Positions 1 through 64,000 of a stretch of DNA of 64,000 bases are shown piece after piece. Made by a program: the position numbers and the translations under genes. Source of the stretch: Limnoglobus roseus (GTDB lineage Bacteria; Planctomycetota; Planctomycetia; Gemmatales; Gemmataceae); contig NZ_CP042425.1 in the NCBI RefSeq assembly GCF_008254045.1, forward strand, positions 6,262,001 to 6,326,000, read 5' to 3'. Below the pieces are notes generated by a model, which saw nothing but the letters and a program-made list of their open reading frames with translations, was not told where the DNA came from and searched no databases. Positions within the stretch are counted from its first letter, which is position 1, and every line of letters begins with the position of its first letter.

Positions 1-492
1 ATCAAGGCCCAGGGTCGGCTCGTCGAGGAACAGGATCTTCGGCGTGTGCAGGAAACTCCGCGCGATCTCCAGCCGCCGCTTCATGCCCCCGGAGAACGTC
101 TTCACCCGCGTGTCCTTCCGGTCCCAGAGTTCGAACAGGGTGAGCAGCGACTGGGTCCGCGCGGCACGGGCCTTCCGAGGGACGTGGTAGAGGACGCCGT
201 GCAGGTCCATGTTCTCGTAGGCGGTCAACTCCTGATCGAGACTGGGGTCCTGGAACACGATGCCGAACCGCCGGCGGGCCTCCAGCGGCCGGCCCGCCGG
301 GTCGAGGCCGTCGATGGCGATCGCCCCGCTCGTCGGGCGGAGGAGCGTGGTCAGCATCTGGATGGTCGTCGTCTTGCCGGCCCCGTTCGGCCCGAGGAAC
401 GCGAAGATCTCGCCGGCGCGAACGTCGAACGAGACGCCGTCGACGGCCCGGACATCGCCGAACGTCTTGACCAGATTCTCGACGTGGATCAC
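1..492 (-). CDS. ABC transporter ATP-binding protein (3' end outside window)
   Basis: Nucleotide-binding subunit of an ABC exporter of the DrrA/drug-resistance type. The 164 visible residues carry Walker A GPNGAGKT (about residues 31-38), the Q-loop region, signature SGGMKRR (about 133) and Walker B ILFLDEPT close to the window edge; the rest of the protein lies before base 1. The start is taken as GTG at 492 because GGAGGAG (498-504) sits at good spacing; a GTG about 40 bases further upstream in the same frame is possible. It reads in the same direction as the cyclophilin gene 64 bases upstream, so the two may be co-transcribed. The permease partner is not in view. The substrate cannot be read from this fragment. 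Confidence 0.88.
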   Translation of the reverse strand, partial: MIHVENLVKTFGDVRAVDGVSFDVRAGEIFAFLGPNGAGKTTTIQMLTTLLRPTSGAIAIDGLDPAGRPLEARRRFGIVFQDPSLDQELTAYENMDLHGVLYHVPRKARAARTQSLLTLFELWDRKDTRVKTFSGGMKRRLEIARSFLHTPKILFLDEPTLGLD

Positions 493-555
493 CGCCGCTC
501 CTCCGAAGGCGTCCGGCGTGCCCGGCGAGGGCACGGCCGCGTCTCGGACGGCGAA

Positions 556-1245
556 CTACTCGACCTTCCCACAATCGCTGATGGTGACCTTGGCCGACGT
601 CTTCCCGTTCGGCGAGCCGACGGCTTCAATCTTCTTGATCACGTCGTACCCCTTCACGACCTGTCCGAACACGACGTGCTTGCCGTCGAGGTGGGGCGTC
701 GCGGCGGTGCAGAGGAAGAACTGCGAGCCGTTCGTGTTCGGCCCGGCGTTCGCCATCGACAGGGTCCCGGGGCCGAAGTGTTTGCCCGCCTTGCCGGCGA
801 AGGTTTCGTCGTCGAACCGCCCGCCGTAGATCGACTCACCGCCCCGGCCGTCGCCGCGGGTGAAGTCGCCCCCCTGGCACATGAAGTCCGGGATCACGCG
901 GTGGAACGACGAGCCTTTGAAGGCGAGCGGCGTCCCCACCTTGCTCTTGGTGCCGACGCACAACTGCAGGAAGTTCTCGGCGGTCTTGGGGCAAGTGTCG
1001 GCGAACAACTCCATCTCGATCCGCCCCGCCGGCTTGTCGCCGATCGTGATGTCGAAGAACACGGTCGGATTCTTCGGGTTCACGGCGTGGAAGGGTTTGT
1101 AATCGTTAGCCATGGATATCCCTCGCTCGGGTGCTGTGGGTTGACCGCCTTCATTGTCCGGCCTGTTCGCGGAGCACGCGGGCAGGGCGGCAAGGCCGGC
1201 CAACAGGACGATTCCACGCAGGAGGATCACGGGCCTGTAACGCAT
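556..1245 (-). CDS. Lipoprotein cyclophilin-type peptidyl-prolyl isomerase
   Basis: Cyclophilin fold PPIase exported as a probable lipoprotein: a hydrophobic signal ends in LAALPACS (lipobox cysteine), then a linker, then the cyclophilin domain from about residue 60 to the end (229). Catalytic landmarks are present: FHRVIP (Arg), [23 protein letters not shown] and HVVFG. The position of human CypA Trp121 is His (TPHLDGKH, about residue 185), which in the family usually means weak cyclosporin binding. ATG at 1245 is preferred over the in-frame ATG at 1257 because GGAGA lies 5 bases before it. A third in-frame ATG at about 1112 would give a cytoplasmic form. It probably folds envelope proteins. 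Confidence 0.92.
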
Positions 1246-1277
1246 GACGGTCTCCATGAGAAGAATCAGATCAGGAG

Positions 1278-1305
1278 ATTATCGGTCCGCAAGAGGGGAT
1301 GGCAA
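1278..1305 (-). promoter_or_regulatory. Probable sigma-70 promoter for the cyclophilin gene
   Basis: On the minus strand TTGCCA (1300-1305) and GATAAT (1278-1283) are separated by 16 bases, placing a start of transcription near 1271, a short distance before the ATG at 1245. Inference from consensus only. Confidence 0.45.
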
Positions 1306-1607
1306 GGAAACCGCAATCGAGAGGGCCTTGAGAAAGGCCATTCCTGCGCCATCGGGCCAAGAGAAAAAGTCTCGCAACGATACGCCCGACTGTTTAGCCC
1401 AAAGGCCTGCCGCCATGAATGCCCCGCTTTCGTCTGGCCACGCTCGCACGCCGGTCGCGACAACCGAGGATGCCGGGGACTTCGGGTGTCGTGTGTTCAC
1501 CGTGGGTCATTTCTCGACCCAGGAAGTAGTCCGACAGCATCCTTGCAGGTCGTGGAGCCGGCCGGCCCCAGGTTGCGAAGAGTGCCACGCGGGCCCGTGG
1601 CCAGTTG
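1306..1607. other. Intergenic stretch without a supported gene
   Basis: Between the cyclophilin promoter and the end of the RND gene. Short open frames exist on both strands but none has a ribosome binding site or a recognisable protein. No repeat or clear terminator was seen. Confidence 0.5.
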
Positions 1608-4600
1608 TCACGACACCCCGGCCAGGGTCGGGGCCGCTTCGAGCGGTATTGGCGAATCGTGGGCAACCACCTCTTGCTCTGGAGGGAGGGATTTCGTCTT
1701 CCGGCCGCCGAGCCACCGGACCACGTAGAAGAAAACCGGCGTCAGGACGATGCCGAACAGGGTCACGCCGATCATGCCGGCGAACACGGCCGTGCCGAGG
1801 GTCCTGCGCATCTCCGCCCCGGCCCCCTTGGCGACCACCAGCGGCACGACGCCGAGGATGAACGCCAGCGACGTCATGACGATGGGCCGCAGGCGGGCGA
1901 CGGCCGCTTCGACGGCCGCGGCGTAAATGCTCGCCCCCTCCTGTTGGCGGTCGCGGGCGAACTCGACGATCAGGATCGCGTTCTTCGCCGCCAGGCCGAC
2001 GAGCACCACGAACCCGACCTGCACGAAGATATTCACGTCCATGCCTGCCAGGGCCACGCCCGCAAGCGCGCTCAAGAGGCACATCGGAACTACCAGGATG
2101 ACCGCCAGCGGCAACGACCAACTCTCGTACAACCCGGCCAGCACGAAGAACACCAGGACTACGCCGAGGACGAACGCGCTGAACGGGTTCTGCTGCAAGT
2201 CCCGCAGCGACTCCAGCCGGCCGGACTGCTTCTGCAGGTAGCTCAGCTCGGTCCACTCGTAGGTCATCGACTGCGGCAGTTCCTTGTCGGCCAGCCCTTC
2301 CATGACCGCTTGCACGTCGCCGACGCTCACGCCGGGGCGGCTGGCCCCGGCCACCGTCGCCGCCGGGAACATGTTGTACCGCGTGACGAACAGCGGCCCG
2401 CCGACGTCGTGGATGTCCAGCAGGGTGCCGAGCGGGACCATGTCGCCGTCGGCGTTACGGACCTTCAACTGCTTGACCGCGTCCGGGTCGATGCGGAATT
2501 TGGCGTCCGCCTGCACGTTCACCTGCCACGTCCGGCCGAAACGGTTGATGTCGTTCACGTAATACCCGCCGAGGTACACCTGCAGGGCGTCGAAGGCGTC
2601 CGACAGTGGCACCTTCATGGCCTTGCACTTCGTCCGGTCCACGTTGGCGAACAGTTGCGGCGTGTCGGCCCGCAGACTGCCGAACAAGCCCACGAGGCCG
2701 GGCTGCTTGTTCCCCTGCTCGGCCAGGTTCTCGGACTGCCCCTGGAGGGCGAGGTAGTCGGCGTCGCCGGTCGCCTGGACCATGAGCTTGAACCCGCCGG
2801 CGTTGCCCAGCCCGTCCACCGCTGGCGCGCCGAAGATGTTGATGCGGGCCTCCGGGATTTCGTCCTGGCACCGCTTGCGGAGCTGCGCGATCAGCGCGTC
2901 CACGTACTTGTCCGGGCCGTGGCGGTCGTGGAACGGGTCGAGTACGACAAACGCCGAACCGAGGTTCGGGCCGATGGCGTTCTGAATGAACGACCGGCCG
3001 GTGACGATGATCGTGCTGGCAATGCCGGGCGTCGTGCGGGCGATGCTCTCGAATTTTTCGGCCACCTCTACTGTTCGTTCCACCGAGGCCGAGTCGGGCA
3101 GTTGGATGTTGACCATGATCCGCCCCTTGTCCTGGGACGGGATGAATCCGGCCGGCACGCGGGTGAAGCCCCAACCGGTGAGGGCGATCAGGCCGGCGTA
3201 AGCAAGCAGCACGATGACGGCCAGCCGCAGGCTCTTACCCACGCCCCACCCGTAGGCCCGCGTGACGCGGTCGAACACCCAATTGAAGCCGCGGAAGAAG
3301 ACAGCGAGGACGCGGTTGAGGGGCGGCACCACGACGTAGCCGACGATGCCGCCGGCGAGTGCCCCCGGCAGGAACGCCACGGCGTTCCCCACGCCGGCGG
3401 CGACGGTGGCCATCAGGCCGGTCGCGTCGGCCAAGCCAAGCCGCGTGACGACGGCAGGGGCGAAGTAACTCGCCGTCATGAGGCCGCCCGCAACGGCCCC
3501 GATCCACCACGGCAACGCCTCTTTGCCGTGGTGCCCGTGCCCGCGGCCAGCGAAGATGGCCGACGCCCGGGCCGGAGTCATGGTCATGGCGTTGATCGCC
3601 GAGATGATCATGGAGGCCGAGATCGTGAGGGCGAACTGCCGGTAGAACTGGCCGGTGATGCCGCCCAGGAACGCACTCGGCAGGAGCACCGAACTGAGCA
3701 CGAGCGTGATGGCCACGATCGGCCCCGTAATCTCACTCATCGCCCGGATGGTAGCCTCGCGGACGGGTAGTCCCTTCTCCAGCCACCGCTCGATGTTCTC
3801 GAGCACCACAATGGCGTCGTCCACGACGATGCCGATAGCTAGCACCAGGCCGAACAGCGTCAGGTTGTTCAGACTGAAGCCCATGAGCTTCATGACGGCC
3901 AGCGTGCCGACCAGCGACACGACCACGTCGATCAGCGGCAGGAACACCGACTTCCAGTCCTGGAGGAACAAGAGCACCACGATCGCGACCAGAATGACCG
4001 CGTCGCGAAGGGTGTGGCCGACCTCCTTCACCGACTCCTCGATGAACGGCGTCGTGTCGTACACGGCCGCCCACTTCAGGCCGACCGGGAACCGCGCTTC
4101 CAACTCCCGCATCTTTTTCTTCACCGCCTCGGCCGTGTCGAGCGCGTTGGATCCCGGCAACTGGAAGACGCCGAGGCCGACGGACGGGCGGCCGTCGAGG
4201 CGGTAGCCGACGTCCTGGGTCTTGGCCCCCAACTCGACTCGGGCCACGTCCCGCAGGTACGTCACCTCGCCGTCGGCCCCGGTGCCGAGGACGATCTCGC
4301 CGAACTGCTCCGGCTCGACCAGTCGGCCGAGGACGCGGATGGGGAACTGGAACTGTTGCCCCCGCGGCACCGGTGCCTGGCCGATCTGCCCGGCCGCCAC
4401 CTGCACGTTCTGCTCGCGGAGCACGCGGACCACATCGCCGGCCGCCAGCCCGCGGGACGCGAGCTTGTCGGGGTCCACCCACACCCGCATGCTGTAGTCT
4501 TGGTTGCCGAACACGAGCACGTCGCCGACGCCCTCGACGCGGGCCAAGTGGTCGAGCACGTTGATGGTGGCGTAGTTGCTGACGTACAACTGGTCGTGGT

Positions 4601-5063
4601 ACGGCTTGCCGGTGACCGGGTTATCCTCGGGGTAGAGGCTGACGATCATCAGGATGTCCGGCGACCGCTTCTTGACCGTCACGCCGACCGCCTTCACGAC
4701 GTCCGGCAGCGTCGGCTGGGCGACGGCTATGCGGTTCTGCACGAGAACCTGGGCCATGTTCAGGTCGGTGCCGAGTTCGAACGTCACGTCCAGCGTGTAC
4801 GTCCCGTCGTTGCTACTCTGCGACTGCATGTACAGCATGCCCTCGACGCCGTTGATCTGCTGCTCGATGGGGGCCGCCACGGTGTCGGCGAGGACGGCGG
4901 CGCTCGCCCCGGGGTACGACGCGCTCACGCGAACGACCGGTGGCGTGATGGACGGGTATTGCGCGATCGGCAGCAAGACGCCGGCAATCCCGCCGAACAG
5001 GACGATGACGATGGAGATCACCCACGCCAGAATCGGCCGATCGATGAAGAACCGTGCGAGCAT
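1608..5063 (-). CDS. RND multidrug efflux transporter (HAE1/AcrB-like), with internal insertion
   Basis: Inner-membrane proton-driven efflux pump subunit. Family marks: N-terminal FFIDRPILAWVISI, porter domains, proton-relay aspartates in GIVVDDAIVVLENIERW (about residue 412), FIPSQDKGRIMV, and AILIVEFARDR near the C-terminus. At 1151 residues it is about 100 longer than AcrB. Most of the excess is an insertion at about residues 505-580, between the TM6 end (MTMTPARASAIF) and the FNWVFDRVTRAYGWGVG segment: it opens with GRGHGHHGKE and holds two or three hydrophobic stretches where AcrB has a short loop. It lies 81 bases after the adaptor gene and is surely in one operon with it; no TolC-like outer-membrane channel gene is in view. 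Confidence 0.96.
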   Translation of the reverse strand: MLARFFIDRPILAWVISIVIVLFGGIAGVLLPIAQYPSITPPVVRVSASYPGASAAVLADTVAAPIEQQINGVEGMLYMQSQSSNDGTYTLDVTFELGTDLNMAQVLVQNRIAVAQPTLPDVVKAVGVTVKKRSPDILMIVSLYPEDNPVTGKPYHDQLYVSNYATINVLDHLARVEGVGDVLVFGNQDYSMRVWVDPDKLASRGLAAGDVVRVLREQNVQVAAGQIGQAPVPRGQQFQFPIRVLGRLVEPEQFGEIVLGTGADGEVTYLRDVARVELGAKTQDVGYRLDGRPSVGLGVFQLPGSNALDTAEAVKKKMRELEARFPVGLKWAAVYDTTPFIEESVKEVGHTLRDAVILVAIVVLLFLQDWKSVFLPLIDVVVSLVGTLAVMKLMGFSLNNLTLFGLVLAIGIVVDDAIVVLENIERWLEKGLPVREATIRAMSEITGPIVAITLVLSSVLLPSAFLGGITGQFYRQFALTISASMIISAINAMTMTPARASAIFAGRGHGHHGKEALPWWIGAVAGGLMTASYFAPAVVTRLGLADATGLMATVAAGVGNAVAFLPGALAGGIVGYVVVPPLNRVLAVFFRGFNWVFDRVTRAYGWGVGKSLRLAVIVLLAYAGLIALTGWGFTRVPAGFIPSQDKGRIMVNIQLPDSASVERTVEVAEKFESIARTTPGIASTIIVTGRSFIQNAIGPNLGSAFVVLDPFHDRHGPDKYVDALIAQLRKRCQDEIPEARINIFGAPAVDGLGNAGGFKLMVQATGDADYLALQGQSENLAEQGNKQPGLVGLFGSLRADTPQLFANVDRTKCKAMKVPLSDAFDALQVYLGGYYVNDINRFGRTWQVNVQADAKFRIDPDAVKQLKVRNADGDMVPLGTLLDIHDVGGPLFVTRYNMFPAATVAGASRPGVSVGDVQAVMEGLADKELPQSMTYEWTELSYLQKQSGRLESLRDLQQNPFSAFVLGVVLVFFVLAGLYESWSLPLAVILVVPMCLLSALAGVALAGMDVNIFVQVGFVVLVGLAAKNAILIVEFARDRQQEGASIYAAAVEAAVARLRPIVMTSLAFILGVVPLVVAKGAGAEMRRTLGTAVFAGMIGVTLFGIVLTPVFFYVVRWLGGRKTKSLPPEQEVVAHDSPIPLEAAPTLAGVS

Positions 5064-5144
5064 GAAAATGCGTTCCGGGGGAGGAGGTTGTTTGGCGGGT
5101 GGGGTGCTTCAGCCTCCCGCTCGCCGGGTGCGGAGTGACGGACG

Positions 5145-6377
5145 CTACTTCGCAGCGGGTGCCGGGGGAGCCGGAACGGCGGGCAGGGGCGACTCGTGAG
5201 GCGGCACGGGCATGTCCACCAGCTTCGGCTCGACCACGATGCCGGGCCGGACCCGTTGGAGGCCGTTGACGATCACCCGCTCGTCGGCCTTCAACCCGAG
5301 CTCGACGGCCCGTAGGCCGTCGTGGATCGCGCCGAGCCGGACGGGGCGGGAGACGACCTCGTTCTTGTCGTTGACGGTGTAGACGACTTTCTGCCCCTGG
5401 TTGGTTTCGATCGCCCGGTCGGTAACGAGCAATGCCGGGTGGGGATCGCCGAGCGGGATGCGGACGCGGACGAACAGGCCGGGCGTGAGGAAGCCGTCGG
5501 GGTTCGGGAAGATGGCCCGGACGCGGATGGTGCCGGTCTTCGGGTTAAGTTGCACGTCCACGAAGTCGAGCGTGCCCTGGTGCGGGAACCCGTCCTCGGT
5601 GGCCAGCCCCATGAACACCGGCCGGTTGCCGTCCGGCTTGTCGGCCGACGCCTTGTTCGCCCGTTGGACCTCGCGGCCGAGGAGCAGGGTCCGCTCGTCC
5701 ACGTCGAAGTAGACGTACATCTTGTCGCCCGACACGATCGTGGTCAGCAGCGTGCCGCCAGCCGCCTCGCCAGACTGCACGAGGTTGCCGGCGGTGATCA
5801 TCGTCCGGCTGGCGTGGCCGCCGATGGGTGCCACGACGCGGGTAAAATCGAGGTTCAGTCGGGCCGTGTCGCGGGCGGCGATGGCGCTGGCCACGCTGGC
5901 GTCGGCCTCGGCCTTTTCGCCGGCCACGCGGTCGACTTCCTCCCGGCTGGCCGCCCCGCCGAGCTTCGAGATGCGGTCGAAGTCCCGTCGCAACCGTTCC
6001 GCCTTCGCCTGGGCCTGGACCAAACTCGCCTCGGCTTGTGCGAGGGCTGCCTTGTAAGTCCGCGGGTCAATCTCGTAAAGCACGTCGCCCTTCTTGACAG
6101 GCCCGCCCTCCTTAAAATTGACCTTGTCCAGGTACCCGAACACGCGGGCCCGAACCTCGACCGAATCGACAGCCGCCGTCCGACCGGAGAAGTCGGCGTA
6201 GTTGGCCACTAGTCGCTCGACCGGGCGGCTCACCGTTACGACCGTCGGAACCGTAACAGGGGAGGAGGCCGGTTTCGCGCAGCCGGTGGCGATCATTCCG
6301 ATCAGAGACATCGTCAACAATCGGCGGTCGATCACGGCCCGAACGCATCGATCGACCGTCACCTGAAACAACGGCAT
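5145..6377 (-). CDS. RND efflux periplasmic adaptor (membrane fusion protein), lipoprotein
   Basis: AcrA/MexA-type adaptor linking the RND pump to the outer membrane. It has a signal with a lipobox (MIATGC), the first half of the barrel-sandwich domain (VRARVFGYLDKVNFKEG, VKKGDVLYEIDPRTY), an alpha-hairpin rich in Ala/Glu/Arg (AEASLVQAQAKAERLRRDF), the returning lipoyl half (TRVVAPIGGHASR), a beta-barrel and a C-terminal membrane-proximal domain ending in a Pro/Ala-rich tail. ATG at 6377 is chosen because GAGGA lies 9 bases upstream; the ATG at 6386 touches that sequence directly. It is the first gene of the pump operon. Substrate unknown. Confidence 0.94.
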   Translation of the reverse strand: MPLFQVTVDRCVRAVIDRRLLTMSLIGMIATGCAKPASSPVTVPTVVTVSRPVERLVANYADFSGRTAAVDSVEVRARVFGYLDKVNFKEGGPVKKGDVLYEIDPRTYKAALAQAEASLVQAQAKAERLRRDFDRISKLGGAASREEVDRVAGEKAEADASVASAIAARDTARLNLDFTRVVAPIGGHASRTMITAGNLVQSGEAAGGTLLTTIVSGDKMYVYFDVDERTLLLGREVQRANKASADKPDGNRPVFMGLATEDGFPHQGTLDFVDVQLNPKTGTIRVRAIFPNPDGFLTPGLFVRVRIPLGDPHPALLVTDRAIETNQGQKVVYTVNDKNEVVSRPVRLGAIHDGLRAVELGLKADERVIVNGLQRVRPGIVVEPKLVDMPVPPHESPLPAVPAPPAPAAK

Positions 6378-6492
6378 GTGAAGCATTCCTCATCCACGAC
6401 CGGGGCGGGCGGGGCCGTTCGGGACCATGATTCGAGTTGCAAGCGCGGCGGAAGTCGTTCTCCCCTCACGATACCCGTCGTCTGCCCCTTTC

Positions 6493-6822
6493 TTACACCC
6501 TGAGGGCACGGACCGGCCTCACCGCGGGGCCGGTGCGAGCCAGCAGGGAATCTGGTACTGGCATTTCCCATCCCTGGCTTCCAGACAGCCATTTGCACCA
6601 CCCGGCCTCAACCGCGCGCCCGGTGGTCGGAATACGGCTGCGACAATCGACGGTTCGACCGAGTGACCGGTCGCGAATTCCGGCGCGTTTTCGGCTTAGA
6701 CCGTTCCACAATTGATTCAGGAATTCTGGCCACTTTCTCTCATCATTTCGTCGTCGCTTCGCGAAGTAAGCATACTCGTCGTTGTCGGCAGTGTTCGCGT
6801 CGCGCTGCTTTTCCGTGCTCAT
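6493..6822 (-). CDS. Hypothetical small charged protein
   Basis: No family recognised. The 109-residue frame has a convincing start: GGAGG five bases before the second of two adjacent ATGs (6822; the first is at 6825). The N-terminal half is hydrophilic and charged (STEKQRDANTADNDEYAYF, then KRRRNDERKWPEFL); the C-terminal half looks of lower quality, so the true protein could be shorter or frameshifted. Local base composition is less GC-rich than the neighbours. It lies between the terminator of the upstream stress gene and the RND operon. Confidence 0.4.
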   Translation of the reverse strand: MSTEKQRDANTADNDEYAYFAKRRRNDERKWPEFLNQLWNGLSRKRAGIRDRSLGRTVDCRSRIPTTGRAVEAGWCKWLSGSQGWEMPVPDSLLARTGPAVRPVRALRV

Positions 6823-6849
6823 CATCGCCTCCGGGGCGAGGTAAACAAA

Positions 6850-6875
6850 GCAGCGAGGCGTCACCACCTCGCTGC
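6850..6875 (-). terminator. Rho-independent terminator of the stress-protein gene
   Basis: Perfect 9-bp stem GCAGCGAGG/CCTCGCTGC with an 8-base loop; on the minus strand it is followed by TTTGTTT. It lies 34 bases after the stop of the gene at 6909-7394. Confidence 0.7.
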
Positions 6876-6908
6876 CAGATCATCAGAACTCTGTGACACA
6901 TCGCCGGC

Positions 6909-7394
6909 TCACACGGCCGGAGTCATCACCCGGTCGTAGGTCCGGTGCCGCGCGAACACGTCGCGGGCGCGATTGGTGTCGCCGTCATCGTGTACGGTCA
7001 CGAGGTATCGACCGGCAGCAACTTCACCTTCGTAATACTTGGCGTCGGATTCCGACAGCCCCCACCCGGTCAACGCCCCGACCAACCCGATGGCAGCGGC
7101 TCCGCCCGCGGCGTTGAGCAAGGCCGTTCCCAGCCACCCCAAGGCAATGACCGGCCCGAGAACGGGAATCACACCCGTCATTAAGCCGATAGTCACAGCG
7201 GCACCGCCGACGGCCCCAGCGGCAGCCCCAACGGCGGCTCCTTCCCCCGTACTCTCCGCGGTTGCCTCGTCAGCGGCCCCGTTCCGACCGACCAAACTAA
7301 TCTGCGCGTCGGTATACCCGGCGGCCTTCAGGTCGCGGACGGCAGCTTCGGCGGCGCTGCGGGTTTCGAAGACGCGAACGATAGACGTGCCCAT
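6909..7394 (-). CDS. General-stress-17M/YflT-like protein with glycine-zipper membrane segment
   Basis: The N-terminus (IVRVFETRSAAEAAVRDLKA, then GYTDAQISLVGR) is the fold seen in YflT/general stress protein 17M. The middle (about residues 55-120) is a Gly/Ala-rich hydrophobic stretch (GEGAAVGAAAGAVGGAA, GVIPVLGPVIALGWLG) like glycine-zipper proteins, and the C-terminus repeats an alpha/beta motif (YLVTVHDDGDTNRARDVF). The start is the ATG at 7394 with AAGGAG 8 bases upstream, which removes 16 residues from the longest frame. The role is unproven; such proteins are commonly stress-induced. It is followed by a good terminator and so is monocistronic. Confidence 0.8.
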   Translation of the reverse strand: MGTSIVRVFETRSAAEAAVRDLKAAGYTDAQISLVGRNGAADEATAESTGEGAAVGAAAGAVGGAAVTIGLMTGVIPVLGPVIALGWLGTALLNAAGGAAAIGLVGALTGWGLSESDAKYYEGEVAAGRYLVTVHDDGDTNRARDVFARHRTYDRVMTPAV

Positions 7395-7808
7395 AGCAAA
7401 ACTCCTTCGAGAGAGATAGGATTGCGAGCGGATCACGGGCAAAGGACGGACAGCACACCGCGTGCCAGAGACGGTTTTGGCACCGCGAGTGACTCGTCCG
7501 CGGCGAGATCTTGGTTGTCGGCGATGATGGTGATCGAGGGTGTGCGAGGATCAGCCCCGCAACTTTCGAATTTGCCACTCCGGTCATGAATTCTTGCCTG
7601 ACACCAACTCGACAGTTGTCGCCGACGATCTGGCCGGTTAGAGTTCTCTTCCAGTCGGCACACACGTCCGAGACGTGCTGACGTCGGGAAACGCTCCGGT
7701 CCACGATCCGACGTTTCCCGACCGGCTCGGCACAGTTTTTGATGGTTCGCTCTCCCATCCTCCGTGCGAATGGGTCGTTGGTCCAAACCTTCGATGAAGG
7801 AGTTTCCC
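7395..7808. other. Divergent intergenic region
   Basis: 414 bases separating the divergent stress-protein and cytochrome genes; it must hold both promoters. I could not pick a convincing -35/-10 pair and saw no RNA gene or repeat. Confidence 0.45.
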
Positions 7809-9170
7809 ATGCGGTATTCGTCTCTCCCTCGACGCTACTGGGTCGCCGGCATTGCGGCCGCCGTCGGCCTGCTCGCAGTTGCGACAGCCGCCGAAGAATC
7901 CCTCCCCGCGCTGATTCAGCGGCTTCAAGAGGAGAAACCCAAGTTCGCGACCCGCCAGCAAGCCATGCTCGCCGATCGATACGATCTGGCCGACCGTCCC
8001 GCGAAGGACGTAACCATGTCGCGGGGCAAGCCGACGCAAGGGGGCGTTCGAGTGAAGTTGCCCGCCGACATGACGTGGGACAAACTCGCCGCAATGACGC
8101 CGGCGGACGTCAAGGAGAAGGGCCTGTGGCCGGCGGGTTTCTTGCCGTTGCCCCACCCGCATCACGAAGCCGGCGGGATGATCTTCCCCAAGTTCCTCAT
8201 CGACGAAACGAAGAAGCAGACCGACCGCGACCTGACCCGGTTCGACCTCGACTTCGACCTGCCCGATCACCTTTTGCCCGAGTTCCCCGCGGCGATTTAC
8301 CTGACGACCCGCCCGGACCTGGGCGACGTGTCGAAGGGGAAGCTGGTGACGTTGGCCAACTTCAACGAACTGTTCAAGGACGCGCTTAACCCGAAACAAC
8401 TGGAGGGTCTGCGACTGCTCGTGACGCCGTTCCCGCAGCAGCAATTCAATGCGACCGAGGACCGCCGCAGCGCGAAGGCCCACCAGGGCGTGGCCTGCTT
8501 CGACTGCCACGCCAACGGCCACACTAATGCCTCGACGCACACCGTCGGCGACATCCGGCCGAACGAACACCGCCACCGGATCGACACACCATCACTGCGG
8601 GGCGTGAACGTGCAACGCTTGTTCGGCTCGCAGCGGGCGCTCAAGACGATCGAGGACTTCACGGAATTCGAACAGCGGGCAGCGTACTTCGACGGCATCC
8701 CGGCGGACGCGGCGAAGAAGGGCACGAACGTCCTCGAACGCGGCAGCCAGGTCCACTTCATGGCCGAGTTCCAGGCGTTGCTCGACTTCCCGCCGGCCCC
8801 CAAGCTCAACGTCTTTGGCAAGCTCGATAAGTCGAAGGCGACCGAGGCCGAGTTGCGCGGCCAAGAGGTGTTCTTCGGCAAAGGTCAGTGTGCGACCTGC
8901 CACGTCCCGCCGTACTATACCGACAACCTCATGCACAACCTGAAGGTCGAGCGGTTCTTCAAGGAGGTCACGGTGAACGGCCGGAAGGCGTCGGCGGACG
9001 GGCCGATCAAGACGTTCCCGCTCCGTGGCATCAAGGACTCTCCGCCATACCTGCACGACGACCGATTGCTGACGCTGGAAGACACGGTCGAGTTCTTCAA
9101 CCTCGTCCTGGAGTTGAAGCTGAGCGCCCAGGAGAAGGATGATCTCGTGGCGTTCATGCGGGCACTGTAG
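7809..9170 (+). CDS. Secreted di-haem cytochrome c peroxidase/MauG-like protein
   Basis: Exported c-type cytochrome: a signal peptide (WVAGIAAAVGLLAVATAA) is followed by a mature protein with two haem-binding motifs, CFDCH (about residue 235) and CATCH (about residue 362). Peroxidase-family landmarks TPSLRGVNVQRLFG and FPLRGIKDSPPYLHDD followed by LEDTVEFFN occur after the respective haem sites. An N-terminal extension of about 200 residues before the first CXXCH is longer than in classic bacterial cytochrome c peroxidases. The ATG at 7809 has AAGGAG 6-7 bases upstream. It likely reduces peroxide or oxidises a partner in the periplasm; the substrate is unknown. A strong terminator follows, so it is transcribed alone. 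Confidence 0.85.
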   Translation: MRYSSLPRRYWVAGIAAAVGLLAVATAAEESLPALIQRLQEEKPKFATRQQAMLADRYDLADRPAKDVTMSRGKPTQGGVRVKLPADMTWDKLAAMTPADVKEKGLWPAGFLPLPHPHHEAGGMIFPKFLIDETKKQTDRDLTRFDLDFDLPDHLLPEFPAAIYLTTRPDLGDVSKGKLVTLANFNELFKDALNPKQLEGLRLLVTPFPQQQFNATEDRRSAKAHQGVACFDCHANGHTNASTHTVGDIRPNEHRHRIDTPSLRGVNVQRLFGSQRALKTIEDFTEFEQRAAYFDGIPADAAKKGTNVLERGSQVHFMAEFQALLDFPPAPKLNVFGKLDKSKATEAELRGQEVFFGKGQCATCHVPPYYTDNLMHNLKVERFFKEVTVNGRKASADGPIKTFPLRGIKDSPPYLHDDRLLTLEDTVEFFNLVLELKLSAQEKDDLVAFMRAL

Positions 9171-9235
9171 CCGTGCTGGGCCGATGGGAGGGCGTCGCCC
9201 AAACGCCGACCATCTTCCAGCGAGTCGGTGGACAA

Positions 9236-9268
9236 GCGATGAGAGGGTGTACCCTCTCATCGCTTTCT
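9236..9268 (+). terminator. Rho-independent terminator of the cytochrome gene
   Basis: Perfect 12-bp stem (9236-9247 with 9252-9263), 4-base loop TGTA, followed by TTTCTC. 66 bases after the stop at 9170. Confidence 0.85.
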
Positions 9269-9392
9269 CGTTGAACCGGCCCTTTCCATCACCGCCGAAG
9301 GCAAACATCCGACCTCACGCTCCCCCAGTGGCGTCGGCCAGCATCCACCCAGTTATAATTGGGGGAAGCCCGAGTTTGGCTGGAGGAACGGA

Positions 9393-10874
9393 ATGGCACA
9401 TCCGACCGCATCGGTCGCGGATCACGACGCCGTCGGCTGGCGGTTCGACAACACGTACGCGCGGCTGCCGGAGGCCCTTCACACCCCGGCTAACCCGACG
9501 GCCGTGCGAGAGCCGAAACTCGCGATCCGGAACGAGCGGTTGGCGGAAGAACTCGGCCTGAACCTCGGCTCGATGCCACCCGCATTTGCGGCGGCCGTAC
9601 TCGCGGGGCAGGACTTGCCGGGCGGTTCCCTTCCGATTGCGCAGGCCTACGCCGGACACCAGTTCGGCGGCTTCACCATGCTCGGCGACGGCCGGGCCAT
9701 TCTGTTGGGCGAGCACCGAACCCCTTCGGGTCAACTCGTCGACATTCAGTTCAAGGGGGCGGGCCGGACCCGGTTCTCGCGCGGGGGCGATGGCCGGGCC
9801 GCTCTCGGACCGATGCTCCGCGAGTACGTCATCAGCGAGGCGATGGCCGCGCTCGGCATCCCCACCACGCGAAGCCTCGCGGTCGTCACAACCGGAGAAC
9901 CCGTCTACCGAGGGACCGCCTTGCGAGGGGCGGTCCTCACCCGCGTTGCCGCCAGTCACATTCGGGTGGGGACGTTCGAGTACGCGGCCCGCCGCGACGG
10001 GCCGACGCTCAGGGCGCTGGCCGACTACGCGATCGACCGACACGATCCTGAACTGGCGACCGCGCCGCAGAAATATCGGGAATTCTTCCGTGCGGTTGCG
10101 GACCGGCAGGCCGCGCTCGTCGCCCGGTGGCAACTCGTCGGCTTCATCCACGGGGTGATGAACACGGACAACATGGCGATCTCCGGCGAGACGATCGACT
10201 ACGGCCCGTGCGCGTTCATGAACGCCTACGACCCGGCGACGGTGTTCAGTTCAATCGATCACGGCGGCCGGTACGCCTACGGCAACCAGCCCAACATCGC
10301 GCAGTGGAACCTGGCCCGCCTCGCCGAGACGCTGTTGCCGCTGTTGGATGCCGACTCGGAAAAGGCCATCGCGTTCGCGATGGAGGTTCTGGAGGCATTC
10401 CCCACCGTCTTCGGGCAACACTGGCTCGCCGGGATGCGCCAGAAGTTGGGCCTTCAAACGGAGGAGGTCGGCGACGCCGAGTTGATTCAGGCGCTGTTGA
10501 GTTGGATGCGGCAAACCCGCGCCGACTTCACGAACACCTTCCGCGACCTGTCGTCGGACGAGATGCCCGCCGGGGAACAGTACAACGACGAACGCTTCCA
10601 AAGCTGGCACGCCCAGTGGAAAGATCGACTCGGGCGTGAGGGCCGGCCGGCCGGCTCGGTTGCCGAACGGATGCGGTCCGTCAACCCGGCCGTCATTCCG
10701 CGGAACCATCGCGTCGAGGAGGCATTGTCCGCGGCCGAGGAACGCGACGACCTGACGGCGTTGCACCGACTTCTGGCGGCGTTGGCAGCGCCGTTTGAAG
10801 CGAGGCCCGATCGGGAAGGGTACCAAACGGCACCGCCCGACGACGGCCGTTACCGGACGTTCTGCGGGACGTAA
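9393..10874 (+). CDS. selO: Protein adenylyltransferase SelO (YdiU/UPF0061)
   Basis: SelO is a pseudokinase-fold enzyme that transfers AMP to Ser/Thr/Tyr hydroxyls of proteins and is linked to redox stress. Signature stretches are all present: AYAGHQFGGFTMLGDGRA, FKGAGRTRFSRGGDGRAAL, REYVISEAMAALGIPTTRSL, GVMNTDNMAISGETIDYGPC and the tail with RVEEAL. The length of 493 is normal for the family. The ATG at 9393 follows TGGAGGAACGGA. It stands alone between a terminator and a convergent small gene. E. coli SelO ends with a redox-active cysteine; here the protein ends in TFCGT, so a C-terminal Cys is also present. Confidence 0.95.
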   Translation: MAHPTASVADHDAVGWRFDNTYARLPEALHTPANPTAVREPKLAIRNERLAEELGLNLGSMPPAFAAAVLAGQDLPGGSLPIAQAYAGHQFGGFTMLGDGRAILLGEHRTPSGQLVDIQFKGAGRTRFSRGGDGRAALGPMLREYVISEAMAALGIPTTRSLAVVTTGEPVYRGTALRGAVLTRVAASHIRVGTFEYAARRDGPTLRALADYAIDRHDPELATAPQKYREFFRAVADRQAALVARWQLVGFIHGVMNTDNMAISGETIDYGPCAFMNAYDPATVFSSIDHGGRYAYGNQPNIAQWNLARLAETLLPLLDADSEKAIAFAMEVLEAFPTVFGQHWLAGMRQKLGLQTEEVGDAELIQALLSWMRQTRADFTNTFRDLSSDEMPAGEQYNDERFQSWHAQWKDRLGREGRPAGSVAERMRSVNPAVIPRNHRVEEALSAAEERDDLTALHRLLAALAAPFEARPDREGYQTAPPDDGRYRTFCGT

Positions 10875-11016
10875 GTTCGGTGCCCGCGTGTAGTCCGACT
10901 CTCGTGGTCCACCCCGTTCAAATCGGGGCGAACGACTGAGGCGTCTTCCAGATCAGCCGCCTCGCGGCCAGCCGTCGAGTTAGCTGACTCGGTGGAAGTC
11001 GGCGGACATGACCTCG

Positions 11017-11268
11017 TTACCCGGCGCGGGTGGCGGCACCGGCGAACTCGACCTCGACCCACGCGAACGGTGGCGCGTGCGACACGGCCGTAACGAGCAC
11101 GATGCCGGCGTCTTGGTCCGGCAATGCGACCCGCACCTGCCGGCCCGGGAACAGGTCCATCCGGTCGCACTCCTCGATCGACACCCGCAGCCGCGCGGCC
11201 CGCCCGTTCACCGCGAAGAAGGCGTACAGCAATTCCGTCCCGATACTCACCAAGCCCGTCCCACGCAT
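11017..11268 (-). CDS. Hypothetical small protein
   Basis: 83 residues from an ATG at 11268 with GGGAGA about 7 bases before it; the longer frame from 11328 has no such site. The sequence has a beta-rich look (LVSIGTELLYAFFAVNG, then RLRVSIEECDRMDLFPGRQV and FAWVEVEFAG), which resembles small PilZ-like or OB-type proteins but matches none well enough to name. It is convergent with selO. Confidence 0.5.
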   Translation of the reverse strand: MRGTGLVSIGTELLYAFFAVNGRAARLRVSIEECDRMDLFPGRQVRVALPDQDAGIVLVTAVSHAPPFAWVEVEFAGAATRAG

Positions 11269-11856
11269 ACTCGTTCTCCCCGCGATTCGGTCCGAACCCC
11301 GACTGTTGCAGCGCCCGCCCCGCATCACAATGACGGGCGGTCAGATCGGGCGACTCGCCGTCCCCGGTCGCGCGACCTCTCCGATAGAACCGGTAGAAGC
11401 GTTCTGACACCACCCTGCGATCACCCCTCGGTGTCGCTGATAAGGCACGCGACCCGAGTGCATAGGCCGAGGCACTGGTGCCGACGGCTCGACGACCCGA
11501 TCGGAGAGTTCAGTCGCGGGCAGAGCGAAGGCGGTACAGATTGCATCGGGTACCGTCACTGGACTGCGTGGCAGAGTTGGCGAATTTCTTTGGGTGGTCG
11601 TCAAGCAAGCGTTGATGTGACGCCCATGTGGAAGTAAGTTCTGAAAGTGATGCCCAAAGTGAGGCGACCGTGAGGCACCTTGAGGCCGCCGATCCGACTT
11701 GGCGAGAGCGGTGTGTACAACGACGACCAAGGCGAGACCGCTGCGACCGTGTGATTGGTGCCGGAAGGGTTTGGCCGTATCCCGCGTGCCCCGACGACGG
11801 GACAGTCGTGATCCCTAAATTAGAAAGGCAACCCCATCAATCGAAGGATCCCCCTG
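11269..11856. other. Intergenic stretch without a supported gene
   Basis: 588 bases. Open frames on both strands are compositionally shadow-like and lack start signals. No tRNA, repeat or strong hairpin was found; the promoter of the DUF1737-like gene should be near its right end. Confidence 0.45.
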
Positions 11857-12102
11857 ATGACGGACCGCAACTCGCACTACCGCGTCGCCGAAGGTGCCGA
11901 CGCCTGGGCACTGGAAACCGCCGTGAAATCGCTCATGGACGAGGGGTGGATACCCCAAGGTGGGGTTTGCGTCGTGCCCGCCGGGGTCGGGGAAGCGAAG
12001 TTCTTCCAGGCGATGACGCAGAACAACAAGCCTGCCGCCCCGTCGCTCCCCGCGGTCGCCGTCGCGGTGCCCGAAGCGGTCGCGGACCCGGGGGTGATGT
12101 GA
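11857..12102 (+). CDS. DUF1737-like small protein
   Basis: 81 residues. The first 55 match the pattern of DUF1737 proteins: Tyr-Arg-Val near the start, a helix ending in LMDEGWIPQGGV, and the closing FFQAMTQ. The last 25 residues are an Ala/Pro/Val-rich tail. ATG at 11857 with GAAGGA about 9 bases upstream. The function of the family is unknown. It precedes a sigma-factor gene but is separated from it by a promoter-bearing gap. Confidence 0.7.
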   Translation: MTDRNSHYRVAEGADAWALETAVKSLMDEGWIPQGGVCVVPAGVGEAKFFQAMTQNNKPAAPSLPAVAVAVPEAVADPGVM

Positions 12103-12159
12103 TGCCGGAATCGAGGGTGCTCCAAGCCTGAAGGATTGTGCATGGACGAGAATTAAACA

Positions 12160-12188
12160 TTGTCTCGCAAGAGTTGTTCACGTATTAT
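12160..12188 (+). promoter_or_regulatory. Probable promoter of the sigma-factor gene
   Basis: TTGTCT (12160-12165), 17-base spacer, TATTAT (12183-12188), in an AT-rich island. Predicted transcription start near 12195, giving a leader of about 84 bases. Confidence 0.5.
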
Positions 12189-12278
12189 CTAAACTTGGTC
12201 AGACGGCTTCCCTCTTGCACAGCAATGGTACGCCGAACCGCCGCCCGATGAATACAATGTTCCCGTTCCGAGGCCGCC

Positions 12279-13103
12279 ATGCCACTCACCGCACCCGCCC
12301 CGTCGTCGTTCGACACTTATTTAGTCGATGCCAACCGCACGTCGCTGCTCACGCACGCCGACGAGCGGGAACTCGCGGCCCGTGTTCGCAGCGGCGACCC
12401 GATCGCCCGCGACCAACTGGTCCGTGCCAACATGCGGCTCGTCGTCAACATCGCCAGGGGGTTTCGTGGCAAGGGCGTGTCGATTGAAGACTTGGTTGCC
12501 GAGGGGAATCTCGGCCTACTCCGGGCGGTTGAAGGGTACGACCCAGACATGAACACGCGGTTTAGCACGTACGCCGCGTACTGGATCAGCCAGAGCATGC
12601 GGCGGGGCGTCATCAACACGGCCCGGACGATCCGCGTGCCGGCGTATCTGTCGGTACTGCTCGGCCAGTGGGGGCGGGCCTCGCAAGCGTTGGCCGAAGA
12701 ATTAGGCCGGCCGGCCACCCGCGAGGAGATTGCCGCACGACTGGGCCTCAAGCCGAAGCAGGCGCGGATGGTCGCGGACGCGATCCGCGTCGGCCGGACG
12801 CAATCGACCGGCGTGGACGAGGACGACGCCATCGGGAGCACGGAGACCGTGGCGGACTGGCGGGCGGACGCGCCGGGGGACGCCATGCAGGCCGCGGCCG
12901 ACCTCAACCGCTTGTCTGAACTGCTCGGCAGACTCGACCAGCGGGAAGCGATGGTGTTGCGGTTGCGATACGGGATCGGCGGGGCGGAGCCGATGACTCT
13001 TAAGGACATCGGCGCGCACCTCGGCCTCACCCGCGAGCGGGTCCGCCAGATCGAGTCCGCCGCCCTCGCCCAACTCGGTGAGGACTTCGATCCGACTTCA
13101 TGA
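12279..13103 (+). CDS. RNA polymerase sigma-70 family factor (group 2/3)
   Basis: Sigma factor with regions 1.2 (near FDTYLVDANRTSLLTHADER), 2 (NMRLVVNIARGF, EDLVAEGNLGLLRAVEGYDP, STYAAYWISQSMRR), 3 (LAEELGRPATREEIAARLGL) and 4 (RLDQREAMVLRLRYGI, TLKDIGAHLGLTRERVRQIE). At 274 residues it lacks the long region 1.1 of a housekeeping factor and is the size of RpoS/RpoH/SigB-type alternatives. The RYGI-to-RERVRQIE segment is that of primary-like factors, so it may read near-consensus promoters. ATG at 12279 with GAGG 6 bases before. It overlaps the next small frame by ATGA. Its regulon cannot be read here. Confidence 0.93.
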   Translation: MPLTAPAPSSFDTYLVDANRTSLLTHADERELAARVRSGDPIARDQLVRANMRLVVNIARGFRGKGVSIEDLVAEGNLGLLRAVEGYDPDMNTRFSTYAAYWISQSMRRGVINTARTIRVPAYLSVLLGQWGRASQALAEELGRPATREEIAARLGLKPKQARMVADAIRVGRTQSTGVDEDDAIGSTETVADWRADAPGDAMQAAADLNRLSELLGRLDQREAMVLRLRYGIGGAEPMTLKDIGAHLGLTRERVRQIESAALAQLGEDFDPTS

Positions 13104-13297
13104 GCGGAACGCTGGGCGGAAAACATTCTCAGACGACAACCCGCACCTCCGATCTCGATCCCGCCGCTGTGGACCGCCTGCGCGACTTCGCGGGCCAACA
13201 CCGGCCGAATGGACCGGCGTGGCCATTTCGTTTTCAGACGTTGTCAGATCTGATGCGTCCTGCAAAGATGGAGATTCCGTTGCGAGGAATCCCTTGA
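13100..13297 (+). CDS. Small hypothetical protein overlapping the sigma-factor stop
   Basis: 65 residues starting in the ATGA overlap with the sigma-factor stop, an arrangement typical of translational coupling. No family recognised; hydrophilic, with one predicted helix (AAVDRLRDFAGQH) and no cysteines or membrane segment. It could be a partner or regulator of the sigma factor, or a chance open frame; only the overlap supports it. Confidence 0.38.
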   Translation: MSGTLGGKHSQTTTRTSDLDPAAVDRLRDFAGQHRPNGPAWPFRFQTLSDLMRPAKMEIPLRGIP

Positions 13298-13352
13298 TTT
13301 TCGAGTAGTAGCCAACATTTCCGGGTAGTGGCCGTTGCTCCCCAGACCTGGG

Positions 13353-14432
13353 CTACTTCAGCCACTTCAACGCGAACTCGATGGCGGCGTTCTGGTCCTC
13401 GTCGGTCACCTTGTGCGCGACCCCCGCGTTCACCCGGACTACTAGGCGGTCGCTCGCCCCCGCTTTCTTATACGCGGCCTCGGCGGCCGCGATCGCGATC
13501 CGCGCGCCCTCGACCGGGCAGTTCGGGTCCGCGTCGCCGTTCGCGATGAACAGCGCGCGGGGCGAGCCGGCCGCGAACAGCGGCAGCAGGTTCGGGCAGT
13601 CGAAGTCGCCCAGGATGCCGGGGATCACCTTCGACCACACTTCACGGCACACCCGCCGGTTCACCGCCGGTTCGCCGAGGTCTTTGGCGGCGGCCTCGTG
13701 TGCGGCCTTGATGGTGTTCGCGCGGCCCTGCCAGCGGTCGTTCTCCAGACTCCACCGGAAGCTCTGAACTGCGATGAGCGGAGCCGCAACTGACACCCGG
13801 TCGTCCGCGGACGCCGCCAGCCACGTTTGGATGCCGCCCATGCTAACGCCGAGCATGCCGATGTGTTTGGCGTCCACCGCTTCGTGCTTCTCCAGCACGT
13901 CGAGGAGCCGCCACAGGTCCCAGACGGTGTCGTAGTAGAACGGGTGTTCCATCGGCCGATCGGCGGGAGAACGCCACGCCGTCGTGACGGAATCGACGTA
14001 CGCGGTCGAGCCTTTCCCGGCGTTCGCCCGGCCGCCGTGGTAGCGGGCGTCGATCGCCACCCCGATCACCCCCCGGTCGGCGAACGCATCGAGCCACGAC
14101 TGCATTCCCTCCTTGTTCCCGCCGGTGCCGTGCAGGACGATCATCACCGGCAGCTTGCCCTTCGCCCCGGCGGGAATGGCCATCAGGACCGGGACCCGCT
14201 CGACCGTGCCGTCGGCCTTCTTCTCGCTGGCGAACGACCACCGCGAGACGGCCCGCTTGCTCGCCACGACCGGCTTGGCGTCCTCGCGGACGTCGGCCGC
14301 AACCTCGGGCCGTTCGAGGGCCTTCAGGAGCGCCGCCTTCGCTTTCTCCGGCGGAAGGACGTTCTCCTGGGCGGTTAGCGTGGCAGGGCCGACCAACAAG
14401 GCCACGAACACGAAGGGGGCGGTGAAACGCAT
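13353..14432 (-). CDS. Secreted alpha/beta hydrolase (acetylxylan-esterase/dienelactone-hydrolase type)
   Basis: Signal peptide (FVFVALLVGPATLTAQ) and an alpha/beta hydrolase fold: oxyanion region VMIVLHGTGGNKEG, nucleophile elbow GVSMGG (Ser), acid in NGDADPNCPVEG and histidine in VAHKVTDE. The core is esterase-like with a WRSPADRPMEHPFYYD lid segment. The ATG at 14432 is chosen (GGAG 7 bases upstream, signal peptide directly after); the longest frame adds 30 unlikely residues. It lies 31 bases after a second hydrolase gene, so the two form an operon. The likely substrate is an esterified polysaccharide or small ester; this cannot be fixed from sequence. Confidence 0.88.
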   Translation of the reverse strand: MRFTAPFVFVALLVGPATLTAQENVLPPEKAKAALLKALERPEVAADVREDAKPVVASKRAVSRWSFASEKKADGTVERVPVLMAIPAGAKGKLPVMIVLHGTGGNKEGMQSWLDAFADRGVIGVAIDARYHGGRANAGKGSTAYVDSVTTAWRSPADRPMEHPFYYDTVWDLWRLLDVLEKHEAVDAKHIGMLGVSMGGIQTWLAASADDRVSVAAPLIAVQSFRWSLENDRWQGRANTIKAAHEAAAKDLGEPAVNRRVCREVWSKVIPGILGDFDCPNLLPLFAAGSPRALFIANGDADPNCPVEGARIAIAAAEAAYKKAGASDRLVVRVNAGVAHKVTDEDQNAAIEFALKWLK

Positions 14433-14463
14433 GGCAGGCTCCGGTGGGGCACACTCCGCAGGT

Positions 14464-15612
14464 TCAACAATGGAAGATGAAGCACTTCGGCAAGGCCTTT
14501 CGCAACACCTCGACCGCGGCATCGGTCACCTTGGTTTCGCACAGGGCGAGCGCGGTCATGTGTTTGAGCTTCGCCAGCTCCTTAAGTCCACTGTCCGCCA
14601 CCTCCGTTTTGGCCAGGTCGAGGCCGAAGGAGGATTCGGGCATCGGCAACTCTGGGACGACGCCGTCCTTCCACTTTTCGAATCGGAACGCCGGGATCAC
14701 GCCGGCCTCGGGCTTCTCGACAAAGGTCAGGGCGCCAGTCATTTCGGTCTTCATCCACCCAACCGTTGCCCCCGCTTCTTTCCACGCCTTGACGACGTTT
14801 TCGGGCAACGGCTTGGGCTGATCCTCCTTGTCTATGTCTTTGAAGAACATCGCGATTCGCTCCGCGGCACCGTCGGGAACCTCGTGACCGCCGGGGTGGA
14901 TGAACGCAACCACCGGCGGGCCGCCTTTCGCCCGGTACTCGGTACAATTCTTCCCGGCGGCCTTCCCGTCCGCATCGCACCCGTTCAACTTCCTCATGAA
15001 CTCGATCGTCTTCTGCTGGCCGTCGAACTTGACCAGCGGGTCCTTCTCCCCGGCGACGTGCAGCACGGGAACCGGCTTGAGGTCTTTCTGGAAGCGTGGG
15101 GTGATCGTCGCGGCGACCGGCGCGACGGCGGCCAACGTCCCCGGACGGGCGGCTAGCAGCAGATAGGTGAAGAATCCACCGTTCGAGTGCCCGGCCGAGT
15201 AGACCCGCTTCTCGTCCGCCCCGTACTCGTCCACGCACGCTTTGAGCATCGCGTCGAACAGCTTCAAGTCGCGGTCGTCCTGATCGCCGACGAATTTCTG
15301 CCAGCCGGCTCGCTTGCCGTCAGGGTCCACGAGCGGGGCAGGGGTGGGCAGGCCCTGTGGATAGACCACGACCGCCTCCGGCCACCGCGTGTGGAAGTCG
15401 AATTTCTTCGCTGCGAAGGTGGCCGTACCACCGTGGCCGTGCCAGGCGAAGATCACCGGCTTCTTCGTGCCGGACGGGTTGTACACCAAGGCCTCCCGGG
15501 TGTCGTTGCCGACCTTCCAGGTAACCTTCTTCAACTCGACCTTATCCGACCCGTCAGCGGCGGCCGGAAACGAGAGGGCGATAACGATGAGCGCAGCGCG
15601 GGATGAGAACAT
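14464..15612 (-). CDS. Secreted PHB-depolymerase/feruloyl-esterase-like hydrolase with C-terminal leucine-rich repeat
   Basis: Signal peptide, then an LpqC/PHB-depolymerase-type alpha/beta hydrolase: FAWHGHGGTATF (oxyanion region), YSAGHSNGGFFTYLLL (nucleophile Ser), AGEKDPLVKF (acid), HPGGHEVPDGAAE (His). After about residue 300 comes an added module ending in leucine-rich repeats of the planctomycete type (FGLDLAKTEVADSGLKELA, then LALCETKVTDAAVEVLRKAL) and a CFIFHC tail. ATG at 15612 with GGAG 8 bases before. First gene of a two-hydrolase operon. The LRR part suggests binding to a protein or surface partner; that is inference. Confidence 0.85.
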   Translation of the reverse strand: MFSSRAALIVIALSFPAAADGSDKVELKKVTWKVGNDTREALVYNPSGTKKPVIFAWHGHGGTATFAAKKFDFHTRWPEAVVVYPQGLPTPAPLVDPDGKRAGWQKFVGDQDDRDLKLFDAMLKACVDEYGADEKRVYSAGHSNGGFFTYLLLAARPGTLAAVAPVAATITPRFQKDLKPVPVLHVAGEKDPLVKFDGQQKTIEFMRKLNGCDADGKAAGKNCTEYRAKGGPPVVAFIHPGGHEVPDGAAERIAMFFKDIDKEDQPKPLPENVVKAWKEAGATVGWMKTEMTGALTFVEKPEAGVIPAFRFEKWKDGVVPELPMPESSFGLDLAKTEVADSGLKELAKLKHMTALALCETKVTDAAVEVLRKALPKCFIFHC

Positions 15613-15804
15613 GTGACGACTCCGTCGAGTCAATCCCCTCGGTCACAGACCGGCGGGCGATCGAACTGTTTTGATACAACACCCAAGAACCTGAAAGGTT
15701 ACGCGAATTCGGCATCCAGTTCAGCGGCCGCTGCGTAGAGAGGGGTACGGGTCGGGTGCACGCAGCGAGCGTGCGGTCCCCGCCAAAAAGACCGAGGACT
15801 CGTC

Positions 15805-16419
15805 ATGGCCGCAACGCAGAATCCGCCCCCGAAGACCGTTCCAAGCAAAGTCTCGGTCCGAAAAATAAAGACCCCCGCCCTCGAAATCGATGTCACCGCA
15901 GAGGTCATCGCCGACGGCACCACGAACGACACGGGCACTCAGGGCAATACATCCTTTACGCCCGAAGGCGCGGTGGGTAGCGGTCAAAGCTTTTTTGGCA
16001 CGCCAGGTTTCGCCTTCGTGACCAAGAACGGCCAAGCCCTCATCACCAAAATCAACGGCCCCGTGCAGATCAAGGGGAACGTAAAGATTCAGACCGTGTA
16101 CGGGCCAAATGCCGACGCCACTCAGACCTCGGGCTACGGGCGGGGGACCACGCCCGACGACGAGAAGGCTGGAAACACCACCCTCGGCTTCCACGAATCC
16201 TGCCACCGAAGTGATTACCTCAATTATCTGAGGACCAAGCCGTTCCCCACGTTCACGGGGAGAGTTGGGATGACCCGGGTGGCCTATGAGAAGGCCGTCG
16301 CCGATTTCCAAAAGGCCATCGAGAAATATTTCGCGGACATGGACAAGGACAGCCTCCAGCGGACCGACGAAGTCGGCTACAAGAAGTCGACCTACGACGT
16401 CAAAGGGCCGCGCCCGTAA
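15805..16419 (+). CDS. Putative metallopeptidase-like protein with HESCH motif
   Basis: 204 residues, no signal peptide. The only recognisable element is TTLGFHESCHRSDY (about residues 126-139), an HExxH zinc-peptidase core on a helix, followed by a helix-rich segment (VAYEKAVADFQKAIEKYF) and TDEVGYKKS, whose Glu could be a third ligand. This order resembles DUF922-type predicted zinc proteases, though the match is weak. The N-terminal 110 residues are Thr/Gly-rich and beta-like. ATG at 15805 with AGGA upstream. It sits at the left edge of the rearranged region. Confidence 0.6.
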   Translation: MAATQNPPPKTVPSKVSVRKIKTPALEIDVTAEVIADGTTNDTGTQGNTSFTPEGAVGSGQSFFGTPGFAFVTKNGQALITKINGPVQIKGNVKIQTVYGPNADATQTSGYGRGTTPDDEKAGNTTLGFHESCHRSDYLNYLRTKPFPTFTGRVGMTRVAYEKAVADFQKAIEKYFADMDKDSLQRTDEVGYKKSTYDVKGPRP

Positions 16420-16641
16420 ATGGTATTGAGTCAGCCAGCATGCTCTCAAACTTCACCCGTCAGGCGACGGGCTTTCGACTCGCGTGCGGATCTCGCTGAA
16501 TCCCCGCATTGTCCTTGTCCAGCATCGCCATCCAGATCGGCCCCAAGCCGTTACCATGCCTCTACGTCTCCAAACCGAAGGCGCACATCATTGCAGGCTG
16601 GAACTCCTGAACGATCATGCCCCCGCAGCATTGTCTGGTAT
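16420..16641. other. Gap before the rearranged response-regulator segment
   Basis: No gene supported. It ends in the large hairpin at 16642-16688. Confidence 0.4.
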
Positions 16642-16688
16642 CCGGTCAGATGAACTCATCCGAGGCCGGGATGAGTTCATCTGACCGG
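16642..16688. repeat. Perfect 20-bp inverted repeat (hairpin)
   Basis: Left arm 16642-16661 and right arm 16669-16688 are exact reverse complements around a 7-base loop (GAGGCCG). There is no T-run on either side, so a classical terminator is unlikely. The right arm runs over the first 8 bases that align with the response-regulator gene at 20574 and marks the left breakpoint of the truncated copy. Confidence 0.85.
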
Positions 16689-16830
16689 CTCCACCGACGC
16701 GCCCCTCTCTGTTCTCGTCGTCGATGACAACGCCGACGCGGCCGACAGCCTAGCCCAGATCATCGCCCTCCACGGGCACACGCCCCAAATCGCCCGCACC
16801 GGCCGGGACGCCCTCCTCCTCGCCGTGCGG
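16681..16830 (+). pseudogene. Truncated copy of the receiver gene at 20574
   Basis: These 150 bases align with the first 150 of the gene at 20574-20990 with scattered substitutions; the beta-1 acidic pair VDDNADAAD is intact. The ATG is CTG here, and similarity stops after the segment matching GRDAL, before the phospho-acceptor Asp, so the copy has neither start nor active site. It then joins a segment related to the one upstream of the second receiver gene. A decayed remnant of a local duplication. Confidence 0.8.
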
Positions 16831-16973
16831 GCGTACGTGTTCAGCGGCCGGACGCGGCTCGTGAACGTCGCCGACTTTGGGGGGGACGTGCGGTGGTGGG
16901 GCGGCGAAATCGCTCATCGTTCTCGGCCGGGAATCCGTCTACAATGGCGTCCGCCCCACCAGTCCCGTCCATG

Positions 16974-17398
16974 CGGAGGCGATCCATGGTCGCGGTAGCC
17001 ACACGGTCGACGGCCCGAGTGCTGTGCGTGGACGACCACCGGGACGCGGCGGACAGTCTCGCGGCCCTGTTGACGGCGCTCGGGTACGACGCCCGGGCGT
17101 GCTACGACGGGCCGACCGCCCTGCGGGTGGCCGCCGAGTTCGAGCCGGACGTGTGCCTGCTCGACCTGAACATGCCGGGCATGGACGGGGATGAATTAGC
17201 CCGCCGACTGCGGGCCGACGCCGGGGACGCGCCGATGATCCTCGTGGCCATCACCGGGCGGGGCGACGCCGAGTCGCGGCTGCGGATCGAGGCGGCCGGG
17301 TTCCACCAGCACCTCGTCAAGCCCGCGGCGGTGGAACAGATCGTGGGCGCGATGAACAAGCCGGGGACGTGACGCCATGGACCGCGGCCCACTCAGCA
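16974..17398 (+). repeat. 425-bp duplication, copy 1
   Basis: Reads as identical to 21305-21729 at a constant offset of 4331 bases, including third codon positions and about 25 bases past the stop codon; outside it the sequences diverge abruptly on the right and gradually on the left. Contains the whole receiver gene 16986-17372. Confidence 0.9.
16986..17372 (+). CDS. Stand-alone receiver-domain response regulator (copy 1)
   Basis: 128-residue CheY-like protein: acidic pair CVDDHRD (residues 15-17), phospho-acceptor Asp60 in LLDLNMPGMDG, Thr90 (VAITGRG), Lys112 (HLVKPA). No output domain, so it acts through protein contacts or as a phosphate sink. The ATG at 16986 has GGAGG 6 bases before; longer frames start at 16893. 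A possible -10 (TACAAT, 16940-16945) is kept in both copies. The protein is the same as that of the gene at 21317-21703. No kinase is adjacent. Confidence 0.88.
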   Translation: MVAVATRSTARVLCVDDHRDAADSLAALLTALGYDARACYDGPTALRVAAEFEPDVCLLDLNMPGMDGDELARRLRADAGDAPMILVAITGRGDAESRLRIEAAGFHQHLVKPAAVEQIVGAMNKPGT

Positions 17399-17861
17399 AC
17401 CGTGCAAGTTGGGTAGGTACTTGCAGCAGTAGCCGATGGTCCGCTTGACTGGGGCATGACGGGCATGCCAATGGAATTGGTAGTGGTAGTGGTGTCGAGG
17501 GGAAAAGGGGTGGTGATGATCTTGTAGTGATTTGCTAGGCGGGGACGGGAACTGCTCCCGTTACACGAGGATAGTCGTGGCACGAGGCGGCCTGAAACAG
17601 GATCGCGATGTCGCGGGTGGTAAAGAGCCGGAGGAGCGGGTGACGAAATCGAAGTTTCGGGACGACCAATCCTGGGACGTCTCCGGCGACAAGCGTATGA
17701 TCCACGGGCCGGGGACGAGGTGCCCGCAGGGAAGTTTTACGGCGGTCGCTGAGAATCGCCGGGACGCCGGGACAAAGTGGCGGCCATCGGGGCGGTCACG
17801 GTTTCGTCGGCCGGCCGGCGGATGGGATTTTTACTTGGGGCTGTCCAAGAGTCCGGAGTCC
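17399..17861. other. Gap between receiver copy 1 and the transposase remnant
   Basis: No gene supported. Holds a short TGGTAG-type simple repeat around 17480-17495 and an open frame that runs into the transposase remnant but shows no transposase N-terminal domain. Confidence 0.4.
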
Positions 17862-18291
17862 CGCCCGACGGCCGCCAAGTTGGACGGCCGCGCCGTGCAA
17901 TCGACGCCCGAGAGCGGCGGCCGGGCGGGGTACGATGGGGCGAAGAAGAACGGGTCCAAGGTGCACATCGCCGTGGACACGCCGGGCCACCTGCCGGCGT
18001 TGAAGGTGACGGCGGCCAACGAGCAGTGGCGGGCTCGGGTGGCGGACTTGACGGCCCGCCGGCAAAAGGTGACCGGCGGCACGGTCGAAGTCGTCTTCGC
18101 CGATCCGGGGTACACCTGGGACGACGCGGCCGGCCAAGAGGGGGGCTACGGCATCCGGCGGTGGGTCGGCGAGCGGAGCTTCGCCTGACTCGGTCGATTC
18201 CGGCGGCTGACCCGGGATTACGAGCGGCTGCCCGAGACGTTGGCCGGTTGGCACTGGCTCGCCTTCCTCACCTTGCTCCTCCCAGGTTAGG
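17862..18291 (+). pseudogene. Degraded IS5-family transposase remnant
   Basis: The C-terminal catalytic half of an IS5/IS1031-type DDE transposase is recognisable: LDGRAVQSTPESGGRAGYDG, KVHIAVDTPGHLPALKV, TAANEQWRA, FADPGYTWDDAA and RRWVGERSFA. A TGA (18186-18188) stands where the family has Trp after ERSFA, and the same frame then continues with LGRFRRLTRDYERLPETLAG to about 18291. About 25 residues between the second Asp and RRW are missing, and the N-terminal domain is absent. No terminal inverted repeats or target duplications were found. The frame then continues with an unidentified stretch (LHNWREGREGCFRGHRL) to 18386. It lies between the two copies of the receiver duplication. Confidence 0.85.
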
Positions 18292-18522
18292 ACTTCAAAT
18301 TGCATAACTGGCGCGAGGGCCGTGAGGGCTGCTTCCGCGGCCACCGGCTCATCGCCATGTTCGGGGTCGGCCCGCTGCTCGACTAGACCCGCTCGCTCCA
18401 TCGCGTCACAGACAGAAGCACCCAAATCTCGGCTGAGGCGTGGCGGATTTCAACTGGAATGAACTCCGGCCGGATGGTAAGCTTTCACCTTTGTGCGAAC
18501 TTCGCCCTCCGAGGACCAACTC

Positions 18523-19092
18523 GTGCGACCGATCCTTTTGGCCACCGTCTTCTTGACCGGCAACATTTTCTTCTCACAGGGAGGTGCGGCCGCCGACGAC
18601 AAGAAGAAGCCGGCCCCCACAGTGGCCGAAGTCAGCGTAGCCAACTGGGAACAGCCGAAGGAGTTGAAGAAGGGGAAGGACGCCATCTTCTGGGTGTGGT
18701 ACGAGAACGGCTTCTGGTACTTGCGGACCACGGGCGGGAAGGACGTGCATCGGTTCCAGGGGCTGATCACCGTCACCGGCGGGAAGCTCTCGAACCTGAA
18801 AGGTCTGGGCGGCGAGAAGAAGGGGAAACTCGCCGACCAGTACGTGTTCAACAAGGACCGGACGATGTTGGAGTTCGACTTCCGGACGGGCGGACAATGG
18901 GACGGCCTGAACTTCGCCGTAGACGAGAACGCCACGGCGATGAAGTTCGAATTGAAGGTCGATGGCGTGGCCCGGCCGGCACAAGTCAAGATCGGCAAGG
19001 ACGGCGAACACCCGGCGGAGGCCGACTTCATCACCCCCGCCCGCCCCGTCAACAAGACGCCGGCTGCCGCGACCGGCAAACCCAAGAAGTAA
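18523..19092 (+). CDS. Secreted hypothetical protein
   Basis: About 189 residues. Signal peptide (PILLATVFLTGNIFFSQGGA) then a Lys-rich mature protein with a beta-sandwich look (FWVWYENGFWYLRTTGG, HRFQGLITVTGGKLSNL, LEFDFRTGGQWDGLNF). It resembles the exported proteins of unknown function that are abundant in planctomycetes, but I cannot name a family. Start taken as GTG at 18523, with GAGGA 7 bases upstream and the signal peptide directly after; another GTG in frame lies at 18493. Confidence 0.72.
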   Translation: MRPILLATVFLTGNIFFSQGGAAADDKKKPAPTVAEVSVANWEQPKELKKGKDAIFWVWYENGFWYLRTTGGKDVHRFQGLITVTGGKLSNLKGLGGEKKGKLADQYVFNKDRTMLEFDFRTGGQWDGLNFAVDENATAMKFELKVDGVARPAQVKIGKDGEHPAEADFITPARPVNKTPAAATGKPKK

Positions 19093-19198
19093 CCCACCGT
19101 GCCCGTCATCGTCGCCATCCACTTTTTGCTGGCCGGCGTGGCCCTGCACGGGGCGCGCCGACGGAGAAACCCCCGTAGACCACATCGGATCGCGATCC

Positions 19199-19672
19199 AT
19201 GATCACTTCGCCGGATGTGCTGGTTCGTGACGCCACACTCTCGGACGTGCCAGCCATCGCGGCAATGGCGGGGGAGTTCGCCAGCTACATGCGCGACCTC
19301 GGGGATGCGACCGACCTCAAACTGAACGCCGCAGCCATTGAGCGGGACGGGTTCGGTCCCGAACCGGCCTTTCGCGGGGTCGTGGCCGAGTTGGCGGGCG
19401 AAGTCGTCGGCTACCTATTCCATCACGACGGGTACGACACGGACGCGGCCGTTCGACTCCTGGTTGTGGTCGACCTGTTCGTCACGGCATCGGTTCGCGG
19501 GCGGGGCGTTGGGTCTTCCTTGATGCGACGGGCCCGGGAAGTTGCGGCGGCCCGCAGCGCGCAGCAGATCGTGTGGACGGTCCACCGGCTGAACGCGAGG
19601 GCGCGAAAGTTCTACAAGACCCTCGGCGGTCGGTGCGTCGAGGAGATCGACCTGATGTACCTCCAGATCTGA
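19199..19672 (+). CDS. GNAT-family N-acetyltransferase
   Basis: 157 residues with the GNAT fold: N-terminal VRDATLSDVPAIAAMAGEF, strand 4 VRLLVVVDLFVTASVRG, acetyl-CoA pyrophosphate-binding loop RGRGVGSSLMRRA, and motif B WTVHRLNARARKFYKTLGG. The closing ERID/LMYL pattern (VEEIDLMYLQI) is typical of small-molecule acetyltransferases. ATG at 19199. The acceptor is unknown. It lies in the accessory region with no operon partner of related function. Confidence 0.9.
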   Translation: MITSPDVLVRDATLSDVPAIAAMAGEFASYMRDLGDATDLKLNAAAIERDGFGPEPAFRGVVAELAGEVVGYLFHHDGYDTDAAVRLLVVVDLFVTASVRGRGVGSSLMRRAREVAAARSAQQIVWTVHRLNARARKFYKTLGGRCVEEIDLMYLQI

Positions 19673-19712
19673 GGCCGCGCATGTGGGGAGTGATCGCACC
19701 GGAGGGCGGGCG

Positions 19713-20444
19713 ATGACGGAGGCGGAGTGGCTGGCGGCATCAAATCCTGCTCTACTGCTCGGATTCCTCCGCGGCTCTGAAGAATACCGTAAGTTCCGGT
19801 TGTTCGCCTGCGCGTGTGCGCGTCGGGTTGTACACCTCGTCCGGGACGAACGGGCGAAGGCGGCCCTCGGGTTCGCTGAGCAGTTGGCCGATCGGACGGG
19901 GGCGGCGCGGAGGGGGCGGCCGGCGATCCACAAGGCGGGCCTTGCGGCGTGTCAGTCGCTGTGGGGGCAGGACCAAGGGCGGTTCGACAGCGGTGAGCTA
20001 CTCGCCCACCTGGCGGAATCCAACGCGACGCACGCCGCCGTGAAGACCGCGGAAGCCGACGCCACGGTTGCGGCCGCGGCGTGTACCACGGCCAGTCTCG
20101 CCGCGGCGTACACCACCTGTCGCCCGCCCCGTTTTCCGACGCCTTTTCCACCCGATCGCGGAGACCGGATCGCGGATGAAGAGCGGACACAAGTCGTTCT
20201 CTTTCGCGACATCTTCGGCAGCCCGTTCCGTCCCGTGACGTTCTCCCCGTCGTGGCTCACCCCGACCGCCATCGGCCTCGCGGAAGCGATCTACGCCGAC
20301 CTCGCCTTCGACCGACTGCCGATCCTCGCCGACGCGCTGCAAGACGCCGGGTGCGAGGACATCGACATCCTCGCCCACTGCCGGGGCGACTGGCCGCACG
20401 CACGCGGGTGCTGGGTCGTTGATGGAGTGTTGGGCAAACGGTGA
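19713..20444 (+). CDS. Gemmata-type repeated-family protein (MTEAEW family)
   Basis: 243 residues. It opens with MTEAEWLAASNPALLLGFLR and continues with a Cys-rich helix (RLFACACARRVVHLV), an Ala-rich helical middle and the conserved end blocks RDIFGSPFRPVTFSPSWLTP, AIYADLAFDRLPILADALQD and HARGCWVVDGVLGK. From general knowledge this layout recurs many times in Gemmata-like genomes, where copies are often called SMI1/KNR4-like or TIGR02996-linked; the function is unknown. ATG at 19713 with GGAGGG upstream is preferred over the frame start at 19683. Many such proteins occur in variable regions, as here. Confidence 0.75.
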   Translation: MTEAEWLAASNPALLLGFLRGSEEYRKFRLFACACARRVVHLVRDERAKAALGFAEQLADRTGAARRGRPAIHKAGLAACQSLWGQDQGRFDSGELLAHLAESNATHAAVKTAEADATVAAAACTTASLAAAYTTCRPPRFPTPFPPDRGDRIADEERTQVVLFRDIFGSPFRPVTFSPSWLTPTAIGLAEAIYADLAFDRLPILADALQDAGCEDIDILAHCRGDWPHARGCWVVDGVLGKR

Positions 20445-20573
20445 CGGCGAAGCGTCAAGCGGACAGCCGCAACTTCACCACGCTTTCGGACACCCGACCG
20501 GCCCGGAGTGCCGTAGAATGACCTTCACCTCGCCCGGCAGCATCCTCCCGCCTCGCCCCGCGACCTCTCCCCC

Positions 20574-20990
20574 ATGACCGACTCCACCGACGCACCCCTT
20601 TCCGTTCTCGTCGTCGATGACAACGCCGACGCGGCCGACAGTTTGGCCCAGATCATCTCCCTCCACGGGCACACGCCCCGAATCGCCCGTACCGGCCGGG
20701 ATGCCCTCCGCCTTGCCGCCGAGCGGCCGCCCGATGTGGCCATCCTCGACCTCCTCCTACCCGACCTCGACGGATGGGCGGTAGCCCAGCACCTCAACGC
20801 CGGGGGCCGCCCGCCGGTCCTCGCTGCCGTCACCGGGTGCGACGACCGAGCGGGCCGGAATCTCTCAACCGGCGCGGGCATCCGGTTCCACTTCGTCAAG
20901 CCGGTCGACCCTGGCGTGATCCTCGACCTGCTCAACTGGGCCGTCCGGACGAAGCGATCGGCCGGCCTCGGGGGAACGCCTCCGGAATGA
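20574..20990 (+). CDS. Stand-alone receiver-domain response regulator (parent of the truncated copy)
   Basis: 138 residues, CheY-like: acidic pair VVDDNADAAD (residues 14-16), phospho-acceptor Asp59 in AILDLLLPDLDG, Thr87 (AAVTGCD), Lys109 (HFVKPVD). No output domain. The ATG at 20574 follows CCTCTCCCCC with no clear ribosome binding site. The protein differs from the duplicated receiver downstream (21317), so two receiver types lie side by side, as they once did near 16.7-17.4 kb. No histidine kinase is adjacent. Confidence 0.85.
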   Translation: MTDSTDAPLSVLVVDDNADAADSLAQIISLHGHTPRIARTGRDALRLAAERPPDVAILDLLLPDLDGWAVAQHLNAGGRPPVLAAVTGCDDRAGRNLSTGAGIRFHFVKPVDPGVILDLLNWAVRTKRSAGLGGTPPE

Positions 20991-21304
20991 TCCCCCGGCC
21001 GCTGTCACCTTTCCCTCGCCGATGCCGATTGTCCGTGCAGACAATCCCTCCCCACACGGCCTCCGCTCCTCGGGGCCGTTACAAGGACTGCCGCCGCGTT
21101 CGATCGCCGCACCGTTTGGTCCCCAGCACTGGCCCCCGTTCGACTGGGCCGGCGGCGTACCTATCGCGCTACCGGGCGCAGTTCGTGAACGTTGCCGACC
21201 TGGGGGACGTGCGGCGGTGGAGGCGGTAAAGGCGGCGAAATCGCTCATCGTTCTCGGCCGGGAATCCGCCTACAATGGCGTCCGCCCCACCAGTCCCGTC
21301 CACA

Positions 21305-21729
21305 CGGAGGCGATCCATGGTCGCGGTAGCCACACGGTCGACGGCCCGAGTGCTGTGCGTGGACGACCACCGGGACGCGGCGGACAGTCTCGCGGCCCTG
21401 TTGACGGCGCTCGGGTACGACGCCCGGGCGTGCTACGACGGGCCGACCGCCCTGCGGGTGGCCGCCGAGTTCGAGCCGGACGTGTGCCTGCTCGACCTGA
21501 ACATGCCGGGCATGGACGGGGATGAATTAGCCCGCCGACTGCGGGCCGACGCCGGGGACGCGCCGATGATCCTCGTGGCCATCACCGGGCGGGGCGACGC
21601 CGAGTCGCGGCTGCGGATCGAGGCGGCCGGGTTCCACCAGCACCTCGTCAAGCCCGCGGCGGTGGAACAGATCGTGGGCGCGATGAACAAGCCGGGGACG
21701 TGACGCCATGGACCGCGGCCCACTCAGCA
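21305..21729 (+). repeat. 425-bp duplication, copy 2
   Basis: Reads as identical to 16974-17398. See the copy 1 entry; the similar but diverged flank reaches left to about 21158. Confidence 0.9.
21317..21703 (+). CDS. Stand-alone receiver-domain response regulator (copy 2)
   Basis: 128-residue CheY-like protein, the same at protein and DNA level as the gene at 16986-17372: Asp60, Thr90 and Lys112 kept. ATG at 21317 with GGAGG 6 bases before. The upstream flank with TACAAT is kept, so both copies could be expressed. Lies 326 bases after the distinct receiver at 20574. Confidence 0.88.
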   Translation: MVAVATRSTARVLCVDDHRDAADSLAALLTALGYDARACYDGPTALRVAAEFEPDVCLLDLNMPGMDGDELARRLRADAGDAPMILVAITGRGDAESRLRIEAAGFHQHLVKPAAVEQIVGAMNKPGT

Positions 21730-21857
21730 TCGCGCCGGCCCAGCAGAACTCTCCACCCACGGCTTGACCCACGGCCGTCCGCCGGGTCCAATGTCGTGCC
21801 GGTATTATCGTGCGCCGGCGCTCACTAAGACTTTGTTCGGCGGCAGAGAGGCGTTCG

Positions 21858-22628
21858 ATGCTCGGCTGGCTGTTCTCGCCATCGTGCCCATGCGATTCCG
21901 CTGCGAAAGCGTGGATTGAGGAGAGGCTGGAGTGGCTGGCCGGCGAGTTCGACGACAGCGCGTTCTCCGGTAGGCCGGTCGTGCTGCCCACGCCCGAGTT
22001 CTTCCCGGACGCATACGACGGTTCCAAGAAGACCGTCCGGAGACTCCTCGACCGCGTTTGCGAGTACATGGACGTAGTGCCCGACCTCATCACGTTGAAA
22101 TTCGTGGCCGACGCCGGCAAAATTTGGCTCGAAAATGAAGCCGGACACTACCTGCCCGGAGCGGCCGGCACTTATGAAGAGAGCGAGCGTAAGTTCATCA
22201 TCCGCATCGACAAGTCCGGGCTCGATGACCCGATGGGTCTAGTCGGCACCATTGCCCACGAGTTGGCCCACGTCCGGCTTCTGGGCGAGAGCCGGATCAT
22301 GCGAGAGGTGTTCGACAACGAGGTGCTGACCGACCTCGCCGTCGTCCACTTTGGGCTCGGCATCTTCTTGGCCAACACGCCCCGGAACTGGGATAGCCAG
22401 TACACCAAGTGGCCGGACACGGACTTGCTCAAGCCTGAGTATCTGACGCCGCCAATGTTCGGCTGGGCACTCGCACACTTGGCTTGGTTCCGCGGGGAGG
22501 AGCAGCCCGAGTGGGCGCGACATTTAAACGGTAACGCTCGGGCCAATCTCAAACAGGGTCTACGCTACCTGTTGACAACGAGAGACTCGTGGTACAGGCC
22601 GCCGAGTCTGCGGCGGGGCAGCAGGTAA
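21858..22628 (+). CDS. HELAH zinc-metallopeptidase-like protein
   Basis: 256 residues, no signal peptide. The core is GLVGTIAHELAHVRLLGE (HExxH about residues 133-137) followed by DNEVLTDLAVVHFGLGIFLA, where Glu/Asp residues on the next helix could complete a gluzincin-type zinc site. The N-terminal 60 residues include FSPSCPCDSAAKAWIEERL, and the C-terminal third is Trp-rich (WDSQYTKWPDTD, MFGWALAHLAWFRGEEQP). No named family is recognised. ATG at 21858 with GAGAGGCG before it is chosen over the upstream frame start. Downstream is intergenic, then genes on the other strand. Confidence 0.75.
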   Translation: MLGWLFSPSCPCDSAAKAWIEERLEWLAGEFDDSAFSGRPVVLPTPEFFPDAYDGSKKTVRRLLDRVCEYMDVVPDLITLKFVADAGKIWLENEAGHYLPGAAGTYEESERKFIIRIDKSGLDDPMGLVGTIAHELAHVRLLGESRIMREVFDNEVLTDLAVVHFGLGIFLANTPRNWDSQYTKWPDTDLLKPEYLTPPMFGWALAHLAWFRGEEQPEWARHLNGNARANLKQGLRYLLTTRDSWYRPPSLRRGSR

Positions 22629-22783
22629 GACGCTGCACCGGTTCGCCGGCCGGGTCGCCCGTTGACCCCTTGTTCGGCCAGACAGGGGGCCGCTTGCCCA
22701 CGTCCGTGTCGAAGGCTGGAATGAGGGCAGCAGCGTGTCGCCCCCGTGGTGGTTGCCGCATGACACCGCAGTAGTGGAACCGG

Positions 22784-23701
22784 TTAGCCCTGTTCCTTGG
22801 CGATGGCGAGGAACCGCACGGCTTGTTGGATCAGGGGCACCGCCTTCCGGAAGTCGTTCGCCTTGGCGGCGGCCATCGACTCGCCCAGCCGGGCCTTTGC
22901 CCGCGTGCCGTCGTCGTTGCCCAGTTCGTCGGCCGCGTTCAGTTCGGCCCCCCACTGCTTGAGCAACTCGGCGTACTTGCCCTGCGCTTGACTCGCCTCA
23001 AACGTCATGCCCTGCTGGGCCTTCGTCCGCTCGGCGTGGTAGGCGTTGAGTTCCTTCTCCAGCCGATCGACGAGCGGGACCGCGTCCTCGACCCGGCCGC
23101 CCTGCACGAGCTTCCGGGCTGCCTCCAGTCGGTCCTGCCAGTCGGGGACCGGTTTGCTGTTGCCCGCCCGCCGCAGCAAGGCGCTCATCCGATCCGGGAC
23201 AGTCGGGGCCGCGCCGACGGCCGCTGGGGCCGCTGCGGCCTCGATCTCTGCCCGCACGGCGTCCGACTTGTCCACCGGCGGGGGGACGGACGGCGGCTTC
23301 GGAGGCTCGGGGGCGGCCACCTTGCCGTCGGAGAACTTGTTGGCCCGAGTCCGTTCGGCAGGGTAGGGGTGGCGGAACAGGGCGTACCGGTCGGCCGCCG
23401 CCCGGACGACCGCTTGCATGACGCCGAGGGCCTTCATCGAGATCGTCTTGCCGTCCGCGATGACGAAGACGGAGTCCTTGTCCTGGGGCAAGAACCCGGC
23501 CCAACAGATGCCTTCGACGAAGTCCTTGCACTCGACGAGAGCGGCGGCGACATCCGCCTTCGTCGGTTTGCTGGTGCCGATGACCAGCTCGCCCTTTTCC
23601 GCCCCCTTCTTCCGCTTCCCCTCTGCGAAGGCGAAGTAGAATAACTTGTTACCGCCGCTGGATGCAACCTTGCCCATCGCCGTCTTGAGATCGTCCGGCA
23701 T
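22784..23701 (-). CDS. Hypothetical cytosolic protein, two-part with Pro-rich linker
   Basis: 305 residues. An N-terminal alpha/beta part (residues 1-110: KLFYFAFAEGKRKKG, GELVIGTSKPTKADVAAAL, VFVIADGKTISMKALGVM) is joined by a Pro/Ala-rich linker (APEPPKPPSVPPPVD) to a C-terminal helical, coiled-coil-like part (DRLEAARKLVQGGRVEDAV, VPLVDRLEKELNAYHAER). No known family is recognised. The ATG at 23701 has GGAGGG about 6 bases upstream; the open frame continues 74 residues further up with low-quality sequence. No operon partner is clear. Confidence 0.75.
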   Translation of the reverse strand: MPDDLKTAMGKVASSGGNKLFYFAFAEGKRKKGAEKGELVIGTSKPTKADVAAALVECKDFVEGICWAGFLPQDKDSVFVIADGKTISMKALGVMQAVVRAAADRYALFRHPYPAERTRANKFSDGKVAAPEPPKPPSVPPPVDKSDAVRAEIEAAAAPAAVGAAPTVPDRMSALLRRAGNSKPVPDWQDRLEAARKLVQGGRVEDAVPLVDRLEKELNAYHAERTKAQQGMTFEASQAQGKYAELLKQWGAELNAADELGNDDGTRAKARLGESMAAAKANDFRKAVPLIQQAVRFLAIAKEQG

Positions 23702-23813
23702 GTCGGACCCTCCAGGTGCGTGCGCAGCGGCCCGGGCGGGCGAAACGTCTCGCGGCCGACGGCACGCGGCGGTTATCATAGTCGGCACGACCGGCCATTC
23801 CACCGCGGCCGTG

Positions 23814-24101
23814 TCAGCGGTTCGCGCGGCGCGATACGCGAGGAGGGTACCGGTGTGGCCGACGTGACGGGTTTCCCGTTCCCGCGGTGACCGGGTCCGG
23901 CTTGTCATACCACCCCGCCGCACGGCGGGCTTCTTCGATCTCTTGCACTTCTGCCATCATCTCGTCAAGGTGATCGCTTTCAGCCATCGCGGCGGCGAGT
24001 TGCCGGGCCGCGGTTCTGTTCTCGGCCCACGACCACGCCCCGCCGACGGTCGTCGCGACGGCGAGCACGGCACACAGGGCGGCGGGAGTTCGGAATCGCA
24101 T
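23814..24101 (-). CDS. Small exported or membrane-anchored hypothetical protein
   Basis: 95 residues: an N-terminal hydrophobic segment (TPAALCAVLAVATTVGGAW), a charged helix (AAAMAESDHLDEMMAEVQEI) and a basic Pro/Arg-rich tail. ATG at 24101 with GGAGAG about 7 bases before. No family recognised. Confidence 0.55.
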   Translation of the reverse strand: MRFRTPAALCAVLAVATTVGGAWSWAENRTAARQLAAAMAESDHLDEMMAEVQEIEEARRAAGWYDKPDPVTAGTGNPSRRPHRYPPRVSRRANR

Positions 24102-24487
24102 GGCCAAGACTCTCCGGCAACGGGCGGCGGCAGGGACGTTCCCACGGTAAACGGGAACGACCCACGGGCGAAGACCGTTGCGGAATCCGCCGGCCAAGTC
24201 CTCACTCCGCTTTCATCTTGCCCCTTGCCCGCCGCCACAAGCCGCCGGCCTGGCCGGAGAGCAGGCCCCGGATGCGGTCCCGTGGACATCGCGGATGTCG
24301 TGGCGCCTGGCGGGCGGTGGTGATGTCACCCGCGGCGGGAATTCGGGCGGGGCAGGGGCGCCATCAGTTCGTGAAACCGGCGATCGGCTTCCTTCCTAAT
24401 CCTGCCCGAGGTTGTGCCGCCGAGCGGCGATGATGACAAAGTCGGCGTTGCGATCCCGACGGAACCACGACTTGGGGCACGTATGAA
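24102..24487. other. Intergenic stretch without a supported gene
   Basis: Between the small exported protein and the thiC terminator. Short frames on both strands look like noise; no repeat or RNA gene was recognised. Confidence 0.45.
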
Positions 24488-24535
24488 AACATCCTCCGAC
24501 GAGTGGGGTGAAGTCCACGGTCGTCGAAGGATGTT
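24488..24535 (-). terminator. Hairpin terminator downstream of thiC
   Basis: 15-bp arms (24488-24502 and 24521-24535) with one non-Watson-Crick pair; the 18-base loop can itself pair GTGG/CCAC. Read on the minus strand the stem ends in GATGTTTTC, a short T-run. 32 bases after the thiC stop. Confidence 0.6.
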
Positions 24536-24567
24536 ATGCCGTATCGAGGTTCTCTCGGCGGCAAGGG

Positions 24568-26634
<2,067 letters not shown>

Positions 26635-29070
26635 CTACTTCGCGGCGGCGAAGAGTTTATTCAGTTCTTCGTCCTTCAGGTCGTCGGCCCCGTCCTTCGG
26701 GTCGATGACGAGCGCCTCGTTGCTCGGCGTGACCCAGACGATGTGGTTGCCGAGTTGATAGACGTCCTTCAGCTGGGGCTGCTTTTCCAACAAGCGGAAG
26801 TACGCAGCCCCTTGTGCCTTGATGGCGACCAGCTTCATCTTCGCGTCGTACTTCTCGTCGATCCAGACGCCGCCGACCTCGACACAGTTTCGGCCGTAGG
26901 CGGCCCGGGTGGCCGTCTGGCTAAGCCGCGACTGATTGCGGAGCGCGTCGGAGGCGAGAGCCAAGTCTACGCCCTGGGAGCCGACCTGATTCGCCCGGAG
27001 GTTACCCTTGTAGTTGCGGTCCGCTTCCGTCAGGACCGACTGATCCTTCTTCGCCTTCTCCAGCGCGTCCGCGTATGCCCCCTTGCGATCCTCCGGTTTG
27101 AGATCCTTGAGCCGTTCGTCGATTTGGCGATTCTGCACGCCGCCGCGACCGCCCGCGATCCCGTCCTTGCCGCCGGACTTGGTCGCGTCACCCGCCGCCT
27201 GCTTCGCCACCTCGGCGGTCTTGGCTTCCGCCGCCGCCGGGCCGCCGACACCGGGCGCGCTGGGCAGCAGTCCACCGAACACGGGACCGTTGGTGGGCAT
27301 CATGGAGCGCGACCGGCCGAGAGTCGCCACCGGCATCGGGCCGTCCGGCACGACGAGGTAACTCGTGTACGGCGTCGCGATACCGTACTTCTTCGCGAGT
27401 TGCGTCACCTCATCGACGAGTTCCTTCTTCTCACCGTTGGCCCGAATCTGGTCGAGGATGTACCCGACCTTCCGGCGCGCCCAGAGGTGTTCGACGAACT
27501 CCTTGTCATCGCTCGTGCGCGTGCCGGGAAAGGTGAACTCTTCGACCAACTCCTTACTCTCGCGGCCGATCATTCCGCTGAGCCGGACGGTGGCCGGACC
27601 GCTGCCGGAGAACCGGCCGATGACGACGAGTTGGCTACCGTGGAACAGGTCGGGCAACTGAACGGGGTAGACTTCGTGCAGGCGGACCCCGCTCGCCGAG
27701 AGTTTGACGTTCGTCATCACCGGGTGGCTGATCTTCGCGTAGAGGCTGCTGACTTTCGCCTCGATGTCCTCGGAGGGACGGACGTATGTGCTGACGCCGC
27801 GAGTCGCGTCGGCGAGTTGGTCGAGCATCGCGGCGTTCACGTCGTCGCCGACGCCGAAGGTGAAGATGCGCGTCTCCGCGCCGACCTTGGCCCCGACGGC
27901 CTTCACGATCTTGTCCGGGTTCGTCTCGTCCACGGTCGGCAGGCCGTCTGTGAAGAAGACGATGTTGAACGACCGGCCCGGCTCGCCCTTCGATCGCAGC
28001 GACAGCGCGGTTTCGAGAGCGGGCAATATGGCAGTGCCGCCGCTCTGGCGGAGGTCATCGACCCACTTCTCGGCCCGCTCGAGTTGCTCTTTCGAGGCGG
28101 ATTGCAGGCGGTCGTCGAACGTACTAACCGTGGTGGCGAAACTGACGAGCGCGAATCGGTCGTCCGGCTTGAGGTTGCCCAGACAGTGCTTGAGGGCTTT
28201 CTTCGCCTGGGCCATCTTCAGGTCGGACATGCTGCCCGACTTGTCCAGCACCATCACCAAGTCGCGGGGCACGCGCTGAATCTTGCTCGCCTCCGTCGAG
28301 GGAGAAATCAGAAACATGAAGTACCCGTCCTCGCTCGAAATTGGCCGGTAGAGCAGGGGGGTGATGCCGATGGGCTGGGCGCTCGTAGCGTAGAAGAGTT
28401 GGAAGTCCTTGTCGAGCAGGGCTTGGTTCTTCTCGAAATCGACGACCACCTCGCGGTCAGAGTTGCGGTTGAGGGCGATCGCGTGCGTCGGGCTGTAAAC
28501 GGACTGGATCGGCGATTGCGACTTCAACGTCACGCGGACGAACACCTCGTCGAGCGTGCGGTTGGCCCGGCCGTCGGTCTTCATCGGGTAGATGTACTCG
28601 ACCACGCCGGCGTCTTTCGGGGCGACGTGCGTGAACCGGAGTTTCACCTTCTGAGTGCTGTTAGCCGGGATCGGGAAGACGCGCATCCGCAGGAGGTCGT
28701 TGCCGACGTATTCGAGGATGCCGGGGTCGCGCGTCCGGCGGACGATCTCGGTGTAAATCTGATTCGCCTTCTTCGCGTCGAGCAGTTCGCCGGCGGTTTC
28801 CTTGCCGTCGATCCACATCGTGAACTTGTTGATGCTCGCCCCCTTCGGCACCGGGAAGACGTAGGTCGCCTCCACCGGCCGGCTCGTGTGGTTGCGGAAC
28901 AACTGCTCGACCGTGGTGGCGGCCACCTGTTCGTCGATGGTCGCGTCGACCTTGTGGCTGACCATCGAGAGCGGCGGCACGGACGTGTCGTCGGGGAGGA
29001 GCAACCCGTGGGCCTGGGCGAATTGGCTCCAGGCGAGCAGGGCTAACGCGGTGAGGATTCGGGTACGCAT
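26635..29070 (-). CDS. Secreted VIT and von Willebrand factor A domain protein
   Basis: 811 residues with signal peptide (LTALALLAWSQFAQAHG). N-terminal VIT domain (about 25-160: VDATIDEQVAATTVEQLFRN, ATYVFPVPKGASINKFTMWI), then a VWA domain (about 265-440) with an intact MIDAS DKSGSM and the later TDGLPTVDE element, a beta-sandwich region, an Ala/Gly-rich low-complexity linker (about 590-640) and a C-terminal helical part. It resembles inter-alpha-trypsin-inhibitor heavy-chain-like proteins, which are common in planctomycetes. Probable metal-dependent adhesion or surface protein; partner unknown. ATG at 29070 with GAGGCGG before it. Confidence 0.92.
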   Translation of the reverse strand: MRTRILTALALLAWSQFAQAHGLLLPDDTSVPPLSMVSHKVDATIDEQVAATTVEQLFRNHTSRPVEATYVFPVPKGASINKFTMWIDGKETAGELLDAKKANQIYTEIVRRTRDPGILEYVGNDLLRMRVFPIPANSTQKVKLRFTHVAPKDAGVVEYIYPMKTDGRANRTLDEVFVRVTLKSQSPIQSVYSPTHAIALNRNSDREVVVDFEKNQALLDKDFQLFYATSAQPIGITPLLYRPISSEDGYFMFLISPSTEASKIQRVPRDLVMVLDKSGSMSDLKMAQAKKALKHCLGNLKPDDRFALVSFATTVSTFDDRLQSASKEQLERAEKWVDDLRQSGGTAILPALETALSLRSKGEPGRSFNIVFFTDGLPTVDETNPDKIVKAVGAKVGAETRIFTFGVGDDVNAAMLDQLADATRGVSTYVRPSEDIEAKVSSLYAKISHPVMTNVKLSASGVRLHEVYPVQLPDLFHGSQLVVIGRFSGSGPATVRLSGMIGRESKELVEEFTFPGTRTSDDKEFVEHLWARRKVGYILDQIRANGEKKELVDEVTQLAKKYGIATPYTSYLVVPDGPMPVATLGRSRSMMPTNGPVFGGLLPSAPGVGGPAAAEAKTAEVAKQAAGDATKSGGKDGIAGGRGGVQNRQIDERLKDLKPEDRKGAYADALEKAKKDQSVLTEADRNYKGNLRANQVGSQGVDLALASDALRNQSRLSQTATRAAYGRNCVEVGGVWIDEKYDAKMKLVAIKAQGAAYFRLLEKQPQLKDVYQLGNHIVWVTPSNEALVIDPKDGADDLKDEELNKLFAAAK

Positions 29071-29229
29071 GACCGCCTCGCACGAACGGGGAAGGGAAGG
29101 GGAGTCGTCCCCACCCCAATCTTAACGCGAGAGGCGGCCGGCCGACGACGGCCATTCGACGGGCCGTTACGGCGGGGTTACAGACGGACGGGCCGCCCCG
29201 TAGATTAGCCTGACCTTCGAGGTGGAACC

Positions 29230-30228
29230 ATGCGAGCGGTGACGTTCATTCAGGGCGGCGGCATCGGCCACGATCAAGAACAGGCCGTGCGGCGGATCAT
29301 CGAGGCCGTCGGCGTGCCGATCCACTTTCAAACGTTCGCGTGCGCGGCCGCGGTCGAAGGCGGCGACCCGATCCCGGCTGAGGCGCTGGAGTCGATCAAG
29401 CGGAACGGCGTGGCCCTCAAGACGAAGCTGCTCCCGCCGAAATCAACGTCCACCAAGCTCCCGGCAAACGTCAACGTCGAGTTCCGCCGGCGGCTCGGCC
29501 TGTTCGCGTCGGTGCGGCCGACGCACAACATCCCCGGCCTGCCGAGTCGGTTCCAGGGTGTGGACTTCCACCTCGTCCGGGAGATCACCGAAGACCTGTA
29601 CACCGCGAGCGAACACGAGGTCGTGCCGGGCGTGGTGCAGAGTTTCAAGATCGTCACCGAGGCGGCCTGTGTTCGCTTCTTCCGCTACACCTTCGACCTC
29701 GCCCAGCGGAAGGGGCGGAAGTCGGTCCATTGCATCCACAAGGCGAACATCTTGAAGCTCGCCGACGGACTGTACCTCGACTGCTTCCGCAAGGTGGCGA
29801 AGGGCTTCCCGGAGATCGCGGCGAAAGAGATGATCGTGGACAACGCCTGTATGCAACTCGTCAGCCGGCCGCAGCAGTTCGAAGTGGTGGCGGCCGGCAA
29901 CCTCTACGGCGACCTGCTTAGCGACCTGGGGGCCGGGCTCGTCGGCGGCATCAGTGCGACCTCGGCGGTGAACGTCGGCGACGGCGTGAAGGTGTACGAA
30001 GCGGTCTACGGGGCCACGCACGATGCCGTGCCGCTGGACACCGCGAACCCGTTGCCGCTGGTTCTGCCGACGATTCAGATGCTCCGTGACCTCGGCGAAA
30101 CAACGGCGGCCGACCGAATCGAGCAAGCCCTGACGAAGCTGATGACCACGACCGACGTGCGAACCCGCGACCTCGGCGGCTCGGCCACGACGACCGCGTT
30201 CACGACACGATTGATCGAGATGTTGTGA
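29230..30228 (+). CDS. Divergent isocitrate/isopropylmalate-dehydrogenase-like protein
   Basis: 332 residues, clearly of the beta-decarboxylating dehydrogenase family: KANILKLADGLYLD, VDNACMQLV and YGDLLSDLGAGLVGG are kept, including the catalytic Lys and metal-binding Asp residues. Other key elements are changed against the paralogue at 40503: GDGIGPE is GGGIGHD, the substrate loop YRSINVRLR is PANVNVEFR, RENTEGLYAG is REITEDLYTA, and the NAD-binding HGSAPDIAGK is YGATHDAVPLD. It may use another substrate or cofactor or be inactive. ATG at 29230 with GAGGTGG 5 bases before. It is 77 bases upstream of the SOD gene, so co-transcription is possible. Confidence 0.85.
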   Translation: MRAVTFIQGGGIGHDQEQAVRRIIEAVGVPIHFQTFACAAAVEGGDPIPAEALESIKRNGVALKTKLLPPKSTSTKLPANVNVEFRRRLGLFASVRPTHNIPGLPSRFQGVDFHLVREITEDLYTASEHEVVPGVVQSFKIVTEAACVRFFRYTFDLAQRKGRKSVHCIHKANILKLADGLYLDCFRKVAKGFPEIAAKEMIVDNACMQLVSRPQQFEVVAAGNLYGDLLSDLGAGLVGGISATSAVNVGDGVKVYEAVYGATHDAVPLDTANPLPLVLPTIQMLRDLGETTAADRIEQALTKLMTTTDVRTRDLGGSATTTAFTTRLIEML

Positions 30229-30305
30229 CCGCCCGTTTGCCCCGACAGGCCGGATGACTAGGATTGTTCTGCCCGCCTCCCCTTCCCACGACCGGAGACC
30301 CGCTC

Positions 30306-31013
30306 ATGATTTCCCGCCGCCAGATGTTACAAGCCTCGGCCGCCACGGTCCTGCTCCCCACGCTCGCCGTCGCTCAAGGCGCGCCCGCCGCCGGGTTCAC
30401 GCTGCCGAAGCTCCCCTACGCCTACGACGCGCTCGAGCCGCACATCGACGCCGAGACGATGCTGATTCACCACGACAAGCACCACCAAGCCTACGTCACG
30501 AACCTCAACGACTTGCTCACCAAGAACGCCCCGGCCATGCTGGGCAAGCCGATCGAGGAAGTGCTGACCAACCTGAATGCGATTCCCGAAACGGCGCGCG
30601 CCGGCGTTCGCAACAACGGCGGCGGCCACTGGAACCACACGTTCTTCTGGAACATCATGACGAAGTCGCCCGCCCCCGCTCCGAAGGGCGATCTGCTCAA
30701 GGCGATCGACGACTCGTTCGGCTCGCTCGACAAGTTCAAGGTCGCGTTCAACGAGGCCGCCACGAAGCGGTTCGGCAGCGGTTGGGCGTGGCTCGTGCCG
30801 GGCAAGGAGAAGCCTCTGGCGATCGTCAGTTCGCCGAACCAGGACAACCCCGTGATGGACGGCGGCCCGGCTCCGATCCTCGGCGTGGATGTGTGGGAAC
30901 ACGCTTATTATTTGAAGTACCGCAACCTGCGGCCGAAGTACCTGGAAGCGTTCCAGAACGTCATTAACTGGGACGCGGTCGCCGAGCACTATTCGAAGGC
31001 GAAGAAAGCCTGA
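30306..31013 (+). CDS. Tat-exported Fe/Mn superoxide dismutase
   Basis: Superoxide dismutase with all four metal ligands in place: HHDKHHQAYV (first His), HWNHTFFW (second His), and DVWEHAYYL (Asp and His). NQDNPVM carries the Gln position typical of Mn-type or cambialistic enzymes. The N-terminus MISRRQMLQASAATVLL is a twin-arginine signal, so a folded, metallated enzyme should be exported. ATG at 30306; a TTG in frame lies at 30264. Length (235 with signal) is normal. A hairpin follows directly and separates it from the convergent DUF4337 gene. Confidence 0.95.
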   Translation: MISRRQMLQASAATVLLPTLAVAQGAPAAGFTLPKLPYAYDALEPHIDAETMLIHHDKHHQAYVTNLNDLLTKNAPAMLGKPIEEVLTNLNAIPETARAGVRNNGGGHWNHTFFWNIMTKSPAPAPKGDLLKAIDDSFGSLDKFKVAFNEAATKRFGSGWAWLVPGKEKPLAIVSSPNQDNPVMDGGPAPILGVDVWEHAYYLKYRNLRPKYLEAFQNVINWDAVAEHYSKAKKA

Positions 31014-31017
31014 TCGT

Positions 31018-31052
31018 CGCGGGGCGGGAGGATATCAACCTCTCGCCCCGCG
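31018..31052. terminator. Hairpin between convergent genes
   Basis: 14-bp arms 31018-31031 and 31039-31052 with one G-T pair and a 7-base loop; no clear T-run. Placed between the convergent SOD and DUF4337 genes, so likely a shared transcription stop. Confidence 0.55.
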
Positions 31053-31068
31053 GAGTTGAAACCCGTCA

Positions 31069-31728
31069 TTATGCTCCCGGCGCGCCTTCGTCGAGACCGG
31101 GAATCGGAAAGAGCAGCAGAAACCCATTCAGAGTTAGCACGAGGGCCACGATCGCCAGGACAATGCTCACGATGAATGCCCAACGCTTTTCCGACAGCAT
31201 CGCCACAGAGGCCAATACGATCGCGAGCTGGAACGCCACCTCGGCGAAGTCGAAGTACGGGTCTTTCCGCTGATAGCGGTCCAACTTCTCTTGGATGTCC
31301 CGGACCTTCTTTTCGCCGTCCGTTTGGATAGTCTTCGCCTTCCCGGCCAACTCGTCCTTGTCGACCTTCATCCGCCTCTCGTCTTCGACGTACTGCTTGA
31401 GTAGTTCCGCTTTGTACGCCGGGAACTGTGCCGGACTTCCCTTCTGCTCGGCTTCCAACTGGGTCCGCTCGTTCTTGTAGAGTGCCTCGCGGGTCGATTT
31501 CGACTGGAACTGGTTCCAGACGTTGAACGCTTCCTGCCGCGAGACGCTCTCGGCCTTCACCTCGTCCTGCTTGCACAGCATCATCTCCTTCGCCGCGTTG
31601 TGACCGCCGAAGGACGCGATGGCCAAACCGACGGCGTAGAATGCGACCGACAACGCGATCACTCTCGTAAACGGGTTCTCGGCCTTCTCCTTCACCTCTT
31701 GCGGATTGGGAATTTCGACTTCGGCCAT
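31069..31728 (-). CDS. DUF4337 family membrane protein
   Basis: 219 residues: short N-terminus (MAEVEIPNPQEVKEKAENPF), first transmembrane helix (VIALSVAFYAVGLAIASFGG), a soluble helical segment of about 110 residues rich in Lys/Glu/Gln, then two C-terminal transmembrane helices (VAFQLAIVLASVAML and IVSIVLAIVALVLTLNGFLL). This is the layout of DUF4337 proteins, whose role is unknown. ATG at 31728 with GGAGG 7 bases before; the longer frame from 31857 is rejected. Divergent from bamA. Confidence 0.85.
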   Translation of the reverse strand: MAEVEIPNPQEVKEKAENPFTRVIALSVAFYAVGLAIASFGGHNAAKEMMLCKQDEVKAESVSRQEAFNVWNQFQSKSTREALYKNERTQLEAEQKGSPAQFPAYKAELLKQYVEDERRMKVDKDELAGKAKTIQTDGEKKVRDIQEKLDRYQRKDPYFDFAEVAFQLAIVLASVAMLSEKRWAFIVSIVLAIVALVLTLNGFLLLFPIPGLDEGAPGA

Positions 31729-31888
31729 TGGGGTGCCTCCGGGTGTCGCGGCGGGCGAATCGAAGGAGGAACTATCGATTTCCGGCCAGGGAAGATAGAC
31801 GATTTGGCCGAGCTTGACAGCTTTTTTCCCCGCGGTTATTCCGTCACCCGTGCGCAAGGTTCGCGATCTGGTCGAGGGGAGTTGACCG

Positions 31889-34363
31889 ATGATTGTCCGC
31901 CCGGCCTACCTGGGATTGCTGGCCCTCGCCGTTCTCGGCTGCGGGATCTCCGTCGGCCCGATTACGGCCGGCGAATCGCCCGTCGGCAAACTGATCGCGG
32001 ACGTGGTACCGGTGAACAACCGCCTCCACCCGAAGGAGCACATCCTTAGCCAAATGCAAATGCGGCCGGGCAAGACGTACGACGAAGCCCAAATGAACGA
32101 GGACGTGCGGAAGCTCATCGCGACGAAGTGGTTCGCTCCGGACGGGGTGCAGGTCGAGACGACTGTTTCGGGCGACGGCAAGGTGACGATCTACCTCAAG
32201 TTGATCGAACTGAATAGCGTCGTCGACTCGGTAGAATTCATCGGCGCGCAGCACATCGGGAAAGACACACTTTTGCAACTGACGGGTATCCGCAAGGGAA
32301 GTGCCCTGAACCCGGCCTTCAACGAGGCGGCCGCGCAAATCATCGAGAACAAATTGAAGGAAGACGGCCGGGCGTACGCGACCTGCCGGCTGATGGAGGG
32401 GACCAAGATCACCGACAAGCGGGTGGTGTTCAACATCGTCGAAGGCCCGGTCGTGAAAGTCAGCCGGGCGTCGATCCGCGGTTGCCAGCAGACGTCGTCG
32501 GGCCGGGTCTCGACACAGTTGACGATCAAGGCACCTCTGTACGGGATCATCCGGTTCATCAACGACAAGTACAACGTGCTCCAGGTCGAGGACGACAAGA
32601 AGAAAATCATTAACTACTTCCACAAGCTCGGCTACCTGGAGGCCCGTGTGCAGGAGGAAGTCATCCCGTCGCGCGACCTGAGTAGCGTCGAGATCATCTT
32701 CCACGTCGACGAGGGAGCGGTCTACAAGGTGCGGGAGATCCGCCTCGAGGGGAACAAGATCTTCACCGCCGAACCGCTGCGAAGGCTGATCGAGTTGAAG
32801 CAGGGCGAGCGGTACGACCGCGACGTGATCGCGGCCGACGCGGCGCGGATCAAGAACTACTACGGCTACCGCGGGTACTACGTCGTTTGCGAAGAACAGT
32901 GGATCGCCGTGGCGGGCAAGCCCGGCTTCGTGGACGTGATCTATCAACTCCTCGAACCCGGTGCCCGCGACGGCGGGGCCGGCGCATCGAAAACGCCACC
33001 GGTCCGCCGCGTGTCGCACCAGGTGCCCCTCGACGACGGCTTCCCACTTCAGCGGGAACCGGACCGCATCGGCCGAATCGAGATTCGCGGGAACGAGGTC
33101 ACGATGGACCGCGTCATCCGCAACGAACTCGGCATGGCCGGCATCCGCGAGGGGCAAGTCCTTCAGTACCCGTCGCTCGAAGTGGCGAAACTCAACCTCT
33201 ACCGCCGCGGCATCTTCGACATGGAAGCGCCGCCGACCGTCGAGGTCCGCCAGAGCGACGTGGACAGCACCTTCAAAGACGTGATCGTGACCGTGAAGGA
33301 GACCCGCACCGGCCAGTTCATGATCGGCGGGGCGGTCAACTCGAACTCCGGTCTGACCGGCAACATCGCCATCAACGAGCGGAACTTCGACATCCTCCGC
33401 GTGCCGACGAGCCTCGACGACTTCTTGAACGGCCGGGCGTTCCGCGGGGCAGGGCAGGAACTGCGGTTGGAAGCCCAGCCCGGTACACTCTACCAGCGGT
33501 ACACGGCGACCTTCCGCGAGCCGTACTTGTTCAACACGAACTACGGCCTGACGACCAGCGGCTACTACTACAACCGCGGGTACGCCGAGTATGACGAAAA
33601 CCGCGTCGGCGCACGGGTCAGCCTCGACCGCCGCCTCGACCTGTACTGGCGGACGAACCTGACGACGCGGATTGAAGACGTGAACATCAAGAACCTGCCC
33701 ATCGACGCCCCCGATGCGATTACCCGCGACCGCGGCCACTCGACCATCGTCGGCATCCGGCCGGGGATCACCCGCGACTCGCGGGACAGTTACGTCTTCC
33801 CGACGACCGGGAGCGTGTTCGACCTGGCGTACGAACAACTCCTCGGCGACTACACCGTGCCCATCGGCACGGCCGAGTTCACGAAATTCTTCTCCAGTGA
33901 GTACCTCCAGCGGAAGGACGGCAGCGGCAAGCACGTGTTCGCGTTGCGGTCGCAAGTGTCGGCCACGTCGAGCGACGCACCGGTGTTCGAGCGGTTCTTC
34001 GCCGGCGGCTTCCGAAGCATCCGCGGCTTTAGCTTCCGCGGCGTCGGCCCGGCGTCTTACTCGGCCTACGGCAATAAGTACTTCACCGGGGGTACGTTCT
34101 CGTTCCTGAACACGATGGAGTATCAGATTCCGCTGAACGCGAAGGACTCGCTCTTCTTCGTGACCTTCCTCGACCACGGGACCGTCGAGCAGTCCATCGC
34201 GATTAAGGACTACCGCGTGTCGGCCGGCTTCGGGTTCCGCGTTTCGATCCCAGCCCTTGGCCCGGTGCCGGTGGCGTTCGACTTCGCGTTCCCGCTCAAC
34301 AGGACGGACACGGACAACAAGCAAGTCTTCGCCTTCTACATCGGCCTGTTCGGCGGCCAGTAG
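31889..34363 (+). CDS. bamA: Omp85/BamA outer-membrane assembly protein
   Basis: Outer-membrane beta-barrel insertase. Signal with a possible lipobox (LALAVLGCG), then a series of POTRA-like units (about residues 30-480; YLKLIELNSVVDSVEFIGAQ, KVREIRLEGNKIF and RIGRIEIRGNEVTMDRVI mark strand edges), then the barrel with its alternating pattern and the loop-6 motif FRSIRGFSFRG. It ends in aromatic FAFYIGLFGGQ rather than a bare terminal Phe. 824 residues, normal for the family. ATG at 31889 with GAGGGGAG before it. Shows that this organism has a diderm-type outer membrane. Confidence 0.94.
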   Translation: MIVRPAYLGLLALAVLGCGISVGPITAGESPVGKLIADVVPVNNRLHPKEHILSQMQMRPGKTYDEAQMNEDVRKLIATKWFAPDGVQVETTVSGDGKVTIYLKLIELNSVVDSVEFIGAQHIGKDTLLQLTGIRKGSALNPAFNEAAAQIIENKLKEDGRAYATCRLMEGTKITDKRVVFNIVEGPVVKVSRASIRGCQQTSSGRVSTQLTIKAPLYGIIRFINDKYNVLQVEDDKKKIINYFHKLGYLEARVQEEVIPSRDLSSVEIIFHVDEGAVYKVREIRLEGNKIFTAEPLRRLIELKQGERYDRDVIAADAARIKNYYGYRGYYVVCEEQWIAVAGKPGFVDVIYQLLEPGARDGGAGASKTPPVRRVSHQVPLDDGFPLQREPDRIGRIEIRGNEVTMDRVIRNELGMAGIREGQVLQYPSLEVAKLNLYRRGIFDMEAPPTVEVRQSDVDSTFKDVIVTVKETRTGQFMIGGAVNSNSGLTGNIAINERNFDILRVPTSLDDFLNGRAFRGAGQELRLEAQPGTLYQRYTATFREPYLFNTNYGLTTSGYYYNRGYAEYDENRVGARVSLDRRLDLYWRTNLTTRIEDVNIKNLPIDAPDAITRDRGHSTIVGIRPGITRDSRDSYVFPTTGSVFDLAYEQLLGDYTVPIGTAEFTKFFSSEYLQRKDGSGKHVFALRSQVSATSSDAPVFERFFAGGFRSIRGFSFRGVGPASYSAYGNKYFTGGTFSFLNTMEYQIPLNAKDSLFFVTFLDHGTVEQSIAIKDYRVSAGFGFRVSIPALGPVPVAFDFAFPLNRTDTDNKQVFAFYIGLFGGQ

Positions 34364-34441
34364 GATGATTGGGTGAAGGGGTGGGCGGGTGAAGGGGTGA
34401 AAATGCCCCGGCCCGTTCGCCTGGCCCGATGTAGGTGGTTC

Positions 34442-35095
34442 ATGTTGTTTAGCGAACTCCCCGCCGATCTCTTCAACGAAGTGCTCGGCAAGCTCCCCGC
34501 CCTCATTGCGGGTGCCATCGTGTCGGCCGGGTCGTTCCTCCTCGGGCGGTGGTGGGGCCGGTTGAAGGCCGGCCGCGAGTGGAAGAAAAAGGAGTTCTTC
34601 GGCCGCGTCATCGTCAGTCTCAACATCTTCGCCGACGGCTTCCTGAAGATCCGCACCGTGATGGAAGACTCCCTCGACACGGTCTTTCTCAACCAGATCG
34701 CGATCAACAAGGTGACGGACGCCGCAAAGCGGTGTACCGCCGACGCTCCCATTCTGCCCATCGCCAAGGCCGACCGCTGGTTCCTTCTCAACTTCGTACT
34801 GAACGAGGTCGCCGAACGGTTTGCGCAAGGGCAGGTGAAGCAGGACGCCGGTTTGCCGGTCACGAAGATCAAGTACGCCCTCTTTCTCACGTGCGAGATC
34901 GTGGGAGAAGAGCGCATCCGAAAGATTCGCGCGATGCTGATTCAGGAGCAGCACCTGCGAGAGTTTCCGTATCCGGATGGACTGCCGCAACTTGAGAACT
35001 CCTGGCACGCGGATCGGATCAAAACGCTGCGCCAGGCGGCGGCCCTGTACGCGAAAGAGCCGGACAACTTTCTGACCCTCGAAGTGTGCGTGTAA
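34442..35095 (+). CDS. Hypothetical membrane-anchored protein
   Basis: 217 residues: one N-terminal transmembrane helix (ALIAGAIVSAGSFLLGRWWG) and a cytosolic alpha-helical domain with charged patches (KAGREWKKKEFFGRVIV, VGEERIRKIRAMLIQEQH). No family recognised. ATG at 34442 with AGGTGG upstream is preferred over GTG at 34373. Lies 78 bases after bamA and 32 before pyrC in the same direction, so it may be in an operon with either. Confidence 0.7.
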   Translation: MLFSELPADLFNEVLGKLPALIAGAIVSAGSFLLGRWWGRLKAGREWKKKEFFGRVIVSLNIFADGFLKIRTVMEDSLDTVFLNQIAINKVTDAAKRCTADAPILPIAKADRWFLLNFVLNEVAERFAQGQVKQDAGLPVTKIKYALFLTCEIVGEERIRKIRAMLIQEQHLREFPYPDGLPQLENSWHADRIKTLRQAAALYAKEPDNFLTLEVCV

Positions 35096-35127
35096 CAACG
35101 CCCGCCACGTCCTACAACAACCCCACT

Positions 35128-36408
35128 ATGCCAACACTGCTCCTCCGCAACGGGCGGGTCATCGACCCGTCACAGAATCTCGACCGCGTTACCGATCTGT
35201 GGATCGCCGACGATAAGATCGGCGGACTCGGCTCGCCCCCGAAGCCACCCGATGAGGTACTCGATTGCACCGGCATGATCGTCTCGCCGGGGTTGATCGA
35301 CATGCACGTCCACCTGCGGGAACCGGGCCGCGAGGAAGACGAAACCATCGAAACAGGTACGCGGGCCGCCATCGCCGGCGGCGTCACGTCCGTGGCGTGC
35401 ATGCCGAACACGGAACCGCCCCTCGACACCCGCGACGCGGCCGAGTTCGTCATCCTGCAAGCAAAACGGGCCGGCAACTGTAACGTGTTCCCGATCGGGG
35501 CCGTCACGAAAGCGCGGGAAGGGAAGGAACTCGCCGAGATCGGCAAACTTGTCGACGGCGGGGCCGTCGCCTTTACCGACGACGGGTCGCCGGTGTTCAA
35601 CGCCGAGATCATGCGGCGGGCACTCGAATACACGAAGATGTTCGACAAGGCGATTCTCGTCCATGCCGAGATTCTCGAACTGACGCAGGGTGGCGTCATG
35701 AGCGAGGGCGAAGTCTCGCTCCGCCTCGGCCTCCGCGGGATGCCGGCCGTGGCCGAGGACATCATGATCGCCCGCGACATCATGCTCGCGGAGCTGACCG
35801 GCGGCAAGGTCCACATCCTGCACGTCTCGACGGCCGGCGGTGTGGACCTGCTCCGGCAGGGGATCGCGAAGGGCATCCGGTGCAGTGGCGAAGCCTGCCC
35901 GCACCACTTCATCCTGACCGACAAGGAACTCGAACGCTTCGACAGCAATTACAAGATGTCGCCGCCCCTACGGACTCAGCAAGATGTGGATGCCATCTTG
36001 ACCGGGCTGGAGGACGGCACGCTATCGGTACTTGCGACCGATCACGCCCCGCACGCGCCCGAAAAGAAGGCCAAGGAGTTCGACCAAACTCCCAACGGCA
36101 TCATCGGCCTCGAAACCTTCCTCCCGCTCTGTACGACCTTTCTGGTCGAGACGGGCGTTTTGACGTGGCCGCAGATGATCGAGAAAATGACCATCAATCC
36201 GGCGAAGGTTCTAGGCATCGAGCGGGGTACGCTACAGGTAGGCAAAAAGGCCGACGTGACGGTGATCGACCCGAATGTCGAATGGGTCATCGACGTGAAC
36301 GCCTTCGAAACCAAGAGCCGGAACAGCCCGTTCCACGGTTGGAAGGTGAAAAGTCGAGCGATGGCCACCATCGTCCGCGGTGCCGTGAAGATGAGCCGTC
36401 TGAAGTGA
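35128..36408 (+). CDS. pyrC: Dihydroorotase (class I)
   Basis: Zinc enzyme that closes carbamoyl-aspartate to dihydroorotate in pyrimidine synthesis. Landmarks: metal motif DMHVHLREPG, GGVTSVACMPNTEPPLD, bridging Asp in FTDDGSPV, VHAE and ILHVSTA metal histidines, EACPHHF, NYKMSPPLRT, LATDHAPH. Length 426 is normal for the ring-closing class found with aspartate carbamoyltransferase. Start is the ATG at 35128; it has no obvious ribosome binding site and could be translated by coupling with the upstream gene, which ends 32 bases before. Confidence 0.95.
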   Translation: MPTLLLRNGRVIDPSQNLDRVTDLWIADDKIGGLGSPPKPPDEVLDCTGMIVSPGLIDMHVHLREPGREEDETIETGTRAAIAGGVTSVACMPNTEPPLDTRDAAEFVILQAKRAGNCNVFPIGAVTKAREGKELAEIGKLVDGGAVAFTDDGSPVFNAEIMRRALEYTKMFDKAILVHAEILELTQGGVMSEGEVSLRLGLRGMPAVAEDIMIARDIMLAELTGGKVHILHVSTAGGVDLLRQGIAKGIRCSGEACPHHFILTDKELERFDSNYKMSPPLRTQQDVDAILTGLEDGTLSVLATDHAPHAPEKKAKEFDQTPNGIIGLETFLPLCTTFLVETGVLTWPQMIEKMTINPAKVLGIERGTLQVGKKADVTVIDPNVEWVIDVNAFETKSRNSPFHGWKVKSRAMATIVRGAVKMSRLK

Positions 36409-36650
36409 AAATGCTCGCGTCGCCCACTTCCATCGGGGTCGTTTGTTCTCAGGCTGCCGTATTTGCGGGCTGTGCCGACTGGGTAGAGTGACGCGAGTAT
36501 GTCTTTCGAAACAGACACTCCTTGTCAGTGGTGGACAAAGCCTGGTAGCCTAAGATGCAAGGGCATTTTAACCGATGCCCCACAACGAATCCGACCGAAC
36601 ACTCGTCATAGTTAGCAGAAACTCCGTCCGAATTGCACCGAGGTTCAACG

Positions 36651-38918
36651 ATGCCGCTTCGCGCGATTACACGATGGTTGGCTCCCGCACCCCGCCCGCA
36701 GCAAAAAATCCGATTATCTGCCGAACTGCTGGAAGGTCGTGAAGTCCCGTCCGTCACGTTATCGGACATCAGTAATTCCGACTTCTCGAACAACAAGCCG
36801 CTGTTCGTGCCCCTCACGAACACCGCCACGGTGAACGGAACGACGACCTACACCGCGTCGAGCAGCGACGCGAACGTGACGGTCAGCGTTCTGGCGGCCG
36901 GTCAGACGCTGAAACTCGACGTGTCCGGGATCGACAAGAACGGCGCGGCGTTCACCGGCACGCTGACGTTCCGCTTGTTCGCCGACGCCGCGCCACTGGC
37001 CGTGCAGCGGATCGTCGATCTCGTGGGGCAGGGGTTCTACAACAACAAAACATTCTTCCGCACCGCGGACAACTTCGTGATTCAGGGTGGGTCGTCGAAC
37101 AACACGGCCGCCGACCCGGGCGGCGTCGTGCCCGACCTTCAGGACGAGTACAATCCCGATTACACCTTCAACAGCCAGGGCATTCTGGCGTTCGCCAACG
37201 CCACCGACGACGCGAACGGCACGCAGTTCTTCGTGACCGACATCGACGTGCCGCTCGCGAACCGGCCGCAATACCTGAACTTCAACCACACGATCTTCGG
37301 CCAACTCACGAGCGGCTTTGATACGTTCGAGAAGATCATTCAGGGTACGCTCAAGAACGGGACGACGGACCAGGCGCAGAACCCGGCCACGATCACGAAC
37401 GCCAGCATCATCACGGACAACGCGAACGGCGTGTTACGGGTTCAGGCGGCCAGCGGCTTTACGGGCACGGCCACCATCACCGTGAACGGGGTCGATGGCG
37501 ACAACGCGACCCAATCGAAGACCTTCGCGGTCAACGCCGTCGCCGACACGGCCGACGATCGGCCCTATCTGCAGAACATCCCGAACATCTCCGTGACCTC
37601 GGGCAGTTCGACGACCGTCGTGCTGCCGGTCGTGAACCTGGACAACGACAACGCAGCTTTGACGTACCGCGTCGGTGTACCGGGCAACCTCTTCGGCACG
37701 CCCGCGAACGTGACGACGAGCGTGAACAACACCACTGGCGAACTAACCGTCACCGCGGCCAGCGGCTTCACCGGCACGGTCACGCTGCTCGTCGGTGTCC
37801 GCGACAACACCGACCGCGTGGGGTCGGGTGTGAACACGGCATCGAATTTCGACACCCAAACGGTCACGGTCACGGTCACAGCGGCCGGCCCCGCGACCGT
37901 GGCGTTGACGGCATCGAAAACTTCACCGCAGGCCAACCGCACCGTCCTGCTCACCGCGAATGTTTCCGGCAGCGACACGGCGGGTGGCGGGACGGTCAGT
38001 TTCTTCGACGGGACGACGTTGCTCGGATCGACACGGCTGCTCGACGGGCGGTCGAACCTCAGCACCGTGTTCACCACGACCGGCACGCACACCATCACCG
38101 CCCAGTTCACGCCGACGAGCGGCTCGGCTTCGACGGCCACGTCGAACACCGTAACTCTGACCGTCGTCGTGGGCACGGCCCCGGAGGCGATTACCGCCAG
38201 CCCGGTGGCCCAGGGCGGTCTGCCGGTCGTCGTCGCGAAAAACGCCGACAGCACCGAGCGTTTCACGGCCCAACCGTTCGAGGCGAGCTTCACCGGCGGC
38301 GTCCGGGTGGCCGTGGCCGACGTGACCGGCGACGGGCAGGCCGACCTCGTGACCGTCGCCGGCTTGGGCGGCGCGCCGGTCATTAAAGTCTTCGACGGGA
38401 CCGACGGGACGCTGTTGCGGACGTTGACGATCTTTGAAGACACCTTCCGCGGCGGCCTCTACGTTGACGCGAAGGACGCACTCGGCAAGGGGTACGCCCA
38501 GATCCTGGTCGGCGCGGGTCTCGGCGGCGGGCCGCGGGTGAGCCTGTACGACTTCGTTCAAGATAAGGTCGTGCTGAACTACTTTGCGTACGACTCGAAC
38601 CTGCGGAGCGGCGTCGTCATCTCCCTCTCCGACCTGCGGGGCGGCGAGCAGTACCAAATCCTGACCACCCCCGGTCAAGGCGGGGCACCGGCCGTTAGCG
38701 TCTTCACCGCCCGCCGCGACGACGGCTTCCCGGTTCCGACGTCCCTCGGTTCGTTCTTCGCGGGATCGCAAACCGACACCGCTGGCCGCCGCGTCGGGGC
38801 AGGAGCGGTGGGGGCAAACGGCGTGCGAAACATTCAGGTCTTCGAGTTTTCGGACGAGTCGACTGCCAGCCCGACGGAGTTCAGCCCGATCGACCAAGGG
38901 ATCTTCCCGTCCTCGTGA
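36651..38918 (+). CDS. Surface protein: cyclophilin domain, Ig-like repeats and FG-GAP-like end
   Basis: 756 residues. N-terminus RPQQKIRLSAELLEGREVPS is the planctomycete LEPR-type leader seen on large secreted proteins. Then a cyclophilin-type domain (about 95-230): FRLFADAAPLAVQRIVD, FFRTADNFVIQGGSS, GTQFFVTD and FNHTIFGQ; the His of the usual FHR is Phe. Next come several Thr/Val-rich Ig-like domains (about 240-500) with ASGFTGTATITVNG/AASGFTGTVTLLVG repeats and FFDGTTLLGS, and a C-terminal FG-GAP/integrin-like part (VAVADVTGDGQADLVTV, AGLGGAPVIKVFDGTDG). ATG at 36651 with GAGG 8 bases before. Followed by a strong terminator. Confidence 0.88.
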   Translation: MPLRAITRWLAPAPRPQQKIRLSAELLEGREVPSVTLSDISNSDFSNNKPLFVPLTNTATVNGTTTYTASSSDANVTVSVLAAGQTLKLDVSGIDKNGAAFTGTLTFRLFADAAPLAVQRIVDLVGQGFYNNKTFFRTADNFVIQGGSSNNTAADPGGVVPDLQDEYNPDYTFNSQGILAFANATDDANGTQFFVTDIDVPLANRPQYLNFNHTIFGQLTSGFDTFEKIIQGTLKNGTTDQAQNPATITNASIITDNANGVLRVQAASGFTGTATITVNGVDGDNATQSKTFAVNAVADTADDRPYLQNIPNISVTSGSSTTVVLPVVNLDNDNAALTYRVGVPGNLFGTPANVTTSVNNTTGELTVTAASGFTGTVTLLVGVRDNTDRVGSGVNTASNFDTQTVTVTVTAAGPATVALTASKTSPQANRTVLLTANVSGSDTAGGGTVSFFDGTTLLGSTRLLDGRSNLSTVFTTTGTHTITAQFTPTSGSASTATSNTVTLTVVVGTAPEAITASPVAQGGLPVVVAKNADSTERFTAQPFEASFTGGVRVAVADVTGDGQADLVTVAGLGGAPVIKVFDGTDGTLLRTLTIFEDTFRGGLYVDAKDALGKGYAQILVGAGLGGGPRVSLYDFVQDKVVLNYFAYDSNLRSGVVISLSDLRGGEQYQILTTPGQGGAPAVSVFTARRDDGFPVPTSLGSFFAGSQTDTAGRRVGAGAVGANGVRNIQVFEFSDESTASPTEFSPIDQGIFPSS

Positions 38919-38947
38919 TAGACAGGAATTCGGTCGACCATTTTTCT

Positions 38948-38989
38948 CACGGCCGGCGGCACGAAACTGATTTCGTGCCGCCGGCCGTG
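38948..38989 (+). terminator. Strong hairpin terminator of the surface-protein gene
   Basis: Perfect 19-bp arms (38948-38966 and 38971-38989), 4-base loop CTGA, followed by GCGTTTTGC. 29 bases after the stop at 38918. Confidence 0.8.
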
Positions 38990-39478
38990 GCGTTTTGCAG
39001 ATGAGCAATTCTTTCAAAAAACCAAACAACCTGGGACCACTCAGTCTGGCTCCCGAGGCCATGAGCCGGGCGATGGCGATTCGAATTGCCGGCGGCCGGG
39101 GCAAAGAAGGCGGAAACCCGAGCCAGCGATTGCGGTCGAGCGCCGTGGAAGCCCGCGATCTCAGGGGTAGATGAAAAGGCTTGAAATGCGGGCATAATCG
39201 CACATCGTAAAATAACATAATATACATTATCGGACGTTGTTGTGCGGCTAACTTAAGGGCAGCCGGGCAGGATTGGATCGCCTCGATTCTGGACAATCGA
39301 GCCACAACGGGAAAGCCGTCGCATCGCGAACGGGTACATTACGTCCTTCGTTATCTGCTTCCGGATGAGCGACGATCGCCGAAGCCGGTCGATTTCGCAA
39401 TTGCGTTTCGCGCCGCCTGTGGTAACTTCGGCAGACTCGTTTTTCTGTCCGAACAAACTCACTCACCGGAGGTGGCCG
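38990..39478. other. Intergenic stretch with AT-rich island
   Basis: No gene supported. An AT-rich island at about 39180-39235 (TAAAATAACATAATATACAT) contrasts with the high-GC surroundings and probably carries the promoter of the two small membrane genes that follow; I could not settle on one -35/-10 pair. Confidence 0.45.
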
Positions 39479-39598
39479 ATGGCGGATGACGACGAAGGAT
39501 CGGGCTTCATGGGCATCCTAATCTTCATCGCGATCTTCGGAGTGGGCAACGTGATCCTGTATCTCACCACGGGGTTCCTGATCATCCCTTTGAAGTAA
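39479..39598 (+). CDS. 39-residue single-pass membrane protein
   Basis: ATG at 39479 with GGAGG 7 bases upstream. An acidic start (MADDDEGSG) is followed by one transmembrane helix (ILIFIAIFGVGNVILYLTTG). The stop is 3 bases before the next ATG, so the two are almost certainly one operon. No family recognised; such micro-proteins often sit on a partner membrane protein. Confidence 0.6.
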   Translation: MADDDEGSGFMGILIFIAIFGVGNVILYLTTGFLIIPLK

Positions 39599-39601
39599 CC
39601 G

Positions 39602-40474
39602 ATGACCGCACCCACGCCATCCCCGACGCACGCGGTCGCGCGGGAACGCCGGGGGTTCTGGATCTGGCCCTGGCGGCCTCCGGCGAAAGTCGCGAAGGCA
39701 GTCTCTTCCGTTGCCTTCGGGTGCGAACCCGCCGTGCGCGGGTTCCGATGGATTCCGACCGCGCTGGCGATCGGTGCCCTGCCCCTCCTTGCGGGCTACG
39801 AGTTGGGATTATGGCCGACGCAATTGTTGACGGGCTTGTTCCTGTCCGTGGTTCTGCTCCCGTGCGTGATGGCCGATCAGTTCGCCCGCGCGCTCGCCGT
39901 GGTTGCGCTGGCCATCGGTTCTCACTCCGCCTTGGCAATTGCCCTGAGCGCGGCCGACCCCGTCGGGGCTGCCGCAGCGCTTCGGGGGAGTTCGGATTAC
40001 TGGCACCAAACCTGGCGCTGGGTTCGGTCGGGCGAAGACCAGGAATACCAGAGCGGCGCCTGGCTGCCGACGCATTTCGCGCTCCTCGTCGCCGTGCCGC
40101 TGACCGCGTATACGTCGTTCGGCGCACTGCCCTTGGCCCGCGGCGTTCAAGAACTCGACCTGATGAATTACTACGTCGGGCAGTTAATTCGGGTCAGCGA
40201 GCGGCCGACCATTGCCGTCCTCCTCGGCTGGCACCCTTGGTCGTTCGTTCGAGGGGCAGCCTACGCGGTCCTCATCTTTGAGATGACATCCCGCTCCCTA
40301 GAGCGGATGACTGGCCGAACGCTCTGCACGCGGCGGCGACGGCGAACGCGGTTAGCAGTCGGACTCTCCCTCGCCGTGCTGGACGCCGTCGTCAAGTGGC
40401 AACTCGCACCCGTCGTTCAGGAACTGCTTCACGCCAATCTGAAGCCGGAATTCCTCGACGTTTCCATACCTTGA
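39602..40474 (+). CDS. Hypothetical multi-pass membrane protein
   Basis: 290 residues with about five hydrophobic segments (IPTALAIGALPLLAGYELGL, LLTGLFLSVVLLPCVM, LAVVALAIGSHSALAIAL, HFALLVAVPLTAYTSFGALP and VRGAAYAVLIF). Between the third and fourth lies an aromatic, Ser/Trp-rich loop (SSDYWHQTWRWVRSGEDQ). The C-terminal region has an Arg-cluster RRRRRTR after TLCT. No family recognised. Starts 3 bases after the 39-residue gene and ends 28 before the IDH-family gene. Confidence 0.72.
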   Translation: MTAPTPSPTHAVARERRGFWIWPWRPPAKVAKAVSSVAFGCEPAVRGFRWIPTALAIGALPLLAGYELGLWPTQLLTGLFLSVVLLPCVMADQFARALAVVALAIGSHSALAIALSAADPVGAAAALRGSSDYWHQTWRWVRSGEDQEYQSGAWLPTHFALLVAVPLTAYTSFGALPLARGVQELDLMNYYVGQLIRVSERPTIAVLLGWHPWSFVRGAAYAVLIFEMTSRSLERMTGRTLCTRRRRRTRLAVGLSLAVLDAVVKWQLAPVVQELLHANLKPEFLDVSIP

Positions 40475-40502
40475 GTGCATCAGCCCGCAGGGAGCAGTCG
40501 AG

Positions 40503-41501
40503 ATGAAATTCGTTATGATCGAGGGCGACGGCATCGGCCCGGAAGTCACTCGCGCGGCGTGCGAGATCGTTAAGGCGGCCGGCGTTCGAAACGAGTGGGT
40601 GCCGGCCGCCGCCGGCCTCGGCGCGGCGGAACAATTCGGCGAGCCGCTACCCGATGAAACACTGGAGACGATTCGCCGGCACCGGGTCGCACTCAAAGGC
40701 CCCTGCACTACCCCGGTCGGCAAAGGATATCGCTCCATCAACGTGCGGTTGCGGCAAGGGCTCGACCTGTACGCGAGCGTCCGGCCGGTGAAGACACTGC
40801 CGGGCGTGAAGGTCCCCTACACGGACGTGGACCTGATCGTGGTGCGGGAAAACACCGAAGGGCTGTACGCCGGGCTGGAACACGTTGTTGTGCCCGGCGT
40901 CGTCGAGAGCTTGCGCGTCATCACCAAGAACGCGGCCGAGCGGATCGTCCGATACGCATTCGAGTTCGCCCGGCAGCACGGACGGCGGCGGGTCACGTTC
41001 TGCCACAAGGCGGACGTGATGCGGCTTTCGGACGGCCTGTTCCTGGATTGCGCCCGGGCGGTCGCGGACGAGTTCCCGTTCATCCAGTTCGAAGAAAAAC
41101 CGATCGACAACGTGTGCCTTGAACTCGCGATGGACCCCACGCGGTTCGACGTGCTGGTCATGGAAAACCTGTTCGGCGACGTGGTTTCAGACTTGTGTGC
41201 CGGCCTCGTCGGCGGGTTGGGGGTGGTGCCGGGAGCGAACTTCGGGGCGCGGTGCGCCGTGTTCGAGGCCGTTCACGGAAGTGCACCGGACATTGCCGGG
41301 AAGGGGTTGGCGAACCCGATCGCGGTCGTCCGCAGCGCGGCGATGATGCTCGATCACGTCGGCGAGCGCGACGCGGGCGCACGTATCGAGGCTTCGGTTG
41401 CGAAGACGTTGCAGCGGGGAATCGGGCTCACCCGAGATCTGGGTGGCGACGGAACAACGGCCACGATCACGCGGGAGTTGATCGCGAACCTAACGGCGTG
41501 A
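40503..41501 (+). CDS. NAD-type isocitrate dehydrogenase-family enzyme (IDH/homoisocitrate group)
   Basis: 332 residues with the full set of beta-decarboxylating dehydrogenase motifs: MIEGDGIGPEVTRAA, KGPCTTPVGKGYRSINVRLR, VRENTEGLYAGLEHVVVPG, HKADVMRLSDGLFLD, DNVCLELAM, MENLFGDVVSDLCAGLVGG and EAVHGSAPDIAGKGLANP. RENTEG argues for IDH or homoisocitrate dehydrogenase rather than isopropylmalate dehydrogenase. The short length fits the NAD-dependent group. ATG at 40503 with GGGAG 8 bases before. It ends 1 base before the convergent anti-sigma gene. The role is probably the TCA cycle; the exact substrate needs assay. Confidence 0.9.
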   Translation: MKFVMIEGDGIGPEVTRAACEIVKAAGVRNEWVPAAAGLGAAEQFGEPLPDETLETIRRHRVALKGPCTTPVGKGYRSINVRLRQGLDLYASVRPVKTLPGVKVPYTDVDLIVVRENTEGLYAGLEHVVVPGVVESLRVITKNAAERIVRYAFEFARQHGRRRVTFCHKADVMRLSDGLFLDCARAVADEFPFIQFEEKPIDNVCLELAMDPTRFDVLVMENLFGDVVSDLCAGLVGGLGVVPGANFGARCAVFEAVHGSAPDIAGKGLANPIAVVRSAAMMLDHVGERDAGARIEASVAKTLQRGIGLTRDLGGDGTTATITRELIANLTA

Positions 41502-41502
41502 G

Positions 41503-42765
41503 TCAGCCGTTGCTCGGGCGGACGACGATCATCACGGGTACCGTGCCGGGTTTGCGGTCCTTGCGGAGTTCGTGGAACTGCTTCACGTCCTTCGAGAGAG
41601 CCGGGTGAACACGGACGAGCGGCGGCAAGTACGTCAACAGGATGGCGGGTTTCGCCGGGTCGCCCTTCTGAATGGCGCTGGTCACTTGTTCCAGCGTCTT
41701 CGACGAAATGTGGGCGTTTGCTGGTGGGTCTTGAAGCTTCTTCGTCAACCCGAGATCGATCCCCAGGAGTTGTTGCGTCTCCTTCTGCTCGTGCGCCGTT
41801 GCCGCCAGAACGTGGGAGATACCGAAAACATTGCCGGACGGTGAGGGGGCCGCCTCGGCTTCGGCGGCCGCGCCGAGCCATTTGGTGATCTCGGCCGGCG
41901 TGAGCGCGTCGGTGTAGACAATCCACGTCGAGGGCATCTTGCGCTTCATTCGCTCGCCGGCGATGGTTTCCACAATGAGGTTGAGGTTCACAGACTTGCC
42001 GGCTTGCGTCAGCAGTTCGACGGCGCGGGCGGAATCCTTCGCGAACAGATCGACCCGGGTGGCGGCGTTCAAGCCGAGGCGCTCGCGGAGGGCATTTTGC
42101 GAATCGCTGTTGGCGAAATCGGCGAACGGGCTGAGCAGCGGCAACTTCACGGCAACACGGTCGAACGCCTTGACGTCGCTGCCGAACGAGGGGGCCGTGA
42201 GCAAGTCCGCAGGCTTCGGCCCCGGCGAACTGTCGGCCGTTTTCGGCGGGGCGTCATTGGTGACGACGACCGCGGGCGGCATGGGAGGGCCGACGGGTTG
42301 CGTCGCTTCCGGCGATTCCGTGTCGGGTTGCTCGTCACCCATCGGCGGAGTTAGACGATCCGGCGGCGTGAGGCGCAGATCGTCTTTCGGGAGTTGCTGA
42401 AGTTGATTCTTCGCCAACCGTTGCGGTTGTTGGGAACTGGCAAGCCAGTGGGCCCCTGCCCCGACGGCTAATAAGAAGGATGCGGCCATCCCTGCCGGAA
42501 CCAAGGCCCGCCGGAACGGGTGGGCGGGCTTCGGCGCGCGGGGGATCGCCTGAGGAATGTGCGCCTGAATCGAGGCCCACAGGTCTTGGGGGGCGGCGGG
42601 CCGTGCGAGGGACCGCAAGCGTTCTCGATCGGCCAAGAGGGCGGCGTAAAGGGTCGCCGCCGTCTGCGACCGGGCCAGCAGTTCGCGAAAAGCCTGCCCT
42701 TGCTCGGGCGACAGTTCTCCGTCGACGGCGGCGGTGATCAGTTGCTTTTCGAGTTCACTCGGCAT
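41503..42765 (-). CDS. Anti-sigma factor, membrane-anchored with large C-terminal domain
   Basis: 420 residues. The N-terminal 80 residues (SELEKQLITAAVDGELSPEQ, QAFRELLARSQTAATLYAAL) form the helical anti-sigma domain; no HxxxCxxC zinc motif is seen. One transmembrane helix (LVPAGMAASFLLAVGAGAHW, about residue 90-112), a Pro-rich linker and an extracytoplasmic domain of about 260 residues (VKAFDRVAVKLPLLSPFADF, ARAVELLTQAGKSVNLNLIV, GTVPVMIVVRPSNG) follow. The ATG at 42765 overlaps the sigma-factor stop by 11 bases, so the pair is translationally coupled. The large outer part may sense a signal; this is inference. Confidence 0.82.
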   Translation of the reverse strand: MPSELEKQLITAAVDGELSPEQGQAFRELLARSQTAATLYAALLADRERLRSLARPAAPQDLWASIQAHIPQAIPRAPKPAHPFRRALVPAGMAASFLLAVGAGAHWLASSQQPQRLAKNQLQQLPKDDLRLTPPDRLTPPMGDEQPDTESPEATQPVGPPMPPAVVVTNDAPPKTADSSPGPKPADLLTAPSFGSDVKAFDRVAVKLPLLSPFADFANSDSQNALRERLGLNAATRVDLFAKDSARAVELLTQAGKSVNLNLIVETIAGERMKRKMPSTWIVYTDALTPAEITKWLGAAAEAEAAPSPSGNVFGISHVLAATAHEQKETQQLLGIDLGLTKKLQDPPANAHISSKTLEQVTSAIQKGDPAKPAILLTYLPPLVRVHPALSKDVKQFHELRKDRKPGTVPVMIVVRPSNG

Positions 42766-43399
42766 GACTTTGGGTTGTCCCCACTCCCTGAACCGACCCC
42801 GCCGCGTCCCCGGTGAGTTGGTTCGGTTTCCCGGCCGTTTCCGCACCGGCTTCCAACAAGGATCGCAATTCCAGCCGTGCCCGGTGCAACCGGCTTCGCA
42901 CAGTCCCGATCGGCACGCCCATCACCTCGGCAATGTCCTCGTACTTCAAGCCGTCGAGGTCTTTCATCACCAACACGGCCCGGTGCTCGGTTGACAGTCG
43001 GCGGATAGCCTCGTGCAACTTCGCCTCGTCCTCGCCTTGTTCGAGCGTGTCCCCCGGCCGGACCCCGTGGGACTCGTCTATCGGCTCGGCGACCGGCTTG
43101 CCGTTCCGCCCCGTATCGAGGCTGGCCGTCGCCTTCTTTTTCCGCTTCTGGCTGATGGCCGCGTTAAACGCGATGCGGTACAGCCAGGTAAAAAACTCCG
43201 AATCCCCCTTGAACGACGCCAGCGATTGGTAGGCGTTCAGGAAGGCGTCCTGAACCACGTCATAAGCGTCTTCGGGCGTGTCGGCGATTCGCAGGGTGGC
43301 GTGGTACAGCCGGTCCTGGTAGCGCAACACCAGTTGTCCGAACGATTCCGTCCGGCCTTTCAAGCACTCAGCAATCCAGAGGCGCTCATCGTTATTCAC
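42755..43399 (-). CDS. ECF-type RNA polymerase sigma factor
   Basis: Region 2 (VLRYQDRLYHATLRI, EDAYDVVQDAFLNAYQSLAS, TWLYRIAFNAAISQKRKKK) and region 4 (LSTEHRAVLVMKDLDGLKYE, DIAEVMGVPIGTVRSRLHRA) are complete, with a charged linker between (DTGRNGKPVAEPIDESHG). About 214 residues if started from GTG at 43399; a TTG at 43411 is the other option and neither has a good ribosome binding site. It overlaps the anti-sigma gene. A sigma-E-like promoter at 43412-43440 suggests positive autoregulation with an almost leaderless start. Confidence 0.93.
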   Translation of the reverse strand: MNNDERLWIAECLKGRTESFGQLVLRYQDRLYHATLRIADTPEDAYDVVQDAFLNAYQSLASFKGDSEFFTWLYRIAFNAAISQKRKKKATASLDTGRNGKPVAEPIDESHGVRPGDTLEQGEDEAKLHEAIRRLSTEHRAVLVMKDLDGLKYEDIAEVMGVPIGTVRSRLHRARLELRSLLEAGAETAGKPNQLTGDAAGSVQGVGTTQSHAE

Positions 43400-43411
43400 G
43401 GCATACGCCAA

Positions 43412-43440
43412 TTTGACGCCGGCACGGGGAAAAGAGTTCC
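43412..43440 (-). promoter_or_regulatory. Possible ECF (sigma-E-like) autoregulatory promoter
   Basis: Minus strand GGAACTC (43440-43434), 16-base spacer, GTCAAA (43417-43412). This matches the layout of sigma-E-type promoters (GGAACTT, 16 bases, GTCTAA). The predicted transcript begins near 43405, only a few bases before the GTG at 43399. Confidence 0.42.
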
Positions 43441-43599
43441 CGCCCTCCTCAGATTCCCTGCCATCTGCACTGTAGTTGAAAGGCGAGCTCCCGTCGAGAG
43501 TTGCGGTTTGGTAGTCGCGTTCATACCTCGTGCGGCAGGAGCGGAACCCCTCCGGCGGGGTAACCTGCCCGGTTTGTGACTTTTGTGCCGGTTGTGCGG

Positions 43600-43629
43600 T
43601 TGTACAAAGGTAGTGTGCGTGTGTATCCT
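43600..43629 (+). promoter_or_regulatory. Possible promoter of the uvrA gene
   Basis: TTGTAC (43600-43605), 18-base spacer, TATCCT (43624-43629); AGGAGG follows at 43641-43646. A leader of about 22 bases is implied. Confidence 0.38.
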
Positions 43630-43657
43630 AACCCTGACTCAGGAGGTCAGTCCGGGT

Positions 43658-46600
43658 ATGGAAAGCCAGAACATTGTCGTCCGCGGTGCGCGGGAACATA
43701 ACCTTCGGAACGTCAACCTCGAACTCCCTCGAAACAAGCTCATCGTCTTCACCGGCGTCAGCGGCTCCGGCAAAAGCTCGCTGGCCTTCGACACGCTCTA
43801 CGCCGAAGGGCAACGGCGGTACGTCGAGTCGCTTTCCAGCTACGCACGCCAGTTCCTCGGCCAACTCCCGAAGCCGGACGTGGACTACATCGGCGGCCTG
43901 TCGCCGGCGATCAGCATTCAACAGAAGTCGGCCAGCCGGAATCCGCGGTCCACGGTGGGGACGATCACAGAAGTCGCGGACTACCTCCGCGTGCTGTTCG
44001 CCCGCGTCGGGCAGGGCCATTGCGCCAAGTGCCAACGGCCGATCACCGCCCAGACGCGCGAACAAGTCATCGGCCGGATTCTCGCGCTGCCGGAGCGGAC
44101 GCGATTCCTGCTGATGGCCCCCGTGGTTCGCGGGCAGAAGGGGGAGTTTAAGGACTTCTTCGCCGACATGCTCAAGCGCGGCTACGTCCGCGCCCGCGTG
44201 GACGGCCAGGTGGTGAAGCTGTCGGACGATCTGAAACTCGACAAGCGGATCAAGCACACCATTGAGATCGTCATCGACCGCCTGGTCGTCGAGTCGCGAG
44301 TGCGGCCGCGGTTGGCCGAAGCCGTCGAACAGGCGCTGTCCCTCGCGGACGGGGCGGTCATCGTCTCGGTGGAAGCGAAAGACGGCACGGCAGAAGACAT
44401 CCTCCTCTCGGCGAACTACGCCTGCACGCACTGTAACATCAGCTACGAACCGCCGACGCCGCAGTTGTTCAGTTTCAACAGTCCGATGGGGATGTGCCCG
44501 GAGTGCGACGGCCTCGGGACGAAGTACAGTTTCGACGCCACCCTGCTCCTCCCCGACCCGACGAAGAGCATTCACGAGGGGGCGATCACCCTGCTCGGCT
44601 CGTTGAAAAGCATGGGGCGATGGCGGCGGCACATTTACGAGGGTGTCGGCAAGTCGTTCGGCATCGACCTGAAGCAACCGTGGGAGGAACTTCCCCCGGA
44701 ACAGCAAAACCTCGTCTTGTACGGGAGCGGCGACCGGCACGTCGTCTGGGAGTGGAAGCAGCGCGGCGGTAAGGTCTGGAAGCACGGCGGCAAGTGGGAG
44801 GGCGTGATCCCGCAACTGGAATCGCAGTTCAAGAAGGCGACGGCCGGGCCGCGGCGGATGCAGCTCGAAAAGTACATGAGCGTGATGAAGTGCCCCGCCT
44901 GCAACGGCCAGCGGCTCAACCCGCAGGCCCGGTCCGTGCGCGTCGGCAGCCGGACGCTGATCGAACTCGGCAAGATGCCGATCGGCGACCTCGTCCCGTG
45001 GTTCGACGCGATGGAAGGCGAACTGTCCGCCGTCCAACGGCACATTTGCGGGGAGTTGCTGAAGGAAATCCGCGCGCGCCTCGGCTTCCTCCTGAACGTC
45101 GGCCTGCACTACCTCAGCCTCGACCGCCCTGCCCCGTCCCTCTCGGGCGGCGAGACGCAGCGCATCCGCCTCGCCGGGCAGATCGGCAGCGGCCTCGTCG
45201 GCGTGCTGTACATCCTCGACGAGCCGAGCATCGGCCTCCACCCGCGGGACAACATCCGCCTGCTGCGAAGCCTCGAACGGCTCCGTGACATGGGCAACAC
45301 CGTCCTCGTCGTCGAACATGACGAGGACACGATGCGGGCGGCCGACTACCTCGTCGACTTCGGCCCCGGCCCCGGCGTGCGCGGCGGGCAAATCGTGGCA
45401 GCGGGTTCGCCCGCGGAAGTGTTCGCCAACCCGGACAGCCCGACCGGCCAGTACCTAACTGGCGCGAAGGAAATCGCCATCCCGAAGGAACGCCGCAAGG
45501 GGAACGGCCAGGCCATCGAGGTCATCGGTGCACGGCACAACAACCTGAAGAACGTCAGCGTCAAGATTCCCCTCGGCCAGTTCGTCGTCGTCACCGGCGT
45601 CAGCGGCTCCGGGAAGTCGTCACTCGTCAACGACATCTTGATGGAAGCCCTCGCCACGCCGAGCAAACCTGAGTCGGAGGAGGACGGCGACGAGACACTC
45701 CACTCGATCGGCGAGCACGACGAGATTCGCGGCCGCGAGTTCATCGACAAGGTCATCGACATCGACCAGACGCCGATCGGCCGGACGCCGCGGTCGAACC
45801 CGGCAACGTACATCAAACTGTTCGACGAAATCCGTCAGCACTTCGCGCTGATGCCCGAGGCCAAAGTCCGCGGCTACAAGCCGGGGCGGTTCAGCTTCAA
45901 CGTCCCCGGCGGCCGATGCGAAGCCTGCCAGGGCAACGGCTCGAACCGGCTGGAGATGGACTTCCTCGCAGACGTGTGGGTGACGTGCCCGGTGTGCGAG
46001 GGCCACCGCTTCAACCGCGAAACGCTCCAGGTGAAATACCGCGGCAAGTCGATTCACGACGTGCTCGAAATGGAAGTCCTGCAGGCCCTCGAACACTTCG
46101 AGCACGTCCCGAAAATTCGCCCGATGCTCCAGACGCTCCACAACGTGGGGCTCGACTACATCAAGCTCGGTCAACCGTCGCCCACGCTTTCTGGTGGCGA
46201 GGCGCAGCGCATCAAACTGGCGAAGGAACTGTGCCGGGCGAGCACGGGCAAGACGCTCTACATCCTTGATGAACCGACGACCGGCCTGCACTTCGAAGAC
46301 ATTCGCAAACTGCTCGACGTACTGCACGGCTTCGTCGCGGCCGGAAACTCGGTGCTGGTGATCGAGCACAATCTCGACGTCATCAAGACCGCCGACTGGC
46401 TGATCGACATGGGGCCGGAGGGCGGCAGCGGCGGCGGCACGGTCGTCGCCGTCGGCACGCCGGAGGTGATCGCCAAGACCGACGCCTCGTACACCGGGCA
46501 CGCCCTCCGCCCCCTACTCTTCCCCGTGCCGAAGAAGAAGACCCTGAAGAAGGATAAGGTCGAGGCGAAGCCGGTCCACGAGCGGATCACCCACCTGGAA

Positions 46601-49600
46601 GTGCAGGGCGCGCAACAGCACAACCTGAAGAACGTCTCGGCCCGCATTCCGCGCGAGAAGATGAGTGTCTTCTGCGGGCCGTCGGGGTCCGGCAAGTCGT
46701 CGCTGGCGCTCGACACGATCTACGCCGAGGGCCAGCGGCGGTACGTCGAGTCGCTGTCGAGCTACGCCCGCCAGTTCCTCGGCCAAGTACAAAAGCCAAA
46801 GGTCGAGCACATCACCGGGCTGTCGCCGGCCGTGAGCATCGAGCAGAAGACGACGAGCAAAAGCCCGCGGTCCACGGTCGGCACGATCACCGAGATTTAC
46901 GACTACCTCCGCATCCTCTATGCCCGCCTCGGCCAGCGGTACTGCCCGAAGTGTCAGGTGCCGATCGGCACACAGACTGCGGACGAGATCGTCGAGAAAA
47001 TTCTCGGTCTGCCGGAAGGGACGAAACTGTACGTGATGGCCCCGCTCGAACGCAAGGGCCAGGAGAAGTACGAGACGCTGTTCGAAGAGATTCGGCGGGC
47101 CGGGTTCGTGCGGATGCGAATCGACGGCAAGTCGTACAACCTCGACGAACCGCCGGTCATCGACCACAAGCGCAAGCACCGCGTCGAGATCGTCGTGGAC
47201 CGCAACGTCGTCAAGGCCGGCACGCGGACGCGCATCGCGGAGGCGGTCGAACAGTCGCTCGACCTCGGCCGCGGCGTCATGCACCTCGCGTACGTGGAAG
47301 CCGACAAGGACGAGACGCAGTGGCGCGTGGAGCGGTACTCCCAACACCTCGCCTGCGATCAGTGCGGCACAAGCTATGAGCACCTGAACCCGCACAACTA
47401 CTCCTTCAACAGCCCGCTCGGCTGGTGCCCGACGTGCGAGGGCCTCGGCTCGCAACGCGGGGCGAACGCGAACTTGCTCGTCGGCGACACGTCGAAGTCG
47501 CTCCGCGACGGGGCGATCACGGCGTGGCCATCGCTCGCCGCCGGCGGCGCGTGGTTGCCGTTCGCAGAAGCACTGGCGAAGCACGCCGGCTTCTCGCTCG
47601 ACACGCCCTACGTCCGGCTCTCGCCCGAACACCAGCGGGCGGTCATGCACGGCACCGGCGAAGTCTGGCTGAAGATTGAGCCGAAGGCGAAGAATCAACG
47701 CGAGCCACGCTTCCAGTACAAGGGCTTGTTCCCGAGCGTGGACGAAGCGTCCCGCGTGAGCTTCGTCTACCGACAGCGGCTCGACCATCTTGTGGACGAA
47801 GTCCCCTGCTCCACCTGCCAGGGGTCGCGGCTGCGGTCCGACGCGGCCGCCACACAGTTTGCGAACCACACGCTCGGCGACCTCGGCGGCCTACCGCTCC
47901 GCGATTCGCTCACACTCTTCAACACCCTCAAGATGTCGAAGACCGAGAAACAGGTGGCCGGCGAAATCCTCCGCGAGATCACGAACCGGCTGAAGTTCCT
48001 TGTCGATGTCGGCCTCCATTACCTCTCGCTGTCGCGGCCCGGCCCCACCCTCTCGGGCGGCGAGGCGCAGCGCATCCGGCTGGCCTCGCAGATTGGCAGT
48101 GGGCTGACGGGCGTGCTGTACGTCCTCGACGAGCCGACCATCGGCCTCCACCCGCGTGACAATCTGCGATTGTTGAAGGCGCTCCACCACCTACGCGATC
48201 TCGGAAATACGCTCGTCGTCGTCGAACACGACCGCGAAGTGATCGCGTCGGCCGACCACCTGCTCGATTTTGGGCCAGGCGCGGGCGATCAGGGCGGCGA
48301 GATCACCGCGTCGGGTCCGGTCAAGCAGGTGTTGAAGTCGAAGGACTCGCTCACGGGGAAGTACCTCGCGGGCAGCCTGGCGATTCCGGTGCCCACCAAC
48401 CGCCGCGTCGTGAGCGAACCGTTCGCCACAGACCACCCGACCCCGGAGGAGATCGTCGCCCGCGCACCGGCCGGCGCGGCCATCACCATCGTCGGGGCGC
48501 GGCAAAACAACCTCCGCAACCTCGACGTGAGTATCCCGCTCGGCGCGTTCGTTGCGGTGACGGGCGTGAGCGGGTCGGGGAAGTCATCACTCATCAACGA
48601 GGTGCTGTACAACACGCTCGCCCGCAAGTTGAACCGCGCCCGCACTGCCGGGTCCGCCGTCGATGAAATCCTCGGCCTGGAGAACGTCGATAAAGTCATC
48701 AACGTCGATCAGGATCCGATCGGCAACTCGCCGTCGTCGAACCCCGTCACGTACACCGGCGTCTTCGACCTGATCCGCGAACTCTTCTCGCGGCTGCCCG
48801 AGTCGAAGGTCCGCGGCTACCACCCCCGCCGCTTCAGCTTCAATCAGAAGGGCGGCCGCTGCGAGGCTTGCGAGGGCATGGGGCAGAAGAAAATCGAGAT
48901 GCACTTCCTGCCGGACGTGTGGGTCGAGTGCGACACCTGCCACGGCAGCCGGTACAACCCGGAAACGCTGGCCGTGAAGTTCCACGGCCGGTCGATCTCG
49001 GACGTGCTCAACCTGCGAATCACCGAGGCCCTCGAACTGTTCGGAAACATCCCGAAGATTCGCATCGTGCTGCAAACGCTCGCCGACGTGGGCCTCGGGT
49101 ACATGGCCCTGGGCCAACCGGCACCGACCATGAGCGGTGGCGAAGCCCAGCGCGTGAAGTTGGCCGCGGAGTTGGCCCGGCCGAGCACCGGCCGCACGAT
49201 CTACGTGCTGGACGAGCCGACCACCGGCCTGCACTTCGACGACGTGCGGAAGTTGCTCGACGTGTTGCACCGCCTCGCGGACATGGGGAACACGGTCGTC
49301 GTCGTCGAACACAACCTGGACGTGATCAAGTCGGCCGACCTGGTCATCGACGTCGGCCCCGAGGCGGGCATCGGCGGCGGGCAGGTCGTCGCGCAGGGGA
49401 CGCCGGAACAGGTCGTCGCCCAGGGGCAGTTGCCGGGCGTGGTTTCGCACACGGCGACCATTCTCGCGAAGGTTCTGGCCGACGGGCCACACCAGAAGCG
49501 AGAGAAGTTCGACCCGAAGAAGGCGCTCGCGGCCAAAGTCGGCGACATCGACATCGCGCAAGTCGGCGACGACGCCCTGCTGCCCTGGGAGGAAGACGGC

Positions 49601-50530
49601 AAGCGGTGGCACACGAAGGACCGCGTCACCAGTACCGGCAAGCCGTGCAAGTGGGACGGCGCGACGCTGTCGTTCGTCGAGGAAGAAGTCCACAAGCTCG
49701 GCACCTTCTCCGACACCAACTGGAAGCACCGCAGCGTCGTGGAGGTCGCGGCCGAGGTGAAGTCGCACGGTTGGTTCTTGCACGCCCTGACCGGCCACGA
49801 GGCGTATCTGAAGCTCGTGTTCCGGGTGGCCCGCGGCACCTTCAAGGAAGCCGACCTCACGGCGGCACTTGCGTTACCGCCGCTCAGCGACACGCCGGGG
49901 TTGGAGGGGTACGCCCGTGACGGCAACCGCGTCGAGATTTCAACTTCGCCCGGCTTGCAGCAGGTCGTCGTGATCGTGCATAAGTTGGATGACGTAAAGA
50001 CGCCAGCGTTCTTCGCCTTCCTCAAGAAAGCGGCCGAGTCGTTCCGAGGGTTGATCAATCCCGATCAGAAGGGCGTGGAAGATTACATGCCCTGGAAGAA
50101 GGACGGCGAGAAGTGGCACCTCGGCGAGAAAGGCTTCCCACCGGGCAAGAAGCTGAAGTGGGATCGGGGTGCCCTGCCCCTCTTGCTGAAGCTCGTGCGC
50201 GACTCGGCCCCCGACGTGGAGGTGAAGTGGGACAGCCGCGATCACATCCTCTTGAAGTTGCCGGGTGCCCCGAAAGCGTTCGCATGGTGGCGGACGAAAG
50301 AAGCGAACGCGCTCGTCTGCAATTTCGTCATCCGCGTCGGGCAGTTCAACCTCGCCCGCGTCGAGGGGTTCAGCCGAAACGCGGAACTGACCGGCGACCG
50401 CACCGATAGCACGCAGGTGCTCAAAATGGAGTTCACCTCGCCCGAGATGCTTCGCTCGAAAGCGTTCCTGACGTTCCTCGCGGAATACCTCGCCGGCTTC
50501 CGCGAGGCGTTCGCCAAGGCGGCCGTCTGA
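43658..50530 (+). CDS. uvrA: Tandem-fused UvrA (two complete UvrA in one chain) with duplicated C-terminal domain
   Basis: 2290 residues against about 940-1000 for normal UvrA. Residues about 1-955 and 975-1945 are each a full UvrA: Walker A sites near 33, 647, 1007 and 1636 (GVSGSGKSS or GPSGSGKSS), four LSGGE/MSGGE signatures, the insertion-domain start [17 protein letters not shown] twice, and the CxxC zinc modules of each half ([11 protein letters not shown]...[17 protein letters not shown]...CDTCHG; CTHC/CPEC and CDQC/CPTC). UvrA normally works as a dimer with four ATPase sites, so one chain could equal one dimer. Residues about 1970-2290 hold two related units beginning [10 protein letters not shown] and [13 protein letters not shown] at 43658 with AGGAGG 11 bases before. 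Confidence 0.95.
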
Positions 50531-50536
50531 CCGGCG

Positions 50537-53056
50537 TCACGGCGTGAGGACCAACTTGTTCAAGAAGAGCAAGGACCGGTCGCCGTGCTCGTAGAACTGC
50601 TCCAACATGAATTCCAGGTCTTGCTTCAAGACTTGGGCCTTGTACCCACGGGGAATGTCGCTGTTGATCCGCACCTTGACGGGCTTCGTCCAGTCGATCA
50701 TTTCGCGGTCGAGGCACACGGTGACGGTCTTCAGGCCGCGGCTGGTGATCTTGATCTCGTTCCCCTGAAAGATGTCCGCTTTGATTTCCGCGGGCGTAAA
50801 CCCGCCCTTGCGCCCGTTCTGCAGGTTTTGAACATTGATTTCGTCGGAACCGACCCAGTAGAAGCGATTGTCTTCTTTCCGCATCGTCATGAACGGCTCG
50901 ATCGCCGCCGCGTTGTTCAGGCGTAATACGCCGGTGCCGGTGATGCGTTTCTTGACCCGCAGCCAGTCGAACATCAGGTGTAAGTCGCCACTGAACCATT
51001 CGGTCGCGCGGCCGCGGTAAACACTGGCGATCCCCGGATAGCCGCGGAAGACCCACTCCTCGTATATCTTTCGCGTGTTCTCCAGCCCGGACCCGGCCAT
51101 CGCGCCGAGGGCAACGTAAACGGGAAGCTTCTGACAGTTTCGCCAGTAGTGCAGGAAGTTGGGCGCCCACCTCGGCGTCGGCCCCATCGCGAGCAAGCCA
51201 GCGAACAAGTCGGGGTGGGACGAGCCGACGTCCATCGCGAAGTTCGCCCCCTGGGCGAACCCGAACAGGCTCACGCGGTCGTTGTCCACCTGGTAGTGCC
51301 GCATCAGGTCGCGGACGGTGTCCAACACCTTGTAGTGCTGGTCGCCGGTCCAATCGTAGGCCTGGTCGAAGCCGTTGATCCAGAGCGGGGCCGCGAGGAT
51401 GAAGCCGTTGCGGTCGGCCTCGTAGGACAGCCGGCTGATCATTTCTTCCGGCGGCATCGTGGCGTGGGAGAGGGCCACGATCAAGGGGTAGGAACGGCCG
51501 TGGTGGTACTCGGCCGGCAGGCGGACCAGGTAATCGACCCCGGCGGCGGCGGCGGCAACCGGGCCGGTGTTCCGGCGATAAATGCCCGCCGCAACCTGGC
51601 TACTGGGCGGAATCAGCACGCCGCCGCGGTTGACGAGGTCGTCCGGTTGCGGCGGCGGGAGGTACTTGATGAGCTGCGACACCACGTCCGGCGTCACGGC
51701 CTTCCCCGTCTTTTGCATCTGATGAAAAAGGGCCCGCCGCTTGTTCAGAATGGTCTCGTTCTGGTAGGCCAGAAGCGTTTCGCGCCACTGCCAGAGGTGC
51801 AGGGCGTTCTCCGCGTTGTTGTCCGCACCGTTCGGCCCCATGACCCAACCGCTGATCGCGAGGGCAATCAGTTCGTCCGGTCGCTTGCCCGACTTGCCGG
51901 CCGCGGTTTGGCGATCAGTGTCCTCGGCCAGCTTGCGGAAGATGTCGATGCGGTCCGCGTTGTCGGGGTGTAGTTCGGCAACAACGTGGGTGCCGGCGAC
52001 GATCAACTTCTGAGATTGCTCGGGGAGTTGCTTGAGGGCGGCGAACGCGCCGAGGCCGCCCCCGGCCGCCCCGGCGGGCAACACCTTCATGCCGGACATG
52101 CGCTCGACGGACGCCGCGAGAAGGCGTTTCGTTTTCTCGTAGGCGGGCTGAACGATTTCGAGTTCCGCCCGGAGTTTCGTGAAGCGGTTGGTCAATTCTG
52201 CCGTCGCCGACTTGGCGTCGAATCGCGCGAGTAACTGTTTCCCGCCCTCGTACCGTGCGGCCTGCTTCGCGACTTCGAGTTCGTCGACCACGAGTTTGGC
52301 CTCGGCCTTGGAAAGACTCGCCTCCAACTTGTCGAGCGTTTCCGTCTGCTCCTTCGTCCACGTTCCGGGGATGTCCTTCTTGGCCCGCGCGACCTCCGCA
52401 CGGGCGGCGTCCAGGAAATCGCCCTGGTAAAAGAAATTCGCGATCAACAGCCGCTTGGTCGGATCGGGCTTGCCCTTATCGTCCAAGTCCGGGTGGGTGG
52501 TGAGCAAACTGCGGATGGCCTCCGGGCCGAGTTCCCGCGTGGAAATGTAAGGGTTCCAGCGGTGGCTCTTCGAGACGATGACCATCCGCTGGGGGCCGAG
52601 AACCCGGATGACTTGTTGCATCTCGTCGAAGCTGCCGTTCGGCAGGTTCAGGCGAAACTTTCGCTGCCACTTCTCGTCAAAATTGGGCGCCTTGAACTGG
52701 GCCATCGCAGGCAAGTCTTGCATCACCGCGTTCGGGAAAGCGTCGCGGGTGTACTCCTTCAAGTCTTCCAGGCCCTTGATGTCCTTCTGAACTTCTACCG
52801 CCTGCTTTTGGTGCCGGGAAAAGATCCACCACCGCAGGCCGTCGTCGATAACGTCGAACCCCTTGACCTTCGGAACCTTCAGCATGAACCCGTTCACCGG
52901 GTCGTTGATTTGTTCCTGCTCCTTGAAGAGCGTGCCTTCGATGTAAAAGCCGTCGCGGAAGATCACTCGGTCGACGGCCGAGGCGGTGAGAGTTGTCAGG
53001 CCCGCGAGGAAGAGGACCGCGAGCATCGAGGACCGGCGAAAAGAGCGGCGGGACAT
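50537..53056 (-). CDS. Secreted alpha/beta-hydrolase-like protein without nucleophile serine
   Basis: 839 residues. Signal peptide (SMLAVLFLAGLTTLTASAVD), an N-terminal beta part (VDRVIFRDGFYIEGTLFKEQ), a long helical, coiled-coil-like middle (about 190-330, SKAEAKLVVDELEVAKQAAR), then an alpha/beta-hydrolase domain (about 480-700): LVRLPAEYHHGRSYPLIVAL, the elbow VSLFGFAQGANFAMDVGSSH, LPVYVALG. The nucleophile elbow GxSxG reads GFAQG, so Ser is Ala. The C-terminal 140 residues form an extra domain. It ends 6 bases after the uvrA stop and is convergent with it. Function unknown; perhaps a binding or scaffold role. Confidence 0.8.
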   Translation of the reverse strand: MSRRSFRRSSMLAVLFLAGLTTLTASAVDRVIFRDGFYIEGTLFKEQEQINDPVNGFMLKVPKVKGFDVIDDGLRWWIFSRHQKQAVEVQKDIKGLEDLKEYTRDAFPNAVMQDLPAMAQFKAPNFDEKWQRKFRLNLPNGSFDEMQQVIRVLGPQRMVIVSKSHRWNPYISTRELGPEAIRSLLTTHPDLDDKGKPDPTKRLLIANFFYQGDFLDAARAEVARAKKDIPGTWTKEQTETLDKLEASLSKAEAKLVVDELEVAKQAARYEGGKQLLARFDAKSATAELTNRFTKLRAELEIVQPAYEKTKRLLAASVERMSGMKVLPAGAAGGGLGAFAALKQLPEQSQKLIVAGTHVVAELHPDNADRIDIFRKLAEDTDRQTAAGKSGKRPDELIALAISGWVMGPNGADNNAENALHLWQWRETLLAYQNETILNKRRALFHQMQKTGKAVTPDVVSQLIKYLPPPQPDDLVNRGGVLIPPSSQVAAGIYRRNTGPVAAAAAGVDYLVRLPAEYHHGRSYPLIVALSHATMPPEEMISRLSYEADRNGFILAAPLWINGFDQAYDWTGDQHYKVLDTVRDLMRHYQVDNDRVSLFGFAQGANFAMDVGSSHPDLFAGLLAMGPTPRWAPNFLHYWRNCQKLPVYVALGAMAGSGLENTRKIYEEWVFRGYPGIASVYRGRATEWFSGDLHLMFDWLRVKKRITGTGVLRLNNAAAIEPFMTMRKEDNRFYWVGSDEINVQNLQNGRKGGFTPAEIKADIFQGNEIKITSRGLKTVTVCLDREMIDWTKPVKVRINSDIPRGYKAQVLKQDLEFMLEQFYEHGDRSLLFLNKLVLTP

Positions 53057-53235
53057 GGCGCGGGCCTCTCGATACGGAAGGTAAAGGCGTCAGGTCTATT
53101 GTTCGCGGCCCCAACGCCGCGTCAAGCGCGACGTTGCAATTGGGACGGCGGTATCGGACAATAACAAAGTCGGGAAATCGAAATCGCCGTAACTGGACGT
53201 GTAACGGATCAGCCGCTCGCGCGTTGGAGAAAAGA

Positions 53236-53862
53236 ATGCCCATTCAATTCCGGTGCCCGGCCTGTGACCGTATGTTGGGCATTGCGCGCCGGAAAGCGGG
53301 GACGGTTGTGAAGTGTCCGCGGTGTGCCGCGGAGGTTCGGGTTCCCGCGCTCGCAGGCATGGCCGTCGAAACGAACGGCCCAGTCGGGGCCGCCCCCGCC
53401 ATCCCCAAAGGGGGATCGAATTCGGCCAACGGCAGCCGGGCGAACGGGGCTAAAAGTAAGCCCCCCGCCGTGGCCCCGAAGAACGTGGACTCGCTGCCGC
53501 TGTTCGAACGGCCGGACTTTGAATCGCTGCTGAACCCAGCGATCGAGAGCGCCAAGCCGCGAGCGGAAGAGGAGGCCGAAGCTCCGAAAGAAGCGCCGCC
53601 GATGGCCCGCGCGCGTCGATCAGCGGAAATCGAAGAAGCGATCGACGTGGAGGCCCTGCCCGACGCCTTCATGCTGACGCGCTCGCATCTGACGCTCGCG
53701 GCCGTGGTCATCGCCGTGCTGATGAGCTTCGCGTTCGCAGCCGGCTACTTGCTCGCCAGTCCTTCGGGAAGCCCGAAGGAAAAGGAGAAAGAGAAACGGG
53801 CCGCCGTCACCCCTCGTACCGAATCAGCAAATCCCCGCCCTGCACTTGCGAGCCGGGTTTGA
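53236..53862 (+). CDS. Zinc-ribbon plus single transmembrane helix protein
   Basis: 208 residues. N-terminal zinc ribbon (IQFRCPACDRMLGIARRKAG followed by VKCPRCAAEVRVP), a Pro/Ala/Glu-rich middle with SLPLFERPDFESLLNP, then one transmembrane helix near the C-terminus (LAAVVIAVLMSFAFAAGYLL) and a Lys-rich tail. This layout is frequent in planctomycetes (zinc-ribbon proteins of unknown function). ATG at 53236 with GGAG 7 bases before. Its last 56 bases overlap the end of the pyruvate carboxylase gene on the other strand. Confidence 0.8.
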   Translation: MPIQFRCPACDRMLGIARRKAGTVVKCPRCAAEVRVPALAGMAVETNGPVGAAPAIPKGGSNSANGSRANGAKSKPPAVAPKNVDSLPLFERPDFESLLNPAIESAKPRAEEEAEAPKEAPPMARARRSAEIEEAIDVEALPDAFMLTRSHLTLAAVVIAVLMSFAFAAGYLLASPSGSPKEKEKEKRAAVTPRTESANPRPALASRV

Positions 53863-56800
53863 CGACCACTTCCGCGATCTTGCCGGCCCGCTCGGCGTAG
53901 ACCGTCGTTTCCATCTTCATCGCTTCCATCGTGAGCAATTTCTGGCCGGCCGCGACCTCCTCGCCGGCCTCCACCGTGACCGCCACCACGGCCCCCGGCA
54001 TCGGCGCACCGACCTGAAGCGGGTTGCCACTCTCGGCGATCCGCCGGACCGCCAAAGCCGACTTTGCCAGCGAGCGATCTTCGACCATCACTTCCCGCGG
54101 TTGGCCGTTCAACTCGAAACCGACCGACCGCCGGCCGTCGTCGTGCGGTTCGCCGACGGTCAGAAAGCGGACGATCAGCGTCTTGCCCGGCTCGATCTCG
54201 ACACTGATTTCCTCGCCCTTCTGCATCCCGTAGAAGAACACCGCCGTCGGCAGCACGCTGAGGTCCGAGTAGCGGTTCTGCTGCTCCGCGAAGTCGAGGA
54301 ACACCTTCGGGTAGAGGAGGTACGACACCAAGTCTTGATCCGTCGGCTTGCGAAGAATCTTCGGCTCGATCAGCTTCCGGGCGGCCTCGAAGTCGGCCGG
54401 TGGGAGGGTCGCACCGGCTCGTTCGGTGAACGGCTTCTTGCCCCGAAGAACGCGGGATTGCAGTTCCGGCGGGAAGCCCCCCGGCGGCATTCCAAGTTTG
54501 CCCTCGAAGAACTCGACGACCGACTCGGGAAAGGCAATCTCCTTCTTGGGATTCTGCACGTCTTGCGGCGTCAGGTTGTTCGCGAGCATGAACAGGGCCA
54601 TGTCGCCGACGACCTTCGAGGTCGGTGTCACCTTGACGATGTCGCCGAACAGTTGGTTGACGGCCGCGTAGGTGCGGCAGACGTCCGGCCAGCGGTCGGC
54701 GAGGCCGAGCGACTTCGCCTGTTGCATCAGGTTCGTGGCCTGACCGCCCGGCATTTCGTGCAGGTAAACGTCCGCCGACGCGGCGAGTTGACCGGCCTCG
54801 AAGGGGGCGTACGCGCCGCGGACTTTGTCCCAGTAGATGGCCGTCTTCTGCAAGTCGTCGAACGACAACCGCGGGTCTCGCTCGTGGAATCGCATCGCTT
54901 CCGCAAGGGCGTTCAGGCTCGGTTGAGCCGTCACGCCGGAGAGCGGGGCGAACGCACAATCGACGATATCCACGCCTTCCTCGGCCGCCATCATGTACGC
55001 GGCAATCTGCCCGCCGGCGCTGTCGTGGGTGTGGAAGTGGATGGGCACGCCGACCTCTTCCCGCAGGGCCTTCACCAGCTTCCGGGCGGCGTACGGCTTC
55101 AGCAGGCCGGCCATGTCCTTGATGGCGAGGAAGTGCGTGCCGAACTTCACCAACTCCTTCGCCAGATCGACAAAGTACTTCAGCGTGTACTTGTCCCGCT
55201 TCGGGTCGAGGATGTCGCCGGTGTAACAGATCGCGGCCTCGGCGAGGCCATTCGTCTCGCGGACGGCTTCGATCGCCATCCTCAGGTTCGGCGTCCAGTT
55301 GCAGGCGTCGAAGATGCGGAAGACGTCCATGCCCGCGTTGGCCGACTCCTTGACGAACGCCTTCACGACGTTGTCGGGATAGTTCGAATAGCCGACCGCA
55401 CTGGCCGCCCGGAGGAGCATCTGGAAGAGGATGTTCGGGACGCGCTGCCGCAGTTCGGCGAGGCGGTCCCACGGCGACTCCTTGAGGAACCGCATGCTCG
55501 TGTCGAACGTCGCTCCGCCCCACATCTCCAGCGAGAAGAAGTCCGTGTGCCGCCGGGCGTACTCCGGCGCGATTTGGAGCATGTCGAAGGTGCGCATCCG
55601 CGTGGCGAGGAGCGATTGGTGCGCGTCCCGCATCGTCGTGTCGGTGATGAGCAACCGCTTTTCGTTCCGCACCCACTCCGCGAACTTCGCCGCCCCGAGC
55701 TTTCGGAAGCGGTCCCGGGTGCCTTCCGGAAGGTTCGTTGGCTTCACCGAGGGCGGCGGCAAAGCCGGGACTGCGGGGGTCGTGGTACCCCCCTTCCCCG
55801 CGGTAAACTCCACAAGAATCTTGCCCTTCACCTCCGGGTGGCCGTTCACGATCACGTCGGCGATGTACGCGAGAAGTTTCGTGGCGCGGTCCAGACGCGG
55901 GATGAACTTGAACAGTTCCGGCGTCTCGTCGAGGAATTTGGTCGTCACGCTGCCGTCGAGGAACTGCGGGTGCGTGACGAGGTTCAGCACGAACGGGATG
56001 TTCGTCTTCACGCCGCGGACGCGGAATTCTTGCAAGGCCCGCTCCATCCGGCTCGCGGCATCGACGAATCGCAGGCCGGACGCCGTCACCTTCACGAGGA
56101 GGGAATCGTAGTACGGCGTGATGACCGCCCCACCAAACGCCGTGCCGCCGTCGAGGCGGATGCCGGGGCCGCCCGCGGAGCGGTACGCGGATAGCCGCCC
56201 GTAATCGGGGGTGAAGTTGTTCGCGGGGTCTTCAGTCGTAACTCTGGCCTGAATCGCATACCCGTGCACCTTCACGACCGATTGGTCGCCGAGGCCGATG
56301 TCCGGGTGCGAGAGCGGCGCCCCCTGGGCGATGAGGATTTGCGAACGCACGATGTCGTAGCCGGTCACGACCTCGGTGACGGTGTGCTCGACCTGAATCC
56401 GCGGGTTCACTTCGATGAAGTAGAACTCCCGCGAGTCACTGTCGTACAGGAACTCAACGGTGCCCGCGTTGTCGATGCCGACGGCGTTGCCGACCGCGAG
56501 GGCAGCGTCGAGGATTTGCTGCCGCACGTCGGCGGGCAGGTTGGGAGCCGGGGCGAGTTCGACGACCTTCTGGTGCCGCCGCTGAATGGAGCAGTCTCGT
56601 TCGTACAGGTGGACGAGGCTACCATGCCGGTCGCCGAGGAGTTGGACTTCGATGTGCTTGGCGCGCTGTACCAGCTTTTCGAGGAACACATCCGAGATGC
56701 CGAACGCCGCCCCCGCCTCGCGTTGGGCCGATTCCACGGCCTCTTGCAACTTGTCCGCGGTCATCACCGGTCGCATCCCCCGGCCGCCGCCGCCCATCGC

Positions 56801-57298
56801 GGCCTTCACCATGACGGGGTAACCGAGCTTTTCGGCGAGGACTTTCGTGGCTGCGATCTCCGACACCGGCTTGTCACTGCCGGACAGGATCGGCACCTTC
56901 GCTTTCTGGGCAATGTGCCGGGCTGAAACCTTGTCGCCGAGGGAATCAAGGATTTCCGGCTTCGGCCCGATGAACGTGATCCCGGCCTCCGCGCACGCCC
57001 GCGCGAACGCGGCGTTCTCGCTGAGGAAGCCGTAACCGGGGTGGATGGCATCGACGCCGACTTCTTTCGCCAGGGCCACGATGCCGGGAATGTCGAGGTA
57101 CGCGCGGATCGGCTCGCCGGGCTTGCCGACGCGGTAGGCTTCGTCGGCCTTGAAGCGGTGCAGTGCGAAGCGGTCTTCGTGGGAGTAAATCGCGACCGTG
57201 CGAATGCCCAACTCGTGGGCCGACCGGAAGACGCGGATCGCGATCTCGCTCCGGTTCGCGACGAGCAACTTCTGGAATTTCTTGAGAGGTATCGACAT
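53807..57298 (-). CDS. pyc: Pyruvate carboxylase
   Basis: 1163 residues, one-chain ATP- and biotin-dependent carboxylase making oxaloacetate. Biotin carboxylase domain (KLLVANRSEIAIRVFR, MVKAAMGGGGRGMRPV, FIEVNPRIQVEHTVTEVVTG), carboxyltransferase domain (LITDTTMRDAHQSLLATRMR, DVFRIFDACNWTPNLRMAIE, ETNGLAEAAICYTGDI, HFHTHDSAGGQIAAYM) and the biotinyl domain with TMEAMKMETTVYA (Lys near 1127). Complete and of family length. ATG at 57298 with AAGG upstream. It overlaps the convergent zinc-ribbon gene by 56 bases at the 3' end. Anaplerotic supply of the TCA cycle and gluconeogenesis. Confidence 0.97.
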   Translation of the reverse strand: MSIPLKKFQKLLVANRSEIAIRVFRSAHELGIRTVAIYSHEDRFALHRFKADEAYRVGKPGEPIRAYLDIPGIVALAKEVGVDAIHPGYGFLSENAAFARACAEAGITFIGPKPEILDSLGDKVSARHIAQKAKVPILSGSDKPVSEIAATKVLAEKLGYPVMVKAAMGGGGRGMRPVMTADKLQEAVESAQREAGAAFGISDVFLEKLVQRAKHIEVQLLGDRHGSLVHLYERDCSIQRRHQKVVELAPAPNLPADVRQQILDAALAVGNAVGIDNAGTVEFLYDSDSREFYFIEVNPRIQVEHTVTEVVTGYDIVRSQILIAQGAPLSHPDIGLGDQSVVKVHGYAIQARVTTEDPANNFTPDYGRLSAYRSAGGPGIRLDGGTAFGGAVITPYYDSLLVKVTASGLRFVDAASRMERALQEFRVRGVKTNIPFVLNLVTHPQFLDGSVTTKFLDETPELFKFIPRLDRATKLLAYIADVIVNGHPEVKGKILVEFTAGKGGTTTPAVPALPPPSVKPTNLPEGTRDRFRKLGAAKFAEWVRNEKRLLITDTTMRDAHQSLLATRMRTFDMLQIAPEYARRHTDFFSLEMWGGATFDTSMRFLKESPWDRLAELRQRVPNILFQMLLRAASAVGYSNYPDNVVKAFVKESANAGMDVFRIFDACNWTPNLRMAIEAVRETNGLAEAAICYTGDILDPKRDKYTLKYFVDLAKELVKFGTHFLAIKDMAGLLKPYAARKLVKALREEVGVPIHFHTHDSAGGQIAAYMMAAEEGVDIVDCAFAPLSGVTAQPSLNALAEAMRFHERDPRLSFDDLQKTAIYWDKVRGAYAPFEAGQLAASADVYLHEMPGGQATNLMQQAKSLGLADRWPDVCRTYAAVNQLFGDIVKVTPTSKVVGDMALFMLANNLTPQDVQNPKKEIAFPESVVEFFEGKLGMPPGGFPPELQSRVLRGKKPFTERAGATLPPADFEAARKLIEPKILRKPTDQDLVSYLLYPKVFLDFAEQQNRYSDLSVLPTAVFFYGMQKGEEISVEIEPGKTLIVRFLTVGEPHDDGRRSVGFELNGQPREVMVEDRSLAKSALAVRRIAESGNPLQVGAPMPGAVVAVTVEAGEEVAAGQKLLTMEAMKMETTVYAERAGKIAEVVVKPGSQVQGGDLLIRYEG

Positions 57299-57420
57299 AT
57301 CCAACCCTTCCCGGTAGTGCGTCGCCTAAAAGATACGACTTCGGCCCGCCAACCAAAAGAGCGGGACGCGCGGGTGCGAAGAATTCGACCAGTCACGGAG
57401 TGGTGTTTACACTGCCAACG

Positions 57421-57450
57421 AAAAAACCGGCGACCAGACGGTCACCGGTT
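57421..57450 (-). terminator. Rho-independent terminator of the DUF1573 gene
   Basis: Minus strand: 11-bp stem with one G-T pair (AACCGGTGACC / GGTCGCCGGTT), 4-base loop, then TTTTTT running to about 57421. 25 bases after the stop at 57475. Confidence 0.82.
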
Positions 57451-57474
57451 CGAAGTTTTGCATCCATCGAAGAG

Positions 57475-58458
57475 TTACTTGACGACCTTCGCCGTGAACG
57501 GGATCGTCACCTTCGGCATTTCCTTGTGGTCGGTCAGGACTTCGAAGCTGCGGTTGAGATCGCCGGCCTTGGTCGGCTTGATCGCGAACAGAAGCGTGTG
57601 AAGGGCCCGCGATTCACTCGACTCGGACTTCACGGCGACCTCATCATCGCCACCTTTCACTTCGAGGATTTTGAAGTTCTGGCTGCCCTGCAACATCAGC
57701 TTTGATTCGAGCTTGCTGCCCTCTTTGATTTCGCCGACCTTGACCTCTTCCGGCGTCACGGCGATAGCCGTGGTCACGTTCACCGTGACGGGAACGCGGA
57801 CCTTTTCTAGCCCCACGGCATTCGTCTTCAGGTACAGGTCGGACGTCCAGTTGCCGACGGGGCAGTTTTCGTCGAGGGTGGCGGTGACTTCGAAGGTCAC
57901 TTCACTCGGTTGTCGGCTCAGAAGTTTCGCGGTCCCGGTTACGAACTTACCCGTGCTCGCGACTTCGGTGATGTTCCAGTTGCCGTGATTGAACAGGGTC
58001 ACCTTCATCTTGGCCGACGCGGTCTTGCCCTTCTTGACGTTGCCGATGGCCAGCACTTCGGGCGAAAAAACCAGGTCGTCCCGGGCAATGGATTGAACCT
58101 TCAGCGTGACTTCTTCGAGGTTCGGGCTGAGGAACGGCACGTACACGAGAACCGTCTTCAAGACGTTCGCCATCGGGATGCGGCGGGTGTCCATGTACGC
58201 CGCCACGGCCGTCGATTCGTCGGGGGCCAACTCACTCTTCAAGACGCTCGCCGAAACGCAGCCGCAGGACACGCGAGCGGTGCCGAGTGTCACCTTGCTC
58301 TTGCTCGTGTTCTTGATGATGAAGTAGTGCGTCAGGATCGGGCCGCGTGGCGTCGGTCCGAAGTCGACTTCGGACTCGGAAAAGTAATCCTTCGCGCCCG
58401 CGTTGGCGTTCAGCGCCGCCCCCACAAACAACATCAGCCCGAAAAGAAGTCGTCGCAT
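57475..58458 (-). CDS. Secreted DUF1573 family protein
   Basis: 327 residues: signal peptide (RRLLFGLMLFVGAALNANA) then a DUF1573 immunoglobulin-like unit with VDFGPTPRGPILTHYFIIKN and the ARVSCGCVSASVL motif. Further beta-rich repeats (VFSPEVLAIGNVKKGKTA, TPEEVKVGEIKEGSKLES) follow the ASPM/SPD-2/Hydin-like pattern. DUF1573 proteins are common in planctomycetes and Bacteroidetes and likely form surface or periplasmic scaffolds. ATG at 58458 with GGGGGTT upstream; the frame extends further by 17 residues without a start signal. Monocistronic with terminator. Confidence 0.88.
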   Translation of the reverse strand: MRRLLFGLMLFVGAALNANAGAKDYFSESEVDFGPTPRGPILTHYFIIKNTSKSKVTLGTARVSCGCVSASVLKSELAPDESTAVAAYMDTRRIPMANVLKTVLVYVPFLSPNLEEVTLKVQSIARDDLVFSPEVLAIGNVKKGKTASAKMKVTLFNHGNWNITEVASTGKFVTGTAKLLSRQPSEVTFEVTATLDENCPVGNWTSDLYLKTNAVGLEKVRVPVTVNVTTAIAVTPEEVKVGEIKEGSKLESKLMLQGSQNFKILEVKGGDDEVAVKSESSESRALHTLLFAIKPTKAGDLNRSFEVLTDHKEMPKVTIPFTAKVVK

Positions 58459-58662
58459 GGTAATTAACCCCCAGGTGGTGTTCAGTTTTCCCCAGACCGA
58501 ACGCCCCAATCCACAAAATATCTGGTCAGGACCGTTCCCAGCATCTCAGTTTCTCATTTCCCGACTCACTTTTTAGAGTGGGCCGGGCCGCAGATCGGCC
58601 ACGTTCGACAGCACCCTCGCCCGCGGCACAGGTGTCACTCATCCCATCCGTTCTGCGTGTCG

Positions 58663-59394
58663 TTACCGGTGGGCGAGGACGGCGGCCCAAACTTGCGCGG
58701 CTCCGGCGGCCTTCAACGCCCGAGCGGCCTCGTGACAGGTAGCCCCCGTCGTCAGGACATCGTCAACTAGCATAACCCGCCGATCCTTCACCTGGCACCG
58801 GCGAGTCACCTGAAACGCATTTTTCAGATTCTCCCTCCTCATGGCCGGCGATTGGGTGAACTGTTTGGGCGTGCGGCGTGTCCGCTTGAGCCAATTGTCA
58901 TGACAGGGCGTGTTCAGAACGTCCGCCATCGAGTGTGCAATCGCACTTGGCTGACTGTACCCCCGGACGATTCGTCGGGACCAGTGGAGCGGAATCGGTA
59001 TGAGAACGTCGATGGCGAGGAACAAGAACTTTTCGCGGTCCCTCCCAGCCCAGATCGACCCGAGCGTCTCGGCCAAAATTTCACCCGATTGATCTTTCAT
59101 GGAAATGATGGCCTCGCGGAGCGGGCCATCGTAACTGCCAAGCCGCATAGCTCCTTCGAATTGGAATCGTTCCGTGCGGCACTTGTCACAGCCGTCTTCG
59201 GCTGCAACATGTGGGCCAATCGTACTGCAACAGCGGCGGCACGTGGGCACGGAATCATTGATAATGGACCGTTCGCAGGAGGTGCAGAGAGAGTGAGACG
59301 TCTGCCGATCAAAGGGACTGCTACAAAGTAGACACGTCGGGGGGTAAACCAGGCGATCCAGCCCGCGGAAGATTTCGTGAAGGCTCGAAAACAT
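58663..59394 (-). CDS. ComF family phosphoribosyltransferase-like protein
   Basis: 243 residues. N-terminal zinc-binding cysteine clusters (PPTCLLCSSPF, LCTSCERSI, TCRRCCSTI, CDKCRTE), a middle segment (DVLIPIPLHWSRRIVRGYSQ) and the phosphoribosyltransferase PRPP loop VMLVDDVLTTGATCHEAARA. ComF proteins take part in natural DNA uptake in transformable bacteria; the exact step is unsettled. ATG at 59394 with GAGGTGG 5 to 8 bases before is chosen over GTG at 59403. First of several genes on the minus strand but not clearly in an operon with the kinase, which lies 50 bases upstream. Confidence 0.93.
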   Translation of the reverse strand: MFSSLHEIFRGLDRLVYPPTCLLCSSPFDRQTSHSLCTSCERSIINDSVPTCRRCCSTIGPHVAAEDGCDKCRTERFQFEGAMRLGSYDGPLREAIISMKDQSGEILAETLGSIWAGRDREKFLFLAIDVLIPIPLHWSRRIVRGYSQPSAIAHSMADVLNTPCHDNWLKRTRRTPKQFTQSPAMRRENLKNAFQVTRRCQVKDRRVMLVDDVLTTGATCHEAARALKAAGAAQVWAAVLAHR

Positions 59395-59444
59395 GCGTTC
59401 CACCTCGCCCGTATCGCGAAGTGTATGAAGGGATCAGAGATACT

Positions 59445-61076
59445 TTAAGCGAGTTTGCGGGCGTTGGGGAGACTGGTTCCCACCGTTGGGAAGGTCAGTT
59501 CAAAGCGTGTTACGCCTTCTAGGGCGTGTTGATAACTCAGTTCGCCGCCGTTGATGTTTGCCAAACGCCAAGCGGTAGCCAAGCCGAGACCCCGCCCCCG
59601 CCCTGCCGACCGGCCGGAATAAAACGGGTCGAAGAGGTGCGGCACGGCCGCCTCGCTCGGACCCGGCCCGGTGTCCTCGATCCCAACCACGACTTGGCCG
59701 GCGAGCGTGTGGTAGCGTATGCCAATCTCCCCGCCGGGCGGGACGGCATCAATCGCGTTCTGTAGCACCGCGTGCAATGCCTTCCGCACTTGTCCAAGAT
59801 CGAAGAAGCACGTCGCGGATTCCCCTGGAGTTTCGCACGTCAGGCGGATGCCTTTCACGGAGGCTTGAGGTTGGAAGTCGGCGACCGTGATGGCAATGAA
59901 CTCCGAAAGGTCCACGGCCGAGCGGTTCGGGGCCGCTGGCCGGGCGTACTGCATCAGTTCGCGGACGATGTCACTGATCCGCGTGGACTGGCGGATGATG
60001 GAGTCGAGTGCCTTCCGCCGGTCGTCGTCGGTCTCGTTCTTTTTCAACCGCTGTGCGTTGCCCGAAATCACCGCGAGAGGATTGTTGATCTCGTGACCCG
60101 CCCCCGCGGCCAGTTCCGCCAGACCGGAAAGCTTGGCATCCCGCACGGCAATTTCAAACCCGTCGCGCAGGTCGGCCAGCAAGCGATAGAGACGATCAAC
60201 CTCTTGTTCCGCCCCGCGTAAGCGATTCTCCTGCCCGGCACGCCGGGCGCGGGCGGTCGCTCGCAAGAGTTGCGGGAGGAGCCGAATCGTCCGCGGGTCT
60301 TCACCCGAAGCGGAGGAATTGCGGTCTGAAACGACCGGCACGGCCTTTTGTTGGTTCGCCGAAGGAGTCTTCAGCCAACCCGCGCCGACATTTTGCGAAT
60401 CCAGCTTTTCGACGGCCGCCCGCAGGATGCGCGTCATGTCGGGGTCGGCCCCGCACCGCACCGCATCCGCCACGCTCAGGGAGAGCGTTGTGATGCACGC
60501 GCTCACCCAGGCCGGCAACCGCCACTTCGCGCAGAGGCGGCGGACAATTTCTTCTTGTGAGAGGCCCCACGTCGCCCGCTGAACGGAATACGGCTCCTTC
60601 AGGAACCGCGAATCGCGACCGCAAGCCTCCACGGCCGCCGGGTCCATCGTCGCGACTGCCCACCAACCGAGCGGGGCAATCAAGCCAACGGCCGCCGCCG
60701 CGTCCGGCGAAACGGTCCCATCGGCTTCGGCCAATTCGCGGGCCACACGGGCGAGTTGAATCGAAACGGAACGGACTTGTTGGCCGACCGGATGTGTCGG
60801 GTTCAACCAATGTCGGGTGTGACTTTCGAGTAACTTCGAAGCCGCCTCTGCGACAACGGATTCTCGCAAGGACGCGAACGTAAAGCCGTCGAGCGTGGCG
60901 GCCGAACGGGCGTAGCGCAAGGCAAGAAGAACCAGCCCGACATCGTTCGAGAGTTCTGTGAGCGGTGCCGGTTCGGACGTGAGTTGGATCAGTGCATCGG
61001 CCGACGGACAAAGCCACGGCAACCTTGCCGCCGCTTCACCGACCAGTTCCTGGTCTTGCCGTTGCACTCCATGCAT
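59445..61076 (-). CDS. Sensor histidine kinase with HDOD-like N-terminal domain
   Basis: 543 residues, no transmembrane segment. N-terminal 240 residues look HDOD-like (ADALIQLTSEPAPLTELSND, GLIAPLGWWAVATM), followed by an Arg/Glu-rich helix (LRATARARRAGQENRLRGAE), then the kinase core: H-box AGHEINNPLAVISGNAQRL (His about 327), N-box LHAVLQNAIDAVP, G1 GIEDTGPGPSEAAV, F-box FDPFYSG and G2 GRGRGLGLATA. Soluble, so it senses a cytosolic signal. The response regulator gene 81 bases upstream on the same strand (61158-61739) is its probable partner. Confidence 0.9.
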   Translation of the reverse strand: MHGVQRQDQELVGEAAARLPWLCPSADALIQLTSEPAPLTELSNDVGLVLLALRYARSAATLDGFTFASLRESVVAEAASKLLESHTRHWLNPTHPVGQQVRSVSIQLARVARELAEADGTVSPDAAAAVGLIAPLGWWAVATMDPAAVEACGRDSRFLKEPYSVQRATWGLSQEEIVRRLCAKWRLPAWVSACITTLSLSVADAVRCGADPDMTRILRAAVEKLDSQNVGAGWLKTPSANQQKAVPVVSDRNSSASGEDPRTIRLLPQLLRATARARRAGQENRLRGAEQEVDRLYRLLADLRDGFEIAVRDAKLSGLAELAAGAGHEINNPLAVISGNAQRLKKNETDDDRRKALDSIIRQSTRISDIVRELMQYARPAAPNRSAVDLSEFIAITVADFQPQASVKGIRLTCETPGESATCFFDLGQVRKALHAVLQNAIDAVPPGGEIGIRYHTLAGQVVVGIEDTGPGPSEAAVPHLFDPFYSGRSAGRGRGLGLATAWRLANINGGELSYQHALEGVTRFELTFPTVGTSLPNARKLA

Positions 61077-61157
61077 GAGAGAAGCACCTAAGCTCGAACC
61101 CGTTCGACGGAACCCAAGTTTGGATTCCCAACGAACGGGTTCGGGAACCGAGCCAAA

Positions 61158-61739
61158 TTAAACAACCGTCGGGGCTTCCATTTCCAGTTGAACGCACATC
61201 CGCTCGATCAGCACGTCGATGTCGAACGGCTTCTGCACGAAGTCGTCGGCACCGGCCAACTTCAACTCTTGGATGCGGTCTTCCATCACCTCGCCGCTGA
61301 TGCAGATAATGCGGACTTCTTCGAGGTTCTGGTCGGCCCGCACGCGGTGACAGACTTCCTTGCCGTTGATGTCCGGCAGGTTCACGTCCAGCACGATCAG
61401 GTCCGGGCGGTACTCCTTGACCATCATCCCGGCGTCGAAGCCGTTGGCGGCGACCTTCACTTCGAACCGGCCGTCGTCCAGCAGGCCGTGGGTGATGATG
61501 TCAACGATTTCCGGCTCGTCGTCCACCACCAGCACCTTCCGCTTGCCGCTTTCCAGCGCGTCGGTCGGGATTTGATTGTCCTTCATGAACTTGTACAGGG
61601 CTTCACGGGGGATCCGGCGGAATTTCGATCCCGGAACCCGAAAGCCTTTCAGTTGCCCATTGTCGAAGCAACGGATGATCGTTTGCTGGCTGACCTTACA
61701 GATCTTCGCCGCTTCGCCGGTCGTGAACACCGTCTTCAT
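61158..61739 (-). CDS. Response regulator with N-terminal excisionase/MerR-like HTH and C-terminal receiver
   Basis: 193 residues with an inverted layout: an N-terminal helix-turn-helix of the MerR/excisionase type (FTTGEAAKICKVSQQTIIRC, then FRVPGSKFRRIPREALYKFM, residues 5-52), a short linker, and a receiver (about 67-187) with acidic pair VVDDEPE (73-74), phospho-acceptor Asp118 (IVLDVNLPDING), Ser148 and Lys170 (FVQKPFD). Most response regulators have the receiver first. It is transcribed with the histidine kinase downstream. A strong promoter and an inverted repeat lie about 200-270 bases upstream. Likely a DNA-binding regulator. Confidence 0.92.
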   Translation of the reverse strand: MKTVFTTGEAAKICKVSQQTIIRCFDNGQLKGFRVPGSKFRRIPREALYKFMKDNQIPTDALESGKRKVLVVDDEPEIVDIITHGLLDDGRFEVKVAANGFDAGMMVKEYRPDLIVLDVNLPDINGKEVCHRVRADQNLEEVRIICISGEVMEDRIQELKLAGADDFVQKPFDIDVLIERMCVQLEMEAPTVV

Positions 61740-61939
61740 ACGTCGTCCACCCTGCCGGCTCCGGCCGGCTCGCGTGTGTTTGGTTCGTTCGACTCAACCC
61801 ACCACGAGTCGGCGACCGAACCTGGAAACCATCCGTGGGAACCAAAACCGATTCCCTGGCGAGCGCCCGCAAGTTCCAGCGGACGTTCAGCGCAGGAGGG
61901 GGATTACGGGGTCAGGACTGCGCTAGGGGTTTGACTAAC
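61740..61939. other. Leader of the response-regulator/kinase operon
   Basis: Transcribed leader of about 235 bases if the promoter at 61982-62009 is used; no gene or recognised riboswitch in it. Confidence 0.4.
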
Positions 61940-61969
61940 TTGAACAGACACGGGAAGTCTGTTATTCAA
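61940..61969. repeat. Inverted repeat just downstream of the promoter
   Basis: Core AACAGAC (61943-61949) and GTCTGTT (61957-61963) pair exactly; the outer TTG/CAA ends extend it with a 2-base bulge. About +6 to +36 relative to the predicted transcription start, a place typical for an operator or leader hairpin. Confidence 0.55.
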
Positions 61970-61981
61970 ACCGCCGCAGGG

Positions 61982-62009
61982 AATATAACCGGCAATCCTT
62001 GCCTGTCAA
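61982..62009 (-). promoter_or_regulatory. Near-consensus sigma-70 promoter for the response regulator/kinase genes
   Basis: Minus strand TTGACA (62009-62004), 16-base spacer, TATATT (61987-61982). The best -35/-10 match in the window; transcription would start near 61975 and run into the gene at 61739. Confidence 0.7.
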
Positions 62010-62359
62010 CGCGACTCGACCTGGTCAACTCGCCTTAACTGGTTTTCGGGACTAGGCTTAGTGAGCACAATCCGAAGCAATTGCCGACACTCCACAGCTT
62101 CGCCAATCCATTCCACTCGTCCCGCTTGCCCTCCTTGGCCATTCTAACTGCGGCGTGGGGTGATGTTGAAGATCGGAAGAGGTACAAAACACCCAATCGC
62201 TAAAGTCGGCATATTCTGCCATCTTTACCAAGTTGGAGTACAGTCAATTCTTCCCATTTTCTCGAAACACCTTTGACCTCGTCGAGAAGGCCGACGGTGT
62301 CAGGTAAATCGTCGCAACGGACGACGGCTTACCCAACCGCCGGAGGGGCGTATACCCAC
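62010..62359. other. Intergenic stretch between the promoter and mnmG
   Basis: About 350 bases of lower GC; open frames are short and none is supported. No tRNA or strong hairpin was recognised. Confidence 0.45.
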
Positions 62360-64000
62360 TCATTCCAAATAAAACAACAGCACTGCCAGGTCTGCCGGGG
62401 TGATGCCACTGACGCGGCTTGCTTGCCCGATGTTGGCGGGCCGAACGCGGTTCAGTTTCTCTCTCGCCTCGATGCGCATTTGCGGCACGGCCGTGAAGTC
62501 GAAGTGGGCCGGGATACCCTTGTTCTCCAGCTTGCGGAATCGCTCGACCTCCGTGGATTGTCGGTCGATGTAGCCGCTGTACTTCGCTTCCAACACGACT
62601 TGCTCGACCACATCGGGACGACCATCCCAGGCTCGCAGTGCCGGAGATCGTTCGCAAAGTTGTTCCCACGATACTTCGGTTCGTCGCAGCCACGTGGCGA
62701 GATTATCGCCCTCAGACTTCGTGGTCTTCAAGAACTGCTGGAGTTCCGCAATCCCCTGCTCTTTCGCTTGCAACCGCTGCCACGCCTCCTCGCCTACGCT
62801 CCCGACCCTACGACCCGCAGGCGAAAGTCGCCGATCAGCGTTGTCGTGCCGCAACAGCAAGCGGTACTCGGCCCGTGACGTGAACATTCGGTACGGCTCG
62901 TCCACGCCTTTCGTGACGAGGTCGTCGATCAGCACGCCGATGTAGGCCTGACTACGGTCGAGAACGAGCGGTGCTTCGCCCTTGCACTTCAGGGCGGCAT
63001 TCAGGCCCGCCATCAGCCCTTGTGCGGCGGCTTCCTCGTAGCCGGTCGTGCCGTTAATCTGACCCGCGAAGTAAAGCCCAGCGACCGGCTTCGTTTCCAG
63101 TGTCGGGTGCAACTGCGTCGGCGGGGCGTAGTCGTACTCGACTGCGTACCCCCACCGCATCACCTCGGCGTTCTCCAACCCCGGAATGAGCTTCAGCATC
63201 CCCTGCTGCACGTCCTTCGGCAGACTCGTGCTGATGCCGTTGCAGTAATACTCGCGGGTGTTCAGCCCTTCGGGTTCGAGGAAAATCTGGTGCGAGTCCT
63301 TCGCGGCGAATCGCACCACCTTATCCTCAATGCTCGGACAGTACCGCGGCCCCGACGACTTGATCTGCCCGCTGTACATCGGTGCCCGTTCCAGGTTCGC
63401 CCGGATGAGTTCGTGGACGCGCTCGTTCGTCTCGGTGATGTGACAGACCATCTGCGGAACCGTGATCGCATCGGTGCCAAAACTGAACGGTCGGGGAACC
63501 GTATCACCGGCCGAGACGGCGAGGTTTGAGAAGTCGATCGTCCGCCCGTTCAGGCGGCAAGGCGTGCCGGTCTTGAACCGGGCGAGTTCGAAGCCGGCGG
63601 CCGCGAGGCTGTCACTCATCGCCTCGGCCGAATTGTCCCCCGCCCGGCCGCCCGTCGTCTTGGCTTCGCCCGTGTGCATGAGCGCCTTGAGGAACGTCCC
63701 GGTCGTCAGGATGACGGCCGAGGCGAGGTAGCGGGTGTTGCCACGGGCCACGACCCCGGCGACTTTCAGGGTTGCGAGCGTGCCACTGTCCTTATGCGGT
63801 TCGAGCAACAACCCCTCGACGAGTTCCTGACGGAGCGTCAGATTCTCCTGGTCCTCCACCCACTTCTTCATCGTGAACTGATAAAGCTTCTTGTCGCACT
63901 GCGCCCGTGGCGAGTGCATGGCCGGACCTTTCGAGGCGTTGAGCATCTTGAACATGATGCCCGACTCGTCGGTGCAGCGGCCCATGACGCCGCCGAGCGC
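62360..64000 (-). CDS. mnmG: tRNA uridine-5-carboxymethylaminomethyl modification enzyme MnmG (5' end outside window)
   Basis: MnmG/GidA, the FAD enzyme that with MnmE builds cmnm5U at wobble position 34 of tRNA. The window holds about 547 codons; the N-terminal dinucleotide-binding part is beyond base 64000 and the visible chain starts [15 protein letters not shown]. Landmarks: [93 protein letters not shown] and the C-terminal helical region [20 protein letters not shown]. No frameshift seen. Confidence 0.97.

Follow-up and report, generated by a model that had tools for sequence, protein, structure and literature searches.

Introduction

Type I isocitrate dehydrogenases (IDHs) form dimers in which each active site is assembled from two chains: the cis chain supplies the coenzyme loop, three Arg, a Tyr and two Asp residues, and the trans chain supplies the catalytic Lys, an Asn contacting the nicotinamide and one metal-binding Asp.

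In human IDH3, the active site of the alpha subunit is described as using Lys182 and Asp215 of gamma (PMC5241874), the nicotinamide in the gamma site as touching Asn175 and Asp206 of alpha (PMC5816668), and alpha on its own as showing no catalysis (PMC9731866). PMC8333347 presents NAD-IDHs that pair a catalytic with a dead regulatory chain as eukaryotic: its analysis, using two bacterial outgroup sequences, places the origin of the catalytic/regulatory split in eukaryotes, with prokaryotes mostly having a homodimeric enzyme. No report of a bacterial or planctomycete heteromeric IDH was found in the open-access literature searched. Bacterial type I NAD-IDHs such as those of Xanthomonas (PDB 6ltf/6m3s, titled dimeric) and Methylococcus (6lky), about 335 aa long, combine complete cis and trans sets in a single chain.

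Unlike these enzymes, the two genes described here do not code for a chain with both sets complete; the first of the two products shares full-length homology and 38% identity with them by structural alignment. They lie in a 64,000-nt stretch of the Limnoglobus roseus genome (hereafter, the window) and are designated DEG (nt 29230–30228, + strand), predicted to code for an IDH-like non-catalytic partner subunit, and INT (nt 40503–41501, + strand), its intact paralogue and the predicted catalytic NAD-IDH subunit.

Identification of the Two IDH-like Genes

DEG is a single frame running from ATG to stop with no internal stop, and codes for a 332 aa homologue of type I IDHs. The protein scores 231 bits against Pfam Iso_dh (PF00180, cut-off 27), and its best NCBIfam model is TIGR00175 (mito_nad_idh), at 336.9 bits against a curated cut-off of 432.4. 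Indeed, none of the 16 matching NCBIfam families (isocitrate, homoisocitrate, isopropylmalate and tartrate dehydrogenases) reaches its curated cut-off, so that no family of known activity claims the protein. An AlphaFold model built from 16 orthologues (mean pLDDT 87.3) has the IDH fold, its nearest PDB neighbour being human IDH3 alpha (6kde_A; Z 40.6, rmsd 2.1, 326 residues aligned).

INT, also of 332 aa, carries intact motifs (54/54 orthologues at nearly every position) and scores 390.2 bits with TIGR00175, again under the cut-off of 432.4. Its Asp263 aligns with Asp268 of human alpha, a residue described as critical for cofactor specificity (PMC9731866), and INT was thus assigned NAD as its putative coenzyme.

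Residue Replacements in DEG

Motifs were aligned in 52 DEG and 50 INT proteins from one family, later widened to 57 and 54 with another family of the order; ORFs shorter than 300 aa and identical proteins were left out before counting. A preliminary description of this DNA had proposed that DEG keeps the fold, the catalytic Lys and the metal Asp residues of an IDH, with loss of GDGIGPE, RENTEG, the substrate-loop Ser and HGSAPDIAGK, all present in the paralogue at 40503. Both the alignment and the AlphaFold model bear this out, and the coenzyme motifs are replaced in register with those of INT, not shifted.

GDGIGPE is replaced by GGGIGHD (residues 9–15; nt 29254–29274, +), the Asp to Gly change being common to all 57 orthologues. 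The substrate-loop Ser (Ser78 in INT, Ser82 in human alpha) is replaced by Asn80 (nt 29467–29469, +), the orthologues having Asn (53/57) or Tyr (4/57). REITED stands for RENTEG (residues 117–122; nt 29578–29595, +) with Arg117 kept; across orthologues this is mostly RE[I/L]TED, with Asp for Gly in 57/57, although TED by itself is no sign of decay, Asp being found there also in 8 of 29 reference IDHs. Finally, the coenzyme loop HGSAPDIAGK has become YGATHDAVPL (residues 260–269; nt 30007–30036, +), and the intact coenzyme-binding motifs are thus absent from DEG.

The remainder of the active site is retained to a large extent. The HKANILK loop (residues 170–176; nt 29737–29757, +) is conserved in 57/57 and contains the catalytic Lys171 together with Asn173, both predicted to reach into the active site of the partner. 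Asp204 (nt 29839–29841, +) is the counterpart of human gamma Asp215, the metal ligand contributed in trans, and Asp228 and Asp232, the metal ligands of its own cleft, are conserved in all orthologues within NLYGDLLSD (residues 224–232; nt 29899–29925, +). Altogether, the catalytic Lys, the three metal Asp, the Asn84 equivalent and the tricarboxylate Arg residues (human alpha 88, 98 and 119) are present in 57/57, and the Tyr126 equivalent in 56/57. The equivalents of Thr74 (Thr in only 3/57) and Ser82, ligands of the isocitrate gamma-carboxylate, are gone.

Some replacement residues are themselves fixed, namely Gly10, Asp122, Lys140 and Pro276 (57/57 each), and the Lys-Asp-Tyr interface relay of human IDH3 is likewise retained in all 57 DEG proteins. 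The same triad of human alpha (Lys142-Asp181-Tyr228) reads Arg-Asp-Phe in INT (54/54), so that any signal relay could not equal that of human IDH3 unchanged and must differ.

Opposite Losses in DEG and INT

The trans set is present in every aligned DEG orthologue, and the coenzyme-binding cis set is lost; INT keeps the cis set, and every aligned orthologue has lost the trans Asn. In INT the trans loop reads HKADVMR (residues 168–174; nt 41004–41024, +), with Asp171 for Asn and Arg174 for Lys. The trans Asn is found in 31/31 reference proteins, 57/57 DEG and 0/54 INT, where Asp (41), Glu (7) or Ser (6) takes its place. If DEG holds no nicotinamide, the trans Asn of INT would be left without a job; a homodimer of INT would, in turn, be without a trans Asn.

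The pattern was quantified against 31 references, consisting of 29 homologues from other planctomycete families, retrieved with INT as query, and two bacterial PDB enzymes. Among 79 columns conserved in at least 90% of them, 39 are retained in both DEG and INT; losses confined to DEG affect 22 and those confined to INT 3, and 15 are partly lost. Those lost only in DEG (among them, in INT numbering, Asp9, Pro67, Thr70, Ser78, Asn117 and Pro262) lie outside INT residues 163–212 in 21 cases, the single exception being Thr165. Those lost only in INT (Asn171, Ile172 and Lys174) all fall within the trans loop. This cis/trans split of losses gives a Fisher p of 0.0017, with the 163–212 boundary chosen after the conserved residues had been seen. 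An earlier count (6/6 and 24/24, p 1.7e-6) was set aside for its biased trans columns, most of its reference rows having been fetched through the DEG patterns C[VI]HKANIL or EDLY..; the redone count, with rows taken by similarity to INT, is weaker but still clear.

Distribution, Co-occurrence and Gene Order

Among 102 genomes of the order Gemmatales, 67 have a full-length DEG and 2 a fragment of it; for INT the corresponding numbers are 63 and 3. Counting fragments, 64 genomes have both genes, five DEG alone, two INT alone and 31 neither (Fisher p 1.3e-18, uncorrected for kinship); INT thus accompanies DEG in 64/69 genomes. The five genomes with DEG alone are 65, 68, 75, 93 and 94% complete, and one of the two with INT alone is rated 100% complete. 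Both genes are present in two genomes of the window's genus and absent from two others.

Searching 294 phylum-level genomes gave no match at E<=1e-90 except in the window's own genome. In a named-genome scan with the DEG profile, 80 of 237 relatives were kept: the first 56 (52–72% identity) are titled Gemmataceae/Gemmatales or planctomycetes, save a few titles that look like misnomers ("Bacteroidales"), and the remaining 24 (at most 47% identity) have an intact GDGIG motif and are closer to INT than to DEG. A cultured bacterium with the gene is Zavarzinella formosa DSM 19928, where DEG is on NZ_JH636439.1. As far as searched, DEG is confined to the order Gemmatales.

Both genes could be placed in 63 pairs. 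In 26 of these they are on the same strand no more than 1.5 kb apart, invariably with INT first and DEG just downstream (26/26), and in the tightest seven the distance between stop and start is -4, -4, -1, -1, 1, 9 and 9 bp. The two genes are on different contigs in 27/63 pairs. In the window's genome DEG is upstream of INT with 10.3 kb between them; such spacing and reversed order indicate that the linkage has been broken there.

Neighbouring Genes and Other IDHs

The ORF following DEG (nt 30306–31013, +) codes for a Fe/Mn superoxide dismutase (PF02777/PF00081) with an apparent Tat-type signal, SRRQMLQ, recognized by eye. The gene noted in the preliminary description is therefore real, and its position is incidental: it adjoins DEG in only 2 of 139 DEG loci, many of them with only short flanks, and both from the window's genome. 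Across the same 139 loci the VWA neighbour is not conserved either.

Further ORFs of the window include an Omp85/BamA-like protein with four POTRA stretches (nt 31889–34363, +) and a protein of 761 aa that combines cyclophilin and Ig-like domains with another C-terminal region (nt 36633–38918, +). A 2315-aa ORF (nt 43583–50530, +) has two UvrA interaction and two UvrA DNA-binding stretches, the layout of a head-to-tail fusion of two UvrA units, to which additional C-terminal sequence is attached. On the opposite strand (nt 24568–26628, -), ThiC (PF01964, 627 bits) makes up the C-terminal two thirds of an ORF whose listed start takes in N-terminal sequence that is unrelated.

PF00180 matches four genes of the window's genome: besides DEG and INT, these code for a type II NADP-IDH and for a protein resembling tartrate/isopropylmalate dehydrogenases. 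The eukaryote-type NADP-IDH matches TIGR00127 with 671 bits (cut-off 397), and the tartrate/isopropylmalate dehydrogenase-like protein barely passes two families (TTC, 470.8 vs 470.4; PRK03437, 396.5 vs 393). No monomeric IDH was found in this genome. Another IDH-type gene occurs in 58 of the 64 genomes with the pair, in overlapping sets (type II in 20, icd-like in 27, long PRK09222-like in 15, and one monomeric IDH fragment), and the same searches found none in the other six. An additional type of IDH, about 480 aa long and with one member passing PRK09222, was observed in 18/102 Gemmatales genomes; in the five aligned members TE[G/D] has Asp and the NAD-specificity position is Lys.

Phylogenetic Analysis

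Trees were inferred under LG+C20+F+G4 from 82 and 80 rows, a 299 aa sequence and some near-copies having been left out of the latter. In both, DEG, INT and the eukaryotic NAD-IDH subunits form one clade each. In the tree of 80 rows, the eukaryotic alpha/beta/gamma/IDH1/IDH2 clade has support 100/96, and INT groups with planctomycete single-copy IDHs, not with the eukaryotic ones. Descent of DEG from mitochondrial regulatory subunits was rejected: the trees do not unite them, and a constraint that groups DEG with the eukaryotic regulatory sequences lowers the likelihood by 21.0 (AU p 0.046) and 24.6 log units (AU p 0.024). There is thus moderate evidence that DEG is not a descendant of those subunits; its stem is long and its placement unsure. 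A strong likeness around MIVDNACMQLVSRPQQFEV, which had first suggested such descent, was discarded as a sign of kinship with the mitochondrial regulatory subunits, a very similar stretch being found in XcIDH. DEG and INT may or may not be sisters produced by a duplication: forcing them together gave AU p values of 0.216 (82 rows) and 0.052 (80 rows).

Discussion

These results indicate that DEG is probably the non-catalytic subunit of a heteromeric NAD-dependent IDH, having INT as its catalytic subunit. The suggestion of a regulatory protein made in the preliminary description is thereby supported and made specific. INT and DEG would form the basic dimer, in which INT would bind NAD and isocitrate, and DEG would bring Lys171 as general base and Asp204 as metal ligand into the site of INT. 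A working site made of INT-cis and DEG-trans residues would make each gene need the other.

Some observations stand against such a heteromer. The genes are separated and in reversed order in the window's genome, lie on different contigs in many pairs, and in seven genomes occur one without the other. Moreover, INT retains the trans Lys and the trans Asp (54/54), so an INT homodimer is conceivable, and the missing trans Asn neither proves a heteromer nor is needed for one, since human alpha keeps this Asn and yet needs a partner.

What the cleft of DEG itself does is less clear. Since DEG keeps its own Arg86, Arg96, Arg117, Tyr124, Asp228 and Asp232, we propose that the NAD-less cleft might still bind Mg-isocitrate or Mg-citrate and act as an allosteric site, a proposal to which we give slightly less than an even chance; with the gamma-carboxylate Thr and Ser missing, ligand binding there is a guess.

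Alternatively, DEG could be a purely structural partner of INT, like human IDH3 beta, completing the active site and sensing no ligand. This reading is nested within the heteromer and denies only allostery. Conservation and linkage fit it equally well, the loss of the gamma-carboxylate Thr and Ser agrees with it, and human beta is an example of such a subunit (PMC7752914). We nevertheless regard it as rather unlikely, because three Arg, the Tyr and both own metal Asp, kept in 56–57 of 57 DEG proteins, are beyond what a structural cleft needs, and human beta, unlike DEG, has lost the Arg98 and Asn84 equivalents and both metal Asp.

That a dead subunit needs none of the catalytic Lys, Tyr and three metal Asp conserved in DEG could also point to a stand-alone enzyme, acting on another hydroxy-acid or decarboxylating a beta-keto acid (oxalosuccinate, for instance) without a coenzyme. 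Such an activity, which we consider improbable, would explain neither the almost strict co-occurrence of DEG with INT and their operon order nor the corresponding absence of the trans Asn from INT, and the coenzyme loop of DEG is replaced. A different substrate, as previously suggested, is disfavoured, all metal and most tricarboxylate residues being kept and the coenzyme site lost; moonlighting found no support.

The distance between the genes in the window, the pairs split between contigs and a co-occurrence test uncorrected for kinship would be compatible with two separate homo-oligomers with separate jobs, found together through shared pathway use or genome ancestry. That the genes overlap or lie no more than 9 bp apart in seven pairs, and that the two proteins show opposite patterns of residue loss, makes this very doubtful. 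As for a decaying pseudogene or sequencing artefact, to which the several missing canonical motifs might have pointed, it is ruled out by the conservation of DEG in 57 aligned orthologues, with intact frames and fixed replacement residues across the order.

Beyond the pairing of INT with DEG, we tentatively suggest that Gemmatales may have evolved a heteromeric allosteric NAD-IDH independently of mitochondria, with its chains locked together by opposite losses. The substrate or citrate might be the allosteric signal, as DEG, unlike the mitochondrial regulator, has its metal site whole and its isocitrate site largely preserved, but no place for a coenzyme. If true, INT should be inactive or weak alone and rescued by DEG, with Lys171 and Asn173 of DEG essential in trans; the NAD- and NADP-linked IDHs of the window's genome would be divided as in eukaryotic cells; and a second, bacterial origin would show which changes suffice to make an obligate heteromer of a TCA-cycle enzyme that was homodimeric.

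Comparison with Mitochondrial NAD-IDHs

The division of labour proposed for INT and DEG is similar to that of human IDH3 and yeast IDH2/IDH1. Like INT, the catalytic subunits (human alpha, yeast IDH2) have the cis motifs and the NAD-specificity Asp. Their trans loop has drifted as well: yeast IDH2 has Thr at the trans Asn position, where human alpha has Asn, and both have Arg at the Lys174 position, a Lys to Arg change shared with 31/54 INT proteins; IDH1, beta and gamma keep both Asn and Lys.

A further point concerns the clasp of the tetramer, for which contacts are described between Gln139 of alpha and Glu148/150 of gamma/beta (PMC7752914). At the corresponding column all 54 INT proteins have Glu and 55 of the 57 DEG proteins Gln, the mirror of five eukaryotic chains, with Gln in the catalytic and Glu in the regulatory ones. 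This column varies in single-copy homologues of other families, where Glu is also common, and the mirrored clasp, noticed after the fact, is a weaker hint of INT-DEG pairing.

Like DEG, the mitochondrial regulatory subunits (human beta and gamma, yeast IDH1) have the Iso_dh fold, keep the trans Lys, Asn and Asp, have lost the coenzyme loop HGSAPDIAGK and are encoded together with an intact catalytic paralogue. On the contrary, only DEG has GGG for GDG and Asn for the substrate-loop Ser, and it keeps the Arg98 equivalent and both own metal Asp, all lost in IDH1, beta and gamma: at the positions of alpha 230 and 234, Asn or Thr in the mitochondrial regulatory subunits stands against Asp in 57/57 DEG proteins.
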